From NCBI GenBank assembly GCA_019313915.1, contig JAFDAJ010000014.1, positions 1 to 52,305 on the forward strand: DNA of 52,305 nucleotides, given 5' to 3'. The notes beneath the pieces are model-generated. The model ran no database searches. It had not been told where the DNA came from and worked only from the letters and a program-made list of their open reading frames with translations. Shown here one piece after another: positions 1 to 52,305 of the stretch (its first letter is position 1; each line of letters opens with the position of its first letter). This stretch comes from Deltaproteobacteria bacterium. GTDB lineage: Bacteria > Myxococcota_A > Polyangia > Polyangiales > Houyiibacteriaceae. Both the position numbers and the translations under genes were made by a program.

Positions 1-777
1 ATCATCATCGCCGACCTCAACGAAGAAAAGCTCCCCGAGGCCAAAGCCAAAATCGAAGCACTGGGCGTTACGGCATGGGGCTTCCCGGTCGACGTAACCA
101 ATCCGGCGAGCATCGCATCACTGAAAGCACAGATCGCCGCCGAGGCGGGCCCGATCGACGTGCTGGTCAACAACGCGGGCATCGTGTTTGGTGGCCCCTT
201 CACCGAGACACCTCTCGACCGCCACCTCAAGACCTACGAGGTCAACACCTTAGGCGTCGTCGCCATGACCCACGCGTTTCTGCCAGACCTCATCGAGCGT
301 CCCGAAGCGCACCTCGTCAATATCTCGAGCGCCTCGGGGTTCATCGGTCTGCCCTACGGCTCCACCTACGCATCGAGCAAGTGGGCGGTGATCGGCTTCT
401 CCGAATCGATCCGCGCCGAACTCAAGGTGCTCGGGCACGAGCACGTACACGTCACAATCGTATGCCCGAGCTACATCGGTACCGGCATGTTCAAGGGCGC
501 CGCGGCACCCAAGGCGACGAGCATCCTCGAACCAGAGTTCATCGCCGAAAAGGTCGTGCGGGCCGTCGAACGCAACCGCATCCATGTCTTGGAGCCTTGG
601 ATGGTCAAGATCACCCCACTCCTGCGAGAGCTATTGCCCACGGCGCTCTACGATCGAATCTCCCATCTCTTTGGCGCCGACACATCGATGGCGCAGTGGA
701 CGGGGCACGACGGGGACGGCGAGTCGAAGGCGGACGCACAGCCGGCGAGCAGCGACCAGCCCGAAGCAGAGCGGTAG
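1..777 (+). CDS. SDR-family oxidoreductase (5' end outside window)
   Basis: This is the C-terminal part of a short-chain dehydrogenase/reductase, an NAD(P)-dependent oxidoreductase with a Rossmann fold. The frame is open from base 1, so the start and the glycine-rich cofactor motif lie upstream. Visible family marks are the NNAGI motif near base 165, the catalytic Ser in ISSASG and the YASSK Tyr/Lys pair (bases 365-385). After the catalytic core comes a stretch typical of lipid- or steroid-type 'classical' SDRs, then a hydrophilic tail rich in Glu, Asp and Ala. The substrate cannot be told. It ends about 90 bp before the tRNA gene. Confidence 0.9.
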   Translation: MIIADLNEEKLPEAKAKIEALGVTAWGFPVDVTNPASIASLKAQIAAEAGPIDVLVNNAGIVFGGPFTETPLDRHLKTYEVNTLGVVAMTHAFLPDLIERPEAHLVNISSASGFIGLPYGSTYASSKWAVIGFSESIRAELKVLGHEHVHVTIVCPSYIGTGMFKGAAAPKATSILEPEFIAEKVVRAVERNRIHVLEPWMVKITPLLRELLPTALYDRISHLFGADTSMAQWTGHDGDGESKADAQPASSDQPEAER

Positions 778-826
778 CGCGCCGGGCCGGAATCTGTGCG
801 ACAGAATTCACTGCGAATTCCTGCCC

Positions 827-854
827 TTGACAGGACCGCAAGGCACGCTATCCC
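827..854 (+). promoter_or_regulatory. Promoter of the tRNA-Asn gene
   Basis: A perfect sigma70-type -35 box TTGACA lies at 827-832. It is followed by a 16-bp spacer and a -10-like TATCCC at 849-854. This would start transcription only a few bases before the tRNA 5' end at 865, the usual layout for a tRNA gene. Assigned by eye. Confidence 0.6.
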
Positions 855-864
855 TCGCAGCCAT

Positions 865-930
865 TCCAGCGTAGCTCAGTTGGTAGAGCGGGCGACTGTT
901 AATCGCTTGGTCATAGTCCTATCGCTGGAG
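865..930 (+). tRNA. tRNA-Asn (GTT) lacking the T loop; possible pseudo-tRNA
   Basis: The acceptor arm TCCAGCG (865-871) pairs perfectly with CGCTGGA (923-929), with G930 as discriminator. The D arm is GCTC/GAGC (874-877, 886-889). The anticodon stem GGCGA/TCGCT encloses the loop CTGTTAA, giving anticodon GTT (Asn). The variable loop is TGGTC. The T arm should be 17 nt but only 10 nt are present (913-922, ATAGTCCTAT), as if about 7 bases covering the TTCGA loop were removed. CCA is not encoded (CCG follows). All other arms and the upstream promoter look intact, so this is a recent deletion, a dead copy, an odd tRNA or an assembly error. Confidence 0.75.
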
Positions 931-973
931 CCGCCTTCCCGTGCGCCTGGATCTCGTTTAGAACGGGGCGACC

Positions 974-2530
974 GTGCCGATTCTCGCCATTGATCTCGGT
1001 ACATCGAATGTGAAGGCTGCTGTAGTTCGGCGTGATGGCACGCTGCTGGGCACGGGCCGCGGGTCGATCGAGACGATTCTCACGGACGATGGCGGCGCCG
1101 AGCAAGACGCGGAGCGCGTGTGGCAAACGGTTCTGGCGGCGGCCGAGGAGGCACTTGCGCCGCTAGGGAACAGACAGGAAGTCCGAGGCATCGCGTGCGC
1201 CAGCCAGTACTCGTCGATCGTGCCCGTGGGCAAAGACGGCCGCCCCACCGCCAACATGGTCGTCTGGATGGACAAGCGCGGAGCACCCGCTCGACTCGCG
1301 AAGCTGCCGGGCGGGAGGCGCATGAAGCCAAACCTCATTCAGATGGGGCGGTGGGTACAGATCCACGGCATTCCGCCGCTCGACTCCGGGGCAGACTCCC
1401 TCGCGCACATGCGCTGGCTCAAACTTGCGCGCCCGGAAGTCTACGAGCGGACCGCAACTTTCCTCGAACCGATGGACTATATCACGATGCGGCTATCCGG
1501 GCGGCCGGTGACCAACCGCTGCTCCAGCTTCCTCATGCTGCTGACCGACAACCGGCGTCCGGATCCTGTCTACCACCCCACCCTCGTGAAGTGGTCGGGC
1601 CTCGACGCAGAGAAGCTGCCGCAGCTGGTGCCGGTCGACGAGCCTCTTGGACCGGTACTTCCTGAGATTGCAAAACGCCTCGGACTCGCGAGCAACACGC
1701 TCGTGTTTCCTGCGATCAACGACACCCAGGCCGGTGGGGTCGGTGCCGCCGCCTTCGCTGGCGACCACGCGGGGATCTCCATCGGTACGACCGGAGTGTG
1801 CGTCACCCACGTCGACTTCAAGAGGACTGACATCCGAAACTCTCTGGTCAGCATGCCCTCCCCAATCCCTGGCCGTTACTTCGTCATGGCGGAGGCGGGT
1901 ATCGGCGGCGGAGCCATTGAGTACTTCCTCGAGCGGCTCGTCTTCGCCAGCGACAGCTTCGGGGATCATAGCCTGGCCGAACAGTTCACCAGATTGGAGC
2001 GCGCTATCGCACCGATCGATCCAGGCAGTGGCGGCGTGCTCTTTCTTCCGTGGTTGACTGGCTCGGTGACCCCGGCAGAAGACGGTCGGGTGCGAGGGGG
2101 CTTCTTGAACATGTCGCTGCAGACGACCCGCGAACATCTCGGTCGTGCGGTGCTCGAAGGGGTGGCGTTCAATCTTCGTTGGGTGCAGGAACGCGTTGCG
2201 CAATTCGCCAAACGAGACATCTCCCGGGTCAAGTTCTATGGCGGCGGCGCCCTCTCGTCGGCCTGGGCGCAGATCTTTGCCGATGTCCTTCAGCTTCCCG
2301 TAGAGCAGCTGCGGGAGCCGGAATACACGGCCAGCCGGGGCCTCGCTCTGCTCGGCTTTCATCGGTTGGGCGAGCTGGCGCTCGAAGAGATCGAAGCCAG
2401 CATCCCGGTGGCCGCCGTCTACGAGCCGCGGCGCGAGTTTGCCGGGCGTTACGACCAGATGTTTGCCCAGTTCGTCCGCGCGTTTAAAAAGAACCGCGAC
2501 ATCTTTCACGCGCTAAATGTTGGGAGCTAG
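974..2530 (+). CDS. FGGY-family carbohydrate kinase
   Basis: A 518-residue kinase of the FGGY family (xylulokinase, glycerol kinase and relatives), which transfers phosphate from ATP to a sugar or polyol. The N-terminal phosphate motif is DLGTSNVKAA at residues 7-16. The second ATPase-fold half carries SIGTTGVC and the FYGGGALSSAWAQI adenosine-binding region near residue 420. The length is normal and the start is GTG. Only 2 bp separate its stop from the next start, so it is surely co-transcribed with the S1P-lyase-like gene. The sequence does not show the substrate; xylulokinase is the nearest general label. The operon suggests that it phosphorylates the substrate of the downstream lyase (inference). 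Confidence 0.88.
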   Translation: MPILAIDLGTSNVKAAVVRRDGTLLGTGRGSIETILTDDGGAEQDAERVWQTVLAAAEEALAPLGNRQEVRGIACASQYSSIVPVGKDGRPTANMVVWMDKRGAPARLAKLPGGRRMKPNLIQMGRWVQIHGIPPLDSGADSLAHMRWLKLARPEVYERTATFLEPMDYITMRLSGRPVTNRCSSFLMLLTDNRRPDPVYHPTLVKWSGLDAEKLPQLVPVDEPLGPVLPEIAKRLGLASNTLVFPAINDTQAGGVGAAAFAGDHAGISIGTTGVCVTHVDFKRTDIRNSLVSMPSPIPGRYFVMAEAGIGGGAIEYFLERLVFASDSFGDHSLAEQFTRLERAIAPIDPGSGGVLFLPWLTGSVTPAEDGRVRGGFLNMSLQTTREHLGRAVLEGVAFNLRWVQERVAQFAKRDISRVKFYGGGALSSAWAQIFADVLQLPVEQLREPEYTASRGLALLGFHRLGELALEEIEASIPVAAVYEPRREFAGRYDQMFAQFVRAFKKNRDIFHALNVGS

Positions 2531-2532
2531 TC

Positions 2533-3957
2533 ATGAGCAACGACATCGAATCCTTGATGAGAGGCCTCTACCCCTACGCAGAATCCCACGGCGTGATCCG
2601 CGGCTTCCCGGCGGAGGGCCGTTCGACCGATGCAATCCTCGAGGAGCTTCGAGCCATCGCCGGCGCAGAGGACAAAGCATGGGAAAACGGCCGCTGCTCG
2701 GGCACGATGTATAGCGGCGACCACGAGCACTACGACTTCTTGAACTCGGTCTTCGCGCTCTTCTCGTACGTCAACTCTCTTCAACGAGACATCTGCCCAA
2801 GCATGACTCGCTTCGAGTCGGACATCATCGCGATGGCTCTCGACCTCATGCATGGCGACGAGGTCGCAAAACAGAATCCAGCGCACAAGGCGTGTGGCGC
2901 CATGGGCTTCGGCGGCACCGAGAGCATCATCAATCCGCTCCTGGTTTATCGGGACAAGGCGCGCGAGGAGCGGGGCATCGATCGTCCCAACGTGATCGTC
3001 CCGGACACCGCCCATCCCGCCTTCCGCAAAGGGGCGCACTTGCTGGGCATCGACGTCGTCGAAGCGCCGACGGATCCTACATCGACTCAGGTTGACGTGG
3101 ACTTCGTCCGCGACCGGGTCGATGATCGCACGGTGGCCATCGTCGGGTCGGCCGGCAACTATCCCTACGGCACCGTCGATCCCATCGGCGCGCTCTCGGA
3201 TCTGGCGGTGCAGCGCGGCATCGGGCTGCACGTAGACGGCTGTCTCGGCGGTTTCATCCTCCCCTGGGGAGAGGCTCTTGGATACGACATTCCGGTCTTT
3301 GATTTTCGGCTGCCGGGCGTGACTTCCATCTCCGCCGACACCCACAAGTTCGGGTACGGCCTCAAGGGCACCTCCGTCGTGGTTTACAGGGATGCCTCGT
3401 TCCGCAAGTACCAATACTACATCGAGCCATCGTGGAAGGGCGGCATCTACGCATCGAACGGACTTGCCGGCAGCCGCTCCGGTGGCTTGATCGCAGCAAC
3501 GTGGGCCGCGATGGTGCGCTACGGTCGGGAAGGTTACCTGCGTTACGCCAAACAGATCTTCGAAACCGCCGCCAAGATGCAGGACGCTATCAAGGGCCTG
3601 CCGGAGCTTGCCATCATGGGGTCACCGACATTCTGCTTTGCGTTCCGATCGGATGAGTTCGACATCTACCACGTCAACGACTTCATGAAGACCCGTGGCT
3701 GGCGCTTCAACGGGCAACAGCACCCCGCCGCCATTCACATGTGCGTAACCCGGCCCCAAACCAAACCGGGCATTGCCGAGGCGTTTGGCGCGGACCTCAC
3801 CGAAGCGGTCGCCTACGCGCGGGAGAGCCGAGACGCAGAGCCTCAAAGCTCAGCGATTTACGGCGGTGGCGCCGCAGGCATCCCAATCGACTCACCCGAG
3901 GCGGTGGAGATGCTGATGACCATGGCGCTGGACACGCTGCAGTCCTATCCGTTCTGA
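2533..3957 (+). CDS. Sphingosine-1-phosphate-lyase-like PLP enzyme
   Basis: A 474-residue group II PLP-dependent enzyme resembling sphingosine-1-phosphate lyase along most of its length. Shared blocks include SGTMYSG (56-62), GFGGTESI (125-132), HVDGCLGG (233-240), the PLP-lysine block SADTHKFGYGLKG with Lys272, and the KGGIYAS..AGSRSGG region. S1P lyase splits a phosphorylated long-chain amino alcohol into phosphoethanolamine and an aldehyde. Eukaryotic forms carry an N-terminal membrane anchor, which is absent here as in soluble bacterial forms. General pipelines often call this 'aspartate aminotransferase family'. It follows the FGGY kinase by 2 bp and overlaps ackA tail to tail by 13 bp. 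The true substrate is unknown. Confidence 0.85.
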   Translation: MSNDIESLMRGLYPYAESHGVIRGFPAEGRSTDAILEELRAIAGAEDKAWENGRCSGTMYSGDHEHYDFLNSVFALFSYVNSLQRDICPSMTRFESDIIAMALDLMHGDEVAKQNPAHKACGAMGFGGTESIINPLLVYRDKAREERGIDRPNVIVPDTAHPAFRKGAHLLGIDVVEAPTDPTSTQVDVDFVRDRVDDRTVAIVGSAGNYPYGTVDPIGALSDLAVQRGIGLHVDGCLGGFILPWGEALGYDIPVFDFRLPGVTSISADTHKFGYGLKGTSVVVYRDASFRKYQYYIEPSWKGGIYASNGLAGSRSGGLIAATWAAMVRYGREGYLRYAKQIFETAAKMQDAIKGLPELAIMGSPTFCFAFRSDEFDIYHVNDFMKTRGWRFNGQQHPAAIHMCVTRPQTKPGIAEAFGADLTEAVAYARESRDAEPQSSAIYGGGAAGIPIDSPEAVEMLMTMALDTLQSYPF

Positions 3958-4961
3958 CGTCCTGCTTCGGTGGTGGCCGCACCGGACGTCTGAATGCACT
4001 GCAACGTCTGCTCGGCGATCTCCAACTCTTCATTGGTCGGCACCACCAACACAGCCACGGGCGCTCCTTCACGATGGATTGGTCGAGCTCCCCTCGCACT
4101 GGCCCGATTCCGCGTTTCATCGAGTTGTACGCCCAGCCTCTGCAGCCCCTCGCAGGCTCGCTCGCGGATGTCCGCCGAATTTTCCCCCACGCCCGCCGTG
4201 AAGACGATCCCGTCCACGTGACCCAGGGCAGCCATGTAGGCTCCGATGTACTTGCGCATGCGGTAGGCATAGACGTCTAGGGCGAGGCGAGCCCGCGCGT
4301 CGCCTGCCGCCTCGCGCTCGAGGACGTCCCGCACGTCGCCGACTCCGCACAATCCGGAGAGCCCGCTCTCCCCGTTGAGGTCTGCATCGATCTCTTCGAC
4401 ACTCATCCCCGCCTGACGCGCCATGTGTACGATCACTCCGGGATCGATGTCGCCACTGCGCGTGCCCATCACCAGACCTTCGAGGGGAGTCATACCCATG
4501 GAAGTGTCGACGCTCTTGCCGTTCGCGACGGCGGTCACGCTCGCCCCGTTCCCGAGGTGCAGAACGATCAGATTCAGCTCCCCGAGGGGTCGGCCAATCT
4601 CGCGGGCCGCCTGCTTCGCCACATAGGCCACGGAGGTGCCGTGAAAGCCGTAGCGACGCACACCATGGGACTCGTACCATTCCTCGGGGACTGCGTATCG
4701 ATAGGCATGGGGCGGAATGGTGTGGTGAAAAGCGGTATCGAAGACCGCCACCTGCGGCACATCGGGTCGGCGGGCCATGGCCACCTCGATGCCCAAGAGG
4801 TTGGCCACAATTCGGTCGAGCGCTGCGGCGTGGTCGGAAATGTCGCTGTCCGGCTCGCCAATGCGCTCGGCGGCGCCCCGTGCAACCAGAGTCCGCTCCG
4901 CCATGTCGAAGAGCTGGTACTTGAGCGATGAGCTTCCGGAGTTGAGGACCAGGACCTTCAC
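3945..4961 (-). CDS. ackA: Acetate kinase with an internal deletion
   Basis: Acetate kinase interconverts acetate + ATP and acetyl phosphate + ADP. Family motifs are present: the start LNSGSSSLKYQ (Asn7), FDTAFH (Asp75), YGFHGTS, LHLGNGAS, GTRSGDIDPG, FTAGVGENS and PTNEELEIA. The protein is 338 residues where the family has about 390-405. The gap is one block: after DRIVAN (residue 54) the protein jumps to LLGIEVA, skipping the segment that normally holds HRVVHGG and PLHNP. The HRVVHGG arginine (Arg91 in the Methanosarcina enzyme) binds substrate, so activity is doubtful. The frame is kept. It follows pta by 3 bp as in many pta-ackA operons. Confidence 0.9.
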   Translation of the reverse strand: MKVLVLNSGSSSLKYQLFDMAERTLVARGAAERIGEPDSDISDHAAALDRIVANLLGIEVAMARRPDVPQVAVFDTAFHHTIPPHAYRYAVPEEWYESHGVRRYGFHGTSVAYVAKQAAREIGRPLGELNLIVLHLGNGASVTAVANGKSVDTSMGMTPLEGLVMGTRSGDIDPGVIVHMARQAGMSVEEIDADLNGESGLSGLCGVGDVRDVLEREAAGDARARLALDVYAYRMRKYIGAYMAALGHVDGIVFTAGVGENSADIRERACEGLQRLGVQLDETRNRASARGARPIHREGAPVAVLVVPTNEELEIAEQTLQCIQTSGAATTEAGRQNG

Positions 4962-4964
4962 GAC

Positions 4965-7055
4965 TTACTCCGTCGTCTGCGCCTGAATGGCCGTCACCGC
5001 CACCGTGTTCACGACATCGGACACGGTACAGCCTCGGCTCAGGTCGTTAACTGGTTTGTTGAGGCCCTGCAGAACCGGCCCGATCGCCACCGCACCCGCC
5101 GAGCGTTGCACGGCCTTGTAAGTATTGTTGCCCGTATTCAGATCGGGAAAGATGAACACGGTCGCTCGACCGGCGACCTCGCTGTCCGGAAGCTTCTTGC
5201 TCGCCACCTTCGCATCGACAGCTGCGTCGTACTGGATGGGACCGTCGATCATCAGATCGGGTCGACGCGAGCGGACGATCTCCGTGGCCTCGCGGACTCT
5301 GGCCACGTCCTCGCCCGACCCGGAGGCGCCGGTCGAATAGGAGAGCATGGCGATGCGCGGGTCGATCCCGAAGATCACCGCAGTCTCCGCCGAGCTGATC
5401 GCGATATCGGCAAGCTGTTCCGAATTCGGGTTCGGGTTCACCGCGCAGTCACCGTAAACCAAGACCCGGTCACGCAGACACATGAGAAAGACGCTCGACA
5501 CCACCGAGACTCCTTCACGCGTTCGAATGAACTCCAAGGCTGGACGAATCGTGTGCGCAGTCGTGTGGGCGGCGCCAGAGACCATCCCATCGGCCTTTCC
5601 CTGGTACACCATCATGGAACCGAAGTAGCTCACGTCCCCCATCGCATCGTGAGCCCTGTCCTCGGTCACTCCCTTGTGCTTTCGCAGTTGGAGATAGGTG
5701 TCCGCGAAGCTAGAACGCCACTCGGACGTGAGCGGATCGACGATTTGGGCGCCCTCGAGGTGGACACCCAGCGTGGACGCCGACTCCTGGATCTCCGCGG
5801 GATCACCGAGCAGCGTCAGGTCCACCACCCGTCGCCGCAGCAGGATCTCGGCGGCGCGCAGAATTCGTTCGTCCGTGCCCTCGGGCAGCACGATGTGTTG
5901 GCGACTGACCTTGGCCCGCTCGATGAGCTCGTACTCGAAGCGCAGCGGCGTCACCCGCGGCGAATGACTCACCTGGATTCGCTCCGCGAGCTCGGGCAGT
6001 TCCACGTGCTCCTCGAAGAGACCCAGTGCGGTCGCGATCTTGCGCTCGTCCCCGGCCTTGATGGCCCCTCCCAACGCGTCGACCCGCGTGGCTGTGGTAA
6101 AGGTGTCACCGGCCACCCCAATGACGGGAACCGCCGGCCGCCTCAAACCATTGATGAGCCGAGTCACCGGTTCGGGCGGCTCGAGCCCGCCGGTCAGCAC
6201 GATGCCGGCGATGTTCGGAAATGCCTGGGAACGCACCGAGGCTAGACAACCGAGCACCACGTCGGCGCGATCGCCTCCCGCAATCACCACCGAGCCCGGC
6301 CGGAGACGCGAAAGGACGTTTGGCAGCTCCATCGCCGCAACCGAGAAGTCGCGGGCCAGGCCCTGCAGACGATGTTCATCACCGAACATCAACTTCCCAT
6401 CGAGTGCGTCCATGACCTCGGCCAAGGTGGGGTGACCCAGAGTCTCATCCTCTGGCACCACGTAGACCGGATCCGGACCCTTCCACTCCGCGGCAAAGCA
6501 CTCCTTCACCTGATCGATCTGCCGGGGCGCCACCCGGTTGACCAAAGTAGCCACGATCGAGCAACCCTCGCGCTCGAAAGCCCGCCGCGCTGCCCTGACG
6601 TCCTCGACGACTGCCGCCGGCTCGCGGCCTTGGCCGTTGGCCACGAAAAAAACCGGACAGCCCAGATGGGCGGCGACGCGCGCGTTGAACTCGAACTCGA
6701 AGGCTGCTCCCACTCCGGAGTAGTCGGTCCCCTCGCACACGACGAAATCGCACTGGGACTCGAGCTCCTTGTAGCGCCCGAGGATGCGCGCGAGCAACTC
6801 GTCGGAGCGGTCGGCCCCCGCCATGGCACGAGCCTCGTCATAGGGGCCGCCGCTCGAGGCCTCGGCGTTTTGCGGGAGCGCATACCGGGATCGCATGAGC
6901 CCAATCTCGCGATCGGTCTCCGCGAGGCCATTGACCACGGGCCGAAAGAAGCCGAGATGCTCCACCCGTCGAGAGGCCAGCTCCATCAAGCCGAGCGCCG
7001 CCAACGACTTGCCGGCGCGCGGTTGAATCGATGCAATGTAGACGCCCTTTGCCAC
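4965..7055 (-). CDS. pta: Phosphate acetyltransferase (long form)
   Basis: Pta converts acetyl-CoA + Pi to acetyl phosphate + CoA and partners AckA in the cytosol. The 696-residue protein has the long architecture. An N-terminal P-loop-like dethiobiotin-synthetase-type domain (YIASIQPRAGKS, residues 6-17) is followed by a DRTGG-type middle domain (about 210-330) and a C-terminal PTA_PTB catalytic domain from about residue 375. The catalytic domain holds VLPEGTDERIL, GDCAVNPNPN, LSYSTGASGSG and DGPIQYDAAV. The length and motifs look complete. It is the first gene of the pta-ackA unit and is divergent from the MscS-like gene. Confidence 0.95.
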   Translation of the reverse strand: MAKGVYIASIQPRAGKSLAALGLMELASRRVEHLGFFRPVVNGLAETDREIGLMRSRYALPQNAEASSGGPYDEARAMAGADRSDELLARILGRYKELESQCDFVVCEGTDYSGVGAAFEFEFNARVAAHLGCPVFFVANGQGREPAAVVEDVRAARRAFEREGCSIVATLVNRVAPRQIDQVKECFAAEWKGPDPVYVVPEDETLGHPTLAEVMDALDGKLMFGDEHRLQGLARDFSVAAMELPNVLSRLRPGSVVIAGGDRADVVLGCLASVRSQAFPNIAGIVLTGGLEPPEPVTRLINGLRRPAVPVIGVAGDTFTTATRVDALGGAIKAGDERKIATALGLFEEHVELPELAERIQVSHSPRVTPLRFEYELIERAKVSRQHIVLPEGTDERILRAAEILLRRRVVDLTLLGDPAEIQESASTLGVHLEGAQIVDPLTSEWRSSFADTYLQLRKHKGVTEDRAHDAMGDVSYFGSMMVYQGKADGMVSGAAHTTAHTIRPALEFIRTREGVSVVSSVFLMCLRDRVLVYGDCAVNPNPNSEQLADIAISSAETAVIFGIDPRIAMLSYSTGASGSGEDVARVREATEIVRSRRPDLMIDGPIQYDAAVDAKVASKKLPDSEVAGRATVFIFPDLNTGNNTYKAVQRSAGAVAIGPVLQGLNKPVNDLSRGCTVSDVVNTVAVTAIQAQTTE

Positions 7056-7183
7056 GTGCCGACTCCCGGGCGCCGCACAATGCCACCGGGTGCATGCTTA
7101 TTCAACGTCGAAGCCGAAAATGGCAGCAGGCCACGTTGGGGGTTCGCGGGACGGTGTGAATTCTGCGACTATCCCGCGGCGCC

Positions 7184-8266
7184 ATGGACTACCTCAAGTC
7201 GATCTCCGCTGTCCTTCGCGAGTGGCTTCCGGCCCTCATCACCCTGCTCGTTGGCATCGTGGTCATCTCCACGGTCTATCGCGTCCTCATGAAGCGTCAC
7301 ACGCCGACGTCAGGGAGTCGCATCTCGCAGCAACTATTGATTGCCGTACTGGGTGGGGTGTTCTTGGTCATGCTCATCCTCCAGTTGCCGATCGGGGAAG
7401 CCGAACGCGGACAGCTGCTGAGCCTGCTCGGGATCCTCGTCACCGCGGCAATTGCCTTGTCTTCGACGACGTTGATCGGAAACGCGATGGCCGGGCTGAT
7501 GCTGCGGTCGATTCGAAACTTCCGGCCTGGTGACTTCATCGTCGTCGATGGGCACCGTGGGCGCGTATCCGAGCTCGGTCTCCTGCGGACCGAAATCCAG
7601 ACGGAGCGACGGAATCTGACCACACTGCCAAATCTCTACCTCGTGACGACGCCGGTGACGGTGGTGCGCGCTTCGGGAACCTTCATCTCTGCGACGGTGT
7701 CGCTCGGCTATGACGTGCCACGCGATAAGATCGAGAAGTGCCTAATAGAAGCCGCCGAGAACGCCGGGCTGACCGAGCCCTTCGTATTCGTGCTCGAGCT
7801 GGGTGACTTCTCGATCATCTATCAAGCCGCCGGGTTCCTCGAAGAGGTCAAGTACCTCATCAGCGCGGAGTCGGAGCTGCGGGAGTGCATGTTGGATGCG
7901 CTTCACCGGGCAGGCATCGAGGTCGTCTCGCCGACGTTCATGAATCAACGCCAGCTCGCAGCCGGACGGGTGTTTATCCCCGAGGTCCGGCATGCAACCC
8001 CGTCGAGGCCGTACGCGGCCGATGAAGACCACCCCGAAGAACGGATGTTCGACAAGGCCGAGCAGGCCGAGACCGAAGCCAAGGCGGGGCACCAGCTCAA
8101 GGATGTCGTTGAGGAACTCGACGAGCTCAAAAAGCAGGTCGATGATCCTGACAAGGAGGCCTCGAAAGGCCGCATCAGCGAGCTCGAGACGCGGCGCACT
8201 CAGCTCGAAGCCGAACTCGAGCAGCACCAGGAACAAAAAGAAGATTCAGAGCGCGAAGAGAGCTAG
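7184..8266 (+). CDS. MscS-family mechanosensitive channel with coiled-coil tail
   Basis: A 360-residue inner-membrane channel of the small-conductance mechanosensitive family. Three hydrophobic helices occupy about residues 12-115; the last (AAIALSSTTLIGNAMAG) corresponds to the pore-lining TM3 helix. The MscS beta domain follows (FRPGDFIVVDGHRGRVSELGLL, then LPNLYL), then the alpha/beta domain to about residue 265. Beyond this is a charged Glu/Lys-rich tail of about 75 residues with heptad-like spacing, a predicted coiled coil. The last codon TAG shares a CTAG with the stop of the convergent DUF481 gene. The role is presumably osmotic release; gating cannot be judged. Confidence 0.88.
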   Translation: MDYLKSISAVLREWLPALITLLVGIVVISTVYRVLMKRHTPTSGSRISQQLLIAVLGGVFLVMLILQLPIGEAERGQLLSLLGILVTAAIALSSTTLIGNAMAGLMLRSIRNFRPGDFIVVDGHRGRVSELGLLRTEIQTERRNLTTLPNLYLVTTPVTVVRASGTFISATVSLGYDVPRDKIEKCLIEAAENAGLTEPFVFVLELGDFSIIYQAAGFLEEVKYLISAESELRECMLDALHRAGIEVVSPTFMNQRQLAAGRVFIPEVRHATPSRPYAADEDHPEERMFDKAEQAETEAKAGHQLKDVVEELDELKKQVDDPDKEASKGRISELETRRTQLEAELEQHQEQKEDSEREES

Positions 8267-9588
8267 CCAAGCTCCAGGCTGATGCCTACGACGAGCTGGT
8301 AGTCGTTCTTCTTGATGGGATCCGGATCTGGATCGGGGGGGGTGGCGGCCGGTAGCTGCGCCGGTTCCTCTGTTCGCAGGTAGAGGAAGGCAATGTCGAG
8401 ATCGATGACGCTCGTGAGCTCGATCGCCAAGTCGGCTTTGGCCGTATGGTTGGTGTTGCCAATCGTCGTGACCACCAGGTTGGTGAGCCAGCTGAGGGTG
8501 AGGTCGATGTCGCCGGTGATATCGAAGTCCGCATAGGTGTAAAGCGGGATGAAGACGTCGTTCTGTGGGTTGCCGGTGGTGACCGCGGAGGCGTCCAGGT
8601 AGTCCAAGTACTGATAACCCACGCCCGTCTGGAAATCCCACTTGACGTTCGGGACATCGATGATGTGAATACCGGCGCCTGCTGCAGGCGTGGCTCGAAG
8701 GTGGATGTTCTGGAAACGATCGTTGAATAGCTGACCGAAGAGAGGAACGACGAACCATCGGCTCGAAAGAAACACCTTGAAATCAAGGTCGCCGAGGTGA
8801 CGGTTCACGTTTTGGGTGCCGTCCGAACGGCCGAAGCTCGTATTGTAGCCGAGGTTCAACAACGTCATCCGATCTTCCCGACGAACCCTGAAGTTGATGT
8901 CGTAGGTGAGCTGGTCCGTGTTGCCCTTGTTGAGAGTCAGGCCGAACCGCAGCTTCATCGACCACCAGTCCTTCTCGCGTTCTCCGCCCGCGACGATCGA
9001 CTCGAGCTCGCTGCGAGGATACGTCTCGGTGCCATCGACGGTCTCGACGATGACTTTGTCAGGCGTGATGACCGCTAAGCCGGTGACGGAAATCCGGTCG
9101 TCGAAGACGTACGTGTTGACCACGGGGGAGTGGACGTGGCTGACATCAGCGAAATCGATGTTCTGCATGTCGAGCTTGTCGCTGTCGAACTCGAGATTGT
9201 CGTCGCGCATGCGCTTCATCTCGCCCTTGAGCCATTCGCCCGAAACCATCCGCACCCAGTCGAACGTGTCGCCGAACTCGATGACATAGGTGGCACCGAT
9301 GCCGGCCGCGTCCTGCTCCTCGACCCGCGCCATGCTCGCCTTCACGGCTTCAACGGCCGCCTCGGCGTCCGTGGGCTCGGCAGGAACGCCACCGGGTGCG
9401 GTGAGCAAGGCCGCAACCGTCTCTGCGCCGGTGGCTTTCGCGGGTGCCGCTTCCGACGGTGCGGGCGGCGCCTCTTCTGCGGGAGGCTCTTCGGCCGCCG
9501 CATGCGGGGAGTAAGCGTGCATCAGCGTGAGGGCCAACAAAGTGCCCCATACGACGCTGCAACTGAGGTTGCCCGGCTCTCTCTTCAT
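8263..9588 (-). CDS. DUF481-type outer-membrane beta-barrel protein
   Basis: A 441-residue exported protein. An N-terminal signal peptide (about residues 1-32, ending HAAA) precedes a Pro/Ala/Glu-rich linker to about residue 75. A small domain follows with VIVETVDGTETYPRSELESI, resembling the segment before DUF481 (YdiY, 'salt-induced outer membrane protein') barrels. The rest is alternating beta-strands, beginning with a KLRFGLTLNKGNTDQ block typical of DUF481. A Pro/Asp repeat (PPDPDPDP) sits in a loop near the end. The protein ends in LELG, not the usual aromatic residue. The ligand is unknown. Confidence 0.8.
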   Translation of the reverse strand: MKREPGNLSCSVVWGTLLALTLMHAYSPHAAAEEPPAEEAPPAPSEAAPAKATGAETVAALLTAPGGVPAEPTDAEAAVEAVKASMARVEEQDAAGIGATYVIEFGDTFDWVRMVSGEWLKGEMKRMRDDNLEFDSDKLDMQNIDFADVSHVHSPVVNTYVFDDRISVTGLAVITPDKVIVETVDGTETYPRSELESIVAGGEREKDWWSMKLRFGLTLNKGNTDQLTYDINFRVRREDRMTLLNLGYNTSFGRSDGTQNVNRHLGDLDFKVFLSSRWFVVPLFGQLFNDRFQNIHLRATPAAGAGIHIIDVPNVKWDFQTGVGYQYLDYLDASAVTTGNPQNDVFIPLYTYADFDITGDIDLTLSWLTNLVVTTIGNTNHTAKADLAIELTSVIDLDIAFLYLRTEEPAQLPAATPPDPDPDPIKKNDYQLVVGISLELG

Positions 9589-9715
9589 AAGTGGGCGGCT
9601 TTATAGGCTCGACAGGGGATCCGGTAAAGGGCGGCAGGTGAATTTCTCAGCCTTTGCGCAAGCGGGTGACGTTCGGGCCGCTTTGCGCTAGAAGCGATTG
9701 CTCTCGGGAGGCAAC

Positions 9716-10240
9716 GTGACGAGCAGTAAACTAAGCAAGGGCGATACCCCCGTCGTGGCGATCCTAACCGGCAGCCCGAGCGACCTTCCGGTCGTTCTCA
9801 AGGGCCGCGATGTCCTCGACAGCCTGGACATTCCTAGTGACGTTCGGGTTCTGTCCGCGCATCGCACGCCGCACGAGACCGCAGAATACGTCGCTGCTGC
9901 CGAGAAGCAGGGCGTCGAGGTCTTCATCGCGTGCGCAGGGATGGCGGCCCACCTTGCCGGAGTCGTCGCGGCGCACACAACCCGCCCCGTCATCGGCGTC
10001 CCCATCGCGTCGGGCGCGCTGCAGGGCGTCGACGCTCTGCTCGCTACCGTCCAAATGCCTCCGGGCGTCCCGGTCGCCACTGTCGGCATCGATGGGGCGA
10101 AGAATGCAGCATTCTTGGCCGCGCGTATCGTCGCGCTGACCCACCCCGAAGTCCGCCAGCGGCTCCTCGACCATCTCGAGGAGAGCAAGAAGCGCTACGA
10201 CTCGCCCGATCCGTCGACGCCCGGCCAGGCAGCGACTTGA
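9716..10240 (+). CDS. purE: N5-carboxyaminoimidazole ribonucleotide mutase
   Basis: PurE moves the carboxyl group of N5-CAIR to give CAIR in purine synthesis. Class I marks are SAHRTP with the catalytic His, CAGMAAHLAGVVAAHT, the PVIGVPI block and VQMPPGVPVATVGI. The phosphate-binding loop reads GSPSDLP where most homologues have GSxSD. The GTG at 9716 is chosen as start because GGGAGG sits 5 bp upstream; an in-frame TTG 18 bp earlier has no such site. The protein is then 174 residues, normal for the family. No purK lies beside it. Confidence 0.92.
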   Translation: MTSSKLSKGDTPVVAILTGSPSDLPVVLKGRDVLDSLDIPSDVRVLSAHRTPHETAEYVAAAEKQGVEVFIACAGMAAHLAGVVAAHTTRPVIGVPIASGALQGVDALLATVQMPPGVPVATVGIDGAKNAAFLAARIVALTHPEVRQRLLDHLEESKKRYDSPDPSTPGQAAT

Positions 10241-10282
10241 CGCCTTCAGGCGCCATCCTTATGCGCTCCTAGTCGTCCTTCC

Positions 10283-11455
10283 ATGTCGCTTGGTCGCATC
10301 CTCATCTTCCTCGGTATCATCTCCGGCCTGACGGTCGGCACCCACTACTACCTGTGGGCTCGCCTGATTCGCGACCCGATGTGGCCGTCTCCTTGGCGTC
10401 AGGTCGCGACCGTTGCGCTGATCATGCTCGCGCTGTCGATCCCCGCGTCGATGATGGCCTGGCGCACCTTGCCTCGGAACCTCGCGATCCCGGTCTCTTG
10501 GGTGGGGTACGTCTGGATGGGCTCGATGTTCGTGCTGCTGGTGCTGCTTTGGGGCGGAGAGTTCGCACGCTGGGGCTGGGTCAAGTACGCGGGCTTCGCC
10601 TCGGTCAATGGCGGGCGCCGAGAGTTTCTCGCGCAGCTCCTCGCCGGTGGCGCCGGTACATTCGGGCTCGCCCTCTCGGGCTGGGGCGTCTGGTCGGCGA
10701 TTCGCCCCGTGGAAGTGAAGCGCCTGAGCGTGCGTCTCAAGAAGCTGCCGGAGTCACTTAGCGGGCTGCGCCTGGTGCAGATCACCGACATGCACGTGGG
10801 CCTCACGATAGGACGCGATTTCGTCGAAGATATCGTCCGTAAGGTCAACGCGCTCGAGCCCGACATCGTCGCGATCACGGGCGACCTCATTGATGGTTCG
10901 GTCGAAGACCTCGGCCATGCCGTGGCGCCCCTCGGGGAGATTCGCGCGAAGCTCGGCACCTATTTCGTCACGGGCAATCACGAGTACTACTCGGGGGCGG
11001 ATTCTTGGCTGGCTTTCCTTGGAAGCATCGGAGTCCGCGTTCTACGGAACGAACACGTGGAGTTGACCAAGAACGGGGAGGCAATCCACGTCGCCGGGGT
11101 CGACGACTGGACGGCGCATCAGTTCGGCAATGGTCACGGCGCAGACATGGCGCGCGCCATGGAGGGGCGAGACTCGAGCAAGCCTGTCATCCTCCTGGCA
11201 CACCAACCGGTGCACTTCGACGAAGCGCGCGCGCACGGCGTCGACCTTCAGATTTCGGGACACACCCACGGCGGCCAAATTTTCCCCTTCGGGGTTCTCA
11301 CCCGCCTCGCGCAGCCGTTCGTGTCGGGTCTGCACAGGCGGGGCGACTCGCAGATTTACGTCAGCTCCGGCACTGGGTACTGGGGCCCGCCGATGCGCAT
11401 CGCAGCACCCGCGGAGATCACGCTGATCGAGCTCGATCGAGACGCGGTCGCCTAG
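10283..11455 (+). CDS. Membrane-anchored metallophosphoesterase (YaeI/YkuE-like)
   Basis: A 390-residue calcineurin-like phosphoesterase. About four hydrophobic segments fill residues 5-140, so it is anchored in the inner membrane. The catalytic domain then shows the metal-binding set in order: ITDMHVG, GDLIDG, GNHEYY, LLAHQP and SGHTHGGQIFPFG. This arrangement matches the group containing YaeI and YkuE and related UDP-sugar/lipid phosphohydrolases. The substrate is not deducible. The final TAG lies in a CTAG shared with the stop of the convergent large membrane protein. Confidence 0.88.
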   Translation: MSLGRILIFLGIISGLTVGTHYYLWARLIRDPMWPSPWRQVATVALIMLALSIPASMMAWRTLPRNLAIPVSWVGYVWMGSMFVLLVLLWGGEFARWGWVKYAGFASVNGGRREFLAQLLAGGAGTFGLALSGWGVWSAIRPVEVKRLSVRLKKLPESLSGLRLVQITDMHVGLTIGRDFVEDIVRKVNALEPDIVAITGDLIDGSVEDLGHAVAPLGEIRAKLGTYFVTGNHEYYSGADSWLAFLGSIGVRVLRNEHVELTKNGEAIHVAGVDDWTAHQFGNGHGADMARAMEGRDSSKPVILLAHQPVHFDEARAHGVDLQISGHTHGGQIFPFGVLTRLAQPFVSGLHRRGDSQIYVSSGTGYWGPPMRIAAPAEITLIELDRDAVA

Positions 11456-13488
11456 GGCGCGGGGCAGTGGACATCGATATCGTCGACGATCGCCGCGACC
11501 CATGGGTCGTCACGACTGTCGGGGCGGGCGCTGAGGCGTGCAACATGTGCGGCGGCGGCCGAACGCTCGGATGGCGCTCCCGCGCGAAGCGAGAGCTCGA
11601 GGGCCGCAAGCGAGGTACCCCGCGTCTGGCCCCCGTACACCGCGCGGCCTAACGCCTCTCGGGCCTCGGAGATGTCGCAGGCCGACAGCGCCGCCATCGC
11701 TCGGTAGAGCTCGATGGAGGTGAAGCCGGGAAAACTGCTGGCAGCGACGGAGAGCTGTTCGTACGCCGCCCGCGCCCGGGCTTGCTCGTCATCGTTGCGG
11801 GACTTGCGGATGCCGGCCCGGGCCCCGTCGCGTGCGAGTGGCCGTAAGAGCTCGAGCCCCTCATGCCAGGCGTGTATCGAAGCTGTGTTCAACTGCGAAC
11901 CCAGGCGTGCAACCTCCACGCTCACTGCGATGTCATCGAGGCCCGCATCGAGAAGACGTCCGGTGCGGTACCCCGGGCCTGCGATCTCGAACGGCTGCAG
12001 TCCCGGCGAAGCGTCGCGACGAACGAACAGCGAATGCCCGTCCTCGACGAACGCAAGGGCCCAATCGTTGCGGCTGCTCAGGTACTCGGTTGCGACGATG
12101 TGGTCGGAGCGAGTGTGGTCGATGACGACGGTGTTCACGTCGTACTCGGCGAGTTGCTGCGAGAAGAGCCCAGGATCGGTGAAGCTCTGGGAAACACGCC
12201 GGATCATCTCTGGACCGTAGTAGGGTACCCGGCCGTCGATCAGGAGCTTGCCGCCCGGCGCCGCAAACATCAGGAACCAGCTGTCCTGAATGCTTGCAAC
12301 GATCCGCGGGTGGTCGACCGCTTGCTCGACGACTTCAGCAGACGCCCAGGGGTACTCCCGCTTCGGCTCCCCGAAGCCAAAGCCCAATGCCGGCACCATT
12401 TGCATCATCCAAAGCGCGCTCGACGCAGCCGCAACACCGATGAGGCCGACCACGCTGCGTCGCATCTTGGCGAGACCTGGCAGTTGCGACAGCCCCGCGG
12501 CGATGAAGGGCGCGCAGAACAAGAGCTGATGCGCGACGAACCGCATCGAGCGAAACGCCATGATGCTCAACAGTACGCACAAGACACCGTAGGCGACTCC
12601 GAAGCGGGACTCACGAGTTACCGGCCGCATGGCGGCAAGTACGAAGACCGCGCAAACCATGGGGGCAACGAGCAGCCGAAGGGGATCCTTGGGCGCCCAC
12701 GCTGCCCACTCGACTACGAGCTCGCGATACTCGGGACGAAGCACGTGCGAGACGGCGTCCATCGCGATCGAAAAGCCAAAGGGCGTACAACCGGTCGCGG
12801 CGCCCTGAATCAAGAGCAAACCAATCATCCAGCGAAAAGCGGCGGTTCGAAACGAGAGGGTCGCGAAGATCAAAGTGATCGCCACGCCAAAGAGGTGCGA
12901 CCCGTGGGAGTTGACCCAAACGACATGCGCCAGGCCGAGAGCGCCGAGAATCCAGGCCTTGCGCCGTGACGACAGTCGATCCTCGTAGAGCGCACCAATT
13001 CCAACGAGAAGCACCGCCGGTAGAAGCAGGCCAACGATCTGCGGACGCGTAGTGAATCGAAAACGGGCAACCGGGAGCGCGAGTAAGAGCGTGGTGAACG
13101 TCAGCGGCGCGGCCAGGTCGCCACGATGAGCTAGCCGGCCAGCCAATTTGACGAGTAGGTACCCGAGCGCACCCAGTGCGAGACACTTCAAGAGGATCAA
13201 CGCATTGGCGCCGAAGTGGTCGTAAACCAGCCAGGTTACCCAGTCGTAGGCCCACTCGTAGTTCTTCCAGGGCTGCGGGACCGGTTGCCAGAACGAAAAC
13301 AAGTCGACCTGGGGCACCCGGCCGAGCGCAACGATCTGACGGCCCTGGGCCAGATGGCCGTAGGCGTCGGCGTTGAAGAGCGGAAACAAGCCCGCAAGGA
13401 AGAACGCCAGGGCCGACCCCCACGCGCTCCATGACCCGGTCCCTCTCGGCACGACGGCAGTGTCGGCCCAAGCCCGACGACCGGTCAA
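11452..13488 (-). CDS. Large polytopic membrane protein, GT-C glycosyltransferase-like
   Basis: A 678-residue protein with roughly ten to twelve hydrophobic helices over residues 25-400, followed by a soluble C-terminal part of about 270 residues. Early motifs FNADAYGHLAQGRQIVALG and VPQVDLFSFW resemble the first loop of GT-C glycosyltransferases, where an Asp after TM1 is catalytic. The stretch GGKLLIDGRVPYYGPE plus a following 'drive-by' region (VNTVVID..W.LAFVEDGHSLFVRR) is common in large uncharacterised bacterial membrane proteins of this kind. The C-terminus is alpha-helical and rich in Ala, Arg and Glu. No close functional assignment is possible from sequence alone. Confidence 0.7.
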   Translation of the reverse strand: MTGRRAWADTAVVPRGTGSWSAWGSALAFFLAGLFPLFNADAYGHLAQGRQIVALGRVPQVDLFSFWQPVPQPWKNYEWAYDWVTWLVYDHFGANALILLKCLALGALGYLLVKLAGRLAHRGDLAAPLTFTTLLLALPVARFRFTTRPQIVGLLLPAVLLVGIGALYEDRLSSRRKAWILGALGLAHVVWVNSHGSHLFGVAITLIFATLSFRTAAFRWMIGLLLIQGAATGCTPFGFSIAMDAVSHVLRPEYRELVVEWAAWAPKDPLRLLVAPMVCAVFVLAAMRPVTRESRFGVAYGVLCVLLSIMAFRSMRFVAHQLLFCAPFIAAGLSQLPGLAKMRRSVVGLIGVAAASSALWMMQMVPALGFGFGEPKREYPWASAEVVEQAVDHPRIVASIQDSWFLMFAAPGGKLLIDGRVPYYGPEMIRRVSQSFTDPGLFSQQLAEYDVNTVVIDHTRSDHIVATEYLSSRNDWALAFVEDGHSLFVRRDASPGLQPFEIAGPGYRTGRLLDAGLDDIAVSVEVARLGSQLNTASIHAWHEGLELLRPLARDGARAGIRKSRNDDEQARARAAYEQLSVAASSFPGFTSIELYRAMAALSACDISEAREALGRAVYGGQTRGTSLAALELSLRAGAPSERSAAAAHVARLSARPDSRDDPWVAAIVDDIDVHCPAP

Positions 13489-13501
13489 ACAAGGCGCAGC
13501 G

Positions 13502-14407
13502 CTACAAGAGCGCGCGAAGCGCAGGTTCGAGGGTCGTGTGCTCCCAGCGAAAGCCGTGCGCTTGAAGCAAGGCAGGCGTGACGCGTGATCCTCCGATCAG
13601 CATCTCGTCGGCCATGTCCGCCCCGACGCCGAGTCGCAGCGCGAATTTCGGGACAGGCAGGACGGTGGGCCGTTTGAGCACGCGGCCCAACGTGGCAGTG
13701 AAATCTGCGTTGGTGACCGCCGTGGGGGAAACGAAGTTCACGGGGCCCTCGAGCTCGTCCCGCTCCAGCGCAAAAACCAGCGCCGAGCCCAAGTCCTCCA
13801 GCGTGATCCAACTCATGTACTGACTTCCGTCGCCAATGCGGCCGCCGAGACCGAGCAAGAACGGCAGCTTCATCTTGGCGAGGGCTCCACCGCTCGGTGC
13901 AAGCACGACGCCGATACGTGCATGCACCACTCGAATCCCCGCGTCCCGCGCCGCGGTGGCGGCGGCTTCCCACTCGCCGCACACCGACGCCAGAAAGCCA
14001 GAACCTTGGGCGGCGCTCTCGTCGAGCGTCTCCTCTCCACACGCGCCGTAGTACCCAACCGCCGACGCTGAAACCAACACCCGCGGCTTGGGTGAGAGCT
14101 CGGCAAGAGCACGGGCGATGAGCGCCGTACCACGAACGCGGCTGTCGCGAATCCTCGCCTTCTTCGCGTCCGTCCAGCGCCCGGAGGCGACGTTATCACC
14201 AGCCAGATGAATCGCCGCGGTGATGCCCTGGAGGCCCTCGCTGTCGATCGTCCCCGCGTCTGGATCCCAGCGAACCTCGTCGTCCGCGCTCGGCGCTTGC
14301 CTCACCAGACGAAGAACCTCGAACCCTTGCCGGCGAAGCGTCGGCACGAGCTCTCGGCCCACGAGCCCTGAGGCACCGGTAACCGCGACTTTTCCGCGCT
14401 CCGCCAT
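13502..14407 (-). CDS. TIGR01777-type NAD(P)-dependent epimerase (SDR39U1-like)
   Basis: An extended short-chain dehydrogenase of about 301 residues. The nucleotide-binding motif TGASGLVGRELV is at the N-terminus; VRWDPDAG and AAIHLAGDNVASGRW are characteristic of the TIGR01777 / YfcH / SDR39U1 group. A typical C-terminal DUF1731-like block follows (ADEMLIGGSRVTPALLQAHGF). The ATG at 14407 is chosen because it places the glycine motif at the N-terminus; a longer reading to 14476 adds a low-complexity Arg/Pro stretch and leaves little room for the divergent neighbour. The biochemical role of this group is poorly known; links to cell division or cofactor metabolism have been proposed. Confidence 0.85.
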   Translation of the reverse strand: MAERGKVAVTGASGLVGRELVPTLRRQGFEVLRLVRQAPSADDEVRWDPDAGTIDSEGLQGITAAIHLAGDNVASGRWTDAKKARIRDSRVRGTALIARALAELSPKPRVLVSASAVGYYGACGEETLDESAAQGSGFLASVCGEWEAAATAARDAGIRVVHARIGVVLAPSGGALAKMKLPFLLGLGGRIGDGSQYMSWITLEDLGSALVFALERDELEGPVNFVSPTAVTNADFTATLGRVLKRPTVLPVPKFALRLGVGADMADEMLIGGSRVTPALLQAHGFRWEHTTLEPALRALL

Positions 14408-14494
14408 GGAAGTAGAGCCTGAACCAGGCCGCGGGCGGCGCAACCCGGGTTTTCCACGTGGCGCCAAGGCCAACAATCGCTATGGTCCAGCACT

Positions 14495-15898
14495 TTGCGA
14501 ATCCTTTTCATCGCCCCACAAGCATTCACGTCCACCCGAGACGCCCAGGACGTAGCGACCTTGGCCAAAGTGATGCGTCGCGCCGACCACTCAGTCGACA
14601 TGGTGTCCCCCCTCTACGGGCACATCGACACGGCGAAGCTCGCACTCGCGCGTCGCCTCACCAAGCTCGAGCTGGAGCTCGGTGGCAGGGCCTGGTCGTG
14701 CGAGCTCTACACGGGCCGCACGCCCGATGGCGTAGGCCTGACCTTCATCGGTAATGAGGAGGTCCTGTTGTCTGCAGACTCCCTCACCGGCGAGGGCGAG
14801 CAGCTCGATGCATCGCGGGTCGGTGTGTTCGCAGCAGCAGTGACCGAGCTGATTCGCCAGAACGCGAGCGACTACGACATCGTGCATGCTCACGGCTGGG
14901 CCGCGGCGGCGGCGGTCGCGCGCTTGCGGTCGGAGCTTCCCGATTTGCCCACGGTGCTGACCGTGTATGACGCCTCTCACCAGGGGCGCTTCGATGCGGG
15001 TGACGCGGAGTCGATAGGACTGGGGGACGCCGCCCGCGACGGAGAGGGCGTCAACGTATTAAAAGGCGGTCTACTGGCTGCAGATCGCGTCACCACGCTA
15101 TCCCCCAACTACGCGCACCGCCTACAGCGGCCAGACAACGACGACAGGTTGAGCGAAGTGTTCCGGGAAATCGAACCCAAGACGAGTGGGGTGCGCCACG
15201 GCATCGATCCCGCGCTTTGGAACCCTGCAACCGACGGCAACCTCCCCGCCCGGTTCGATCCGTTCGACATGGAAGGCAAGGACAAATGCAAGGCCGAGCT
15301 GCAACACGACCTGACCTTGCCGGTGCGAAGCGATGTGCCCCTCTTCGCTGCGATCGGTGGCGTGGATGACGCCGGGATGGCCTTGCTCGCGAAGATCGGG
15401 CCTGATTTCTTGCGCAACGACGTGCAGCTCGTGGTGCAACTCGATGGTGACGGCGAGCTCGTCGCCATCTACGAAGAGCTCTGGGACCAATGGCCGGACC
15501 GCATTCAAATTAAGACCGGCGACGACGAGGCATTCCGGCATGCGCTGATCGCAGCGAGCGACTTCGTGGTAGCGCCGGGGCACGATGCACCGTCAGACAA
15601 CATCCAAATGCGAGCTCAACGCTACGGCGCCCTTCCCATCGTGCACCGAGACGGCGGCCTTGCCGATGAAGTGGTCGACTGCGAAGCCTCCTTGAAGACC
15701 GGCTCCGGGATCCTCTTCGACGAACCGACCACTAGGTCGTTGCTCTCCGCCGTGCAGCGCGGGGCGGCGGCGTTCGCCAACAACAAAGCGTTCCGCGAAG
15801 TTCAAAGCAGGGTCATGCGCATCGATCACTCCTGGGAGCGCACGACTCGGCTCTACGAGCGCACATACCGCGAAGCGATCTCAGCGCACGCCGGGTAG
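14495..15898 (+). CDS. Glycogen/starch synthase (GT5)-like protein, active-site motifs degenerate
   Basis: A 467-residue protein with the GT-B fold of GlgA. Family features are the start MRILFIAPQAF, HAHGWAAA (position of the DWHT region), LSPNYAHRL, GIDPALWNP and RYGALPIVHRDGGLADEV. Key catalytic elements differ. The N-terminal KxGGL ADP-glucose loop reads TSTRDAQDV, the RLxxQKG block is absent, and the EPCGLTQ glutamate region reads DAPSDNIQ. It may therefore be a non-catalytic relative or use another donor. The TTG start fits the conserved N-terminus. It overlaps tsaB tail to tail by 18 bp. Confidence 0.72.
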   Translation: MRILFIAPQAFTSTRDAQDVATLAKVMRRADHSVDMVSPLYGHIDTAKLALARRLTKLELELGGRAWSCELYTGRTPDGVGLTFIGNEEVLLSADSLTGEGEQLDASRVGVFAAAVTELIRQNASDYDIVHAHGWAAAAAVARLRSELPDLPTVLTVYDASHQGRFDAGDAESIGLGDAARDGEGVNVLKGGLLAADRVTTLSPNYAHRLQRPDNDDRLSEVFREIEPKTSGVRHGIDPALWNPATDGNLPARFDPFDMEGKDKCKAELQHDLTLPVRSDVPLFAAIGGVDDAGMALLAKIGPDFLRNDVQLVVQLDGDGELVAIYEELWDQWPDRIQIKTGDDEAFRHALIAASDFVVAPGHDAPSDNIQMRAQRYGALPIVHRDGGLADEVVDCEASLKTGSGILFDEPTTRSLLSAVQRGAAAFANNKAFREVQSRVMRIDHSWERTTRLYERTYREAISAHAG

Positions 15899-16582
15899 CT
15901 TCGCGTCGCTAGGACGAAGGTACTCCGGCTCGAGAGAGTCCAAGTCTGCTGGGCCAGTAGTGCGCATGACATACTGCACCTCGGCCACGATGGCATCGGG
16001 CGTCGAGACTTCGAGGTTCATCTGCGCCTCGTCGACCTTCTCGCCAAACACCACTTCGAGCACCGCGGCGTGCGGCCGGACGCCCTCGCCACCCAAGGCC
16101 ACGGGGCGACCCGCTATGGCGTCCCGGACTCGTCCGAAAACGACGGCAGGCGAACCAAAGAGAGCCGGCGCCAACTCTTGGACTCCGCCATCTCCGATCA
16201 GATACGCCGCGGCAAACACGTCCCCTCGATACGCATTCATCACGGGCACCCTCACCAGACCAGCATCGCCTTCGATCGCCCGCGCAAGGACGCGGAGCGA
16301 TCCGACTCCGACGATCGGCAGACCCAAACCGAACGCAAGACCTTTGGCCGTGGCGAGGCCAACGCGCAGACTGGTGAAGCGGCCGGGCCCGATATTCACA
16401 CCGATCAGCGAAAGCTCTTCACGAGCGACGCCCGTTTGAGCCATCGCCGATTCGATGTAACCGAACAGGTTCTCCCCGTGCCGGCCGGCGGACCGCCAGC
16501 GTTTCGACACGATTGAGCCGTCGTCGCGAGCGACGGCGACGGTGCCATTTTCGGTCGCGGTATCGATACAGAGGATCGTCAT
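15881..16582 (-). CDS. tsaB: tRNA threonylcarbamoyladenosine biosynthesis protein TsaB
   Basis: TsaB is the non-catalytic partner of TsaD in making t6A at position 37 of ANN-decoding tRNAs. The 233-residue protein starts with the ASKHA motif LCIDTATENGTVA, and carries RHGENLF (where the catalytic paralogue has metal ligands), the family signature GPGRFTSLRVGLATAKGLA, and PVMNAYRGDVFAA in the middle. Length is normal. It is divergent from lepB. Confidence 0.93.
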   Translation of the reverse strand: MTILCIDTATENGTVAVARDDGSIVSKRWRSAGRHGENLFGYIESAMAQTGVAREELSLIGVNIGPGRFTSLRVGLATAKGLAFGLGLPIVGVGSLRVLARAIEGDAGLVRVPVMNAYRGDVFAAAYLIGDGGVQELAPALFGSPAVVFGRVRDAIAGRPVALGGEGVRPHAAVLEVVFGEKVDEAQMNLEVSTPDAIVAEVQYVMRTTGPADLDSLEPEYLRPSDAKLPGVR

Positions 16583-16669
16583 GGGGTCGCTTGACGCATG
16601 CCTACCCGCAGACTAGCGTCCGCGCCAGCAAAGTGCCCGCCCGCACCGCTTGCCGGTAGTCCTGCACGA

Positions 16670-17404
16670 ATGAGCAAACCACGAGAGAAAGCTGGTCCGA
16701 AAGGGGCGCGCACGGCAAAGAAGAGCGACGGCTGGAAGTCGAATCTGTTGACTATCGGCGGAGCGCTGTTGCTAGCGTTGTTCATCCGCGTGACGCTGTT
16801 CGAAGCCTTTGCCATCGACGGCCCCTCGATGGAACCCACCCTCCTCGATGGGGACCGAGTCGTCGTCGCGAAGTATCGGTTCGGGCTGTTCCTCCCCTTC
16901 ACGGACGAGGCGATTTGGAATTGGGGCGGCCCCGACCCTGGCGACGTGATCATCCTCCATAGCCCCGCCGACAACGAGGACATCGTGAAGCGCGTCATCG
17001 GTGTGGGTGGAGACGAGATCCTCATTCGGGATGGCAAGATCTCTCGCAACGGAGAGGTGCTGCACACGGTCGACACCGGCGAGTGCTCGAGCGAAGAACA
17101 GAAGAGCCTCGATCCCACCTGCAGGGTTTACGAAGAGACACTCGACGGTACGCCGCACCGCATGAGCCACTCGAAGCACGATTTCCCGCTCGACCGGCTG
17201 CCCCTGCGGGTGCCCGAAGGCCACGTCTACGTGCTAGGCGACCACCGCGACAGCTCCAATGACAGTCGCAACCCATTGATCGGCGCAGTTGCGAACTCGC
17301 GCATCAAGGGCAAAACACTGTTTATCTACATGTCCTGGAAAAACACCCGCGCCTCCCTTTGGGAGCGCATCCGCTGGTCCCGAGTAGGCACCAGCGTCAA
17401 CTAG
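16670..17404 (+). CDS. lepB: Signal peptidase I
   Basis: Leader peptidase cleaves signal peptides of secreted proteins at the periplasmic face of the inner membrane. A basic N-terminus precedes one membrane helix (about residues 25-42). The catalytic Ser53 is in GPSMEPTL and the catalytic Lys107 in DIVKRVIGVGGD. The C-terminal box is GHVYVLGDHRDSSNDSR. An insertion with two Cys (GECSSEEQ..DPTC) is present between them, as in proteobacterial forms. The ATG at 16670 is preferred over an in-frame ATG 72 bp upstream, which adds an unlikely Pro/Ala stretch. The stop lies 58 bp before the radical SAM gene start. Confidence 0.93.
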   Translation: MSKPREKAGPKGARTAKKSDGWKSNLLTIGGALLLALFIRVTLFEAFAIDGPSMEPTLLDGDRVVVAKYRFGLFLPFTDEAIWNWGGPDPGDVIILHSPADNEDIVKRVIGVGGDEILIRDGKISRNGEVLHTVDTGECSSEEQKSLDPTCRVYEETLDGTPHRMSHSKHDFPLDRLPLRVPEGHVYVLGDHRDSSNDSRNPLIGAVANSRIKGKTLFIYMSWKNTRASLWERIRWSRVGTSVN

Positions 17405-17462
17405 TGTGCGGATCTTTTTCCTTGTGGTCGGCTTACGTCCTCGTCGCTCCGCTGCGAGGCAC

Positions 17463-19073
17463 ATGAGTGCCTCTCACTACGCTCCTGCGGGCGCGCTCGA
17501 CCACAAGAAAAAATTGAAGGGCGCGATTTTGGCGCGGATGGGCGAGGAGATCGGAAGCATCGATAAGGATGCTCCGGAGGCGGTCGCGCTCGTATATCCG
17601 AGCCCTTACCGGGTGGGAATGTCGTCGCTCGGTTATCAGACGATCTATCGCTCGATCAACGCGACGGAGGGGCGGGCCGCCCATCGCGCGTTCTTGCCCG
17701 ATGACATCGGGGTGTGGAAGCAATCGCGCACGCCGCTGGTCACATATGAAAAGCTACGGCCAGTCTCCGACTACCCCGTCATCGCGTTGTCGGTCGCGTA
17801 CGAGGCCGAGCTCGCAGGCGTGATTCAAGTCCTGGAGCTCGCAGGCATCCCGCCTTTGGCGGAGGACCGCACTAGGCAGCACCCGTTCATCCTCGCCGGC
17901 GGACCGCTGACATTCAGCAACCCACTCCCCCTCGCCCCGTTTGTCGACGCTATGATCATGGGGGAGGCCGACCAATCGGTGCACACGGCACTTAGTGTCA
18001 TCTTCGGGTCGGAGTCCAAGGACAGCGCCATGCGCACCCTGTCGGGACAGCCCCATGTGTTCGTGCCGAGCGCGCACGGCGACATCCTGCCGCCGATCGA
18101 CAAAGCGGACACCACCACCCTGCCCGCCTTCTCGCAAATCATCACGCCGAACACCGAGCTCCGCAACATGTTCCTGATCGAACCCGAACGTGGCTGTCAC
18201 CGCGGATGCACGTACTGTGTGATGCGCCGTTCTACCAACGACGGCATGCGTGTCGTCAAGAAGGAGCGCATCCTGTCGTTGATCCCCGGCCACGCGAAAA
18301 AGGTGGGCTTGGTCGGCGCCGCAACGACCGACCACCCGCAGATCGTGGACGTGGTCAACGCCCTCGCCGACTCGGGACGAGAGGTCGGTCTGTCATCGCT
18401 CCGAGCGGATCGATTGAACGACGAGCTCGTTGCCGCACTCCGCAAAGGCGGCCATCGCACCCTGACGACAGCGAGCGACGGCTCGAGCCAGCGCATGCGC
18501 GACTTCATCCAGCGCCGAACGAGCGAAGAACAGCTCCGGCAGGCCGCCAAGCTCGCGCGGCGCCACGGCATGAAGCGTTTGAAGCTCTACATCATGGTCG
18601 GCATTCCCGGCGAGACAGACGACGACATCGACGAGCTGATCGAATTCGGCAAGGAGCTCTCCACCCTGATCCCGCTGTCACTCGGCGTGGCCCCCTTCGT
18701 CGCCAAGCGGAACACACCGCTCGACGGGGCTGCGTTTGCGGGCATGCCGTTGGTGGAATCCAGGCTTCGGCGTCTCCGTCGCGGGGTCCAAGGCCGCGTC
18801 GACGTACGCGCGACGAGCGCCCGGTGGGCCTGGGTGGAGTATGTGCTGGCGCAGGGCGGCCGTGCCGAAGGACTGGCCGTGCTCGACGCGGTCCACGCCG
18901 GTGGCCGCTTCTCCGATTGGAAGCGCGCGTTCAATGCGCTCCCGGAAGGCCGTCCGCGCCGCTTGCTCGTTCGCCCGAGCGACCGCCTAGGCCGCGCCAG
19001 CCAACCCGCGCCAGCTAGCCGATCAGGCTCGAAGCCGCCGAGGCGGCCCAGTCGAGGTAGCGGCTCGGGGTGA
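17463..19073 (+). CDS. Radical SAM protein with N-terminal cobalamin-binding-like domain
   Basis: A roughly 536-residue radical SAM enzyme. The [4Fe-4S] motif Cx3Cx2C is in ERGCHRGCTYC near residue 245. Before it lies a B12-binding-like region starting VALVYPSPYRVGMSSLGYQT, and the layout resembles the TIGR03960-like group of uncharacterised radical SAM proteins. ILAGGPLTFSNPLPLAPFVDA and IMVGIPGETDDDIDEL are also typical. The ATG at 17463, with GAGG upstream, is preferred over a GTG at 17406 next to the lepB stop. The last 59 bp, coding a Pro/Ser/Arg-rich tail, overlap the end of nuoN on the other strand. Substrate unknown. Confidence 0.82.
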   Translation: MSASHYAPAGALDHKKKLKGAILARMGEEIGSIDKDAPEAVALVYPSPYRVGMSSLGYQTIYRSINATEGRAAHRAFLPDDIGVWKQSRTPLVTYEKLRPVSDYPVIALSVAYEAELAGVIQVLELAGIPPLAEDRTRQHPFILAGGPLTFSNPLPLAPFVDAMIMGEADQSVHTALSVIFGSESKDSAMRTLSGQPHVFVPSAHGDILPPIDKADTTTLPAFSQIITPNTELRNMFLIEPERGCHRGCTYCVMRRSTNDGMRVVKKERILSLIPGHAKKVGLVGAATTDHPQIVDVVNALADSGREVGLSSLRADRLNDELVAALRKGGHRTLTTASDGSSQRMRDFIQRRTSEEQLRQAAKLARRHGMKRLKLYIMVGIPGETDDDIDELIEFGKELSTLIPLSLGVAPFVAKRNTPLDGAAFAGMPLVESRLRRLRRGVQGRVDVRATSARWAWVEYVLAQGGRAEGLAVLDAVHAGGRFSDWKRAFNALPEGRPRRLLVRPSDRLGRASQPAPASRSGSKPPRRPSRGSGSG

Positions 19074-20496
19074 TCCCCATCTTCAGCACGTAGTAGCCCG
19101 CCAACACAAGCGCGACGGTGACATAGATGGACTGCATGGGAACCGCGATGGGCTGGTCCTCCTCGGGCTCACGCATGAAGAGGTAGACGATGACCTTGAG
19201 GTAGTAGTAAGCGCCTACCGCACTCGCCAGGACGCCGATGACGGCAACCCAGATCATCGGCCCGCCGGCACTCACGGCCGCACTGAACACGTAGTACTTG
19301 CCGAAGAAGCCCGCGGTCGGCGGCATACCAAGCAGCGACAGCACGCCGATCACGAACGGGAACGCGGCCATCGGATGGCGGCGGCCTGCGCCTGCGAGAT
19401 CATCGTAGCTCACAGCTTCCTTCCCCTTCGATCCCATGAGGATGAGGGAGCCAAAGGCGAGCACGTTCGAGACGGTGTACGCCGCGATGTAATAGAGCAC
19501 CGAGCTCACGGCGAAGGAGCCGGCCTCGTGGACGGCCGCGAGCCCGACCAAGATGTAGCCCGCATGCGCGATCGACGAATACGCGAGCATGCGCTTGACG
19601 CTAGTCTGCGCGAGCGCGGCCAAGTTGCCGTAGACCATCGTGACGATGGCCATAAGCATGATGACGGGAGTCCAGCCCGTATAAAGGCCCATGCTGACAG
19701 GGTCGCCAAATGCGCCCACCAGAACTCGCAAGAGGACGGCTACTGCGGCTGCTTTCACTCCCACCGACATGAAGGTCGTGACGGGCGTGGCGGCGCCCTC
19801 GTACGCATCGGGCACCCACATGTGGAACGGTACGGCGCCCACTTTGAACGCCAGGCCAGCGATGAGCATGACCAATGCGAGGATGGTCAGGGTCGCATCG
19901 GCTTCCCCGGCGGCGACCACCTCCCGAATGCCGGCGAGGTCGGTGTGGCCCGTCGCGCCATAGAGCAACGCGCTGCCAAAGAGCAGAATCGCCGCGGCGA
20001 ACGAGCCGAGCAGGAAGTACTTCACCGCTCCTTCGACCGCGCGTGCGCTGGTGCGGCGGTAGGCGACGAGCGCGTAGGCGCCGAGCGACATGGTCTCGAG
20101 ACCCAAGAAGATGCTCAGCAGGTCGACGGCGCGTGCCAGCACCATCGCACCGAAGGCCGTAAAGATGATGAGCACGTAGAACTCGCCTCGCTCGAAGCCG
20201 TGCTCGCGCAGGTATCCGCCTGCAAGCAGAGCTGAGAGGCCGGCGCCAACACAAATGACGATGTCGAAGAACAAGCCGAGCTCGTCGACCGCGAGGTAGC
20301 GGGTGACGACGTCAGGCGCGGGCGCGATATCACCGCCGGCCAACATGGCACCCGCCAGGGCAGCCCCTACGAAGAGCGAAGCGGCGGTGACCAGGGCAAG
20401 CTCGGAGCGTTCGCTTGTGAACGCATCGACCAGCATGATGGCGAGGCCGGCCGCGACGAGCAGCAACAGCGGCGAGAGTCCCATCAGGGCACTCAT
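19015..20496 (-). CDS. nuoN: NADH-quinone oxidoreductase subunit N
   Basis: NuoN is one of the three antiporter-like proton-pumping subunits of complex I, embedded in the inner membrane. The 493-residue protein has about 14 hydrophobic helices. Diagnostic blocks are GLETMSLGAYALVAYRR, VKYFLLGSFAAAILLFG, GLAFKVGAVPFHMWVPDAYEGA (with the conserved Lys), VKRMLAYSSIAHAGY and LLGMPPTAGFFGKYYVF. It is the last gene of the nuo operon and its start overlaps the nuoM stop by 4 bp. Confidence 0.97.
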   Translation of the reverse strand: MSALMGLSPLLLLVAAGLAIMLVDAFTSERSELALVTAASLFVGAALAGAMLAGGDIAPAPDVVTRYLAVDELGLFFDIVICVGAGLSALLAGGYLREHGFERGEFYVLIIFTAFGAMVLARAVDLLSIFLGLETMSLGAYALVAYRRTSARAVEGAVKYFLLGSFAAAILLFGSALLYGATGHTDLAGIREVVAAGEADATLTILALVMLIAGLAFKVGAVPFHMWVPDAYEGAATPVTTFMSVGVKAAAVAVLLRVLVGAFGDPVSMGLYTGWTPVIMLMAIVTMVYGNLAALAQTSVKRMLAYSSIAHAGYILVGLAAVHEAGSFAVSSVLYYIAAYTVSNVLAFGSLILMGSKGKEAVSYDDLAGAGRRHPMAAFPFVIGVLSLLGMPPTAGFFGKYYVFSAAVSAGGPMIWVAVIGVLASAVGAYYYLKVIVYLFMREPEEDQPIAVPMQSIYVTVALVLAGYYVLKMGITPSRYLDWAASAASSLIG

Positions 20497-22121
20497 CGCT
20501 GCACGTCCTCGCCGGTCGACTCCGTCATCGCAAGACTGCGCACGCCCTTGAGCCGTAGCTTCAGCTCATCGAGATCGGTCAAATGGGGCTCAACGGTGCG
20601 GCGGCCTTCGTAGTACCGAATCGTGAAATCCGAGATGAAGGAGTCCACTGCTGGATTCATCTTGTCGAGGAAGAACTTCGGATAGAGCCCGATCCAGAAC
20701 ACCAGCACGATGAGCGGAAGCAGCGAAACGACCTCGCGTCGATTGAGGTCGGGGAGCGACTCGTTTTCGGGGTGCACCACCTTGCCCCAGAAGATGCGAA
20801 GCACGGCATGCAGCATGTAGACCGCCGCAAAGATGACCCCGGTCGTGGCGAGAAGCGTCATGACGAACCAGGACGACCCGAAACCGATCGATGTGCGAGA
20901 GAAGAACGAGCCGGCCAGGATCATGAACTCGCCGACGAAACCGTTCGTCCCTGGAAGCCCAATCGAGCTCAAGGTGATGATGAGGAAGAACAGCGTGTAC
21001 CAAGGCATCACTTTCGCGAGCCCACCGAAGTCGTCGAGCATGCGCGAGTGACGGCGGTCATAAATGACCCCCACCAAGAGAAAGAGCGCGCCGGTCGAAA
21101 TCCCGTGATTGATCATCTGCAGGATGGCGCCGGAGACACCGTGACGGTTCATGGCGAACAGGCCAAGCAGGATGAAGCCCATGTGGCTCACCGAGCTGTA
21201 CGCGACGAGCTTCTTCAGGTCACGCTGCACCCAGGCCGCGTACGCTCCGTAGATGATGCCCACGACACCGAGCCCCGCAAGCACCGGACCCAGCGTCTGA
21301 CTGGCCACCGGGAACAACGGCATTGCGAACCGAATGAATCCATAGATGCCGAGCTTCAGTAGAACGGCGGCAAGAATGACCGAGCCTCCGGTCGGCGCCT
21401 GGACATGCGCGTCGGGTAACCAGGTGTGAAATGGGAACATCGGCACCTTGATAGCAAAGGCCAACGCAAAGGCGGAAAACAGGAGATACTGCGGGACCGC
21501 GGGCAAGAACAGGGTCGAAAGCTCCTGCAGGTCAAACGTGTAGTGCCCGGCAAGCTTCTCGTAACTCGCGACCACGTACAGGATGGCGACCAGCATCAAC
21601 AAACTGCCTACCATCGTGTAGAGGAAGAACTTTACCGCCGCGTAGACGCGGTCTTTGCCGCCCCAGACGCCGATGATCAGGTACATCGGCACCAGCATCA
21701 GTTCCCAGAAGACGTAGAATAGGAACAGGTCGAGCGCGACGAATGCCCCGAGCATGCCCAGCTCGAGCAGCAGGAAAGAGAACGCGTACTCCTTGATGCG
21801 AGTCTTGATGCTCCCCCACGACGCATAGAGCGCAATCGGCGAGAGCAGCGTGGTGAGAATCACGAGCCAGAGCGAAATCCCGTCGACGCCAACTTTGTAC
21901 GATATCCCGAACGATTCGACCCAGGTCACGTGCTCGACAAAGCGGTATCCCGCCTCGGAGTAGTCGGCCAGGATCAAGCGCGTGCTGACGATGAACTCGA
22001 CCAGCATTGCGCCGATCGCAAAGCGCTTGGTCGCGGTCTCCCAGCTCCGAGGCAACAGCAACACCACCAAGGCGCTGAGCGCGGGAATGGCGAGAAGCCA
22101 GGTGAGGTACTGGGTCGTCAT
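20493..22121 (-). CDS. nuoM: NADH-quinone oxidoreductase subunit M
   Basis: NuoM is the second antiporter-like membrane subunit. The 542-residue protein shows VGVDGISLWLVILTTLL, FYVFWELMLVPMYLIIGVWG with the pumping Glu, FALAFAIKVPMFPFHTWLPDAH with the conserved Lys, LVAYSSVSHMGF and LPGTNGFVGEF. After the last helix there is a hydrophilic tail of about 60 residues with many Arg and Glu, a little longer than usual. The gene overlaps nuoL and nuoN by 4 bp each. Confidence 0.97.
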   Translation of the reverse strand: MTTQYLTWLLAIPALSALVVLLLPRSWETATKRFAIGAMLVEFIVSTRLILADYSEAGYRFVEHVTWVESFGISYKVGVDGISLWLVILTTLLSPIALYASWGSIKTRIKEYAFSFLLLELGMLGAFVALDLFLFYVFWELMLVPMYLIIGVWGGKDRVYAAVKFFLYTMVGSLLMLVAILYVVASYEKLAGHYTFDLQELSTLFLPAVPQYLLFSAFALAFAIKVPMFPFHTWLPDAHVQAPTGGSVILAAVLLKLGIYGFIRFAMPLFPVASQTLGPVLAGLGVVGIIYGAYAAWVQRDLKKLVAYSSVSHMGFILLGLFAMNRHGVSGAILQMINHGISTGALFLLVGVIYDRRHSRMLDDFGGLAKVMPWYTLFFLIITLSSIGLPGTNGFVGEFMILAGSFFSRTSIGFGSSWFVMTLLATTGVIFAAVYMLHAVLRIFWGKVVHPENESLPDLNRREVVSLLPLIVLVFWIGLYPKFFLDKMNPAVDSFISDFTIRYYEGRRTVEPHLTDLDELKLRLKGVRSLAMTESTGEDVQR

Positions 22122-24730
22122 CGAACCACCTCACGGGTCGGGGGCATCAACGAGGCGTGCGAAGGCGCCTCCGCAATCGGGAACGGCAAGACGATCTCCT
22201 TGGTGGTCCGCCGGGTGTTTCCGAAAGTGTTGCGAACCTCGACCGTCGCTTCGACGAGCGGGCGGGCAAACACCCGCGCGGGGCCGAGACGCCCACCTTT
22301 GCTCATCGGCAGGCGGAGCTCCTCTTTGCCCGCAAGGAGGGTCGGGGGATCCGGCCTACGGAACACGAAGTCCTGGCCGTCTATGCGCACCTCGAACCCT
22401 CTTTCGGTCGCCGCCAGGGTCGCGATGGGCGCCACGGATTCGATGGGTACCGGAGTCCACTCCTCGGTCACCTGGATTCTTCGCTCGACACCGGAGCGCA
22501 CGTGACTGATGAACACAGCAACTCCGCGGATGTCGTCCTGAGCGTACTCGAAAGTAGTTGTGGGAGTCTCGGCCCACTGCGTCTCAAATTCGCCATCGGA
22601 GTTCGCGTCCCATCGATACTCATAGCCAAGGCCCTGTGGCGTCGTAAGCTCGACCTTCGTACCCTCGAAGCCGACCTCGATGTGCGAGTGCGGAGTCCAG
22701 AACCAGGCCAGCACGGCGACGACGCCGACGACCATCACGGCGCCGTACATCTGCACGACTCCGTTTTGCATTCGCGCGAGGATGCGCCCGGTCTCGCGAA
22801 CCTTGAAGCTCGGCCACTTCGTCATGAGCGCGTCGACGAAGGTCATGTCGGCACGGCCCGCCACCGTAGCAACCTTCTTGATGGGGTTGACGATCGTGGC
22901 TGCGTAAAGCTCGTCGACGCGCCACTTGTCGAAAGCCAGCTGGTACAGACGAGCAGGCATCCTGTCAGTTAGCGCGTCGGTGCTCTTGTTTCGGTAGAGC
23001 ACCCAGGCTGCGCTGATGCCGATCGCCATCGCGGCAAGCGCGAGGCCCGAAGCCAGATTGACGATGTGCATCTCCTCGGGAACCGCATGGCCGGCAACCG
23101 ACCCTTCCATCCAATTACCCCACCAGCTGTAGTCGCTCAGGTGGGTCCCGATGACCGGCACCACGTGTGGGAGGCCCAGGAAACCGACGCCGAGCGCGCC
23201 GATGCCGAGCACCACCAGCGGAATCGTCATGCTGGGCGGCGACTCGTGCGGATGCGCGTCGTAGGGGTGGTCGCCGGACTGGTCAGCGCTCCGGTACTCG
23301 CCGGTGAACGTCAGGAAGTACAGTCGGAACATGTAGAAGGCGGTCATCACCGCAGCAAGCGTGAGCCCGATCAGGGTAAACCAGCCCACGGAGTTCATGA
23401 GCAGGTCGTCGCGGCGATAGATCTGAGCGGCTGCACCCAGGAGAATCTCGTCCTTCGAAAAGAAGCCGCTGGTGAGCGGGAACCCCGCAATCGCCAAGCA
23501 GCTCGCCAAGAAGGTCCAGCGCGTGATCGGCAACTGCTTCTTGAGACCACCGAGCTTGAAGATGTCGGCATCACCGTGGGCATGCACCGCGTGCATCACC
23601 GAGCCAGCACCGAGGAACAAGCAAGCCTTGAAGAAGGCATGCGTGAAGACATGGAAGAAGCCCGCTGCGAAGAAGCCAACGCCCACGGCAGCGAACATGA
23701 AGCCGAGCTGACTCACGGTGGAATACGCGAGAATCTTCTTCATCTCGCGCTGGACCACGGCGATGGACGCAGCGAGGAGTGCGGTAAGCGTCCCGGTGAC
23801 CGCGATGATCGACATCGCCACGTCCGACGTGATGAAAAGCGGAGAGAGCCGGCAACACAAATACACACCCGCGGTGACCATGGTGGCGGCGTGAATGAGG
23901 GCCGAGACCGGAGTGGGACCTGCCATCGCGTCCGGGAGCCAGACGAATAGTGGGATTTGTGCGCTCTTGCCGGTGCAGCCGAGGAACAAGAACACGCAGG
24001 CGACGGTGGCGAGGCTCGGGGCGACGCCGAAGATCCAGAGTGGAAAATCAGGACGGAACTGGCCGCTCACTGCCGCGCTATTGATGTCGGCAAACTCGAA
24101 CGAACCCGCCACGCCGACTAAGATGAACATGCCGATCAACACGCCAAAATCGCCGATTCGATTGACTACGAAGGCCTTTCGGCCGGCTCCGGCATAGTCG
24201 CGGTTTTCATACCAGAACCCGATGAGCAGGTAGGAGCAGAGGCCCACCCCCTCCCAACCGACGAACATGACGGGGACACTGCTCCCAAGGACGAGGATCA
24301 ACATCGAAGCCATGAACAGGTTCAAGAAGCTCATGAACCGCGGATAGCCCTCGTCCTCGCCCATGTAGCCGATGCTGTAGAGGTGGATCAGGCCACCCAC
24401 GCCGGTCACCACGAGGGTCATGACGCCGCTCAGCGAATCCATCACGAACTGGACGTTCACCGGCACGACAGTGCCGCCGGGCAGCTTCAGAGAGAACCAC
24501 TCATAGAAGTGATAGGCGAGCGCCGCTTCTTCGACACCGTGATGAAGGCCGTAGAGCTCGACGAAAGACGCAACCGCCAACGCAAAGGAGACCGCCACGG
24601 ACCCTACGCCGACGAGCGTGACGAGCCCCTTGGCCATGTAGCGCCCCAACAGGCCGTTGATGATTGCCCCGCCCAGAGGAAACAGGATGATCAAGAGGAG
24701 CAAAATCTGCTGGGGGGCTTCTAGGTGCAT
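22118..24730 (-). CDS. nuoL: NADH-quinone oxidoreductase subunit L with C-terminal PKD-like extension
   Basis: NuoL is the distal antiporter-like subunit with the long lateral helix. Typical blocks are FVMDSLSGVMTLVVTGVGGLIHLYS, FVGWEGVGLCSYLLIGFW, KSAQIPLFVWLPDAMAGPTPVSALIHAATMVTAG and AGFPLTSGFFSKDEIL. The protein is 870 residues, against about 610-690 usually. From about residue 684, after the last helix (LAWFW), 187 extra residues follow. Their first part (YEYRWDANSDGEFETQW..TTFEYAQDDI) resembles a PKD/Ig-like beta domain, and the rest is also strand-rich. The extension should face the periplasm or cytosol at the end of the last helix; its role is unknown. Confidence 0.95.
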   Translation of the reverse strand: MHLEAPQQILLLLIILFPLGGAIINGLLGRYMAKGLVTLVGVGSVAVSFALAVASFVELYGLHHGVEEAALAYHFYEWFSLKLPGGTVVPVNVQFVMDSLSGVMTLVVTGVGGLIHLYSIGYMGEDEGYPRFMSFLNLFMASMLILVLGSSVPVMFVGWEGVGLCSYLLIGFWYENRDYAGAGRKAFVVNRIGDFGVLIGMFILVGVAGSFEFADINSAAVSGQFRPDFPLWIFGVAPSLATVACVFLFLGCTGKSAQIPLFVWLPDAMAGPTPVSALIHAATMVTAGVYLCCRLSPLFITSDVAMSIIAVTGTLTALLAASIAVVQREMKKILAYSTVSQLGFMFAAVGVGFFAAGFFHVFTHAFFKACLFLGAGSVMHAVHAHGDADIFKLGGLKKQLPITRWTFLASCLAIAGFPLTSGFFSKDEILLGAAAQIYRRDDLLMNSVGWFTLIGLTLAAVMTAFYMFRLYFLTFTGEYRSADQSGDHPYDAHPHESPPSMTIPLVVLGIGALGVGFLGLPHVVPVIGTHLSDYSWWGNWMEGSVAGHAVPEEMHIVNLASGLALAAMAIGISAAWVLYRNKSTDALTDRMPARLYQLAFDKWRVDELYAATIVNPIKKVATVAGRADMTFVDALMTKWPSFKVRETGRILARMQNGVVQMYGAVMVVGVVAVLAWFWTPHSHIEVGFEGTKVELTTPQGLGYEYRWDANSDGEFETQWAETPTTTFEYAQDDIRGVAVFISHVRSGVERRIQVTEEWTPVPIESVAPIATLAATERGFEVRIDGQDFVFRRPDPPTLLAGKEELRLPMSKGGRLGPARVFARPLVEATVEVRNTFGNTRRTTKEIVLPFPIAEAPSHASLMPPTREVVR

Positions 24731-24734
24731 GGCT

Positions 24735-25037
24735 TCAATACTTCAGCAGCGTCGCGTCGTCGGTATCGAGCGTTTTCTTGATGCGGTAGTACGCGATGAG
24801 GATCGCCAACCCGACGGCAGCCTCCGCAGCCGCGACCGCGATGACGAAAAAGGCAAACACTTGCCCGTCGTGGTTCCCCGGGTACGCGCGATTGAAAGCA
24901 AGCAAGAGCACGTTGACCGCGTTGAGCATCAGCTCGATCGACATGAGCTGAATCAGCATATTGCGGCGGGCCAAGAAGCCGGCGGCTCCGATGCCGAACA
25001 AGACCGAGGCGAGCGCCAAATATGTGCCGATGCCCAT
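24735..25037 (-). CDS. nuoK: NADH-quinone oxidoreductase subunit K
   Basis: NuoK is a 100-residue three-helix membrane subunit of complex I. It carries the two conserved membrane glutamates, in LMSIELMLNAVN and AAAEAAVGLAI, which are part of the proton path. The C-terminus is IKKTLDTDDATLLKY. The spacing is 4 bp to nuoL and 6 bp from nuoJ. Confidence 0.97.
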   Translation of the reverse strand: MGIGTYLALASVLFGIGAAGFLARRNMLIQLMSIELMLNAVNVLLLAFNRAYPGNHDGQVFAFFVIAVAAAEAAVGLAILIAYYRIKKTLDTDDATLLKY

Positions 25038-25043
25038 CGCGTC

Positions 25044-25547
25044 TTACTCCGTGCGGCTCCGCGCAACGGCAATCGCGCCGACGATGGCAACCAGGAGCGT
25101 GATCGAGATGATCTCGAACGGCACCAGCGCCTGCTTGTAAATGGCCATGCCGAGGCCCTCCACCGTCCCGAACTCGTCCGAGACGGCTTGCCAAGGCGCA
25201 TCGAAATAGGCGACCGAAGTCGAAACCGCGAGCACGACAACGATCGTCAACGCAATCCCGAGCGTCCGTGAGGCCAGACGGCCCTCCATGGGCCCTATCT
25301 CGGCCGCGGGTCCGATCAACATGATGACGAAGACGAACAACACGACGATCGCGCCGGCGTAGACCAAAAGCTGCAGCGCGGCCAAGAGATGCGCGTTGAG
25401 CGTGAGAAACATCGCGGAAAGCGAGACGATGTGAACCAATAAGCCGATCGCAGCGCGGAGCGGGCGCCGGGACGAAATCGTCATCAGAGCGCCGGCCATC
25501 GCGAAGATCGACGTCACCACGAAAAGAGTTGCGCCCGGACCTGTCAC
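25044..25547 (-). CDS. nuoJ: NADH-quinone oxidoreductase subunit J
   Basis: NuoJ is a 167-residue membrane subunit with five helices. It shows the early RRPLRAAIGLLVHI region and the conserved LLVYAGAIVVLFVFVIML segment of TM3, whose pi-bulge is involved in coupling. It overlaps the nuoF stop by 4 bp. In standard operons nuoG, nuoH and nuoI lie between F and J; here there is no room for them. Confidence 0.96.
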   Translation of the reverse strand: MTGPGATLFVVTSIFAMAGALMTISSRRPLRAAIGLLVHIVSLSAMFLTLNAHLLAALQLLVYAGAIVVLFVFVIMLIGPAAEIGPMEGRLASRTLGIALTIVVVLAVSTSVAYFDAPWQAVSDEFGTVEGLGMAIYKQALVPFEIISITLLVAIVGAIAVARSRTE

Positions 25548-26911
25548 GCGCCCCCCTCCACCATGCTGCGAACGCTGTCATCATGCCGGACACCGTCGGG
25601 AAGGCCGTGAATTGCCGCGTCCATGAATTCCTCGTGGAATTTCTGGACCATACCGAGCATCGGCATCGCCGTGCCATCCGCGAACGCGCAGATGGTGTTG
25701 CCCATCATGTTGTTCGAGATGTTGACCAAGAGGTCGACATCCTCGGGCTTCCCCCGCCCGTTGCACAGGTTGTCGAGCACATCGACCAACCAACCAGTCC
25801 CCTCGCGGCAGGGCGTGCACTGCCCGCACGACTCGTGCTTGTAGAAACGCATCAGGTTGCGGCAGGCATCGACCATATTGACGGTGTCGTTCATCACGAT
25901 CGCGCAACACGTGCCGAGCATGGTCCCAAGCGCGCGGTACGTGTCGACGCCCATCGGCACGTCGATTTCGCTCTTGCCATGCCACTTGTGGAGCGGGTGA
26001 TCTTCGTTCGGCGCGTCCACTTTGCGGCGTGGGTCGAGCACCGGCGTCGACGAACCGCCGGGAATCACCGCCTTGAGCGGGCGTCCACCGAGCATGCCAC
26101 CCGCGTAGTCGTCGATCAGCTCGCGCATGGTGATCCCGACCGGCGCCTCGAAGAGGCCGGGGTTCTGCACATGACCGCTGACGCCATAGAGGCGAACGCC
26201 GCCGTCACCGGGAAGCCGGCCGAGCGCGGACCAGGTCTCGCCGCCCATCTCGACGATGTCGGGGACCGAAGCGATCGTTTCGACGTTGTTGACGATGGTC
26301 GGCATGCCAAAAGCGCCTTTGACCGCTGGAAACGGTGGCTTGAGCCGGGGCTCGCCACGGCGTCCTTCGAGCGAGTTGAGCAGCGCAGTCTCCTCGCCGC
26401 AGATGTACGCACCAGCTCCGGAGTGAACGTGAACGTCGACCGCGTGGTCGATGCCGAATGGGCGCTCGCCGAGGTATCCGGCCTGCCGCGCCTCCGCGAT
26501 CGCTCGTTCGAGCCGATTCACCGAGAACGCCAGCTCGCCCCGCACATAGATGTAGGCGACATGCGCGTCGATCGCGAAACAGGAAATGATCGCCCCCTCG
26601 ATGAGCCGGTGGGGGTCGAGATCCATGATGCTGCGGTCTTTGAAGGTCCCGGGCTCGCTCTCGTCGGCGTTGACGACGAGGTAAATCTGGTCGCCCTCCT
26701 GCTTGTTGAGGAAGCCCCACTTCACGCCGGCGGGGAAACCCGCGCCGCCACGGCCGCGAATGTTTGCCTTCTTGACCTCTTCGCGGAGCTCGGCCGGTTT
26801 GCGGGTCGTTAGGGCTTGCCTGGCCACCTTGTACGCGCCCGCACGTTCGGCGTTGGCGAGCTTCCAGCTCTCCTCGATGCCGTACCGCGATGTTAGCAAT
26901 GCCCCGCTCAT
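25544..26911 (-). CDS. nuoF: NADH-quinone oxidoreductase subunit F
   Basis: NuoF is the NADH-oxidising peripheral subunit with FMN and a [4Fe-4S] cluster. The 455-residue protein has the glycine-rich NADH/FMN motif IRGRGGAGFPAGVKW, NADESEPGTFKDR, GAGAYICGEETALLNSLEG and PTIVNNVET. The cluster ligands are ESCGQCTPCREG plus the later Cys in NTICAFADG. The N-terminus and C-terminus are complete. It overlaps nuoE by 4 bp. Confidence 0.97.
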   Translation of the reverse strand: MSGALLTSRYGIEESWKLANAERAGAYKVARQALTTRKPAELREEVKKANIRGRGGAGFPAGVKWGFLNKQEGDQIYLVVNADESEPGTFKDRSIMDLDPHRLIEGAIISCFAIDAHVAYIYVRGELAFSVNRLERAIAEARQAGYLGERPFGIDHAVDVHVHSGAGAYICGEETALLNSLEGRRGEPRLKPPFPAVKGAFGMPTIVNNVETIASVPDIVEMGGETWSALGRLPGDGGVRLYGVSGHVQNPGLFEAPVGITMRELIDDYAGGMLGGRPLKAVIPGGSSTPVLDPRRKVDAPNEDHPLHKWHGKSEIDVPMGVDTYRALGTMLGTCCAIVMNDTVNMVDACRNLMRFYKHESCGQCTPCREGTGWLVDVLDNLCNGRGKPEDVDLLVNISNNMMGNTICAFADGTAMPMLGMVQKFHEEFMDAAIHGLPDGVRHDDSVRSMVEGGA

Positions 26912-27549
26912 GACTCCTCGCCCGTCGTGCCAGCCGGTGGGGGTTGCGAAGCGAGGCGAACGGCCTCCTTGGTAGGAGGAGGGGGCGCCGAGGTCACCGC
27001 TGCGCTGCTGCTACCACGTGGCGCGCCAAAGCTTGCAAAGCTAGAAAATTCCGCGGCTGCGGCCTCGCCGCCCTTCGTAGCGTGCGCGTCGAGGATGCGA
27101 TCCAATCGCTCTACGTCTAGGTTTTCGTAATAGTAGTCGTTGATCTGGACCATCGGGGCCTGCCCGCAGGCAGCCAGACACTCGGCCTTGAGCAGCGTGA
27201 ACTTGCCGTCCGAGCTGGTGTGACCGGCGGTGCAGCCGAGCTTCTTCTCCAGATGGTCCTGAATCGCCTTCCCGCCACGCAGGTCGCAGGAAAGCGTCCG
27301 GCAGACCCAAACGACGTTCTCTCCAACCGGCTCATCGAAAAACATCGTGTAGAAGGTCACGACGCCTGTGATGATCGCGGTCGAGAGCTCAAGACGCTCC
27401 GCGACATACTCGACGACTTCGGGGCTAATCCATCCGTTCTGTCGCTGACAAAGCCACAGAACCGGTAGGAGCGCCGCACGACGCTCGGGATAGCGGGTCA
27501 AAACGTCGTCGACCTGTTGTTCGCGTTCCGGCGTAAGCGCAAAAGCCAT
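26908..27549 (-). CDS. nuoE: NADH-quinone oxidoreductase subunit E
   Basis: NuoE is the thioredoxin-fold [2Fe-2S] subunit that pairs with NuoF. The cluster Cys are VCRTLSC and AECLAAC, with the typical 4-residue and 3-residue spacings. The N-terminal helical part is LTPEREQQVDDVL..YPERRAALLPVLWL. A C-terminal tail of about 50 residues rich in Ala, Ser and Pro (from about residue 165) is longer than in E. coli. The ATG at 27549 is preferred to an in-frame ATG at 27585, because the added residues lie upstream of the family's usual N-terminus. Confidence 0.95.
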   Translation of the reverse strand: MAFALTPEREQQVDDVLTRYPERRAALLPVLWLCQRQNGWISPEVVEYVAERLELSTAIITGVVTFYTMFFDEPVGENVVWVCRTLSCDLRGGKAIQDHLEKKLGCTAGHTSSDGKFTLLKAECLAACGQAPMVQINDYYYENLDVERLDRILDAHATKGGEAAAAEFSSFASFGAPRGSSSAAVTSAPPPPTKEAVRLASQPPPAGTTGEES

Positions 27550-27563
27550 GGCAGGGCGAGCGG

Positions 27564-27592
27564 ACGCTAGGCCCGTGGGGCTCACCTGTCAA
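27564..27592 (-). promoter_or_regulatory. Putative promoter of the nuo operon
   Basis: Read on the minus strand, a perfect TTGACA (27592-27587) is followed by a 17-bp spacer and a weak -10 TAGCGT (27569-27564). Transcription would begin about 8 bp before the nuoE ATG at 27549, giving an almost leaderless mRNA, in line with the absence of a Shine-Dalgarno sequence there. The -10 matches only half of the consensus. Confidence 0.4.
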
Positions 27593-27624
27593 GCTCGGCA
27601 GAACAGTGATAACCCCCGCCCCTG

Positions 27625-28143
27625 ATGATGGAAGACGCGCCACAACCGCCACAGCAAAATATCGGGCTATGGGTCGGCCTCGGCTGCCTTGGCGTCCTGG
27701 TGCTCTCCTGTTGTCTCCTAACCTTTTGGGTGCAGTCCTACGGATTGCGCTTCATCTTGGCCCAGGGGGACGGGACCAAGATCTGGTTCTCGCGGATGAT
27801 TCTCGTCGGCGCCCTCGAGGGGACGCGCAAGACCTGCACCGAGGGGGTGATCAGCGAGGACACACTTCCCTGGTTCCACCCCGACATGCCATCGGCGGCC
27901 CGAAACCGCGCATGCTTGCTCGATGAGGCGACCCTCCGCGCGCTCAGCTCGCCGGAGCAAGCCTCAGCGGTTCCACTCACGCAAGCCGGCCGCGCCGAGC
28001 TCGGAACGCGGTTCGACATGGATCCGGCGTTCTGCTTCGAGCACGCGACCGAGCAGATGAGCGCGGTCGGGTGCTTCGACTCTGACGGCGGCCCAAGTGC
28101 GATTCCGTATCAGATCATCGATCTGACTCTGCATCGCCAGTAA
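27625..28143 (+). CDS. Hypothetical single-pass membrane protein
   Basis: A 172-residue protein not recognised. Residues 13-35 form a hydrophobic helix rich in Leu, Val and Cys (LGCLGVLVLSCCLLTF), following a short Pro/Gln-rich N-terminus, so it is probably anchored with the bulk outside the cytosol. The soluble part has several Cys (TCTEG, RACLLD, FCFEH, VGCFD) that could form disulfides. A second ATG follows immediately at 27628. The tail overlaps the next convergent gene by 29 bp. Confidence 0.6.
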   Translation: MMEDAPQPPQQNIGLWVGLGCLGVLVLSCCLLTFWVQSYGLRFILAQGDGTKIWFSRMILVGALEGTRKTCTEGVISEDTLPWFHPDMPSAARNRACLLDEATLRALSSPEQASAVPLTQAGRAELGTRFDMDPAFCFEHATEQMSAVGCFDSDGGPSAIPYQIIDLTLHRQ

Positions 28144-28744
28144 CCTCGAGGGGCGTGCGCCGGTACGCGACGGTCAACCCCGCACTGCCCGCATAGTCTC
28201 GGGGCCGCAGTTGCAACAGCACGCACGGTTCAGAACCGCCTTCGGTGACACAATTAGCGAGCCCCGCGAACGTGCGCTGCTGACGTAGCCCGTACCACTT
28301 CAGTCCAACCGGAAGCTCGCGCTCGCGTGGATGTCGCATGGTCGATGCGGACCCGTCCGTCTCGAGAAAGATGACCTCCGCTTGGAGTACGTTCGGATTC
28401 TCCGAAAAGGTATAGTCGAGCATCCGCCAGAACAGGGCCTCACCATGCTCGAGCTGCTCGTCCGTGACCTCCACCCTATCGGCCCGCATCCGCTCGAGAA
28501 GCGGCTTCAGGTTGTCGGGAAGCGACTCCTCATCACCGTTCATGGCATTGACCAGCAATCGCTGCCGGCGGACGTCGGCGCGCAACTCGAGGAGTTTCCG
28601 CGCCCGCAAACGTAGATCGCCGAAGCTCTCGATGTAAGGCTGTGCGGCCCTGACCGCCTCGGCCTTTCCAGTGCACCCGCCCAAAAGCGCGACCAGGAGC
28701 AGTAGCCGGAGACTGTCGAGGAGCCGTCTAAATCCGCGGCGCAT
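28115..28744 (-). CDS. Hypothetical lipoprotein
   Basis: A protein of about 209 residues with a lipoprotein signal: a basic MRRGFRRLLDSL start, a hydrophobic run and the lipobox LLGGC near residue 24. After the Cys comes a helical region rich in Arg, Leu and Glu, then a strand-rich part with two further Cys (LANCV, EPCVL). The ATG at 28744 is chosen because it puts the signal at the N-terminus; a longer frame starts at 28780 close to the mlaF start. No family recognised. Confidence 0.65.
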   Translation of the reverse strand: MRRGFRRLLDSLRLLLLVALLGGCTGKAEAVRAAQPYIESFGDLRLRARKLLELRADVRRQRLLVNAMNGDEESLPDNLKPLLERMRADRVEVTDEQLEHGEALFWRMLDYTFSENPNVLQAEVIFLETDGSASTMRHPRERELPVGLKWYGLRQQRTFAGLANCVTEGGSEPCVLLQLRPRDYAGSAGLTVAYRRTPLEVTGDAESDR

Positions 28745-28794
28745 GGCCGTTACAGTAGTCGACGGGTCGCGCAACCCCAACTAAAGTCAGCCCG

Positions 28795-29568
28795 ATGGCA
28801 CTCATCGAGTTTCGAGGGGTCAAGAAGGCCTTTGGGCGGAAGGTCGTGTATCGGGACCTGAACCTCGACGTGAACGAGCGTGAGGTGCTGACGATCATCG
28901 GAGGCTCCGGCCAGGGTAAGAGCGTCATGCTCAAGATGCTGATTGGGTTGCTCGACATCGATGGCGGTAGCATCTCGTTCGACGGTTGCGAGATCTCGGG
29001 AATGACGGAGGCCCAGTACTCCCCGATTCGTAGACGGGTGGCGATGCTGTTTCAGGCCGGCGCACTCTTTGACTCGCTCAGCACCAAGGAGAACGTCGCA
29101 TACGGCCTGCGCGAACAACTCGACATGAGTGAAACGCAGATCTCGGAGCGCGTCCGCGAGTCGCTCACCTACGTCGGGCTGCCCGGCACCGAAGAAACCG
29201 CGCCCTCGGACTTGTCTGCTGGTATGAAGAAGCGAGTCTCGCTGGCGAGGGCGCTTGCGATCCGGCCGGAGGTCCTCCTCTACGACGAGCCGACGACCGG
29301 GCTCGACCCCATCAACGTCACCCGCATCGCCGATCTCATCCAGTATTTGAATGAGACGCTCGATGTGACCTCGGTGGTGGTGACGCACGACATGGACACG
29401 GCCCTGGCGATCAGCGACCGCATCGCAATGATCCATGAGGGGTTCGTCATTTTCTCTGGAACGCCGGACGAGCTCCGGGCCTCGGACAACCCGCAGGTTC
29501 GTGACTTCATCGAGGGCAACGCTCCGGTCGACGAGGACACCGAAACTCTGCTAAAGAGTGCGGGGTAA
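28795..29568 (+). CDS. mlaF: MlaF-type ABC transporter ATP-binding protein
   Basis: A 257-residue ATPase of the Mla/MCE phospholipid transporter, acting on the cytosolic face of the inner membrane. Walker A reads GGSGQGKS, the Q-loop is LFQAGALFDSL, the signature LSAGMKKRVSLARA, Walker B LLYDEPTTGLD, and the switch His is in VVTHDM. The sequence FQAGALFDSL and GMKKRVSLARA are characteristic of the MlaF/Ttg2A group. It precedes the MCE-domain gene by 20 bp. The permease gene mlaE, normally next to it, is not here. Confidence 0.92.
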   Translation: MALIEFRGVKKAFGRKVVYRDLNLDVNEREVLTIIGGSGQGKSVMLKMLIGLLDIDGGSISFDGCEISGMTEAQYSPIRRRVAMLFQAGALFDSLSTKENVAYGLREQLDMSETQISERVRESLTYVGLPGTEETAPSDLSAGMKKRVSLARALAIRPEVLLYDEPTTGLDPINVTRIADLIQYLNETLDVTSVVVTHDMDTALAISDRIAMIHEGFVIFSGTPDELRASDNPQVRDFIEGNAPVDEDTETLLKSAG

Positions 29569-29588
29569 GGGGCTGGGCAGGACAACCA

Positions 29589-30716
29589 ATGAAGACGACC
29601 GCCGGTACTCGCCTTCGTGTTGGCATTTTTGTATTGGTCGCCCTGGTGATCGGCGCGAGCATTTCCTTTGCGATCGGCGCACAGGAAAACATCTTTGCGT
29701 CGAAGACGACGTATTTCGCAATCTTCGACGACGTCGGCGGCCTACAAAAGGGCAACACGGTCCGGGTAGCGGGCGTAAACGTCGGCTCGGTCACCGAGGT
29801 CGTCATCGGCGAGTCCGGTCGTATCGAGGTCTACTTCCGCGTGATCGACGATGCGACCCATCTGATCCGGGGCGAGCTCGGCCTAGTCCTGCCGGAGGCG
29901 GACCCGAAGCCGAGCTTTGCCGCGATTGGGAGCAAGGGCCTGCTCGGCGACCGCATCATCGAGATTGGCGTCGGCTCTGACGAATACGCAGAATGGGATC
30001 CGGACGAACCGGTTCCGGTCTCCGTCGGTGGCGGCATCATGGCGTTGGCTGAGCGCACCCTGATCGAAGCCGAAGGGACTGCGCACAACCTGCGACTCGC
30101 GACCGACCCCTTCTCCGACCAGGAGTTCTCGAACGATCTCAAGGAAACCGCGCGCAACCTCGCGAAGGCCAGCGGCGCAATCGCAAGCGGGGAAGGAACA
30201 ATCGCGCGATTAATGAACGATGCCGAGCTCGGGCGCGACGTAAAGGGCGCGGTGAAAGAGCTACGTGCGGCTGGCAAGCAAGTCGCAGCGCTTGGCAAGA
30301 ACCTCAACAAAATCACCGAAGACATCCAGACGAACGAGGGCACGGCGCACGCACTGATCTATGGAACGGAAGGTGCCGATGCCATTCGGAACATCCGCGA
30401 CACCTTCAGCCAGCTGAACACCATCCTGACCGAGGTTCGCGAAGGAGACGGCGCCGTCAATCAGCTGATCTACGGCGAGCTCGGCGATTCGTTCATGGAC
30501 AACCTGCAGAACGCGAGCGACGACATCGCCTTCCTAACCAAAGAGGCGCGCGACGGCAAAGGCACGGTTGGCGCGCTGCTGACGGACCCCTCGATCTACG
30601 AGGACATCAAGCGCCTGGTGGGCGACCTCGAGCGCAACGACATTCTTCGGGCGCTGGTGCGCTACTCGATCCGGCGGGACGAACCTCGCGAGCCGGTCGA
30701 AGTGACCGAAGAGTAA
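29589..30716 (+). CDS. mlaD: MlaD-family MCE-domain protein
   Basis: A 375-residue periplasm-facing substrate-binding subunit of an Mla-type lipid transporter. An N-terminal membrane helix (about residues 8-28) is followed by one MCE domain (about 38-120: [31 protein letters not shown]). The remaining 240 residues are predicted helical, with repeated [18 protein letters not shown] and GKGTVGALL blocks, as in long MCE proteins that build needle- or tunnel-like extensions. It lies between mlaF and thyA with short gaps. Confidence 0.88.
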
Positions 30717-30720
30717 GGCG

Positions 30721-31563
30721 ATGCGAGTATATCTCGATCTCCTGCGAAAGGTGCTGGACCAAGGCGTCCAACGCGAAGACCGCACCGGCACCGGCACGCG
30801 AAGCCTGTTCGGCTATCAGATGCGAGCTGACCTTCGTGAAGGCTTCCCACTTCTCACCACCAAGAAGGTTCACCTGAAATCGATCATCCACGAGCTGTTG
30901 TGGTTCGTCCGCGGGCAAACTCACGTTAGCCACCTACAAGAAGTGGGCGTCTCGATTTGGGACGAATGGGCCAGCGCGGAACAAACCGCGCTGTTTGGGC
31001 GAAAAGAAGGCGACCTCGGCCCGGTGTACGGGCATCAGTGGCGAAACTTCGGCGCGACCGAGCGCGAGGACGGCTCGTACGAGCGCGACGGCTTCGACCA
31101 ACTCTCCTATGTGCTCGATCAGATTCGCGACAACCCCGACAGCCGGCGACTGATCATCTCGGGGTGGAACCCTTCGGAGGCCGAGCGCGTAGCCCTGCCC
31201 CCTTGTCACACGTTGTTTCAGTTTTACGTTAGTGAAGGCCGCCTGAGCTGTCAGCTTTACCAACGCAGCGCGGACGTCTTTCTAGGGGTCCCCTTCAATA
31301 TCGCGAGCTACGCACTTCTGACCATGATGATCGCCTCGGTTGCCGGCTTGAAGCCGGGCGACTTCGTTCACACGTTCGGTGACGTTCATCTCTACAACAA
31401 CCACGTCGACCAAGCCCGGCTGCAACTCTCGCGCCAGCCGCGCCCGTTGCCGACCATGCAGATCGACCCGTCGGTCGACAACCTATTCGACTTCCGGCAC
31501 GAGCATTTCCAACTCAAAGACTACCTGCCTTATCCCCGTATCAAAGCCCCGGTGGCGGTGTGA
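30721..31563 (+). CDS. thyA: Thymidylate synthase
   Basis: ThyA methylates dUMP to dTMP using methylenetetrahydrofolate. The 280-residue protein carries [34 protein letters not shown], the catalytic Cys162 in [36 protein letters not shown] and HLYNNHVDQ. All substrate-binding blocks are present; a short insertion before YGHQWRNFG makes it slightly longer than the E. coli enzyme. It overlaps folA by 4 bp, a natural pairing because ThyA produces dihydrofolate for FolA. Confidence 0.97.
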
Positions 31564-32057
31564 CCGACTCCCAGCCGGCTCCCGCGTCGCTTGCGTTGAT
31601 CGTGGCGGTCGCCCGCAACGGCGTGATCGGCAACGACGGCACACTGCCGTGGCACATCTCCGAAGACCTCAAACACTTCAAGGAGACGACCAGCGGCCAC
31701 GCGATCATCATGGGCCGCAAGACCCATGACTCGATCGGCCGTCCGCTTCCCAAGCGCCGCAACATCGTCGTCACGCGCCAATCACACCCTCTGTTCCCAG
31801 GCTGCGAAACCGCCAATAGCCTCAACGACGCCATCGCCCTCGCAAGGACGACCGACGACTGCCCCTTCATCATCGGAGGCGCAAGCCTATACGAAGAAGC
31901 ACTACCAATCGCCACCGAGCTTCACTTGACGACAATCGATGAGGACGTCGACGGAGATACCTATTTCCCGGAGGACTTGTCGGACTTCGTGGAGGTGAAG
32001 CGTCAGGAGGGGGAGACACCGGGCGTGGTCTTCAAAGTGCTGCGGCGCAAAGTCTGA
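31560..32057 (+). CDS. folA: Dihydrofolate reductase
   Basis: FolA regenerates tetrahydrofolate from dihydrofolate with NADPH. The 165-residue protein shows [55 protein letters not shown] and [14 protein letters not shown], including the acidic catalytic residue in EDL. The GTG start overlaps the thyA stop by 4 bp, so translation is likely coupled. Confidence 0.96.
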
Positions 32058-32064
32058 AACTCGA

Positions 32065-32088
32065 GCCCCGAGGCCCAAGGCCCGGGGC
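32065..32088. terminator. GC-rich hairpin between convergent folA and protease gene
   Basis: GCCCCG-A-GGCC then CAA then GGCC-CGGGGC folds into a 10-bp stem with one bulged A and a 3-nt loop. It lies 7 bp after the folA stop and 17 bp beyond the protease stop. No T tract follows on either strand, so terminator function is only likely, not shown. Confidence 0.45.
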
Positions 32089-32105
32089 CGCTAGACCTGC
32101 ATCGG

Positions 32106-33416
32106 CTATCGGGACGCGATCTCTCGCTTCAGCACCTCATACCCCCGTTGCCCCTGTGAGTCGTCTACGAAGATCGCTGGCGTCTTCCCGGTCGCCTCCG
32201 GCGCCCGCTTGCTCACCGGCTTCCCTTGGACCCCAACGCCCTTCGGTTGGGCCGCCAGATGTCGCTCTAGCTCCTCCTCGCGTATTGGCTCCGGCTCGCC
32301 TTCCTGGCGGGGTTGCTCAGCGACGAGATCGGGAGTGATGCCTTCTGCCTGAATCGAGCGGCCCGACGGCGTGTAGTAGCGATAAGTGGTGAGCTTCAAT
32401 GCGCTGCCACCCGGGAGCTCGAATATGTTTTGCACACTGCCTTTGCCGAACGATCGAACTCCGACCAGCACCGCGCGCTTGTGGTCGCGTAGCGCGCCCG
32501 CAACGATTTCCGATGCGCTCGCAGTGTTCTCGTTGATCAGAACCACGATAGGCCATTTCGGACGGGTCCCGGCCCTCCGCGCCGAGTACTCGCTGATCTT
32601 CTCGCCGCCGCGTCCACGCGTGCTGACGATGACCCCGGATGCGAGGAGCTCGTCGCTCACCCACACGGCTTCGTGCAGCAAGCCGCCCCCGTTGTCCCGG
32701 AGGTCGAGTAAGAGGCCAGTCACGCCACCCTGCCTACGTCGCTTCACCACCACCTGGTCGAGCGCGTCGCTGAGTAGCCTGGCGGTCCCATCCTGAAACG
32801 CTTTGATCCGCACGTAGACGAGGCCGTCATCCAAGAGCTGCATCTCGATGGGATCGACATCGATGAACGCACGAGTCAGCGTGCGCTCGATCGCTTTCTC
32901 ATGTCCATCGCGTCGGATGGTGACGTCGACGGTCGTTCCCGGCTCGCCGCGAATGCGCAGCACCGCGTCGTACAGTCGGACGTCCCGGGCGTCCTCTGCG
33001 TCGATGGTCAAGAATCGGTCGCCCGGCCGCAGGCCCGCCTTCGCAGCAGGGCCTCCGTCAAACACCGAAAGAATCGTTAACCAGCCATCACGCGTGGAAA
33101 CTTCCACGCCAACCCCAGCGAACCGCCCCTCGGCGTCGCTCTTGAGAATCTCGTACTCTTCGGGATCCAGGAACACGCTGTGGGGATCGAGAGAATCGGC
33201 GAGCCCCCGGATCGCTCCGTAGACGAGGCTCTCCTGATCGACCGGCTCGAGGTAGCTCAGCTCGATGTATGCCAGCGCGCGCGCGAAGATCGACAGCGGC
33301 TCGAACGGACTGCGCCGCGCTGGGGCCTCCGATGCCATCGCCGCGACGAGCACCACAGCCAGCATGCCAACGAAGGCCAAACGGATCATTTTGCGGCCGG
33401 ATTTGTGACGGAACAT
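32106..33416 (-). CDS. S41-family C-terminal processing protease (CtpA-like)
   Basis: A periplasmic serine protease of about 436 residues. A basic N-terminus with a hydrophobic signal/anchor (IRLAFVGMLAVVLVAAMA) is followed by a helical region, a PDZ domain (FAGVGVEVSTRDGWLTILSV..GGPAAKAGLRPGDRFLTID) and the S41 catalytic domain. The latter has LLLDLRDNGGG, the catalytic Ser in NENTASASEIVAGAL and the catalytic Lys in SFGKGSVQ. The C-terminal 70 residues are polar. The ATG at 33416 is chosen because it places the signal near the N-terminus; an in-frame ATG at 33500 adds unlikely sequence. Confidence 0.9.
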   Translation of the reverse strand: MFRHKSGRKMIRLAFVGMLAVVLVAAMASEAPARRSPFEPLSIFARALAYIELSYLEPVDQESLVYGAIRGLADSLDPHSVFLDPEEYEILKSDAEGRFAGVGVEVSTRDGWLTILSVFDGGPAAKAGLRPGDRFLTIDAEDARDVRLYDAVLRIRGEPGTTVDVTIRRDGHEKAIERTLTRAFIDVDPIEMQLLDDGLVYVRIKAFQDGTARLLSDALDQVVVKRRRQGGVTGLLLDLRDNGGGLLHEAVWVSDELLASGVIVSTRGRGGEKISEYSARRAGTRPKWPIVVLINENTASASEIVAGALRDHKRAVLVGVRSFGKGSVQNIFELPGGSALKLTTYRYYTPSGRSIQAEGITPDLVAEQPRQEGEPEPIREEELERHLAAQPKGVGVQGKPVSKRAPEATGKTPAIFVDDSQGQRGYEVLKREIASR

Positions 33417-33435
33417 GAGCTTCAGACCTTTGTCA

Positions 33436-33464
33436 TTGACACTGCATCTATCCCTGGGTAGGAC
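33436..33464 (+). promoter_or_regulatory. Putative promoter of the small RHH-like gene
   Basis: TTGACA at 33436-33441, a 17-bp spacer and a weak -10 TAGGAC at 33459-33464 lie in the divergent gap between the protease gene and the small gene at 33530. The -35 is perfect, the -10 half-matched. Confidence 0.4.
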
Positions 33465-33529
33465 CACGAGATAGTTGAACGGCGCGGTTTCGCCAGCCAC
33501 TACCGCCTACGCACGGAGGATTACTTACG

Positions 33530-33730
33530 ATGTCCACGACTGATAAGCGCAAGCAGAGCCTCTACTTCCCTGAATCGATGCTACACGACATCAAGCACGA
33601 ATCGGCAAGGCTGGATCGCTCCCTCTCGTGGATCGTCCAGCGCTGCGTGAAGATCGCCCTTCCCGAGATTCGCAAGCTGCCCTCCGTCAACGACATCCCG
33701 GACACGCCGGAAAGCGCCGCCGAGAAATAA
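33530..33730 (+). CDS. Small ribbon-helix-helix-like protein (TIGR04563-like)
   Basis: A 66-residue basic protein. The segment KQSLYFPESMLHDIKHESARLDRS, followed by LSWIVQRCVKIALPEI, has the strand-helix-helix pattern of ribbon-helix-helix DNA-binding proteins and matches a small-protein family common in myxobacteria, which I believe is TIGR04563. A clear GGAGG site lies 9 bp before the ATG. Its target is unknown. The alpha/beta hydrolase gene begins 11 bp after its stop, so both may be co-transcribed. Confidence 0.75.
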   Translation: MSTTDKRKQSLYFPESMLHDIKHESARLDRSLSWIVQRCVKIALPEIRKLPSVNDIPDTPESAAEK

Positions 33731-33741
33731 GCTCGCCGGGC

Positions 33742-34629
33742 GTGGAGTACGACCGCGAAGGTTTCGTCGACGCGGCGGACGGTACGCAGCTCTTTTACGA
33801 GGAGCGTGGTCAGGGTGAGCCGGCCGTCGTTCTCACCGACGGAATCGGTTGTGACGGGTTTGCGTGGCGCTATCTCGCTCCCCGGCTCGCCCAGCACCAC
33901 CGCGTCCTCCACTGGCATTTTCGCGGGCACGGTCGAAGCGGGCCTCCGATCGACCACGACCAACTGTCGATCGAGGACCTCGCTCGCGACCTCCAACGCA
34001 TCTGTGAGGAGCGCGATATCGTGCGTCCTGTGATCGTCGCGCACTCGATGGGCGTGCAAGTCGCACTCGAGACGTACCGGCAACACCCGGACGGCGTCGG
34101 TGCGCTGATTCTCATGTGCGGGACGTTTGGCCGAATCACTTCCACGTTTCACGGCACCGACCTGCTCGACCAGGTCCTACCTGGCCTCATTCGAGGGACG
34201 CGGATGTTCCCGGGCGTAGCACGCGCGGTCTGGGGACGCGTCCCGGCAGCCATGGCCTTTCGTGTCGCGTGTGCAGGTCGAGAGCTCGATGGCGAACGCA
34301 TTCAACAGGAAGACTTCCAGCGCTACTGGGAGCATGCCGCTCTGATGAACCCCGACGTATTCTTGCGCATGCTCCAGTTCGCAGGCGACCACGACGCGCG
34401 CGGATTCCTTGCCAACATCGAAGTCCCGACGCTGGTCGTGGCCGCGGAGCACGACACGTTCACGCCGATGACGCTCGCTGAAGAAATGGCGGATGCAATC
34501 CCCGACGCAGAGCTCGAGGTCGTCGATGGGGCGAGCCACGCAGCGCCCGTCGAGCAACCAGATCGCATCGCTGAGCGGGTCGAGGACTTCCTGTCCTCAC
34601 GGCTGGGGCTCGTTCGGACGCCCGCCTAG
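33742..34629 (+). CDS. Alpha/beta hydrolase
   Basis: A 295-residue alpha/beta-hydrolase-fold protein. The early block FYEERGQGEPAVVLTDG and HFRGHGRSGPP are typical. The nucleophile elbow is AHSMGVQ with Ser; the acid is probably Asp in AEHDTFTP and the His in GASHAAPVEQPD. The oxyanion region reads TDGIGCDGFAW instead of the usual HG motif. The GTG at 33742 is chosen because a longer reading from 33628 overlaps the small gene and adds Arg-rich out-of-context sequence. The TAG is inside a CTAG shared with the next gene's stop. Substrate unknown. Confidence 0.82.
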   Translation: MEYDREGFVDAADGTQLFYEERGQGEPAVVLTDGIGCDGFAWRYLAPRLAQHHRVLHWHFRGHGRSGPPIDHDQLSIEDLARDLQRICEERDIVRPVIVAHSMGVQVALETYRQHPDGVGALILMCGTFGRITSTFHGTDLLDQVLPGLIRGTRMFPGVARAVWGRVPAAMAFRVACAGRELDGERIQQEDFQRYWEHAALMNPDVFLRMLQFAGDHDARGFLANIEVPTLVVAAEHDTFTPMTLAEEMADAIPDAELEVVDGASHAAPVEQPDRIAERVEDFLSSRLGLVRTPA

Positions 34630-35735
34630 TACTCAGTGCGGAAGAGTTGCTGTCCCATCAGGACAAACGTGCCTTGAGGGACGTACGACTCGTTCGACAC
34701 GCGAACGAATGTGCCGTTCGAGCTGCCCACGTCGGTGAGAAAGATGTGCCCGAGCTCGGAATTGACGCGGCAGTGGAGGCCAGAAACGTATCCATCTTCC
34801 GGAAACACCACGTCGCCGCGCTCGCGGCCGAGATGGATCCCCTGAGGCGGAATCGGATAGCAGTTACCCGTGGTCTGGCGGCCGATCATGAGTGCGATGC
34901 GACCCAGATAGCCGCGGTGAGGGCTCCCCATGTACTGGGTGCCGTCGGCCGACGGGTCCGGCGCGACCGGCGCCTCGAACCGAAGGATCTCCTGCCCGAC
35001 ACGGAAGACGCTCCCATCGAAGAGCTCGATCGGCACCTCGGGCTCGATTCGAATGTAGACCCCGTTGAGGCTTTCCATGTCCCTGACGACGAGCTGGTTG
35101 CCCTCGAAGCGGAACTCCGCGTGCTCCGGCGAAAGATATGCATCGTTGGCAAAGATGCCACCGGTGCCTCGGCCGATCAGGGTGCGGTCCGCGGACAAAG
35201 AAAACGACTCGCCTTCGGAACCGTCTGGCTGAATCAGCACCAAGCGCGCACGTGCCGTGGCCTGCTGAGAGGCTTCGGCAACGGCCGGCTCCGAGACACG
35301 TTCTGCTGGCGCATCGACGGAAGCTTCAGCCAGCGCCTCGCTGGAAGCTTCCGCATGCAGATCGTCACCACATACGTGGCAAAAACGGAAGCTCTCGGGA
35401 ACCTGCGAACCGCAGTGAGGACACGGCAACGTCTCGTCACCAAGCGGCGCCAACTCGGGCGGCAGCGGGTCCTCCACGGGAACCGGCTTCGACCGCAGAG
35501 GCTCGACCGGGGTTGGATCCAGCTCGAGTTGCGGCGCCGATGCCAGCGCCTCGGCCCGTCCGCCTTGCGCCTGGGGAGCGTTGGTCGTCCTGCCCGGCGA
35601 GGGCGTACCACCGGGGGGCGTAGGCGCCGACAAGGACCTTGGCTTCGAGGACTGTCGCGGAAGCTCTGCGCCACATCCGAGACAGAACTTGTAGTGGTCC
35701 TGGTTTTCCTTGCTGCATCGGGAACAGACGATCAC
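34626..35735 (-). CDS. Zinc-ribbon protein with two FHA domains
   Basis: A 369-residue cytosolic protein. Two small zinc ribbons are visible: CSRCSKENQDHYKFCLGCG at residues 4-22, and CPHCG..FRFCHVCG near residue 105. Between them is a Pro/Ala-rich linker. Two FHA (phosphothreonine-binding) domains follow, near residues 180-260 (LIGRGTGGIFANDAYLSPEHAEF..MESLNGVYIR) and 285-369 (HLGRERGDVVFPEDGYVSGLHCRV..GSSNGTFVR). It forms an operon with a related gene upstream, overlapping by 4 bp. A role in Ser/Thr kinase signalling is inferred from the domains. Confidence 0.85.
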   Translation of the reverse strand: MIVCSRCSKENQDHYKFCLGCGAELPRQSSKPRSLSAPTPPGGTPSPGRTTNAPQAQGGRAEALASAPQLELDPTPVEPLRSKPVPVEDPLPPELAPLGDETLPCPHCGSQVPESFRFCHVCGDDLHAEASSEALAEASVDAPAERVSEPAVAEASQQATARARLVLIQPDGSEGESFSLSADRTLIGRGTGGIFANDAYLSPEHAEFRFEGNQLVVRDMESLNGVYIRIEPEVPIELFDGSVFRVGQEILRFEAPVAPDPSADGTQYMGSPHRGYLGRIALMIGRQTTGNCYPIPPQGIHLGRERGDVVFPEDGYVSGLHCRVNSELGHIFLTDVGSSNGTFVRVSNESYVPQGTFVLMGQQLFRTEY

Positions 35736-36520
35736 GCCGTCACCTCCACTCGGAGCAGGTTTCTACCCAAGAAAAGGTAGTCTCCATGGCTCAGGTCCCG
35801 CTCGCCCCGAATGCGAACGTAAGTCCCGTTCTGGGAGTTCTCATCGATCAGTTCGAGGGATTCCCCGGACATTTCGACTCGGGCGTGCCTGGGCGACAGA
35901 TAAACGTCGTCCGGGAAGTTGATGTCGCATTCCTCACGACCGATTTGAAGCGACCGCTCGTGGGCGCAGCAGACGATCCCGTCCATGCCGCCTTCGAGGA
36001 CCTGCGTGACGCGGAACGCGCTCGGTCGCCTTGGCGACGCATAGAAATGCGTCTGGTCGGCCTCGGGACCCGAGGTGTCCTTGGGCGTAGCGTCCACGCG
36101 GAACAGCTGCTGGCCGCACATGAAATGGTCGCCAATTTGAATCGGACATGCCCCTCGAATCCGAATGTACACACCGTTGAGGCTACCCTCATCCCGCACG
36201 ACCAGCTTTTCGCCACGGTAGACGAAGTTCGCGTGCACCGGGCTGAGCCAGTTGTCGCTGGGGAACGGGATCTGGTCCGCTTCACGCCCGGCGACGTGGT
36301 CGGTCGCCTGAAGGAGATAGCTGAGCCCCTCACCCATTGCCTCGTCTCCCCGGACGACGATGAGCCGCGCCTTGCCCGGCATCTGCAGCGCTCCGAAAAA
36401 CCGTGTCTCGAGCGTCTGTGCTTCGTTGGGCACGCCTGCCCCACAGGCCCCGCAGAACTTGTGCCCCGATGGAACCGCGCTTGCGCACTCGGTGCAGACG
36501 TAATTGCGAGCTTGCTCCAT
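35732..36520 (-). CDS. Zinc-ribbon protein with two FHA domains
   Basis: A 262-residue paralogue of the downstream gene. One zinc ribbon (CTECASAVPSGHKFCGACG, residues 9-27) is followed by two FHA domains. The first carries HVAGREADQIPFPSDNWLSPVHANF and DEGSLNGVYIRIRG, the second LQIGREECDINFPDDVYLSPRHARVEM and NSQNGTYVRIRG. Conserved Gly-Arg, Ser-x-x-His and Asn-Gly residues of FHA domains are present in both. The shared layout and VYIRI wording suggest an old duplication that produced the pair. Confidence 0.85.
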   Translation of the reverse strand: MEQARNYVCTECASAVPSGHKFCGACGAGVPNEAQTLETRFFGALQMPGKARLIVVRGDEAMGEGLSYLLQATDHVAGREADQIPFPSDNWLSPVHANFVYRGEKLVVRDEGSLNGVYIRIRGACPIQIGDHFMCGQQLFRVDATPKDTSGPEADQTHFYASPRRPSAFRVTQVLEGGMDGIVCCAHERSLQIGREECDINFPDDVYLSPRHARVEMSGESLELIDENSQNGTYVRIRGERDLSHGDYLFLGRNLLRVEVTA

Positions 36521-36674
36521 GCCCTCGTTCCCCTCTTGGGCCTACCCCGATGGTGGCAAACCTATCGGGAGTTGTAGGCCATCGAATCACCCCTAGTCAA
36601 TGCGTGCTCGAGCTGGCAATTCCTCAGGCCAAGGCGCCTTTGCTTGTCCTGGCGCTCCGACTACCCTCTCGCCG

Positions 36675-37340
36675 ATGGAGCTCCTTGCAGGCGCATTGTT
36701 GGAGCGGCCCCCCGGGCCCAAGTACACATCCGAGCTTCGTTTTGCGGAGCTGGCCCCTCAGGCCCCTCTTCCCAAGCCCGGGACGCTCGCCAAGTGGCGG
36801 CAAAAGCTGCCGGACGGGTTCGAACTGGCCCTCCGTGCGCCGGACGCGTCCTGGCAGTCACCTGCAGGGCCATTGCGACCGAGTCGCGAGCTCGACGCAG
36901 GTCTAGCGTGGCTCGGCGAGGCGGCGGACGCACTCCAAGCATCGATGATTGTCGTCTCCACGAGCGCCGCAGTGACGACGGGAGCCCGGGACCGCGAGCG
37001 GTTGCGCGACTACTTCGGCCGAATTCCCCGAACCGAAGGGCGGCTCATCGCTTGGAGGCCAACTGGACTTTGGGAGCCGGAAGCCGTGCAAACGATGGCA
37101 AGCGCGCTCTCGCTGGTAGGCGGGTTTGACGCCGTGGACGACCCAGCGCCGGAGGCCGAGGTCCTGTATGCTTCCTTGCTCGCAGAGGGACTCCGGCGAT
37201 CGTTTTCGCACGCACTGCTCCTCGACGTGCTCGACAAGCTCCAAAGCTCCGGCGCGGCGCGCGCGTTCGTCACCATCGAATCGCGACAATCCTTTCGAGA
37301 GGCACGCCTGCTTCAAGCGCTGTCCGAAGGGCGAGAGTGA
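36675..37340 (+). CDS. DUF72-like protein
   Basis: A protein of about 221 residues resembling the DUF72 (YecE) TIM-barrel family. The block YTSELRFAELAPQAPLPKPG and KWRQKLPDGFELALRAP matches the region 'FNTVEVNSTFYRLP..F..A.K.P', but the usual first strand GTSGWxY is missing and the protein is short. The ATG at 36675 follows CTCGCCG. It overlaps the NFACT gene by 4 bp, so the two are surely co-translated. Function unknown. Confidence 0.6.
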   Translation: MELLAGALLERPPGPKYTSELRFAELAPQAPLPKPGTLAKWRQKLPDGFELALRAPDASWQSPAGPLRPSRELDAGLAWLGEAADALQASMIVVSTSAAVTTGARDRERLRDYFGRIPRTEGRLIAWRPTGLWEPEAVQTMASALSLVGGFDAVDDPAPEAEVLYASLLAEGLRRSFSHALLLDVLDKLQSSGAARAFVTIESRQSFREARLLQALSEGRE

Positions 37341-38662
37341 GCGGGTGGAATGCCAAGATCGCGCGCGTTGACCAACCCGAGCCCGGGCTCCTGAGTCTCT
37401 CGTTCCGAGCCGGTGGCCGCAACGAGGTTCTGCTCCTCGTCACGCTCCCCGGATCACTTGCGATGGGCGTCGTGACCGAACGGCCGCGCGGCGCGAGCGC
37501 AAGCCCGGCGCTATCTCAGCTCCGGCGGCACGTCGAAGGTGCGCGCATCGAAACCGTGGAAATGAGCCAGCGAGCGAGTCGGCTGTCGCTCACTCGAGCG
37601 GACCAGACACGGTTCCTGATCACGGCGCCAAGCAAACCCTACGGCGCGTGGTGGCTCTGCGAGACGGACGGCTCGATCGTCGTGCGTTCACCCGGGGCGC
37701 CTGCCTCGGTGCCGGCCGAAGAGGAGCACCTCGACCCGAAGAGCTTGGACGAGCTTCGCGCAACGGGAGGCGCGGTGTTGGATGCCCATCAATCGACGCG
37801 TGTCCGCCAACTCGAGCGTCTTTTGGATAGGCAAATCAAACGCCTTTCGAAGAAGCGCGATGCGATCGTCGGCGATCTCGAGCGGGCCGCGAAGGCGGAT
37901 GATCTGCACGAAAAGGCGAGTCTCATCCTCGCTAACATCACGGAAATTACAGGGAATGCGACCTATTTCGAGACAACGACCTGGGGCGACGACGCGCAGC
38001 CCGTCCGCATCGAGCTCGACCCACGCAAGAGTCCGGCCGAGCTCGCGCAGGACCTCTTCAAGAAGTCTAAGCGCCTCAAGCGAGGGTTGGATGTTGCGCC
38101 GGAGCGGCTCGACGCCGTGAAGGGGGAAATCGCGGACCTCGTTCGCGTTCGCGATACACTCGCTGACTGCTCTCCCAACGAGCTGGCGACGAAGCTCGAA
38201 GCGCTAGGGGTCTCGATCACCGAGCCGAGGGAGGACGCGCGCAAGCGACGACAGGCGGGCACACGTCTGCCTTATCGGGAGTTCAGCACCGTCGATGGGT
38301 TGGCCGTGCTCGTCGGCCGCGGCGCAGCCGACAATGACCGCCTCACTCTTCGCGTGGCACGGCCGCACGATCTGTGGCTGCATGCTCGCGGCGCGACAGG
38401 CGCGCACGTCGTCGTTCGCCTCTCCAAAGGGAAGTCGTGCGCACCCGAAACGCTAGTTGACGCGGCAACGTTAGCGGCGCACTTCAGCGATTTTCGCGGA
38501 GAGACTATCGTCGACGTGCTCTACACACCGCGGCGGTTCGTGCACAAACGAAGGGGTAGCGCCGTGGGCTCGGTCACGCTTGGAAGCGAGAAAGTAATCG
38601 CCGTGCGTATGGAAGCGCCGCGACTACGGAGGCTCCTCGAGAGCGAAAAGAAGACATCTTAA
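37337..38662 (+). CDS. NFACT-family protein (RqcH/FbpA-like)
   Basis: A 441-residue protein of the NFACT family, whose bacterial member RqcH tags stalled nascent chains with alanine on the large ribosomal subunit. An N-terminal domain (residues 1-125) is shorter than usual. A central coiled coil runs from about residue 150 (RQLERLLDRQIKRLSKKRDAIV) to 290, and the NFACT-R domain follows (LPYREFSTVDGLAVLVGRGAADND, RVARPHDLWLHARGATGAHVVVR). The Asp-Arg pair of NFACT-N that contacts tRNA seems replaced in this region (QRASRLSL), so tailing activity is uncertain. GTG start. Confidence 0.82.
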   Translation: MSGWNAKIARVDQPEPGLLSLSFRAGGRNEVLLLVTLPGSLAMGVVTERPRGASASPALSQLRRHVEGARIETVEMSQRASRLSLTRADQTRFLITAPSKPYGAWWLCETDGSIVVRSPGAPASVPAEEEHLDPKSLDELRATGGAVLDAHQSTRVRQLERLLDRQIKRLSKKRDAIVGDLERAAKADDLHEKASLILANITEITGNATYFETTTWGDDAQPVRIELDPRKSPAELAQDLFKKSKRLKRGLDVAPERLDAVKGEIADLVRVRDTLADCSPNELATKLEALGVSITEPREDARKRRQAGTRLPYREFSTVDGLAVLVGRGAADNDRLTLRVARPHDLWLHARGATGAHVVVRLSKGKSCAPETLVDAATLAAHFSDFRGETIVDVLYTPRRFVHKRRGSAVGSVTLGSEKVIAVRMEAPRLRRLLESEKKTS

Positions 38663-38670
38663 ATTGCCAA

Positions 38671-38694
38671 CGCCCCAGCCAAAGAGCTGGGGCG
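38671..38694. terminator. Terminator-like hairpin after the NFACT gene
   Basis: CGCCCCAGC / GCTGGGGCG form a perfect 9-bp stem (38671-38679 and 38686-38694) with loop CAAAGA, starting 9 bp after the NFACT stop. On the plus strand it is not followed by a T run; on the minus strand TTGGCAATTT follows. It may serve either convergent gene. Confidence 0.5.
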
Positions 38695-38774
38695 CTAGCA
38701 GACGAACACCCCCCGATAAGAAAGAGGGATCGTCACGACAAACTGCGCGAAGGCCCCAAAAAACCAGGGCCTTA

Positions 38775-38806
38775 GGCCAGGGGCCACCAGAGGTGACCCC
38801 TTGGTC
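38775..38806 (-). terminator. Hairpin downstream of the histone-like gene
   Basis: On the minus strand the stop at 38835-38833 is followed by a stem of about 11 pairs with one mismatch and one bulge and a 3-nt loop (38775-38806). A second 7-bp hairpin AAGGCCC/GGGCCTT with an A-rich loop follows at 38750-38773. Neither is followed by a strong T run. Together with the hairpin at 38671-38694 they fill the 170-bp convergent gap. Confidence 0.4.
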
Positions 38807-38832
38807 GACCCGAAGGTCCACCGCCTAGAAGC

Positions 38833-39153
38833 TTATTTCTTCTTACGAGTCGCGCGCTTCTTGGTTGCACGCTTTTTGGTTGCGCGCTTCTTGGTTGCAC
38901 GCTTTTTGGTTGCGCGCTTTTTGGTTGCACGCTTCTTAGTTGCGCGCTTTTTGGTTGCACGCTTCTTAGTTGCGCGCTTTTTGGTTGCACGCTTTTTGGT
39001 TGCGCGCTTCTTGGTTGCGCGCTTCTTAGTTGCGCGCTTCTTGGTTGCGCGCTTCTTAGTTGCGCGCTTTTTGGTTGTGCGCTTCTTAGTCGCGCGCTTT
39101 TTTGCTGGCCGCTTCTTTGCGGCCTTCTTTGTTCGTCTTTTTGCAGTCGCCAT
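38833..39153 (-). CDS. Histone-H1-like lysine/arginine-rich repeat protein
   Basis: A 106-residue highly basic protein made almost wholly of KKRAT pentapeptide repeats (about 16 units), with a short MATAKRRTKKAAKKRP start and a RKKK end. It resembles the C-terminal tail of histone H1 and the bacterial Hc1/KAAK-type nucleoid proteins known from chlamydiae and myxobacteria. It probably binds DNA or RNA nonspecifically by charge. The ATG at 39153 is chosen since GGAGGAGG lies 6-8 bp upstream; five codons before it are also open. No acidic or hydrophobic core is present. Confidence 0.85.
   Translation of the reverse strand: MATAKRRTKKAAKKRPAKKRATKKRTTKKRATKKRATKKRATKKRATKKRATKKRATKKRATKKRATKKRATKKRATKKRATKKRATKKRATKKRATKKRATRKKK
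38840..39100. repeat. 15-bp tandem repeat encoding KKRAT
   Basis: About 16 copies of a 15-bp unit lie inside the histone-like gene; on the plus strand the unit reads TTGGTTGCGCGCTTC with C/T and A/G exchanges. The variation is nearly all at third codon positions of Lys and Arg, so the peptide repeat is kept while the DNA drifts. The tract can be expected to change copy number between strains. Confidence 0.9.
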
Positions 39154-39195
39154 TTCGACCTCCTCCAAGGTGGGTCAATATTGCAGGTGCACGTA

Positions 39196-39224
39196 CCGTA
39201 TTGTCACGTCACTTCACGTGTCAA
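39196..39224 (-). promoter_or_regulatory. Putative promoter of the histone-like gene
   Basis: Read on the minus strand, a perfect TTGACA (39224-39219) lies 17 bp before a weak -10 (ATACGG, 39201-39196; one-base shifts give AATACG or TACGGT). Transcription would start about 35-40 bp before the ATG at 39153. The adjacent sequence repeats CACGT three times (39190-39219). Confidence 0.4.
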
Positions 39225-39309
39225 GCGGAAGCGCACATGAATTATACATAACTTTACCCTATTTGAGCGAAAAGTTTTGCAACGTCGGCTTTCAACAGTT
39301 TGTAATCGT

Positions 39310-39329
39310 TGATAAACGTATGTTTATCA
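39310..39329. promoter_or_regulatory. 20-bp perfect inverted repeat (possible operator)
   Basis: TGATAAAC-GTAT-GTTTATCA is a palindrome with 8-bp arms in the divergent gap between the histone-like gene and cdnL. The surrounding 100 bp are notably AT-rich compared with the rest of the window. The repeat could bind a dimeric regulator or form an RNA hairpin; no T run follows on either strand. Confidence 0.45.
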
Positions 39330-39433
39330 GACCACGTTGAAAAGCTGAAGAAAGTTCGTCCAAGCACGATGCGCGGAACGATCGAAACCCCAAACGGAAG
39401 ATCGGTTGGACCTCCGTAACGCTGGGGAGCGCG

Positions 39434-39462
39434 TTGACCCGCATGCTCTCTAGGGCTACATT
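39434..39462 (+). promoter_or_regulatory. Promoter of cdnL
   Basis: TTGACC (39434-39439), a 17-bp spacer and TACATT (39457-39462) match the sigma70 consensus at 5 and 4 of 6 positions. Transcription would start near 39469, leaving a leader of about 150 nt before the cdnL ATG, which has AAGGAG 7 bp upstream. CdnL itself acts at such housekeeping promoters, so autoregulation is possible but not shown. Confidence 0.5.
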
Positions 39463-39619
39463 TGGTCCCGGCTGGGGCGCTACCCGGCCGCACCGAAAGG
39501 GCGGGGACGCGCGAAGTGCGAGGCTGAGTCCTGAAATAAACACTTCGCAGCGCCCGTTTAACCGATACGCGTGCCAATCAGGCGTAAGCGAACATTTTTT
39601 GGCGAGATAAGGAGTCCCG

Positions 39620-40129
39620 ATGCAAGCGGGGACATACGAATTCAAGGTTGGCGACAAGGCCATCTATCCCAAGCAGGGCGTGACCGAGGTCGTTTCCATC
39701 GAGGAGCGAAAAATCGGCACGGCGACTATGGAGTTCTACGTGCTGAGGCCGCTGGATGCGAAGAACAACGATCGGATCCGGGTGGCGGTCGCACAGGCCA
39801 AGAAGGTGGGGCTCAGGCCCCCGATCTCCGAGACCGACATCAAGGAGATTTTCGCCCTGCTCGAAGAGCAGCCTGTCGTGTTCGACAATCAGACCTGGAA
39901 CCGCCGATACCGTGGTTTCATGGACAAAATTAAGACCGGCTCGGTCTTCGACGTCGCCGAGGTCATGCGGGACCTCTATCGGTTGCAGGTCGAGAAGTCC
40001 CTGTCCTTCGGCGAGAAGAAGATGCTGGAGACCGCGCGCAATCTGGTCGTGAAGGAGATCGCCGTGGCGCGCTCCGAGAGCGAGGAGACCACGCAGGCCG
40101 ACATCGAGCAGATCTTTCGGAAGAACTAG
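39620..40129 (+). CDS. cdnL: CdnL / CarD-family transcription regulator
   Basis: CdnL binds the RNA polymerase beta subunit and stabilises open complexes at rRNA and other housekeeping promoters; it is essential in Myxococcus. The 169-residue protein has the RNAP-interacting Tudor-like domain (FKVGDKAIYPKQGVTEVVSIEE..YVLRPL) and the C-terminal helical DNA-binding domain with NQTWNRRYRGFMDKIKTGSVF and VMRDLYRLQVEKSLSFGEKKML, including the conserved Trp. Length is normal. A clear AAGGAG site precedes the ATG. RNase G follows after 7 bp. Confidence 0.93.
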   Translation: MQAGTYEFKVGDKAIYPKQGVTEVVSIEERKIGTATMEFYVLRPLDAKNNDRIRVAVAQAKKVGLRPPISETDIKEIFALLEEQPVVFDNQTWNRRYRGFMDKIKTGSVFDVAEVMRDLYRLQVEKSLSFGEKKMLETARNLVVKEIAVARSESEETTQADIEQIFRKN

Positions 40130-40136
40130 ATCTTCC

Positions 40137-41651
40137 GTGGCAAAAAATACACTCCTGATCAACGTCGACATTGGAGAGACGCGCGTTGGTCTCATAGCGG
40201 AGGGAGTGCTCCGCGAGCTCTACGTCGAGCGCCGACATCATCGGTCGCCAGTGGGGAACGTCTACCTCGGCCGAGTGACCCGCGTCCTGCCAGGGATGCA
40301 AGCGGCCTTCATCGACGTCGGGCTCGACCGCGCGGCCTTCCTTCACGTGGAGGACCTCCAAGCGGAGCCCGGCACTGAAGAGGAAGGCGAAGGCAACGAA
40401 AAGCGCAACACTTTCAAAGGCCGACGGAACCGAGCTTCCAGAAAGACACCAATTCGCGACCTTCTCAAGGAGGGGCAGTCGCTCATGGTGCAGGTCTCGA
40501 AGGGGCCAATCGGGACGAAGGGCGCTCGTGTCACGAGTCACGTGGCGCTCCCCGGGCGCTACGTCGTGTTCATGCCTACGGTCGACCACGTCGGCGTTTC
40601 CAAGCGAATCGGCAACGATCGCGAGAGGCGGCGGCTCAAAGAGGTCATCGACTCGGTGAAGCCACCACACGGCGGCGTAGTCGTCCGGACACTCGCCCAG
40701 GGGCTCACCAAAAAGAAGCTCAAGGCCGACATCGGCTACCTCGTACAGCTCTGGGAACAGACTCAGAAGGCCCAGAAAGCAGTCAAAAAGGCCCCTGCGC
40801 TGATTCACGAAGAGCCGGACCTCGTGATCCAGTCCGCGCGGGACCTCTTCACCGAGGACGTCAGCGAAATCGTCGTCGACGATCGCGACGAATACCAGCG
40901 CCTCAAGGAATTCTTGACGCTCTTCCTGCCAGAGCGGGCCAACGACCTGCGGCTCTACGAAGGGCACGAACCTTTGTTCGACGAGTACGGCATCGAGGAG
41001 GAGATCACTCGCGCGCTTTCCCGCAAGGTCCAGCTCCCATCGGGCGGGCACCTGGTGATCGACCAGGCCGAAGCATTGACGGCAATCGACGTCAACACCG
41101 GAAGGTTCACAGGCAAGGGAGGCGACGTCGAGCAGACGATCCTGCAAACCAATCTCGAGGCGGTGCGCGAGATCGCGTATCAACTCTTGTTCCGAAACAT
41201 CGGCGGCCTGATCGTGCTCGACTTCATCGACATGGAGCGGCACGCCCATCGGGAAAAGGTCTTCAAGGCATTTCTCGCTGCTCTGAAAACGGACAAGTCT
41301 AGAACCACCGCGCTTCGGATCAGCGAGTTGGGTCTGGTCGAGATGACTCGGAAACGGACTCGGCAGTCGCTCGGGCGAACGCTCTACGAGCCGTGTTTCT
41401 TTTGCGACGGGACCGGGCTCCTTCAGTCGAAGGAAACCGTGTGCCACGAGATCTTCCGGCAGATGCGGCGCGAGCGAGACTCACTCCCAGGCTACAAGAT
41501 CGTCATCAGCGCGCACCCCGCGGTCTGCGACATGCTCGAACGCGAAGAAAAGGCCTCTGTCGCAGAGGCAGCTCGGCGCTTCCAGCGACGCATCGAACTG
41601 AAGCCGAGAAACGACTATCATGTGGAGCAGTTCGACCTGACGGGAGTCTGA
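40137..41651 (+). CDS. rng: Ribonuclease G/E
   Basis: A 504-residue endoribonuclease of the RNase E/G family that cleaves single-stranded A/U-rich RNA and matures rRNA. The N-terminal S1 domain (NVYLGRVTRVLPGMQAAFIDVGLDRAAFLH) contains a charged insert (residues 77-105). The DNase-I-like catalytic core has AIDVNTG (Asp318) and LDFIDM (Asp362), and the Zn-link region reads EPCFFCDGTG (Cys420, Cys423). It lacks the long scaffold tail of RNase E, so RNase G is the better label. GTG start, 7 bp after cdnL. Confidence 0.94.
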   Translation: MAKNTLLINVDIGETRVGLIAEGVLRELYVERRHHRSPVGNVYLGRVTRVLPGMQAAFIDVGLDRAAFLHVEDLQAEPGTEEEGEGNEKRNTFKGRRNRASRKTPIRDLLKEGQSLMVQVSKGPIGTKGARVTSHVALPGRYVVFMPTVDHVGVSKRIGNDRERRRLKEVIDSVKPPHGGVVVRTLAQGLTKKKLKADIGYLVQLWEQTQKAQKAVKKAPALIHEEPDLVIQSARDLFTEDVSEIVVDDRDEYQRLKEFLTLFLPERANDLRLYEGHEPLFDEYGIEEEITRALSRKVQLPSGGHLVIDQAEALTAIDVNTGRFTGKGGDVEQTILQTNLEAVREIAYQLLFRNIGGLIVLDFIDMERHAHREKVFKAFLAALKTDKSRTTALRISELGLVEMTRKRTRQSLGRTLYEPCFFCDGTGLLQSKETVCHEIFRQMRRERDSLPGYKIVISAHPAVCDMLEREEKASVAEAARRFQRRIELKPRNDYHVEQFDLTGV

Positions 41652-41658
41652 CGTTCCG

Positions 41659-41988
41659 ATGAGCAACGACGACGGCCAACGCATCAACAAACGGGTCACG
41701 ATCAACAAGGAGTTCGAGTCCTTCGATGCCTTCGTTCATGAATACGTGACAAACGTCTCGCGGTCCGGTGTGTTCATCCGCTCAAAGGAGCCTCTGCCTG
41801 TCGGAACGGAGGTCAATCTCACATTCACGGTGATCATGGACGACATCGAGACGATCGAAGGCGCAGGCCAGGTGGTCCGTGTGCAGGATGACCCCCCGGG
41901 CATGGGCGTGGCTTTCACCAAACTCACGAAGTACTCGGAAGACCTGCTCGTCAGGCTGCTAACCCTACACGGCGCAGTCCCCCAATGA
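41659..41988 (+). CDS. PilZ-domain protein
   Basis: A 109-residue stand-alone PilZ-like domain. It has the core FVHEYVTNVSRSGVFIRSKEPLPVGTEVNLTFTV and VVRVQDDPPGMGVAFTKL (D/NxSxxG-like motif as NVSRSGVF). The first c-di-GMP motif RxxxR is not evident in the basic N-terminus (RINKRVTINKEF), so binding is uncertain; many myxobacterial PilZ proteins diverge here. It follows rng by 7 bp. Confidence 0.85.
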   Translation: MSNDDGQRINKRVTINKEFESFDAFVHEYVTNVSRSGVFIRSKEPLPVGTEVNLTFTVIMDDIETIEGAGQVVRVQDDPPGMGVAFTKLTKYSEDLLVRLLTLHGAVPQ

Positions 41989-42001
41989 CCCACCAGGGAA
42001 A

Positions 42002-42016
42002 AGGGGTCTGACCCCT
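42002..42016 (-). terminator. Small hairpin with T run after the FHA-DUF4388 gene
   Basis: AGGGG-TCTGA-CCCCT is a perfect 5-bp stem with a 5-nt loop, 3 bp from the stop at 42019. On the minus strand it is followed by TTTCCC, so it looks like a short intrinsic terminator for the FHA-DUF4388 gene in the 30-bp convergent gap with the PilZ gene. Confidence 0.5.
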
Positions 42017-42018
42017 CG

Positions 42019-42969
42019 CTAGTCGCTGGTTATGTAGGCTTTTTCGAGGAGGGTTACGACGACCTCTGCGACCTCTGGGTCCGGTTTGCCGCTGTGGTTC
42101 ATCATGTCGACGAGCGTGTCGTAGTTGAGCGCAAGCTGAATCACGTCCAGTTCCTCGGGCGAAGCGTCACGCAGCGGCTTCTCTAGCGGGGAGACCACGG
42201 AAATCCTAGATTTCAGCGACGGGAGTGCGTCTCCGAGACGCATGATCTCGTCGAGTTGGCGCATACCCTCCATGAGGAGGCCTTCGATGCTGCCCTGAAT
42301 CTCGGTGGGAAATGTGCGCTCCACTTTGGGGAGCAGGTCGAAGGTGCCCTTGTCCCAAACGAGCACGCGATAAAATGCCTTCTCGGGCGGCACCGACTCA
42401 TCGCCATTGACGACGGCGAACTGCACCATGCCCTCTTCGAGGTAAATCGAGCCGACGTCGTCCTCGGTCGTGATCTGCAAGACACCGGTCTTCTTGGACG
42501 CCGAGAACAGCTGAAGGAGATCTGGCAGCGGCACTTCGGCAATGGAGCCGGTCATGGTGCTGACTGGGGATGGTCTCGCGCTCGCGGCGGCAGCATCCAT
42601 CTTGGCCTTGGCATCCTGCACGGAGGCAGACCCGTCGGACGCGACCACTTTGATGATGCTCGTGCCGATCAGGATACGATCGCCCTCCGCCAACTTGGTC
42701 CGAGTGATCTTCTCCCCGTTGACGAAGCTCCCATTCGTCGAACCAAGGTCCTCCAAGAAGATGTCCCCGCTCTCGACGGAAATCTTCGCGTGACGTCGGG
42801 AAACCATGTCCTCGACGAGGACCATCTCCAGCTCGCTGGAGCGCCCAATCACAATCTCTCCGTCCTCAGGAAGAGGAAATTCCCCTCCCTGGTACTTCCC
42901 AGAGATGAAACGCAGCGCCAACGGCAACGCCAGACCTTCGATGACCAATTCCCCTCGCTCCGAACCCAT
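42019..42969 (-). CDS. FHA-DUF4388 (PATAN-type) signalling protein
   Basis: A 316-residue cytosolic protein. An N-terminal FHA domain (residues 15-100: IVIGRSSELEMVLVEDMVSRRHAKI..DLGSTNGSFVNGEKI) binds phosphothreonine. A linker follows, then a DUF4388 domain (about 140-245: GSIAEVPLPDLLQLFSASKKTGVLQI..IYLEEGMVQFAVVNG). This architecture is typical of myxobacterial gene regulation and gliding-related proteins. The C-terminus is helical. The start is divergent from the peptidase-propeller gene by 47 bp. Confidence 0.9.
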   Translation of the reverse strand: MGSERGELVIEGLALPLALRFISGKYQGGEFPLPEDGEIVIGRSSELEMVLVEDMVSRRHAKISVESGDIFLEDLGSTNGSFVNGEKITRTKLAEGDRILIGTSIIKVVASDGSASVQDAKAKMDAAAASARPSPVSTMTGSIAEVPLPDLLQLFSASKKTGVLQITTEDDVGSIYLEEGMVQFAVVNGDESVPPEKAFYRVLVWDKGTFDLLPKVERTFPTEIQGSIEGLLMEGMRQLDEIMRLGDALPSLKSRISVVSPLEKPLRDASPEELDVIQLALNYDTLVDMMNHSGKPDPEVAEVVVTLLEKAYITSD

Positions 42970-43016
42970 TGTAACGAAACCCCGCCTTGAATCAGAGTTA
43001 AGGCTAGGAGCTGGCT

Positions 43017-45986
43017 ATGCCACCGGTCAAGCCTTTGACCGGGAAAGGGGGTGAACAGACGGTTATGGGTTGCTGCGGACCCCATGTTAGAAGGCGAGGG
43101 ATGGCCCAGGTGGCGGCTGCATTGGCTTGTCTGCTGGGGCTTTTGGGGGCGATTCCGGCGGAGGCTCAAACCAAGGACCTGTCCAGGCGGTGGCGGACGG
43201 TCCGGAGCGAGCATTTCGAGGTGAACTACCCGGAGCCCCTGGCTCTGGTGGCCCGACGGGTTCTCGCGGTCGCCGAGAGCTCCAACGCGAAGCTCGCCCC
43301 CCTCCTCGGCCACCAACCCAAGAAGCGGGTCCAGATCGTTCTGACTGACGACATCGATGCTGCCAACGGCAGCGCCACCCCGCTGCACTACAACACGATT
43401 CGGCTCTACGTAAGCGCTCCCGCGGACCTCTCGGTGCTCGGAGATTTTGACGACTGGCTCACCGTTCTGGTGACCCACGAGCACAGCCACATCTTGCACC
43501 TCGACAACATTGGCGGTCTGCCCGCGGTCATCAACGAGATCCTCGGCAAAGTGTGGGCGCCGAACAATCTTCAACCGCGATGGATCATCGAAGGCATAGC
43601 GACGTACTTGGAGTCCGCTGAGACCGCGGGCGGGCGTCTGCGGTCGACGCAGTTCGAGATGTACATGCGCATGGCCGTCCTCGAAGACAACATTCTTCAC
43701 TTCGACACCCTCAACAACCGAACCGATTACTGGCCGCACGGCGACATCTGGTACCTTTACGGATCCCGTTTCATCCACTGGCTCGTCCAGGAGTACGGCG
43801 AAGAGCTCATTGCGGAGATGGCCGAGTGGTATGGAAGCCGCGCCATTCCCTTCAGCGTGAACCGAATGAGCAAACGGCTTACCGGTAAAACGTTCGACGA
43901 GCTCTACGGGCTTTGGATTGCGGATATGCGCCGTCAGTATGGCGAAGTGGAAGCAGTTGTCCGCGCGCAGGGCATGACGAAGGCGCGCCGCATCACGTTC
44001 CACGGCGAGACGGTTCGCGGGCTGCGATTCTCCGACGACAATCGGTTGATCTACTACGCGCAGGACGGACGAAGCGACCCGCAGATCCGCACGCTCGATC
44101 TAGCCAACGGAAACGCAGTCCAGCGCGTCGTGCGTAGCGCCGGGGAGAGTTATCCGACGGTGCACCCGAATGGCGATCTCTATTTCGAGTCCTTCGACGC
44201 GTACAAGACCAACGTCTACCGCTACTATGACCTGTTTAGGTTCGACCGGCGCGGCCAGTGGAACCGTAAGCGCCTGACCCGGGGCCTCCGGGCACGTTAT
44301 CCCGACATCTCCTCAGATGGCCGAGCGATCACGTACGTCCGAAACGACGCGGGCACCCAGAGCCTGTGGATCGCTAGCCTCGGCGACATCGAAGGGTCCC
44401 AAGAGATTCTCGTTCAAAGCGAGCGCTTCGAACAGGTGTATACCCCGCGATTTTCGCCGGACGGGTCGAAGGTCGCTTACAGCGCGTGGCGAAGGGGCGG
44501 CTACCGCGACATCGAAGTGATCGACCTCGCGACTCGACAGATCACGCGCGTGACCCACGACCGAGCGATGGATACCGGGCCCGCATGGTCGCCGGACGGC
44601 AGCTTGCTGTACTTCTCGAGCGACCGGACGGGCATCGCGAACATCTACGCCTGGGCGCCCGCCAACGCAGAGGTGTCGCAAGTCACCAACCTCGTGTCAG
44701 GCGCGTACACACCTGCGCCCTCCCCCGACGGCACGCGACTCGCATACATCGGGTACACCAGCCGCGGATACGACATCTACTTGATCGACCTCGAGCCCGA
44801 TAGCGGCCGCCCGGCGTTTCCGTACGTGGACAATCGGCCGCCACCGAGTGATCCCGACGCCTTGATCTCGGATCTGTCGACGCGATACGTCGGCGCGCGG
44901 ACACTGTACCCGCGGTTTTGGGGCATCGATCTCGAGGAAGACGCGTTCGGGCGTCAGCTCGGGATTTTCACACGAGGCGAGGACGCGGCTCAGTTCCACC
45001 TCTTCTCTGCGCGCCTCGGGGTCAGCCTCACCGAGGGCTACGTGAACGCCGACCTTCGCTACACGCTGAGACGCCTGCCGCCCGACTTGTCGGTTTCGTT
45101 CTTTCGCCGAGTGACGCCGCGCAGCGGATTCATCGTCAACGGACAACGGAGGCCTTACGTCGAGGACGCATACGGCGGCCGTCTCGGCATCTCCCACGTG
45201 ATACCACGCTCCTTTCACGCGAACCGTATCAGCGCGAGCTACGGACTGACGTGGACGCGCTCGCTCTCGAGCTTCAACGGAACGCTCAGCCCCAACTTCC
45301 CGCCACCTATCATTCCCGCCACGGGCCTCAACGCCGACATTGGGCTTTCATGGAGCTACAACGACGCCCGCCGGCACATTTACGACTACACGCCGTCCGA
45401 GGGACGCACCTTGGGGGCCGCAATCTCGTTCGCGCACCCGGGGATCGGCAGTCAGTTCAAAAGCATTCGAACGTCCTGGTTCATTCGCCGGTTCATCGAG
45501 ATGCCTTGGGCCCAGCACCACGTCGTCGCGTTCCGGTACGGCGGCGGCGCGGGGGAAGACAGCAGGGGCGAGCGGGGGATGTTCTCCTTGGGCGGCTTCC
45601 CGGACACGTCGCTGATCGAGCAGCTCCTCAACTTCGAGCAACTCGGGGGCGTGGCGCTGCGCGGCTACCCGGCGTTCTCGATCGTCGGCGACCGATTTCA
45701 GCTGCTTCAAACCGAGTACCGCTTCCCACTCACACGCGTGCTGCGCGGCCCAGGCACGGTACCGGTGTTCTTCGACCGCATGTACGGGCTGGTGTTCTTC
45801 GACTACGGCAATGCGTACTTCGGGCCGCTCGACTTCAATGACTTCCGCAAAGGCACTGGAGCCGAGATCCTGATGGACTTCACGCTCGGATACTCGCAGC
45901 CCTACACGCTCCGCCTCGGCTTCGCGTATGGATTCGATCGGGGCGGGGGGACGCAGTTCTACGTGAACTTCGGCAGGCCGTTCTAA
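43017..45986 (+). CDS. HExxH peptidase / TolB-like propeller / outer-membrane barrel protein
   Basis: A 989-residue exported protein. A signal-like segment ends at PAEAQ (residues 30-51). A gluzincin-type peptidase MA-like domain follows, with VTHEHSHILHL (His154, Glu155, His158) and a third ligand Glu192 in WIIEGIATYLES. Next come PD40/TolB-like beta-propeller repeats (about 340-600: FSPDGSKVAYS, WSPDGSLLYFSSDRTG, PSPDGTRLAYIG). The rest (about 680-989) looks like a BamA/TamA-type outer-membrane barrel ending in Phe. The first ATG has AGGAG 6 bp upstream but leaves a long N-region; an ATG at 43065 or 43101 is possible. Confidence 0.82.
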   Translation: MPPVKPLTGKGGEQTVMGCCGPHVRRRGMAQVAAALACLLGLLGAIPAEAQTKDLSRRWRTVRSEHFEVNYPEPLALVARRVLAVAESSNAKLAPLLGHQPKKRVQIVLTDDIDAANGSATPLHYNTIRLYVSAPADLSVLGDFDDWLTVLVTHEHSHILHLDNIGGLPAVINEILGKVWAPNNLQPRWIIEGIATYLESAETAGGRLRSTQFEMYMRMAVLEDNILHFDTLNNRTDYWPHGDIWYLYGSRFIHWLVQEYGEELIAEMAEWYGSRAIPFSVNRMSKRLTGKTFDELYGLWIADMRRQYGEVEAVVRAQGMTKARRITFHGETVRGLRFSDDNRLIYYAQDGRSDPQIRTLDLANGNAVQRVVRSAGESYPTVHPNGDLYFESFDAYKTNVYRYYDLFRFDRRGQWNRKRLTRGLRARYPDISSDGRAITYVRNDAGTQSLWIASLGDIEGSQEILVQSERFEQVYTPRFSPDGSKVAYSAWRRGGYRDIEVIDLATRQITRVTHDRAMDTGPAWSPDGSLLYFSSDRTGIANIYAWAPANAEVSQVTNLVSGAYTPAPSPDGTRLAYIGYTSRGYDIYLIDLEPDSGRPAFPYVDNRPPPSDPDALISDLSTRYVGARTLYPRFWGIDLEEDAFGRQLGIFTRGEDAAQFHLFSARLGVSLTEGYVNADLRYTLRRLPPDLSVSFFRRVTPRSGFIVNGQRRPYVEDAYGGRLGISHVIPRSFHANRISASYGLTWTRSLSSFNGTLSPNFPPPIIPATGLNADIGLSWSYNDARRHIYDYTPSEGRTLGAAISFAHPGIGSQFKSIRTSWFIRRFIEMPWAQHHVVAFRYGGGAGEDSRGERGMFSLGGFPDTSLIEQLLNFEQLGGVALRGYPAFSIVGDRFQLLQTEYRFPLTRVLRGPGTVPVFFDRMYGLVFFDYGNAYFGPLDFNDFRKGTGAEILMDFTLGYSQPYTLRLGFAYGFDRGGGTQFYVNFGRPF

Positions 45987-46540
45987 ACCTCGAGGATGTC
46001 GATTTCTTTCTTGCCGACGATCTCGTCGACCTTGTGGGTACCGACTTTGACCTTGTCTTCGAGCTCCTTGCGAGCACGGTCAGCGTCGTCCTCGCCGACA
46101 TCTCCTTCCTTCTGAAGGCTGTCGATCATGTCTTTGGCGTCGTGCCGTGCCTTGCGGATCGCGACCTTGCACTCCTCACCCGACTTGCGAGCCAGCTTGA
46201 CCAAGTCTTTGCGGCGCTCCTCGGTGAGTGGCGGCATCGGGATACGAATGATCTCGCCGTCGTTGGACGGGTTGAGGCCGAGCTGCGCCTCCATAATCGC
46301 CTTTTCGATGGGCTGCATCTGGGTCCGATCGAACGGCTTGAGGACGATCATTCGCGCCTCCGGCACCGAGATCGACGCGAGCTGCTTTAGCGGTGTCGGG
46401 GTGCCGTAGTAGTCGATCCGGAGGCCGTCCAGGATGCCTGGGTTGGCGCGGCCCGCGCGAATCTTGGCAAGGTCACGCTTGAGCGATTCGTGCGCCTTGT
46501 CGACGGCGGTGGCCAGTTCTTCCAGTGTTTCAGCAAGCAT
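45983..46540 (-). CDS. frr: Ribosome recycling factor
   Basis: RRF splits post-termination ribosomes together with EF-G. The 185-residue protein has LKRDLAKIRAGRANPGILDGLRIDYYGTPTPLKQLASISVPEARM, then LTEERRKDLVKLARKSGEECKVAIRKARHDA, which are diagnostic. The length is normal. It is the last gene of the rpsB-tsf-pyrH-frr operon, 24 bp after pyrH. Its stop overlaps the stop of the convergent peptidase-propeller gene in a CTAA. Confidence 0.97.
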   Translation of the reverse strand: MLAETLEELATAVDKAHESLKRDLAKIRAGRANPGILDGLRIDYYGTPTPLKQLASISVPEARMIVLKPFDRTQMQPIEKAIMEAQLGLNPSNDGEIIRIPMPPLTEERRKDLVKLARKSGEECKVAIRKARHDAKDMIDSLQKEGDVGEDDADRARKELEDKVKVGTHKVDEIVGKKEIDILEV

Positions 46541-46564
46541 CGATTCCCTCGCATCCGGCGGAGA

Positions 46565-47293
46565 TCAACCCTCCGCAGTCACTAGGCTACCGACGTCTTC
46601 GCCCATGACAACCCGTTTAATGTTCCCAGGCTCGGTCAGCTTGAACACCCGGATGGGTAGATCGTTGTCGCGGCACAGCGCTACGGCCGTGGCGTCCATG
46701 ACTCCAACCCGCTCCATGAGGAACCGGTCGTAGCTCATTCGGCGGACCATCTTGGCATCGTCGTGATGGACCGGATCCTTGTCGTAGATGCCTTTGACTT
46801 TGGTCGCCTTGCACAGCGCGTCGGCGTGAATCTCCATCGCGCGCAGGGCGGCCGCCGTGTCGGTCGAGAAGTATGGATTGCCGGTGCCAGCAACGAAGAT
46901 CACCACGCGGCCCTTCTCCAAGTGGCGCACGGCGCGGCGTCGGATGTAAGGTTCGCAGACGGCCCTGATCTCGAGCGCGCTCATCACGCGTGTATCGACC
47001 CCGGCCTTCTCGAGCCCATCTTGGAGCGCGATGCCGTTCACGACAGTGGCCAGCATGCCCATGTGGTCGGCCGCGGTACGATCCATCCCCGTGGCACTGC
47101 CCTTGAGGCCACGGAAGATGTTTCCACCACCGATGACGATGCCGATCTGACATCCGCTTGCTTGAACTTCGGCCAGCTCCTCGCTGATCGCTTTCACGGT
47201 CTCGGGCTCGATGCTCATTCCGGTAGGTCCACCGGAAAGCACCTCACCCGAGAGCTTGAGTAGTACCCGCGTGAGCTTGGCCCCGTTAGTCAT
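46565..47293 (-). CDS. pyrH: UMP kinase
   Basis: PyrH phosphorylates UMP to UDP and is feedback-regulated by UTP in most bacteria. The 242-residue hexamer-type protein has [23 protein letters not shown], the UMP-binding [17 protein letters not shown], and [20 protein letters not shown]. It sits between tsf (3 bp) and frr (24 bp), its conserved place in bacteria. Confidence 0.97.
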
Positions 47294-47296
47294 GAC

Positions 47297-47971
47297 TCAA
47301 GAGCCTTTTAGCGCTTCAGTCACCTCTGCCGCCAGGTCCGTCTTCTTTTTCTCGATCCCTTCACCGAGCTCGTAGCGGGAGAAGCGGCGAACTTTGATTT
47401 TCTCGCCGAGTTTGACGGTGAGTGCCTCCAGGAGCTGACGAATCGTCTTGTCGTCATGCATGATGGATACTTGGTCGAGGAGGCAGGACTCCCTCTTCCA
47501 CTTGGCGAGCTTGCCTTCGATGATCTTCTCGATGGCGGCGGCGGGCCTTTCCTTGCCGGTGGCCTTGGCCTCCTCGTCGAGCTGACCGCGGAAAACTGCG
47601 GTGCGGGCGAGAATCTCGTTGTCGGGGATGTCGTCCTCGCTCACGAAGAGCGGGCTCTCGGCAGCCACCTGCATGGCCGTCTCTTCGACGAACTGCTGGA
47701 AGTCATCGCCACGCGCCACGAAATCGGTCTGGCAGTTGACCTCGAGAAGGACGCCCACGCGGCCCGCGCCGTGGATGTAGGCATGCACGAGACCATCGCC
47801 TGCGATGGCGCCTGCCTTCTTGGCGACCTTGCTCAGACCCTTCTTCTGAATGACCTCGATCGCCTTTTCTTCGTCGCCTGAGGTCTCACGAAGCGCATCG
47901 CGACACGCCATCATGCCAGCGCCGGTGCGATCGCGAAGTGACTTGACCATAGATGCGCTAACGTCAGACAT
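47297..47971 (-). CDS. tsf: Elongation factor Ts
   Basis: EF-Ts regenerates EF-Tu-GTP. The 224-residue protein has the N-terminal UBA-like domain (VKSLRDRTGAGMMACRDALRETSGD) and the core CQTDFVARGDDFQQFV with the TDFVA motif that contacts EF-Tu. It is the short type, with one reduced core subdomain compared with the E. coli protein of about 280 residues. Its start overlaps the rpsB stop by 1 bp. Confidence 0.96.
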   Translation of the reverse strand: MSDVSASMVKSLRDRTGAGMMACRDALRETSGDEEKAIEVIQKKGLSKVAKKAGAIAGDGLVHAYIHGAGRVGVLLEVNCQTDFVARGDDFQQFVEETAMQVAAESPLFVSEDDIPDNEILARTAVFRGQLDEEAKATGKERPAAAIEKIIEGKLAKWKRESCLLDQVSIMHDDKTIRQLLEALTVKLGEKIKVRRFSRYELGEGIEKKKTDLAAEVTEALKGS

Positions 47972-48849
47972 TATGCTTTCCCCTCGGGAGCTGCCGGCGT
48001 GGAGCCTCGCTTACGAGCGAACTCGACCTGCAAGCCCTCGCCGGATGGCGCACCCGGCGCCTGAGCACCGTCGTGCTGGAGGAAGTCGCGACGCTGCTGG
48101 CTACCCTCGATGCACGCGTCGGCGATGCGCGAGGCGATCAGCTTGATCGAGCGGATTGCATCGTCGTTGCCGGGGATCACGAAGTCGATGAGGTCGGGAT
48201 CACAGTTGGTGTCTGTGAGCGCGACGATCGGGATGTGGAGCTTGCGCGCCTCGTTGACCGCAATGTGCTCGTTATGCGGGTCGATGACGAAAAGCGCCGA
48301 TGGGAGCCCGTTCATCATCTTGATGCCGCCGAGATACTTCTCGAGCTTGTCGCCCTCACGGCGGATCGACAGCGCTTCCTTCTTGCGGAGGGAGTCGATG
48401 GTGCCGTCTTCGATCTGCTGCTCGATGTTGCGGAGCCGATCGATACCGCCCTTCATGGTGCGGTAGTTGGTCAGTGTGCCGCCGAGCCAACGGCCCGTAG
48501 CGAAGTACTGACCGGCGCGCTCGGCTTCTTCGCGGACGACCTCTGCGGCTTGACGCTTGGTACCGACGAAGAGCACGTGTCCGCCGCGTCCAACTGTTTC
48601 GGCGATGAACGCGTAGGCGCGCTTGAAGAGCTCCGCGGTCTGATCGAGGTCGATGATGTGAATGCCGTTGCGGGCGCCGTAGATGTAGGGGCGCATCCGC
48701 GGGTTCCAACGCTTGGTCTGATGACCAAAGTGCACACCGGCGTCGATGAGGGCTCTGAGGCCAATCGGTAGATCACCCGACGCGACATCGGGACTTCCCA
48801 GGGCCGCCAACTCAGGCGCTTCCTGGGTCTCATGGGTAGTTTCGGTCAT
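47971..48849 (-). CDS. rpsB: 30S ribosomal protein S2
   Basis: A 292-residue S2 protein. The core is complete: [71 protein letters not shown] and [16 protein letters not shown]. The N-terminus has about 30 extra residues rich in Glu, Ala and Thr, and the C-terminus carries a tail of about 45 residues ([15 protein letters not shown]..) longer than in E. coli. AAAGGAG lies 10 bp before the ATG. First gene of the translation-factor operon. Confidence 0.97.
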
Positions 48850-48988
48850 TGCTCATTTCTCCTTTCGGTTGAACTGCCATCCCCCCAGACGAACAACTCC
48901 TGAAGGAGCACCGGAACGTCTGATCGAGCCGAGAGATGTGAATAATTTCGGGGGCCAAAAGGACCCCGACTTCGGATGAAGCGGCGGG

Positions 48989-49017
48989 CCTATACCATGT
49001 GGGTCGGGGGGTGCCAG
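48989..49017 (-). promoter_or_regulatory. Putative promoter of the rpsB operon
   Basis: On the minus strand CTGGCA (49017-49012), a 17-bp spacer and TATAGG (48994-48989) match the -35 and -10 consensus at 4 of 6 positions each. Transcription would start near 48982, about 130 nt before the rpsB start. Confidence 0.5.
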
Positions 49018-49036
49018 GCGGAGCCCCGCCGGCGTT

Positions 49037-49148
49037 AGTGTCAGCGCCAGTGCCGGTGTCAGCGCCAGTGCCAGTGTCAGTGTCAGCGCCAGTGTCAGTG
49101 CCAGTGTCAGTGTCAGCGCCAGTGTCAGCGCCAGTGCAGGTGCAGGTG
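49037..49148. repeat. Degenerate hexanucleotide tandem repeats (AGYGYC)
   Basis: About 16 six-base units AGTGTC, AGCGCC, AGTGCC follow each other without gap from 49037, then two AGGTGC-like units. Longer periods of 18 and 30 bp can also be seen, pointing to growth by slippage of multi-unit blocks. The tract lies directly beyond the stop of the HExxH gene and upstream of the rpsB promoter. Confidence 0.85.
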
Positions 49149-49150
49149 AA

Positions 49151-49738
49151 TTAGTGCCTCAATTCCGACCAGATAGGCGGTTTTTCCGCCTTCGGGTCGG
49201 CCGCACCTAACTGCCGGGCAACGTTTAGGATTTTCGCCGTTGCCTCCAATCCCTCCCGCAAATGCGGCGCCCAGGGCGCCTCCTCGGATCGGGCTGCGCC
49301 CAGCTTCGCCGCCACGGTGGCCGGCTCTCCGTCGTCCGCAAGCGGGTCCTCCGGCAGGTCATCGTAGTAGCTCCGGAAGTCGGTGGTCGGGGCGAGTGCC
49401 TGCCGCAGGCCGTACTTCTCGGTCAACCATGCCTGCAACCGCAGACACGCGTGCTCGCGCGTCACGTCCCGCTCGCTGTCATTGTCGAGACCAAAGTCGG
49501 CAAGGTCGAGACTCTCCACCCCTTCGATCAACGAGTGGCACAGCTCATGAAGAATCATCTGCGCCAGACAATCGTCGGGGTCGAGCGTGCTCGGGGCGCC
49601 GATCGTCATGATGCCCTGCCCGTCGGTGGAAGCATAGACCTCCGCGGAGCGCTGCACTCGGAAACCGATGCGGCCGGCGACCGTTAGCCAAATCGCATCG
49701 AGCGGGTCCAGGTAGGTGTGTTGTGGCGTTCGTTCCAC
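49151..49738 (-). CDS. Putative HExxH metalloprotein
   Basis: A 195-residue protein not assigned to a named family. It has a clear zincin-like motif MILHELCHSLIEG (HExxH near residue 64), followed by an Asp-rich stretch (DLADFGLDNDSERD) and REHACLRLQAWL, whose Glu or His could supply the third ligand. No signal peptide is visible, so it is probably cytosolic. The C-terminal third is Ala/Glu/Pro-rich. Its start is 1 bp from the stop of the phospholipase-D-like gene, so the two form an operon. Confidence 0.72.
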   Translation of the reverse strand: MERTPQHTYLDPLDAIWLTVAGRIGFRVQRSAEVYASTDGQGIMTIGAPSTLDPDDCLAQMILHELCHSLIEGVESLDLADFGLDNDSERDVTREHACLRLQAWLTEKYGLRQALAPTTDFRSYYDDLPEDPLADDGEPATVAAKLGAARSEEAPWAPHLREGLEATAKILNVARQLGAADPKAEKPPIWSELRH

Positions 49739-49739
49739 G

Positions 49740-50933
49740 TTAGAGCAGCTTGTGAAAGCGGTAGAAGAAGTCGTCTAGCATCCGGATGTGCAAGGGGCGA
49801 CGCTTCCACTCCTCGTAGGAGACGGGCTTGGTGTGCTCGAGGTCTTCATTGAAGCGTTCCTCCATGGCGCCCGCAAGCGCAGCGTCCTCGATGGCCGCGA
49901 CGACCTCGAGATTGAAACGCAGGGAGCGGGAGTCGAGATTGTACGTGCCTACCGTGCACCAGCGACCGTCGATGACCACGGTTTTGGAGTGGAGAATCGA
50001 GCCCTGCCATTCGTGGAGCTGGATGCCGGCTTCCAAAAGGCGCCCGTAGAGCTTGCATGCCGCGTGCCGTGCCGCGATGACGTCGCTCTTTCCGGGGAGG
50101 ATCACGCGTACTTCCGCGCCGCGGTCGACGGCCCGCCCAAGCACGCGGCGGATCTGCCCGTCCGGGACGAAGTAGCTGTTGGTGATGCAGACCGAGCGCT
50201 GGGCGCTCTCAATCCGGTGGAGATACGCCTGCCGGATCGCGCGGCGCTCGCGGAAGTAATGATTCGCCAAGACGCGGACGCGGCTGCCTTTGCCATTGCC
50301 CGTGTCGACCGGCGGCCGGAATGGAGGTCGAGTGGCGGTCGGCGGCTCGACGATAAGGCGCCAGCCATAGTCGAAGATGTCGCACATCTGCTCGACTGCG
50401 GGCCCTTCGATTCGGATGGTGTCGTCACGCCAGCCTGCCCCACCGGCGCTCTCGGGTGCCCACTCATCACCTAGATTGACCCCGCCCGTAAAGCCAACTT
50501 GCCGATCGACGATGAGCAACTTGCGATGGTCACGATTGTTCACGACGCCAATGCGAAAGCGCGCGCGCCACGGCGCGATCGGGTTGTATTGCTCGACCTC
50601 GCAACCCGCATTGCGCAGACGGGAGAACATCCGGCCGTCGCTTTGGATACTTCCGACGGCATCATAAATCACGCGCACCTTCACGCCGGCTTCGGCCTTC
50701 GCGCTCAATGCATCGGCAAACTGGCGGCCGACGCTGTCCGATGCGAACCAGTACATCTCCAGAAGGACCTCGCGCTTCGCTTCCGCGATCGCTTCGAGCA
50801 TCGCCGGGAACGCCTGCTCCCCGTCGTGCAGCAAGGTTACTCTATTGCCCGAAACCAACGCCTCGAACCCTGAGGTCGAGCCGAAAATTTTGCGCAGGGG
50901 ATCGAATGCGTCTCGTGGCCGGCCTGGTCTCAC
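49740..50933 (-). CDS. Phospholipase D / cardiolipin-synthase-like protein
   Basis: A PLD-superfamily enzyme of about 397 residues with two HKD motifs, DHRKLLIVDRQVGFTGG and LHSKTVVIDGRWCTVGTYNLDSR, as in ClsB-type cardiolipin synthases that transfer phosphatidyl groups. The early EVLLEMYWFASD block also fits. No strong membrane helix is present, as in ClsB. The GTG at 50933, preceded by GAGGA, is chosen because the longer ATG frame (51068) would run into the divergent yacG gene. Phospholipid specificity is not determinable. Confidence 0.86.
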   Translation of the reverse strand: MRPGRPRDAFDPLRKIFGSTSGFEALVSGNRVTLLHDGEQAFPAMLEAIAEAKREVLLEMYWFASDSVGRQFADALSAKAEAGVKVRVIYDAVGSIQSDGRMFSRLRNAGCEVEQYNPIAPWRARFRIGVVNNRDHRKLLIVDRQVGFTGGVNLGDEWAPESAGGAGWRDDTIRIEGPAVEQMCDIFDYGWRLIVEPPTATRPPFRPPVDTGNGKGSRVRVLANHYFRERRAIRQAYLHRIESAQRSVCITNSYFVPDGQIRRVLGRAVDRGAEVRVILPGKSDVIAARHAACKLYGRLLEAGIQLHEWQGSILHSKTVVIDGRWCTVGTYNLDSRSLRFNLEVVAAIEDAALAGAMEERFNEDLEHTKPVSYEEWKRRPLHIRMLDDFFYRFHKLL

Positions 50934-50967
50934 TATCCTCGTGTCTCCTGTGATATCGTCGAACTCG

Positions 50968-51132
50968 ATGAAAACCGCACGCTGCCCGATTTGCAAGAAG
51001 GAGCTTGCCAAACGCGCCACGAACTTTCCGTTCTGTTCGGCGCGCTGCAAGCTAGTCGACGCTGGCAACTGGTTCGAAGGCGCCTACCGCGTCGAGGCGG
51101 GCCAAGGCGATTCGAGATGGGGAGAGAACTGA
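50968..51132 (+). CDS. yacG: DNA gyrase inhibitor YacG (zinc-binding)
   Basis: A 54-residue zinc ribbon. The four Cys are CPIC and FCSARC (CxxC...CxxxC), followed by VDAGNWFEGAYRV, the signature of the DUF329/YacG family, which binds GyrB and blocks DNA binding in E. coli. The stop overlaps the next gene's ATG by 1 bp. Too short to be found by length-limited gene callers if they use the longer frame from 50845. Confidence 0.9.
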   Translation: MKTARCPICKKELAKRATNFPFCSARCKLVDAGNWFEGAYRVEAGQGDSRWGEN

Positions 51133-51839
51133 TGAAATACGTTATCATGTTGGTTGGTGCTGTGTTGTTGTTCTCATCTACCGCGCTCGCCCAAGAGGAA
51201 AGCTCTGTCGGGACGGTAGCTGAGGGGTCGACCGCGACGGAGGCAGCACCCGCCCCTCAGGCGGCCGCTGCCCCAGAAGAAGACAACCGAAGCGTGTACT
51301 ACAAGAAGGTACAAGGCTGGCTCTGGATGGAAGGCTTCGTCGGTCCGAGCTCGTACGATCCGGACCAGTTCACTTCGCTCAGCCTCTCCGCGCCCACGGT
51401 GGATGCGCCGAAGCTAAACGGCCCCGAGTATGGTTTTGCTGTCGGGCTTGGTCTTGGGGGGTTCTATCTCGGCGCCTTCTACCGGCAAGCGAACTACGAT
51501 CTGTATAAGCTCATGAAGGTCGGTCTCGACATCCAGGGGATCTTCCGGTTCATCCCATACGTGCACCCGATGATTCGCATCGATCTGTTCTACAGCAGAA
51601 CATTCAGCGGCAACCCCTATGACCTGGCGACGGATCCCGACGTCGACGGAGGCGGCTTCACGCTCGGCGCGGGCCTGCGCATTCCGATCATCCGCTGGAT
51701 GTCGTTTTCCGCGACTTTCGACTGGACGATGATCGGCTTGGCGATTCGAACACCTACCGAGAGCTCCGTAGTGTCGGGCCAACAACTCGGCGCCACGTTC
51801 TCGCTCACATTCCACTTCATCGGGGTTCGGAAAAACTAG
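51132..51839 (+). CDS. Predicted outer-membrane beta-barrel protein
   Basis: A 235-residue exported protein. A signal peptide (MKYVIMLVGAVLLFSSTALA) is followed by a Glu/Ala/Thr-rich linker. From about residue 60 the sequence alternates in strands with aromatic ends (VQGWLWMEGFVGPSSY, YGFAVGLGLGGFYLGAFYRQ, LGAGLRIPIIRWMSFSATF) and ends TFSLTFHFIGVRKN. The ATG at 51132, with GGAGAG upstream, is preferred to longer frames that overlap yacG. Family not recognised. Its stop is in a CTAG shared with hemE. Confidence 0.78.
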   Translation: MKYVIMLVGAVLLFSSTALAQEESSVGTVAEGSTATEAAPAPQAAAAPEEDNRSVYYKKVQGWLWMEGFVGPSSYDPDQFTSLSLSAPTVDAPKLNGPEYGFAVGLGLGGFYLGAFYRQANYDLYKLMKVGLDIQGIFRFIPYVHPMIRIDLFYSRTFSGNPYDLATDPDVDGGGFTLGAGLRIPIIRWMSFSATFDWTMIGLAIRTPTESSVVSGQQLGATFSLTFHFIGVRKN

Positions 51840-52305
51840 CGCTGGCTGGCCTCGTGCACGTGGTCAACCAGGGCACGCGCTTGGGCGGGTGTGGCCTGCG
51901 GCATGATGCCGTGGCCTAGATTGAAGATGTGGCCGGGACGGCCCGCTGCGCTGTCGAGCACCTCAGACGCGCGGGCGCGCATCACATCGATCACATCGGT
52001 CGACGCGAGAAGCGCTGCCGGGTCCATGTTGCCCTGCAGAGCAACATCATCGCCGAGCACCGACCAGGCATCATCGAGTGAGATACGCCAATCGATACCG
52101 ATTACGTCGCCGCCGGCTTCCTTGATTGCCGGATAGAGCTCCGGGTTGCCGGTGCCGAAATGGATAGCCGGCGTGCCCTTGGGAAGTTTGTCGAAGATCG
52201 CTTTGGTGTGCGGCATGACGTACCGCCGGTAGTCAGACGGCGACAGGCAACCGACCCAACTGTCGAAGAGCTGCACCGCTTGTGCGCCCGCATCGATCTG
52301 CGCGA
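51836..52305 (-). CDS. hemE: Uroporphyrinogen decarboxylase (5' part outside window)
   Basis: HemE decarboxylates uroporphyrinogen III to coproporphyrinogen III in heme synthesis. The visible part is the C-terminal half: AQIDAGAQAVQLFDSWVGCLSP at the window edge, then FDKLPKGTPAIHFGTGN, GIDWRISLDDAWSVLG, LQGNMDPAALLA and GHIFNLGHGIMPQATPAQARALVDHVHE. The gene begins beyond base 52305. Nothing in the visible part is abnormal. Confidence 0.95.
   Translation of the reverse strand, partial: AQIDAGAQAVQLFDSWVGCLSPSDYRRYVMPHTKAIFDKLPKGTPAIHFGTGNPELYPAIKEAGGDVIGIDWRISLDDAWSVLGDDVALQGNMDPAALLASTDVIDVMRARASEVLDSAAGRPGHIFNLGHGIMPQATPAQARALVDHVHEASQR

Follow-up and report, generated by a model that had tools for sequence, protein, structure and literature searches.

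A putative gluzincin peptidase joined to a TolB-like propeller and an Omp85-type barrel in a protein conserved across a class of Myxococcota

The window analysed here, a 52,305-nucleotide stretch of DNA (contig JAFDAJ010000014.1, Deltaproteobacteria bacterium, class Polyangia), carries on its plus strand a gene (43,017–45,986) whose 989-residue product, as read from its sequence, combines three domains in one chain: a gluzincin metallopeptidase with an intact zinc site, a TolB-like propeller and an Omp85-type barrel. The protein is conserved throughout its class and, in one clade, is linked to a lytic transglycosylase gene. We tentatively favor the reading that it is an outer-membrane-anchored periplasmic metalloprotease which would act at the interface of the outer membrane and the peptidoglycan in envelope maintenance, with the propeller choosing its substrates, although our confidence in this falls somewhat short of even. 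Omp85 proteins are responsible for building outer membranes and for gating them, and the proteases that work alongside, BepA for example, are separate polypeptides. With a zinc-protease site, a TolB-like propeller and an Omp85 barrel fused, a single molecule allows tests of how proteolysis, assembly of the outer membrane and turnover of the cell wall are coupled, and the little-studied WD40-Omp85 subfamily gains a concrete function to look for.

The reading frame is open exactly over 43,017–45,986 (989 codons plus stop), and an AGGAG sequence is positioned 6 nt before its ATG. Residues 1–50 (43,017–43,166, plus strand) form a probable Sec signal peptide, RRRGMAQVAAALACLLGLLGAIPAEA, with the predicted cleavage site preceding QT; this segment is retained by the close relatives recovered in a similarity search, which are Myxococcota metagenome-assembled genomes. 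Lipoprotein identity was rejected, as the N-terminus has no proper lipobox. The initial annotation had described an exported peptidase, a propeller and an outer-membrane barrel in a single chain, and this layout is borne out by conservation and profile searches. As possible functions it had suggested barrel quality control, surface release or lipoprotein processing. The structure prediction that it had proposed as a check supports the propeller and some of the barrel, whereas the remainder was modeled at low confidence: full-length AlphaFold, run with 16 near relatives in the alignment, reached a pLDDT of 54 and is trustworthy for those two parts only, and the peptidase domain modeled alone reached 48. 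Because the full-length model is poor, the barrel assignment draws on sequence profiles, motifs and strand count.

The N-terminal domain (residues 51–325; 43,167–43,991, plus strand), supported by conservation, matches of the model to M1 proteins and hhalign, looks like a gluzincin with an intact predicted zinc site. Its HExxH zinc motif is HEHSH (residues 154–158; 43,476–43,490), and the predicted third zinc ligand, E192 (43,590–43,592), lies within RWIIEGIATYLES, is separated from HExxH by 33 residues and aligns with the third-ligand Glu of M1 peptidases. H154, E155, H158, E192, E199 and Y246 are all invariant in 83 of 83 aligned homologues, many of which share only 30–40% identity. A chance HExxH motif was rejected on these grounds. 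The combination that characterizes the Peptidase MA clan (gluzincins), an HExxH motif and a downstream Glu ligand, all conserved, is found throughout the alignment (83/83), in support of the proposed gluzincin with its third Glu ligand. Family models register the domain weakly: Pfam Peptidase_MA_2 (PF13485) scores 14.2 bits against the 989-aa protein, under its gathering score of 32.4 bits; individual relatives weakly touch the Pfam families BSP, M48 and M9 (M48 in one relative, at 0.0043); and the peptidase profile, searched by itself against the PDB, returned nothing significant.

In its low-confidence model, the peptidase domain most resembles the M1 family. Searches with this AlphaFold model (pLDDT 48) returned M1-family proteins for nearly all of the best 50 Foldseek matches and for all of the best 50 VIA-align rows, and the best M1 match of this same pLDDT 48 model has a Z of 11.7 and an rmsd of 2.5 over 114 residues. 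The matching part spans model residues 2–132 and takes in the HExxH helix. In a local hhalign comparison with M1 proteins from the same order (46.8%, E 2e-4), the HExxH motifs and the EG(I/F)A third-ligand motifs line up, and YLYG falls on the M1 YxKG; this alignment is obtained in local mode only, as global hhalign gave nothing sensible. The Tyr of YxKG has a catalytic role in M1 peptidases. Because YLYG pairs with that motif, Y246 (43,752–43,754) is a candidate M1-type catalytic Tyr. The domain is nevertheless not filed as M1, since the M1 spacing HExxH-x18-E is replaced by x33 (H158 to E192) and the GxMEN exopeptidase motif is absent: the 989-aa protein contains no MEN, and the corresponding stretch reads NGSAT.

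The propeller occupies residues about 326–595 (43,992–44,801, plus strand). As had been suggested, it is a TolB-like PD40 propeller, matching Pfam PD40 at E 3.6e-24 and the TolB model TIGR02800 at E 1.1e-38, although at 133.3 bits it remains far below the 343-bit equivalog cut-off of the latter; the nearest structures by sequence search are TolB, as are those by fold (Foldseek E 4.7e-12). Identity with the TolB of the Tol-Pal system was rejected, because the score is so far under the cut-off and because the same genome encodes a separate TolB-like protein. TolB binds Pal, and a caution on our preferred reading is that similarity to TolB need not imply binding to Pal or to the wall. In Salinibacter ruber, WP_118831798.1 (annotated as basic secretory protein-like; plasmid pSR116, L062 5581–7482) consists of peptidase and propeller in 633 aa, retaining HExxH and EG and lacking the barrel; the first two domains thus constitute a separate unit. 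The role of the propeller is probably to serve the peptidase, perhaps by capturing or filtering protein substrates for it.

From residue about 630 to the C-terminus (44,904–45,983, plus strand), the chain is assigned to an Omp85 barrel of about 16 strands. The single 989-aa sequence lies below detection by Pfam Omp85, and the barrel emerges with family profiles: PF01103 is detected in 11 of 19 relatives (best 1.8e-8), a profile of the barrel alone picks out BamA 8xnb (E 4.1e-5), and hhalign matches it to BamA barrels from related genomes at 93.4% (E 2.4e-7), compared with 0.0 for a TonB-receptor decoy and 0.3 for an M1 decoy. The Omp85 loop-6 motif, LRGY (residues 881–884; 45,657–45,668), aligns with the LRG of 8xnb and is well conserved among the 83 homologues (L in 78, R in 80, G in 82 and Y or F in all 83). 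The strand following loop 6 carries FFDYG (FxDxG; residues 927–931; 45,795–45,809), which aligns with FADYG of 8xnb, with D929 conserved in 80/83 and G931 in 81/83. The chain ends in Phe989 (45,981–45,983), as first described; among the 59 homologues with a residue at this position, 51 have F and 8 have Y. In BamA numbering, 11 strands precede loop 6 and 5 follow it. The same count, 11 before and 5 after the LRGY loop, is predicted here, with one pre-loop strand placed by us where the model is weak. The earlier description of the barrel as BamA/TamA-like holds for the barrel itself, whereas the POTRA domains of BamA and TamA were not found: a Pfam search of the 989-aa protein at E up to 1 returned no POTRA family, a search that a remote POTRA could escape.

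These barrel features bear on a serious rival, unlikely in our estimate, in which the protein is a quality-control factor for the assembly of outer-membrane proteins: the lateral gate would engage unfolded barrels, the propeller would stand in for BamB, and the peptidase would clear away stalled substrates, much like BepA on the BAM complex. The barrel does retain both the LRGY and the FxDxG motifs, but the former is not confined to barrel-assembling proteins, being shared by Omp85 relatives with no role in barrel assembly. The failure to find a POTRA domain, the existence of the peptidase–propeller pair without a barrel and a separate BamA-like Omp85 protein in the same genome also argue against this rival. 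It gains from two precedents, the comparison of WD40-Omp85 proteins with a BamA-BamB fusion by Heinz and Lithgow (PMC4104836) and the degradation or maturation of LptD by the zinc peptidase BepA on BAM (PMC8423444).

The orientation of the chain separates our preferred periplasmic reading from another rival. Following the Sec signal and the logic of the barrel, we assign a periplasmic location to the first 590 residues: Sec would export the protein, a 16-strand Omp85 barrel without POTRA domains would hold it in the outer membrane, and the gluzincin and the TolB-like propeller would face the periplasm. Many Myxococcota are predatory, a lifestyle that would suit surface display or release, with the barrel carrying the peptidase across the outer membrane. 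Such a route has been proposed for the patatin domain of PlpD, a member of the same superfamily (PMC4104836). Export to the surface is less likely than the periplasmic readings, and indeed very doubtful: an even strand number with the last strand at the C-terminus would leave the N-terminus in the periplasm, about 590 residues of folded domains would need to cross, and a single-copy, class-wide gene resembles housekeeping more than weaponry.

The distribution of the family is broad. A family profile search matched 234 of 285 genomes of the phylum at E 1e-20 or better, and by our count about 121 of the 125 genomes sampled from the gene's own class do so, almost always with a single copy, a few of the matches being partial. 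The phylogenetic spread of the three-domain layout, raised as a question at the outset, is thus that of a core gene of the class; the same chain extends into other classes at 30–35% identity, and a scan of viral contigs found no relatives. A bolder proposal sees in the protein a complete machine for envelope quality control, with BamA, BamB and BepA in effect united in one chain, and a core, possibly essential, part of outer-membrane and cell-wall maintenance in the class; this seems to us quite unlikely.

The window places the gene between a divergent neighbor encoding an FHA and DUF4388 protein (42,019–42,969, minus strand; Pfam) and a convergent neighbor, frr (45,983–46,540, minus strand; Pfam RRF), whose end overlaps that of our gene and which closes a minus-strand block of rpsB, tsf, pyrH and frr. 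This arrangement of the FHA gene and the frr block is retained in the window's family and in a few other families of the order, with the FHA gene a conserved neighbor across several families and frr conserved in the window's own family. The divergent FHA gene may share its promoter region with the gene. Two tandem repeats and a further metalloprotease-like motif were also seen in the window: 17.7 copies of a 15-nt unit (38,852–39,117) within a Lys/Arg/Ala-rich, histone-H1-like ORF (38,833–39,168, minus strand); short AGTGCC/AGCGCC-type repeats (49,037–49,137) between rpsB and an HExxH-like gene; and that gene itself (49,151–49,738, minus strand), which encodes a 195-aa protein with an HELCH motif and no Pfam or NCBIfam match, beside a PLD-family gene in a position kept in many relatives.

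The best functional clue comes from a distant clade (loci L063 to L073), where 10 of 11 loci have, after the homologue and in its orientation, a gene for an Slt70-like lytic transglycosylase (SLT plus TPR), with gaps in five of them of −3 (L063), 0 (L064), −3 (L066), 31 (L071) and 0 nt (L073). This linkage, absent from the window's own family, points to peptidoglycan or the outer-membrane/peptidoglycan interface. In five loci of this clade a response-regulator gene lies divergently on the other side of the homologue. FtsX- and EnvC-like genes (named from sequence) that lie near the homologue, but in the opposite orientation, at four loci of a different family offer a weak clue.

Other contexts bear on the proposal that the protein is a dedicated maturation protease for one substrate class, for instance outer-membrane lipoproteins or the exported material of co-encoded transporters. 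Two loci of another family (L055 and L059) have a small lipoprotein-like gene directly downstream. Genes for an ABC_tran_2 permease and for a polytopic membrane protein lie beside the homologue at L056, L057 and L058, sharing its strand in two of the three genomes; in G008 and G151 such genes are upstream of it and co-oriented. These contexts vary by clade and none is retained in the window's family, and we regard this proposal as improbable. Our preferred reading, the periplasmic protease of envelope maintenance, takes its substrates from the transglycosylase link, which makes envelope proteins at the interface of outer membrane and wall the most likely ones. The peptidase would cleave them at the outer-membrane/peptidoglycan interface, and candidates include, for example, wall-linked envelope proteins or wall hydrolases.

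Comparison with known systems sets this protein apart in several respects. With M1 aminopeptidases it shares the EG(F/I)A third-ligand motif and the YxxG tyrosine, and its low-confidence model resembles them in catalytic-domain topology; it differs from them in its x33 rather than x18 spacing and the absence of GxMEN. Like BepA (M48 plus TPR), it appears to be an exported HExxH metallopeptidase with a proposed action at the outer membrane, but it gives no TPR or M48 match (E up to 1) and has its own fused propeller and barrel. It shares with TolB the propeller, at 133 bits against the 343-bit cut-off, and with the 633-aa, barrel-less WP_118831798.1 of Salinibacter ruber the peptidase–propeller module. 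The barrel profile, the loop-6 RG(Y/F), FxDxG and the terminal aromatic residue are common to BamA, which has POTRA domains where our protein has peptidase and propeller, and the same genome encodes a BamA-like protein separately. Neither the patatin domain nor the POTRA of PlpD and type Vd was found in the 989-aa protein. PF00149 is the calcineurin-like phosphoesterase family. For this reason the 'Metallo' Omp85 group in PMC4104836, a paper that labels PF00149 a metalloprotease, should not be confused with our protein. The closest relatives in layout are the WD40-Omp85 proteins, a subfamily with a TolB-like propeller defined by Heinz and Lithgow (2014; PMC4104836); like them, the 989-aa protein has a C-terminal Omp85-type barrel preceded by a propeller closest to TolB and no POTRA that we could find. 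In the literature searched, mostly without subscription journals, we found no paper on a peptidase–propeller–barrel layout, and the main text of PMC4104836 mentions no peptidase domain, nor does the word peptidase appear there. The propeller–barrel layout was therefore known, and what appears to be new, relative to that main text, is the gluzincin peptidase domain that precedes the propeller at the N-terminus.
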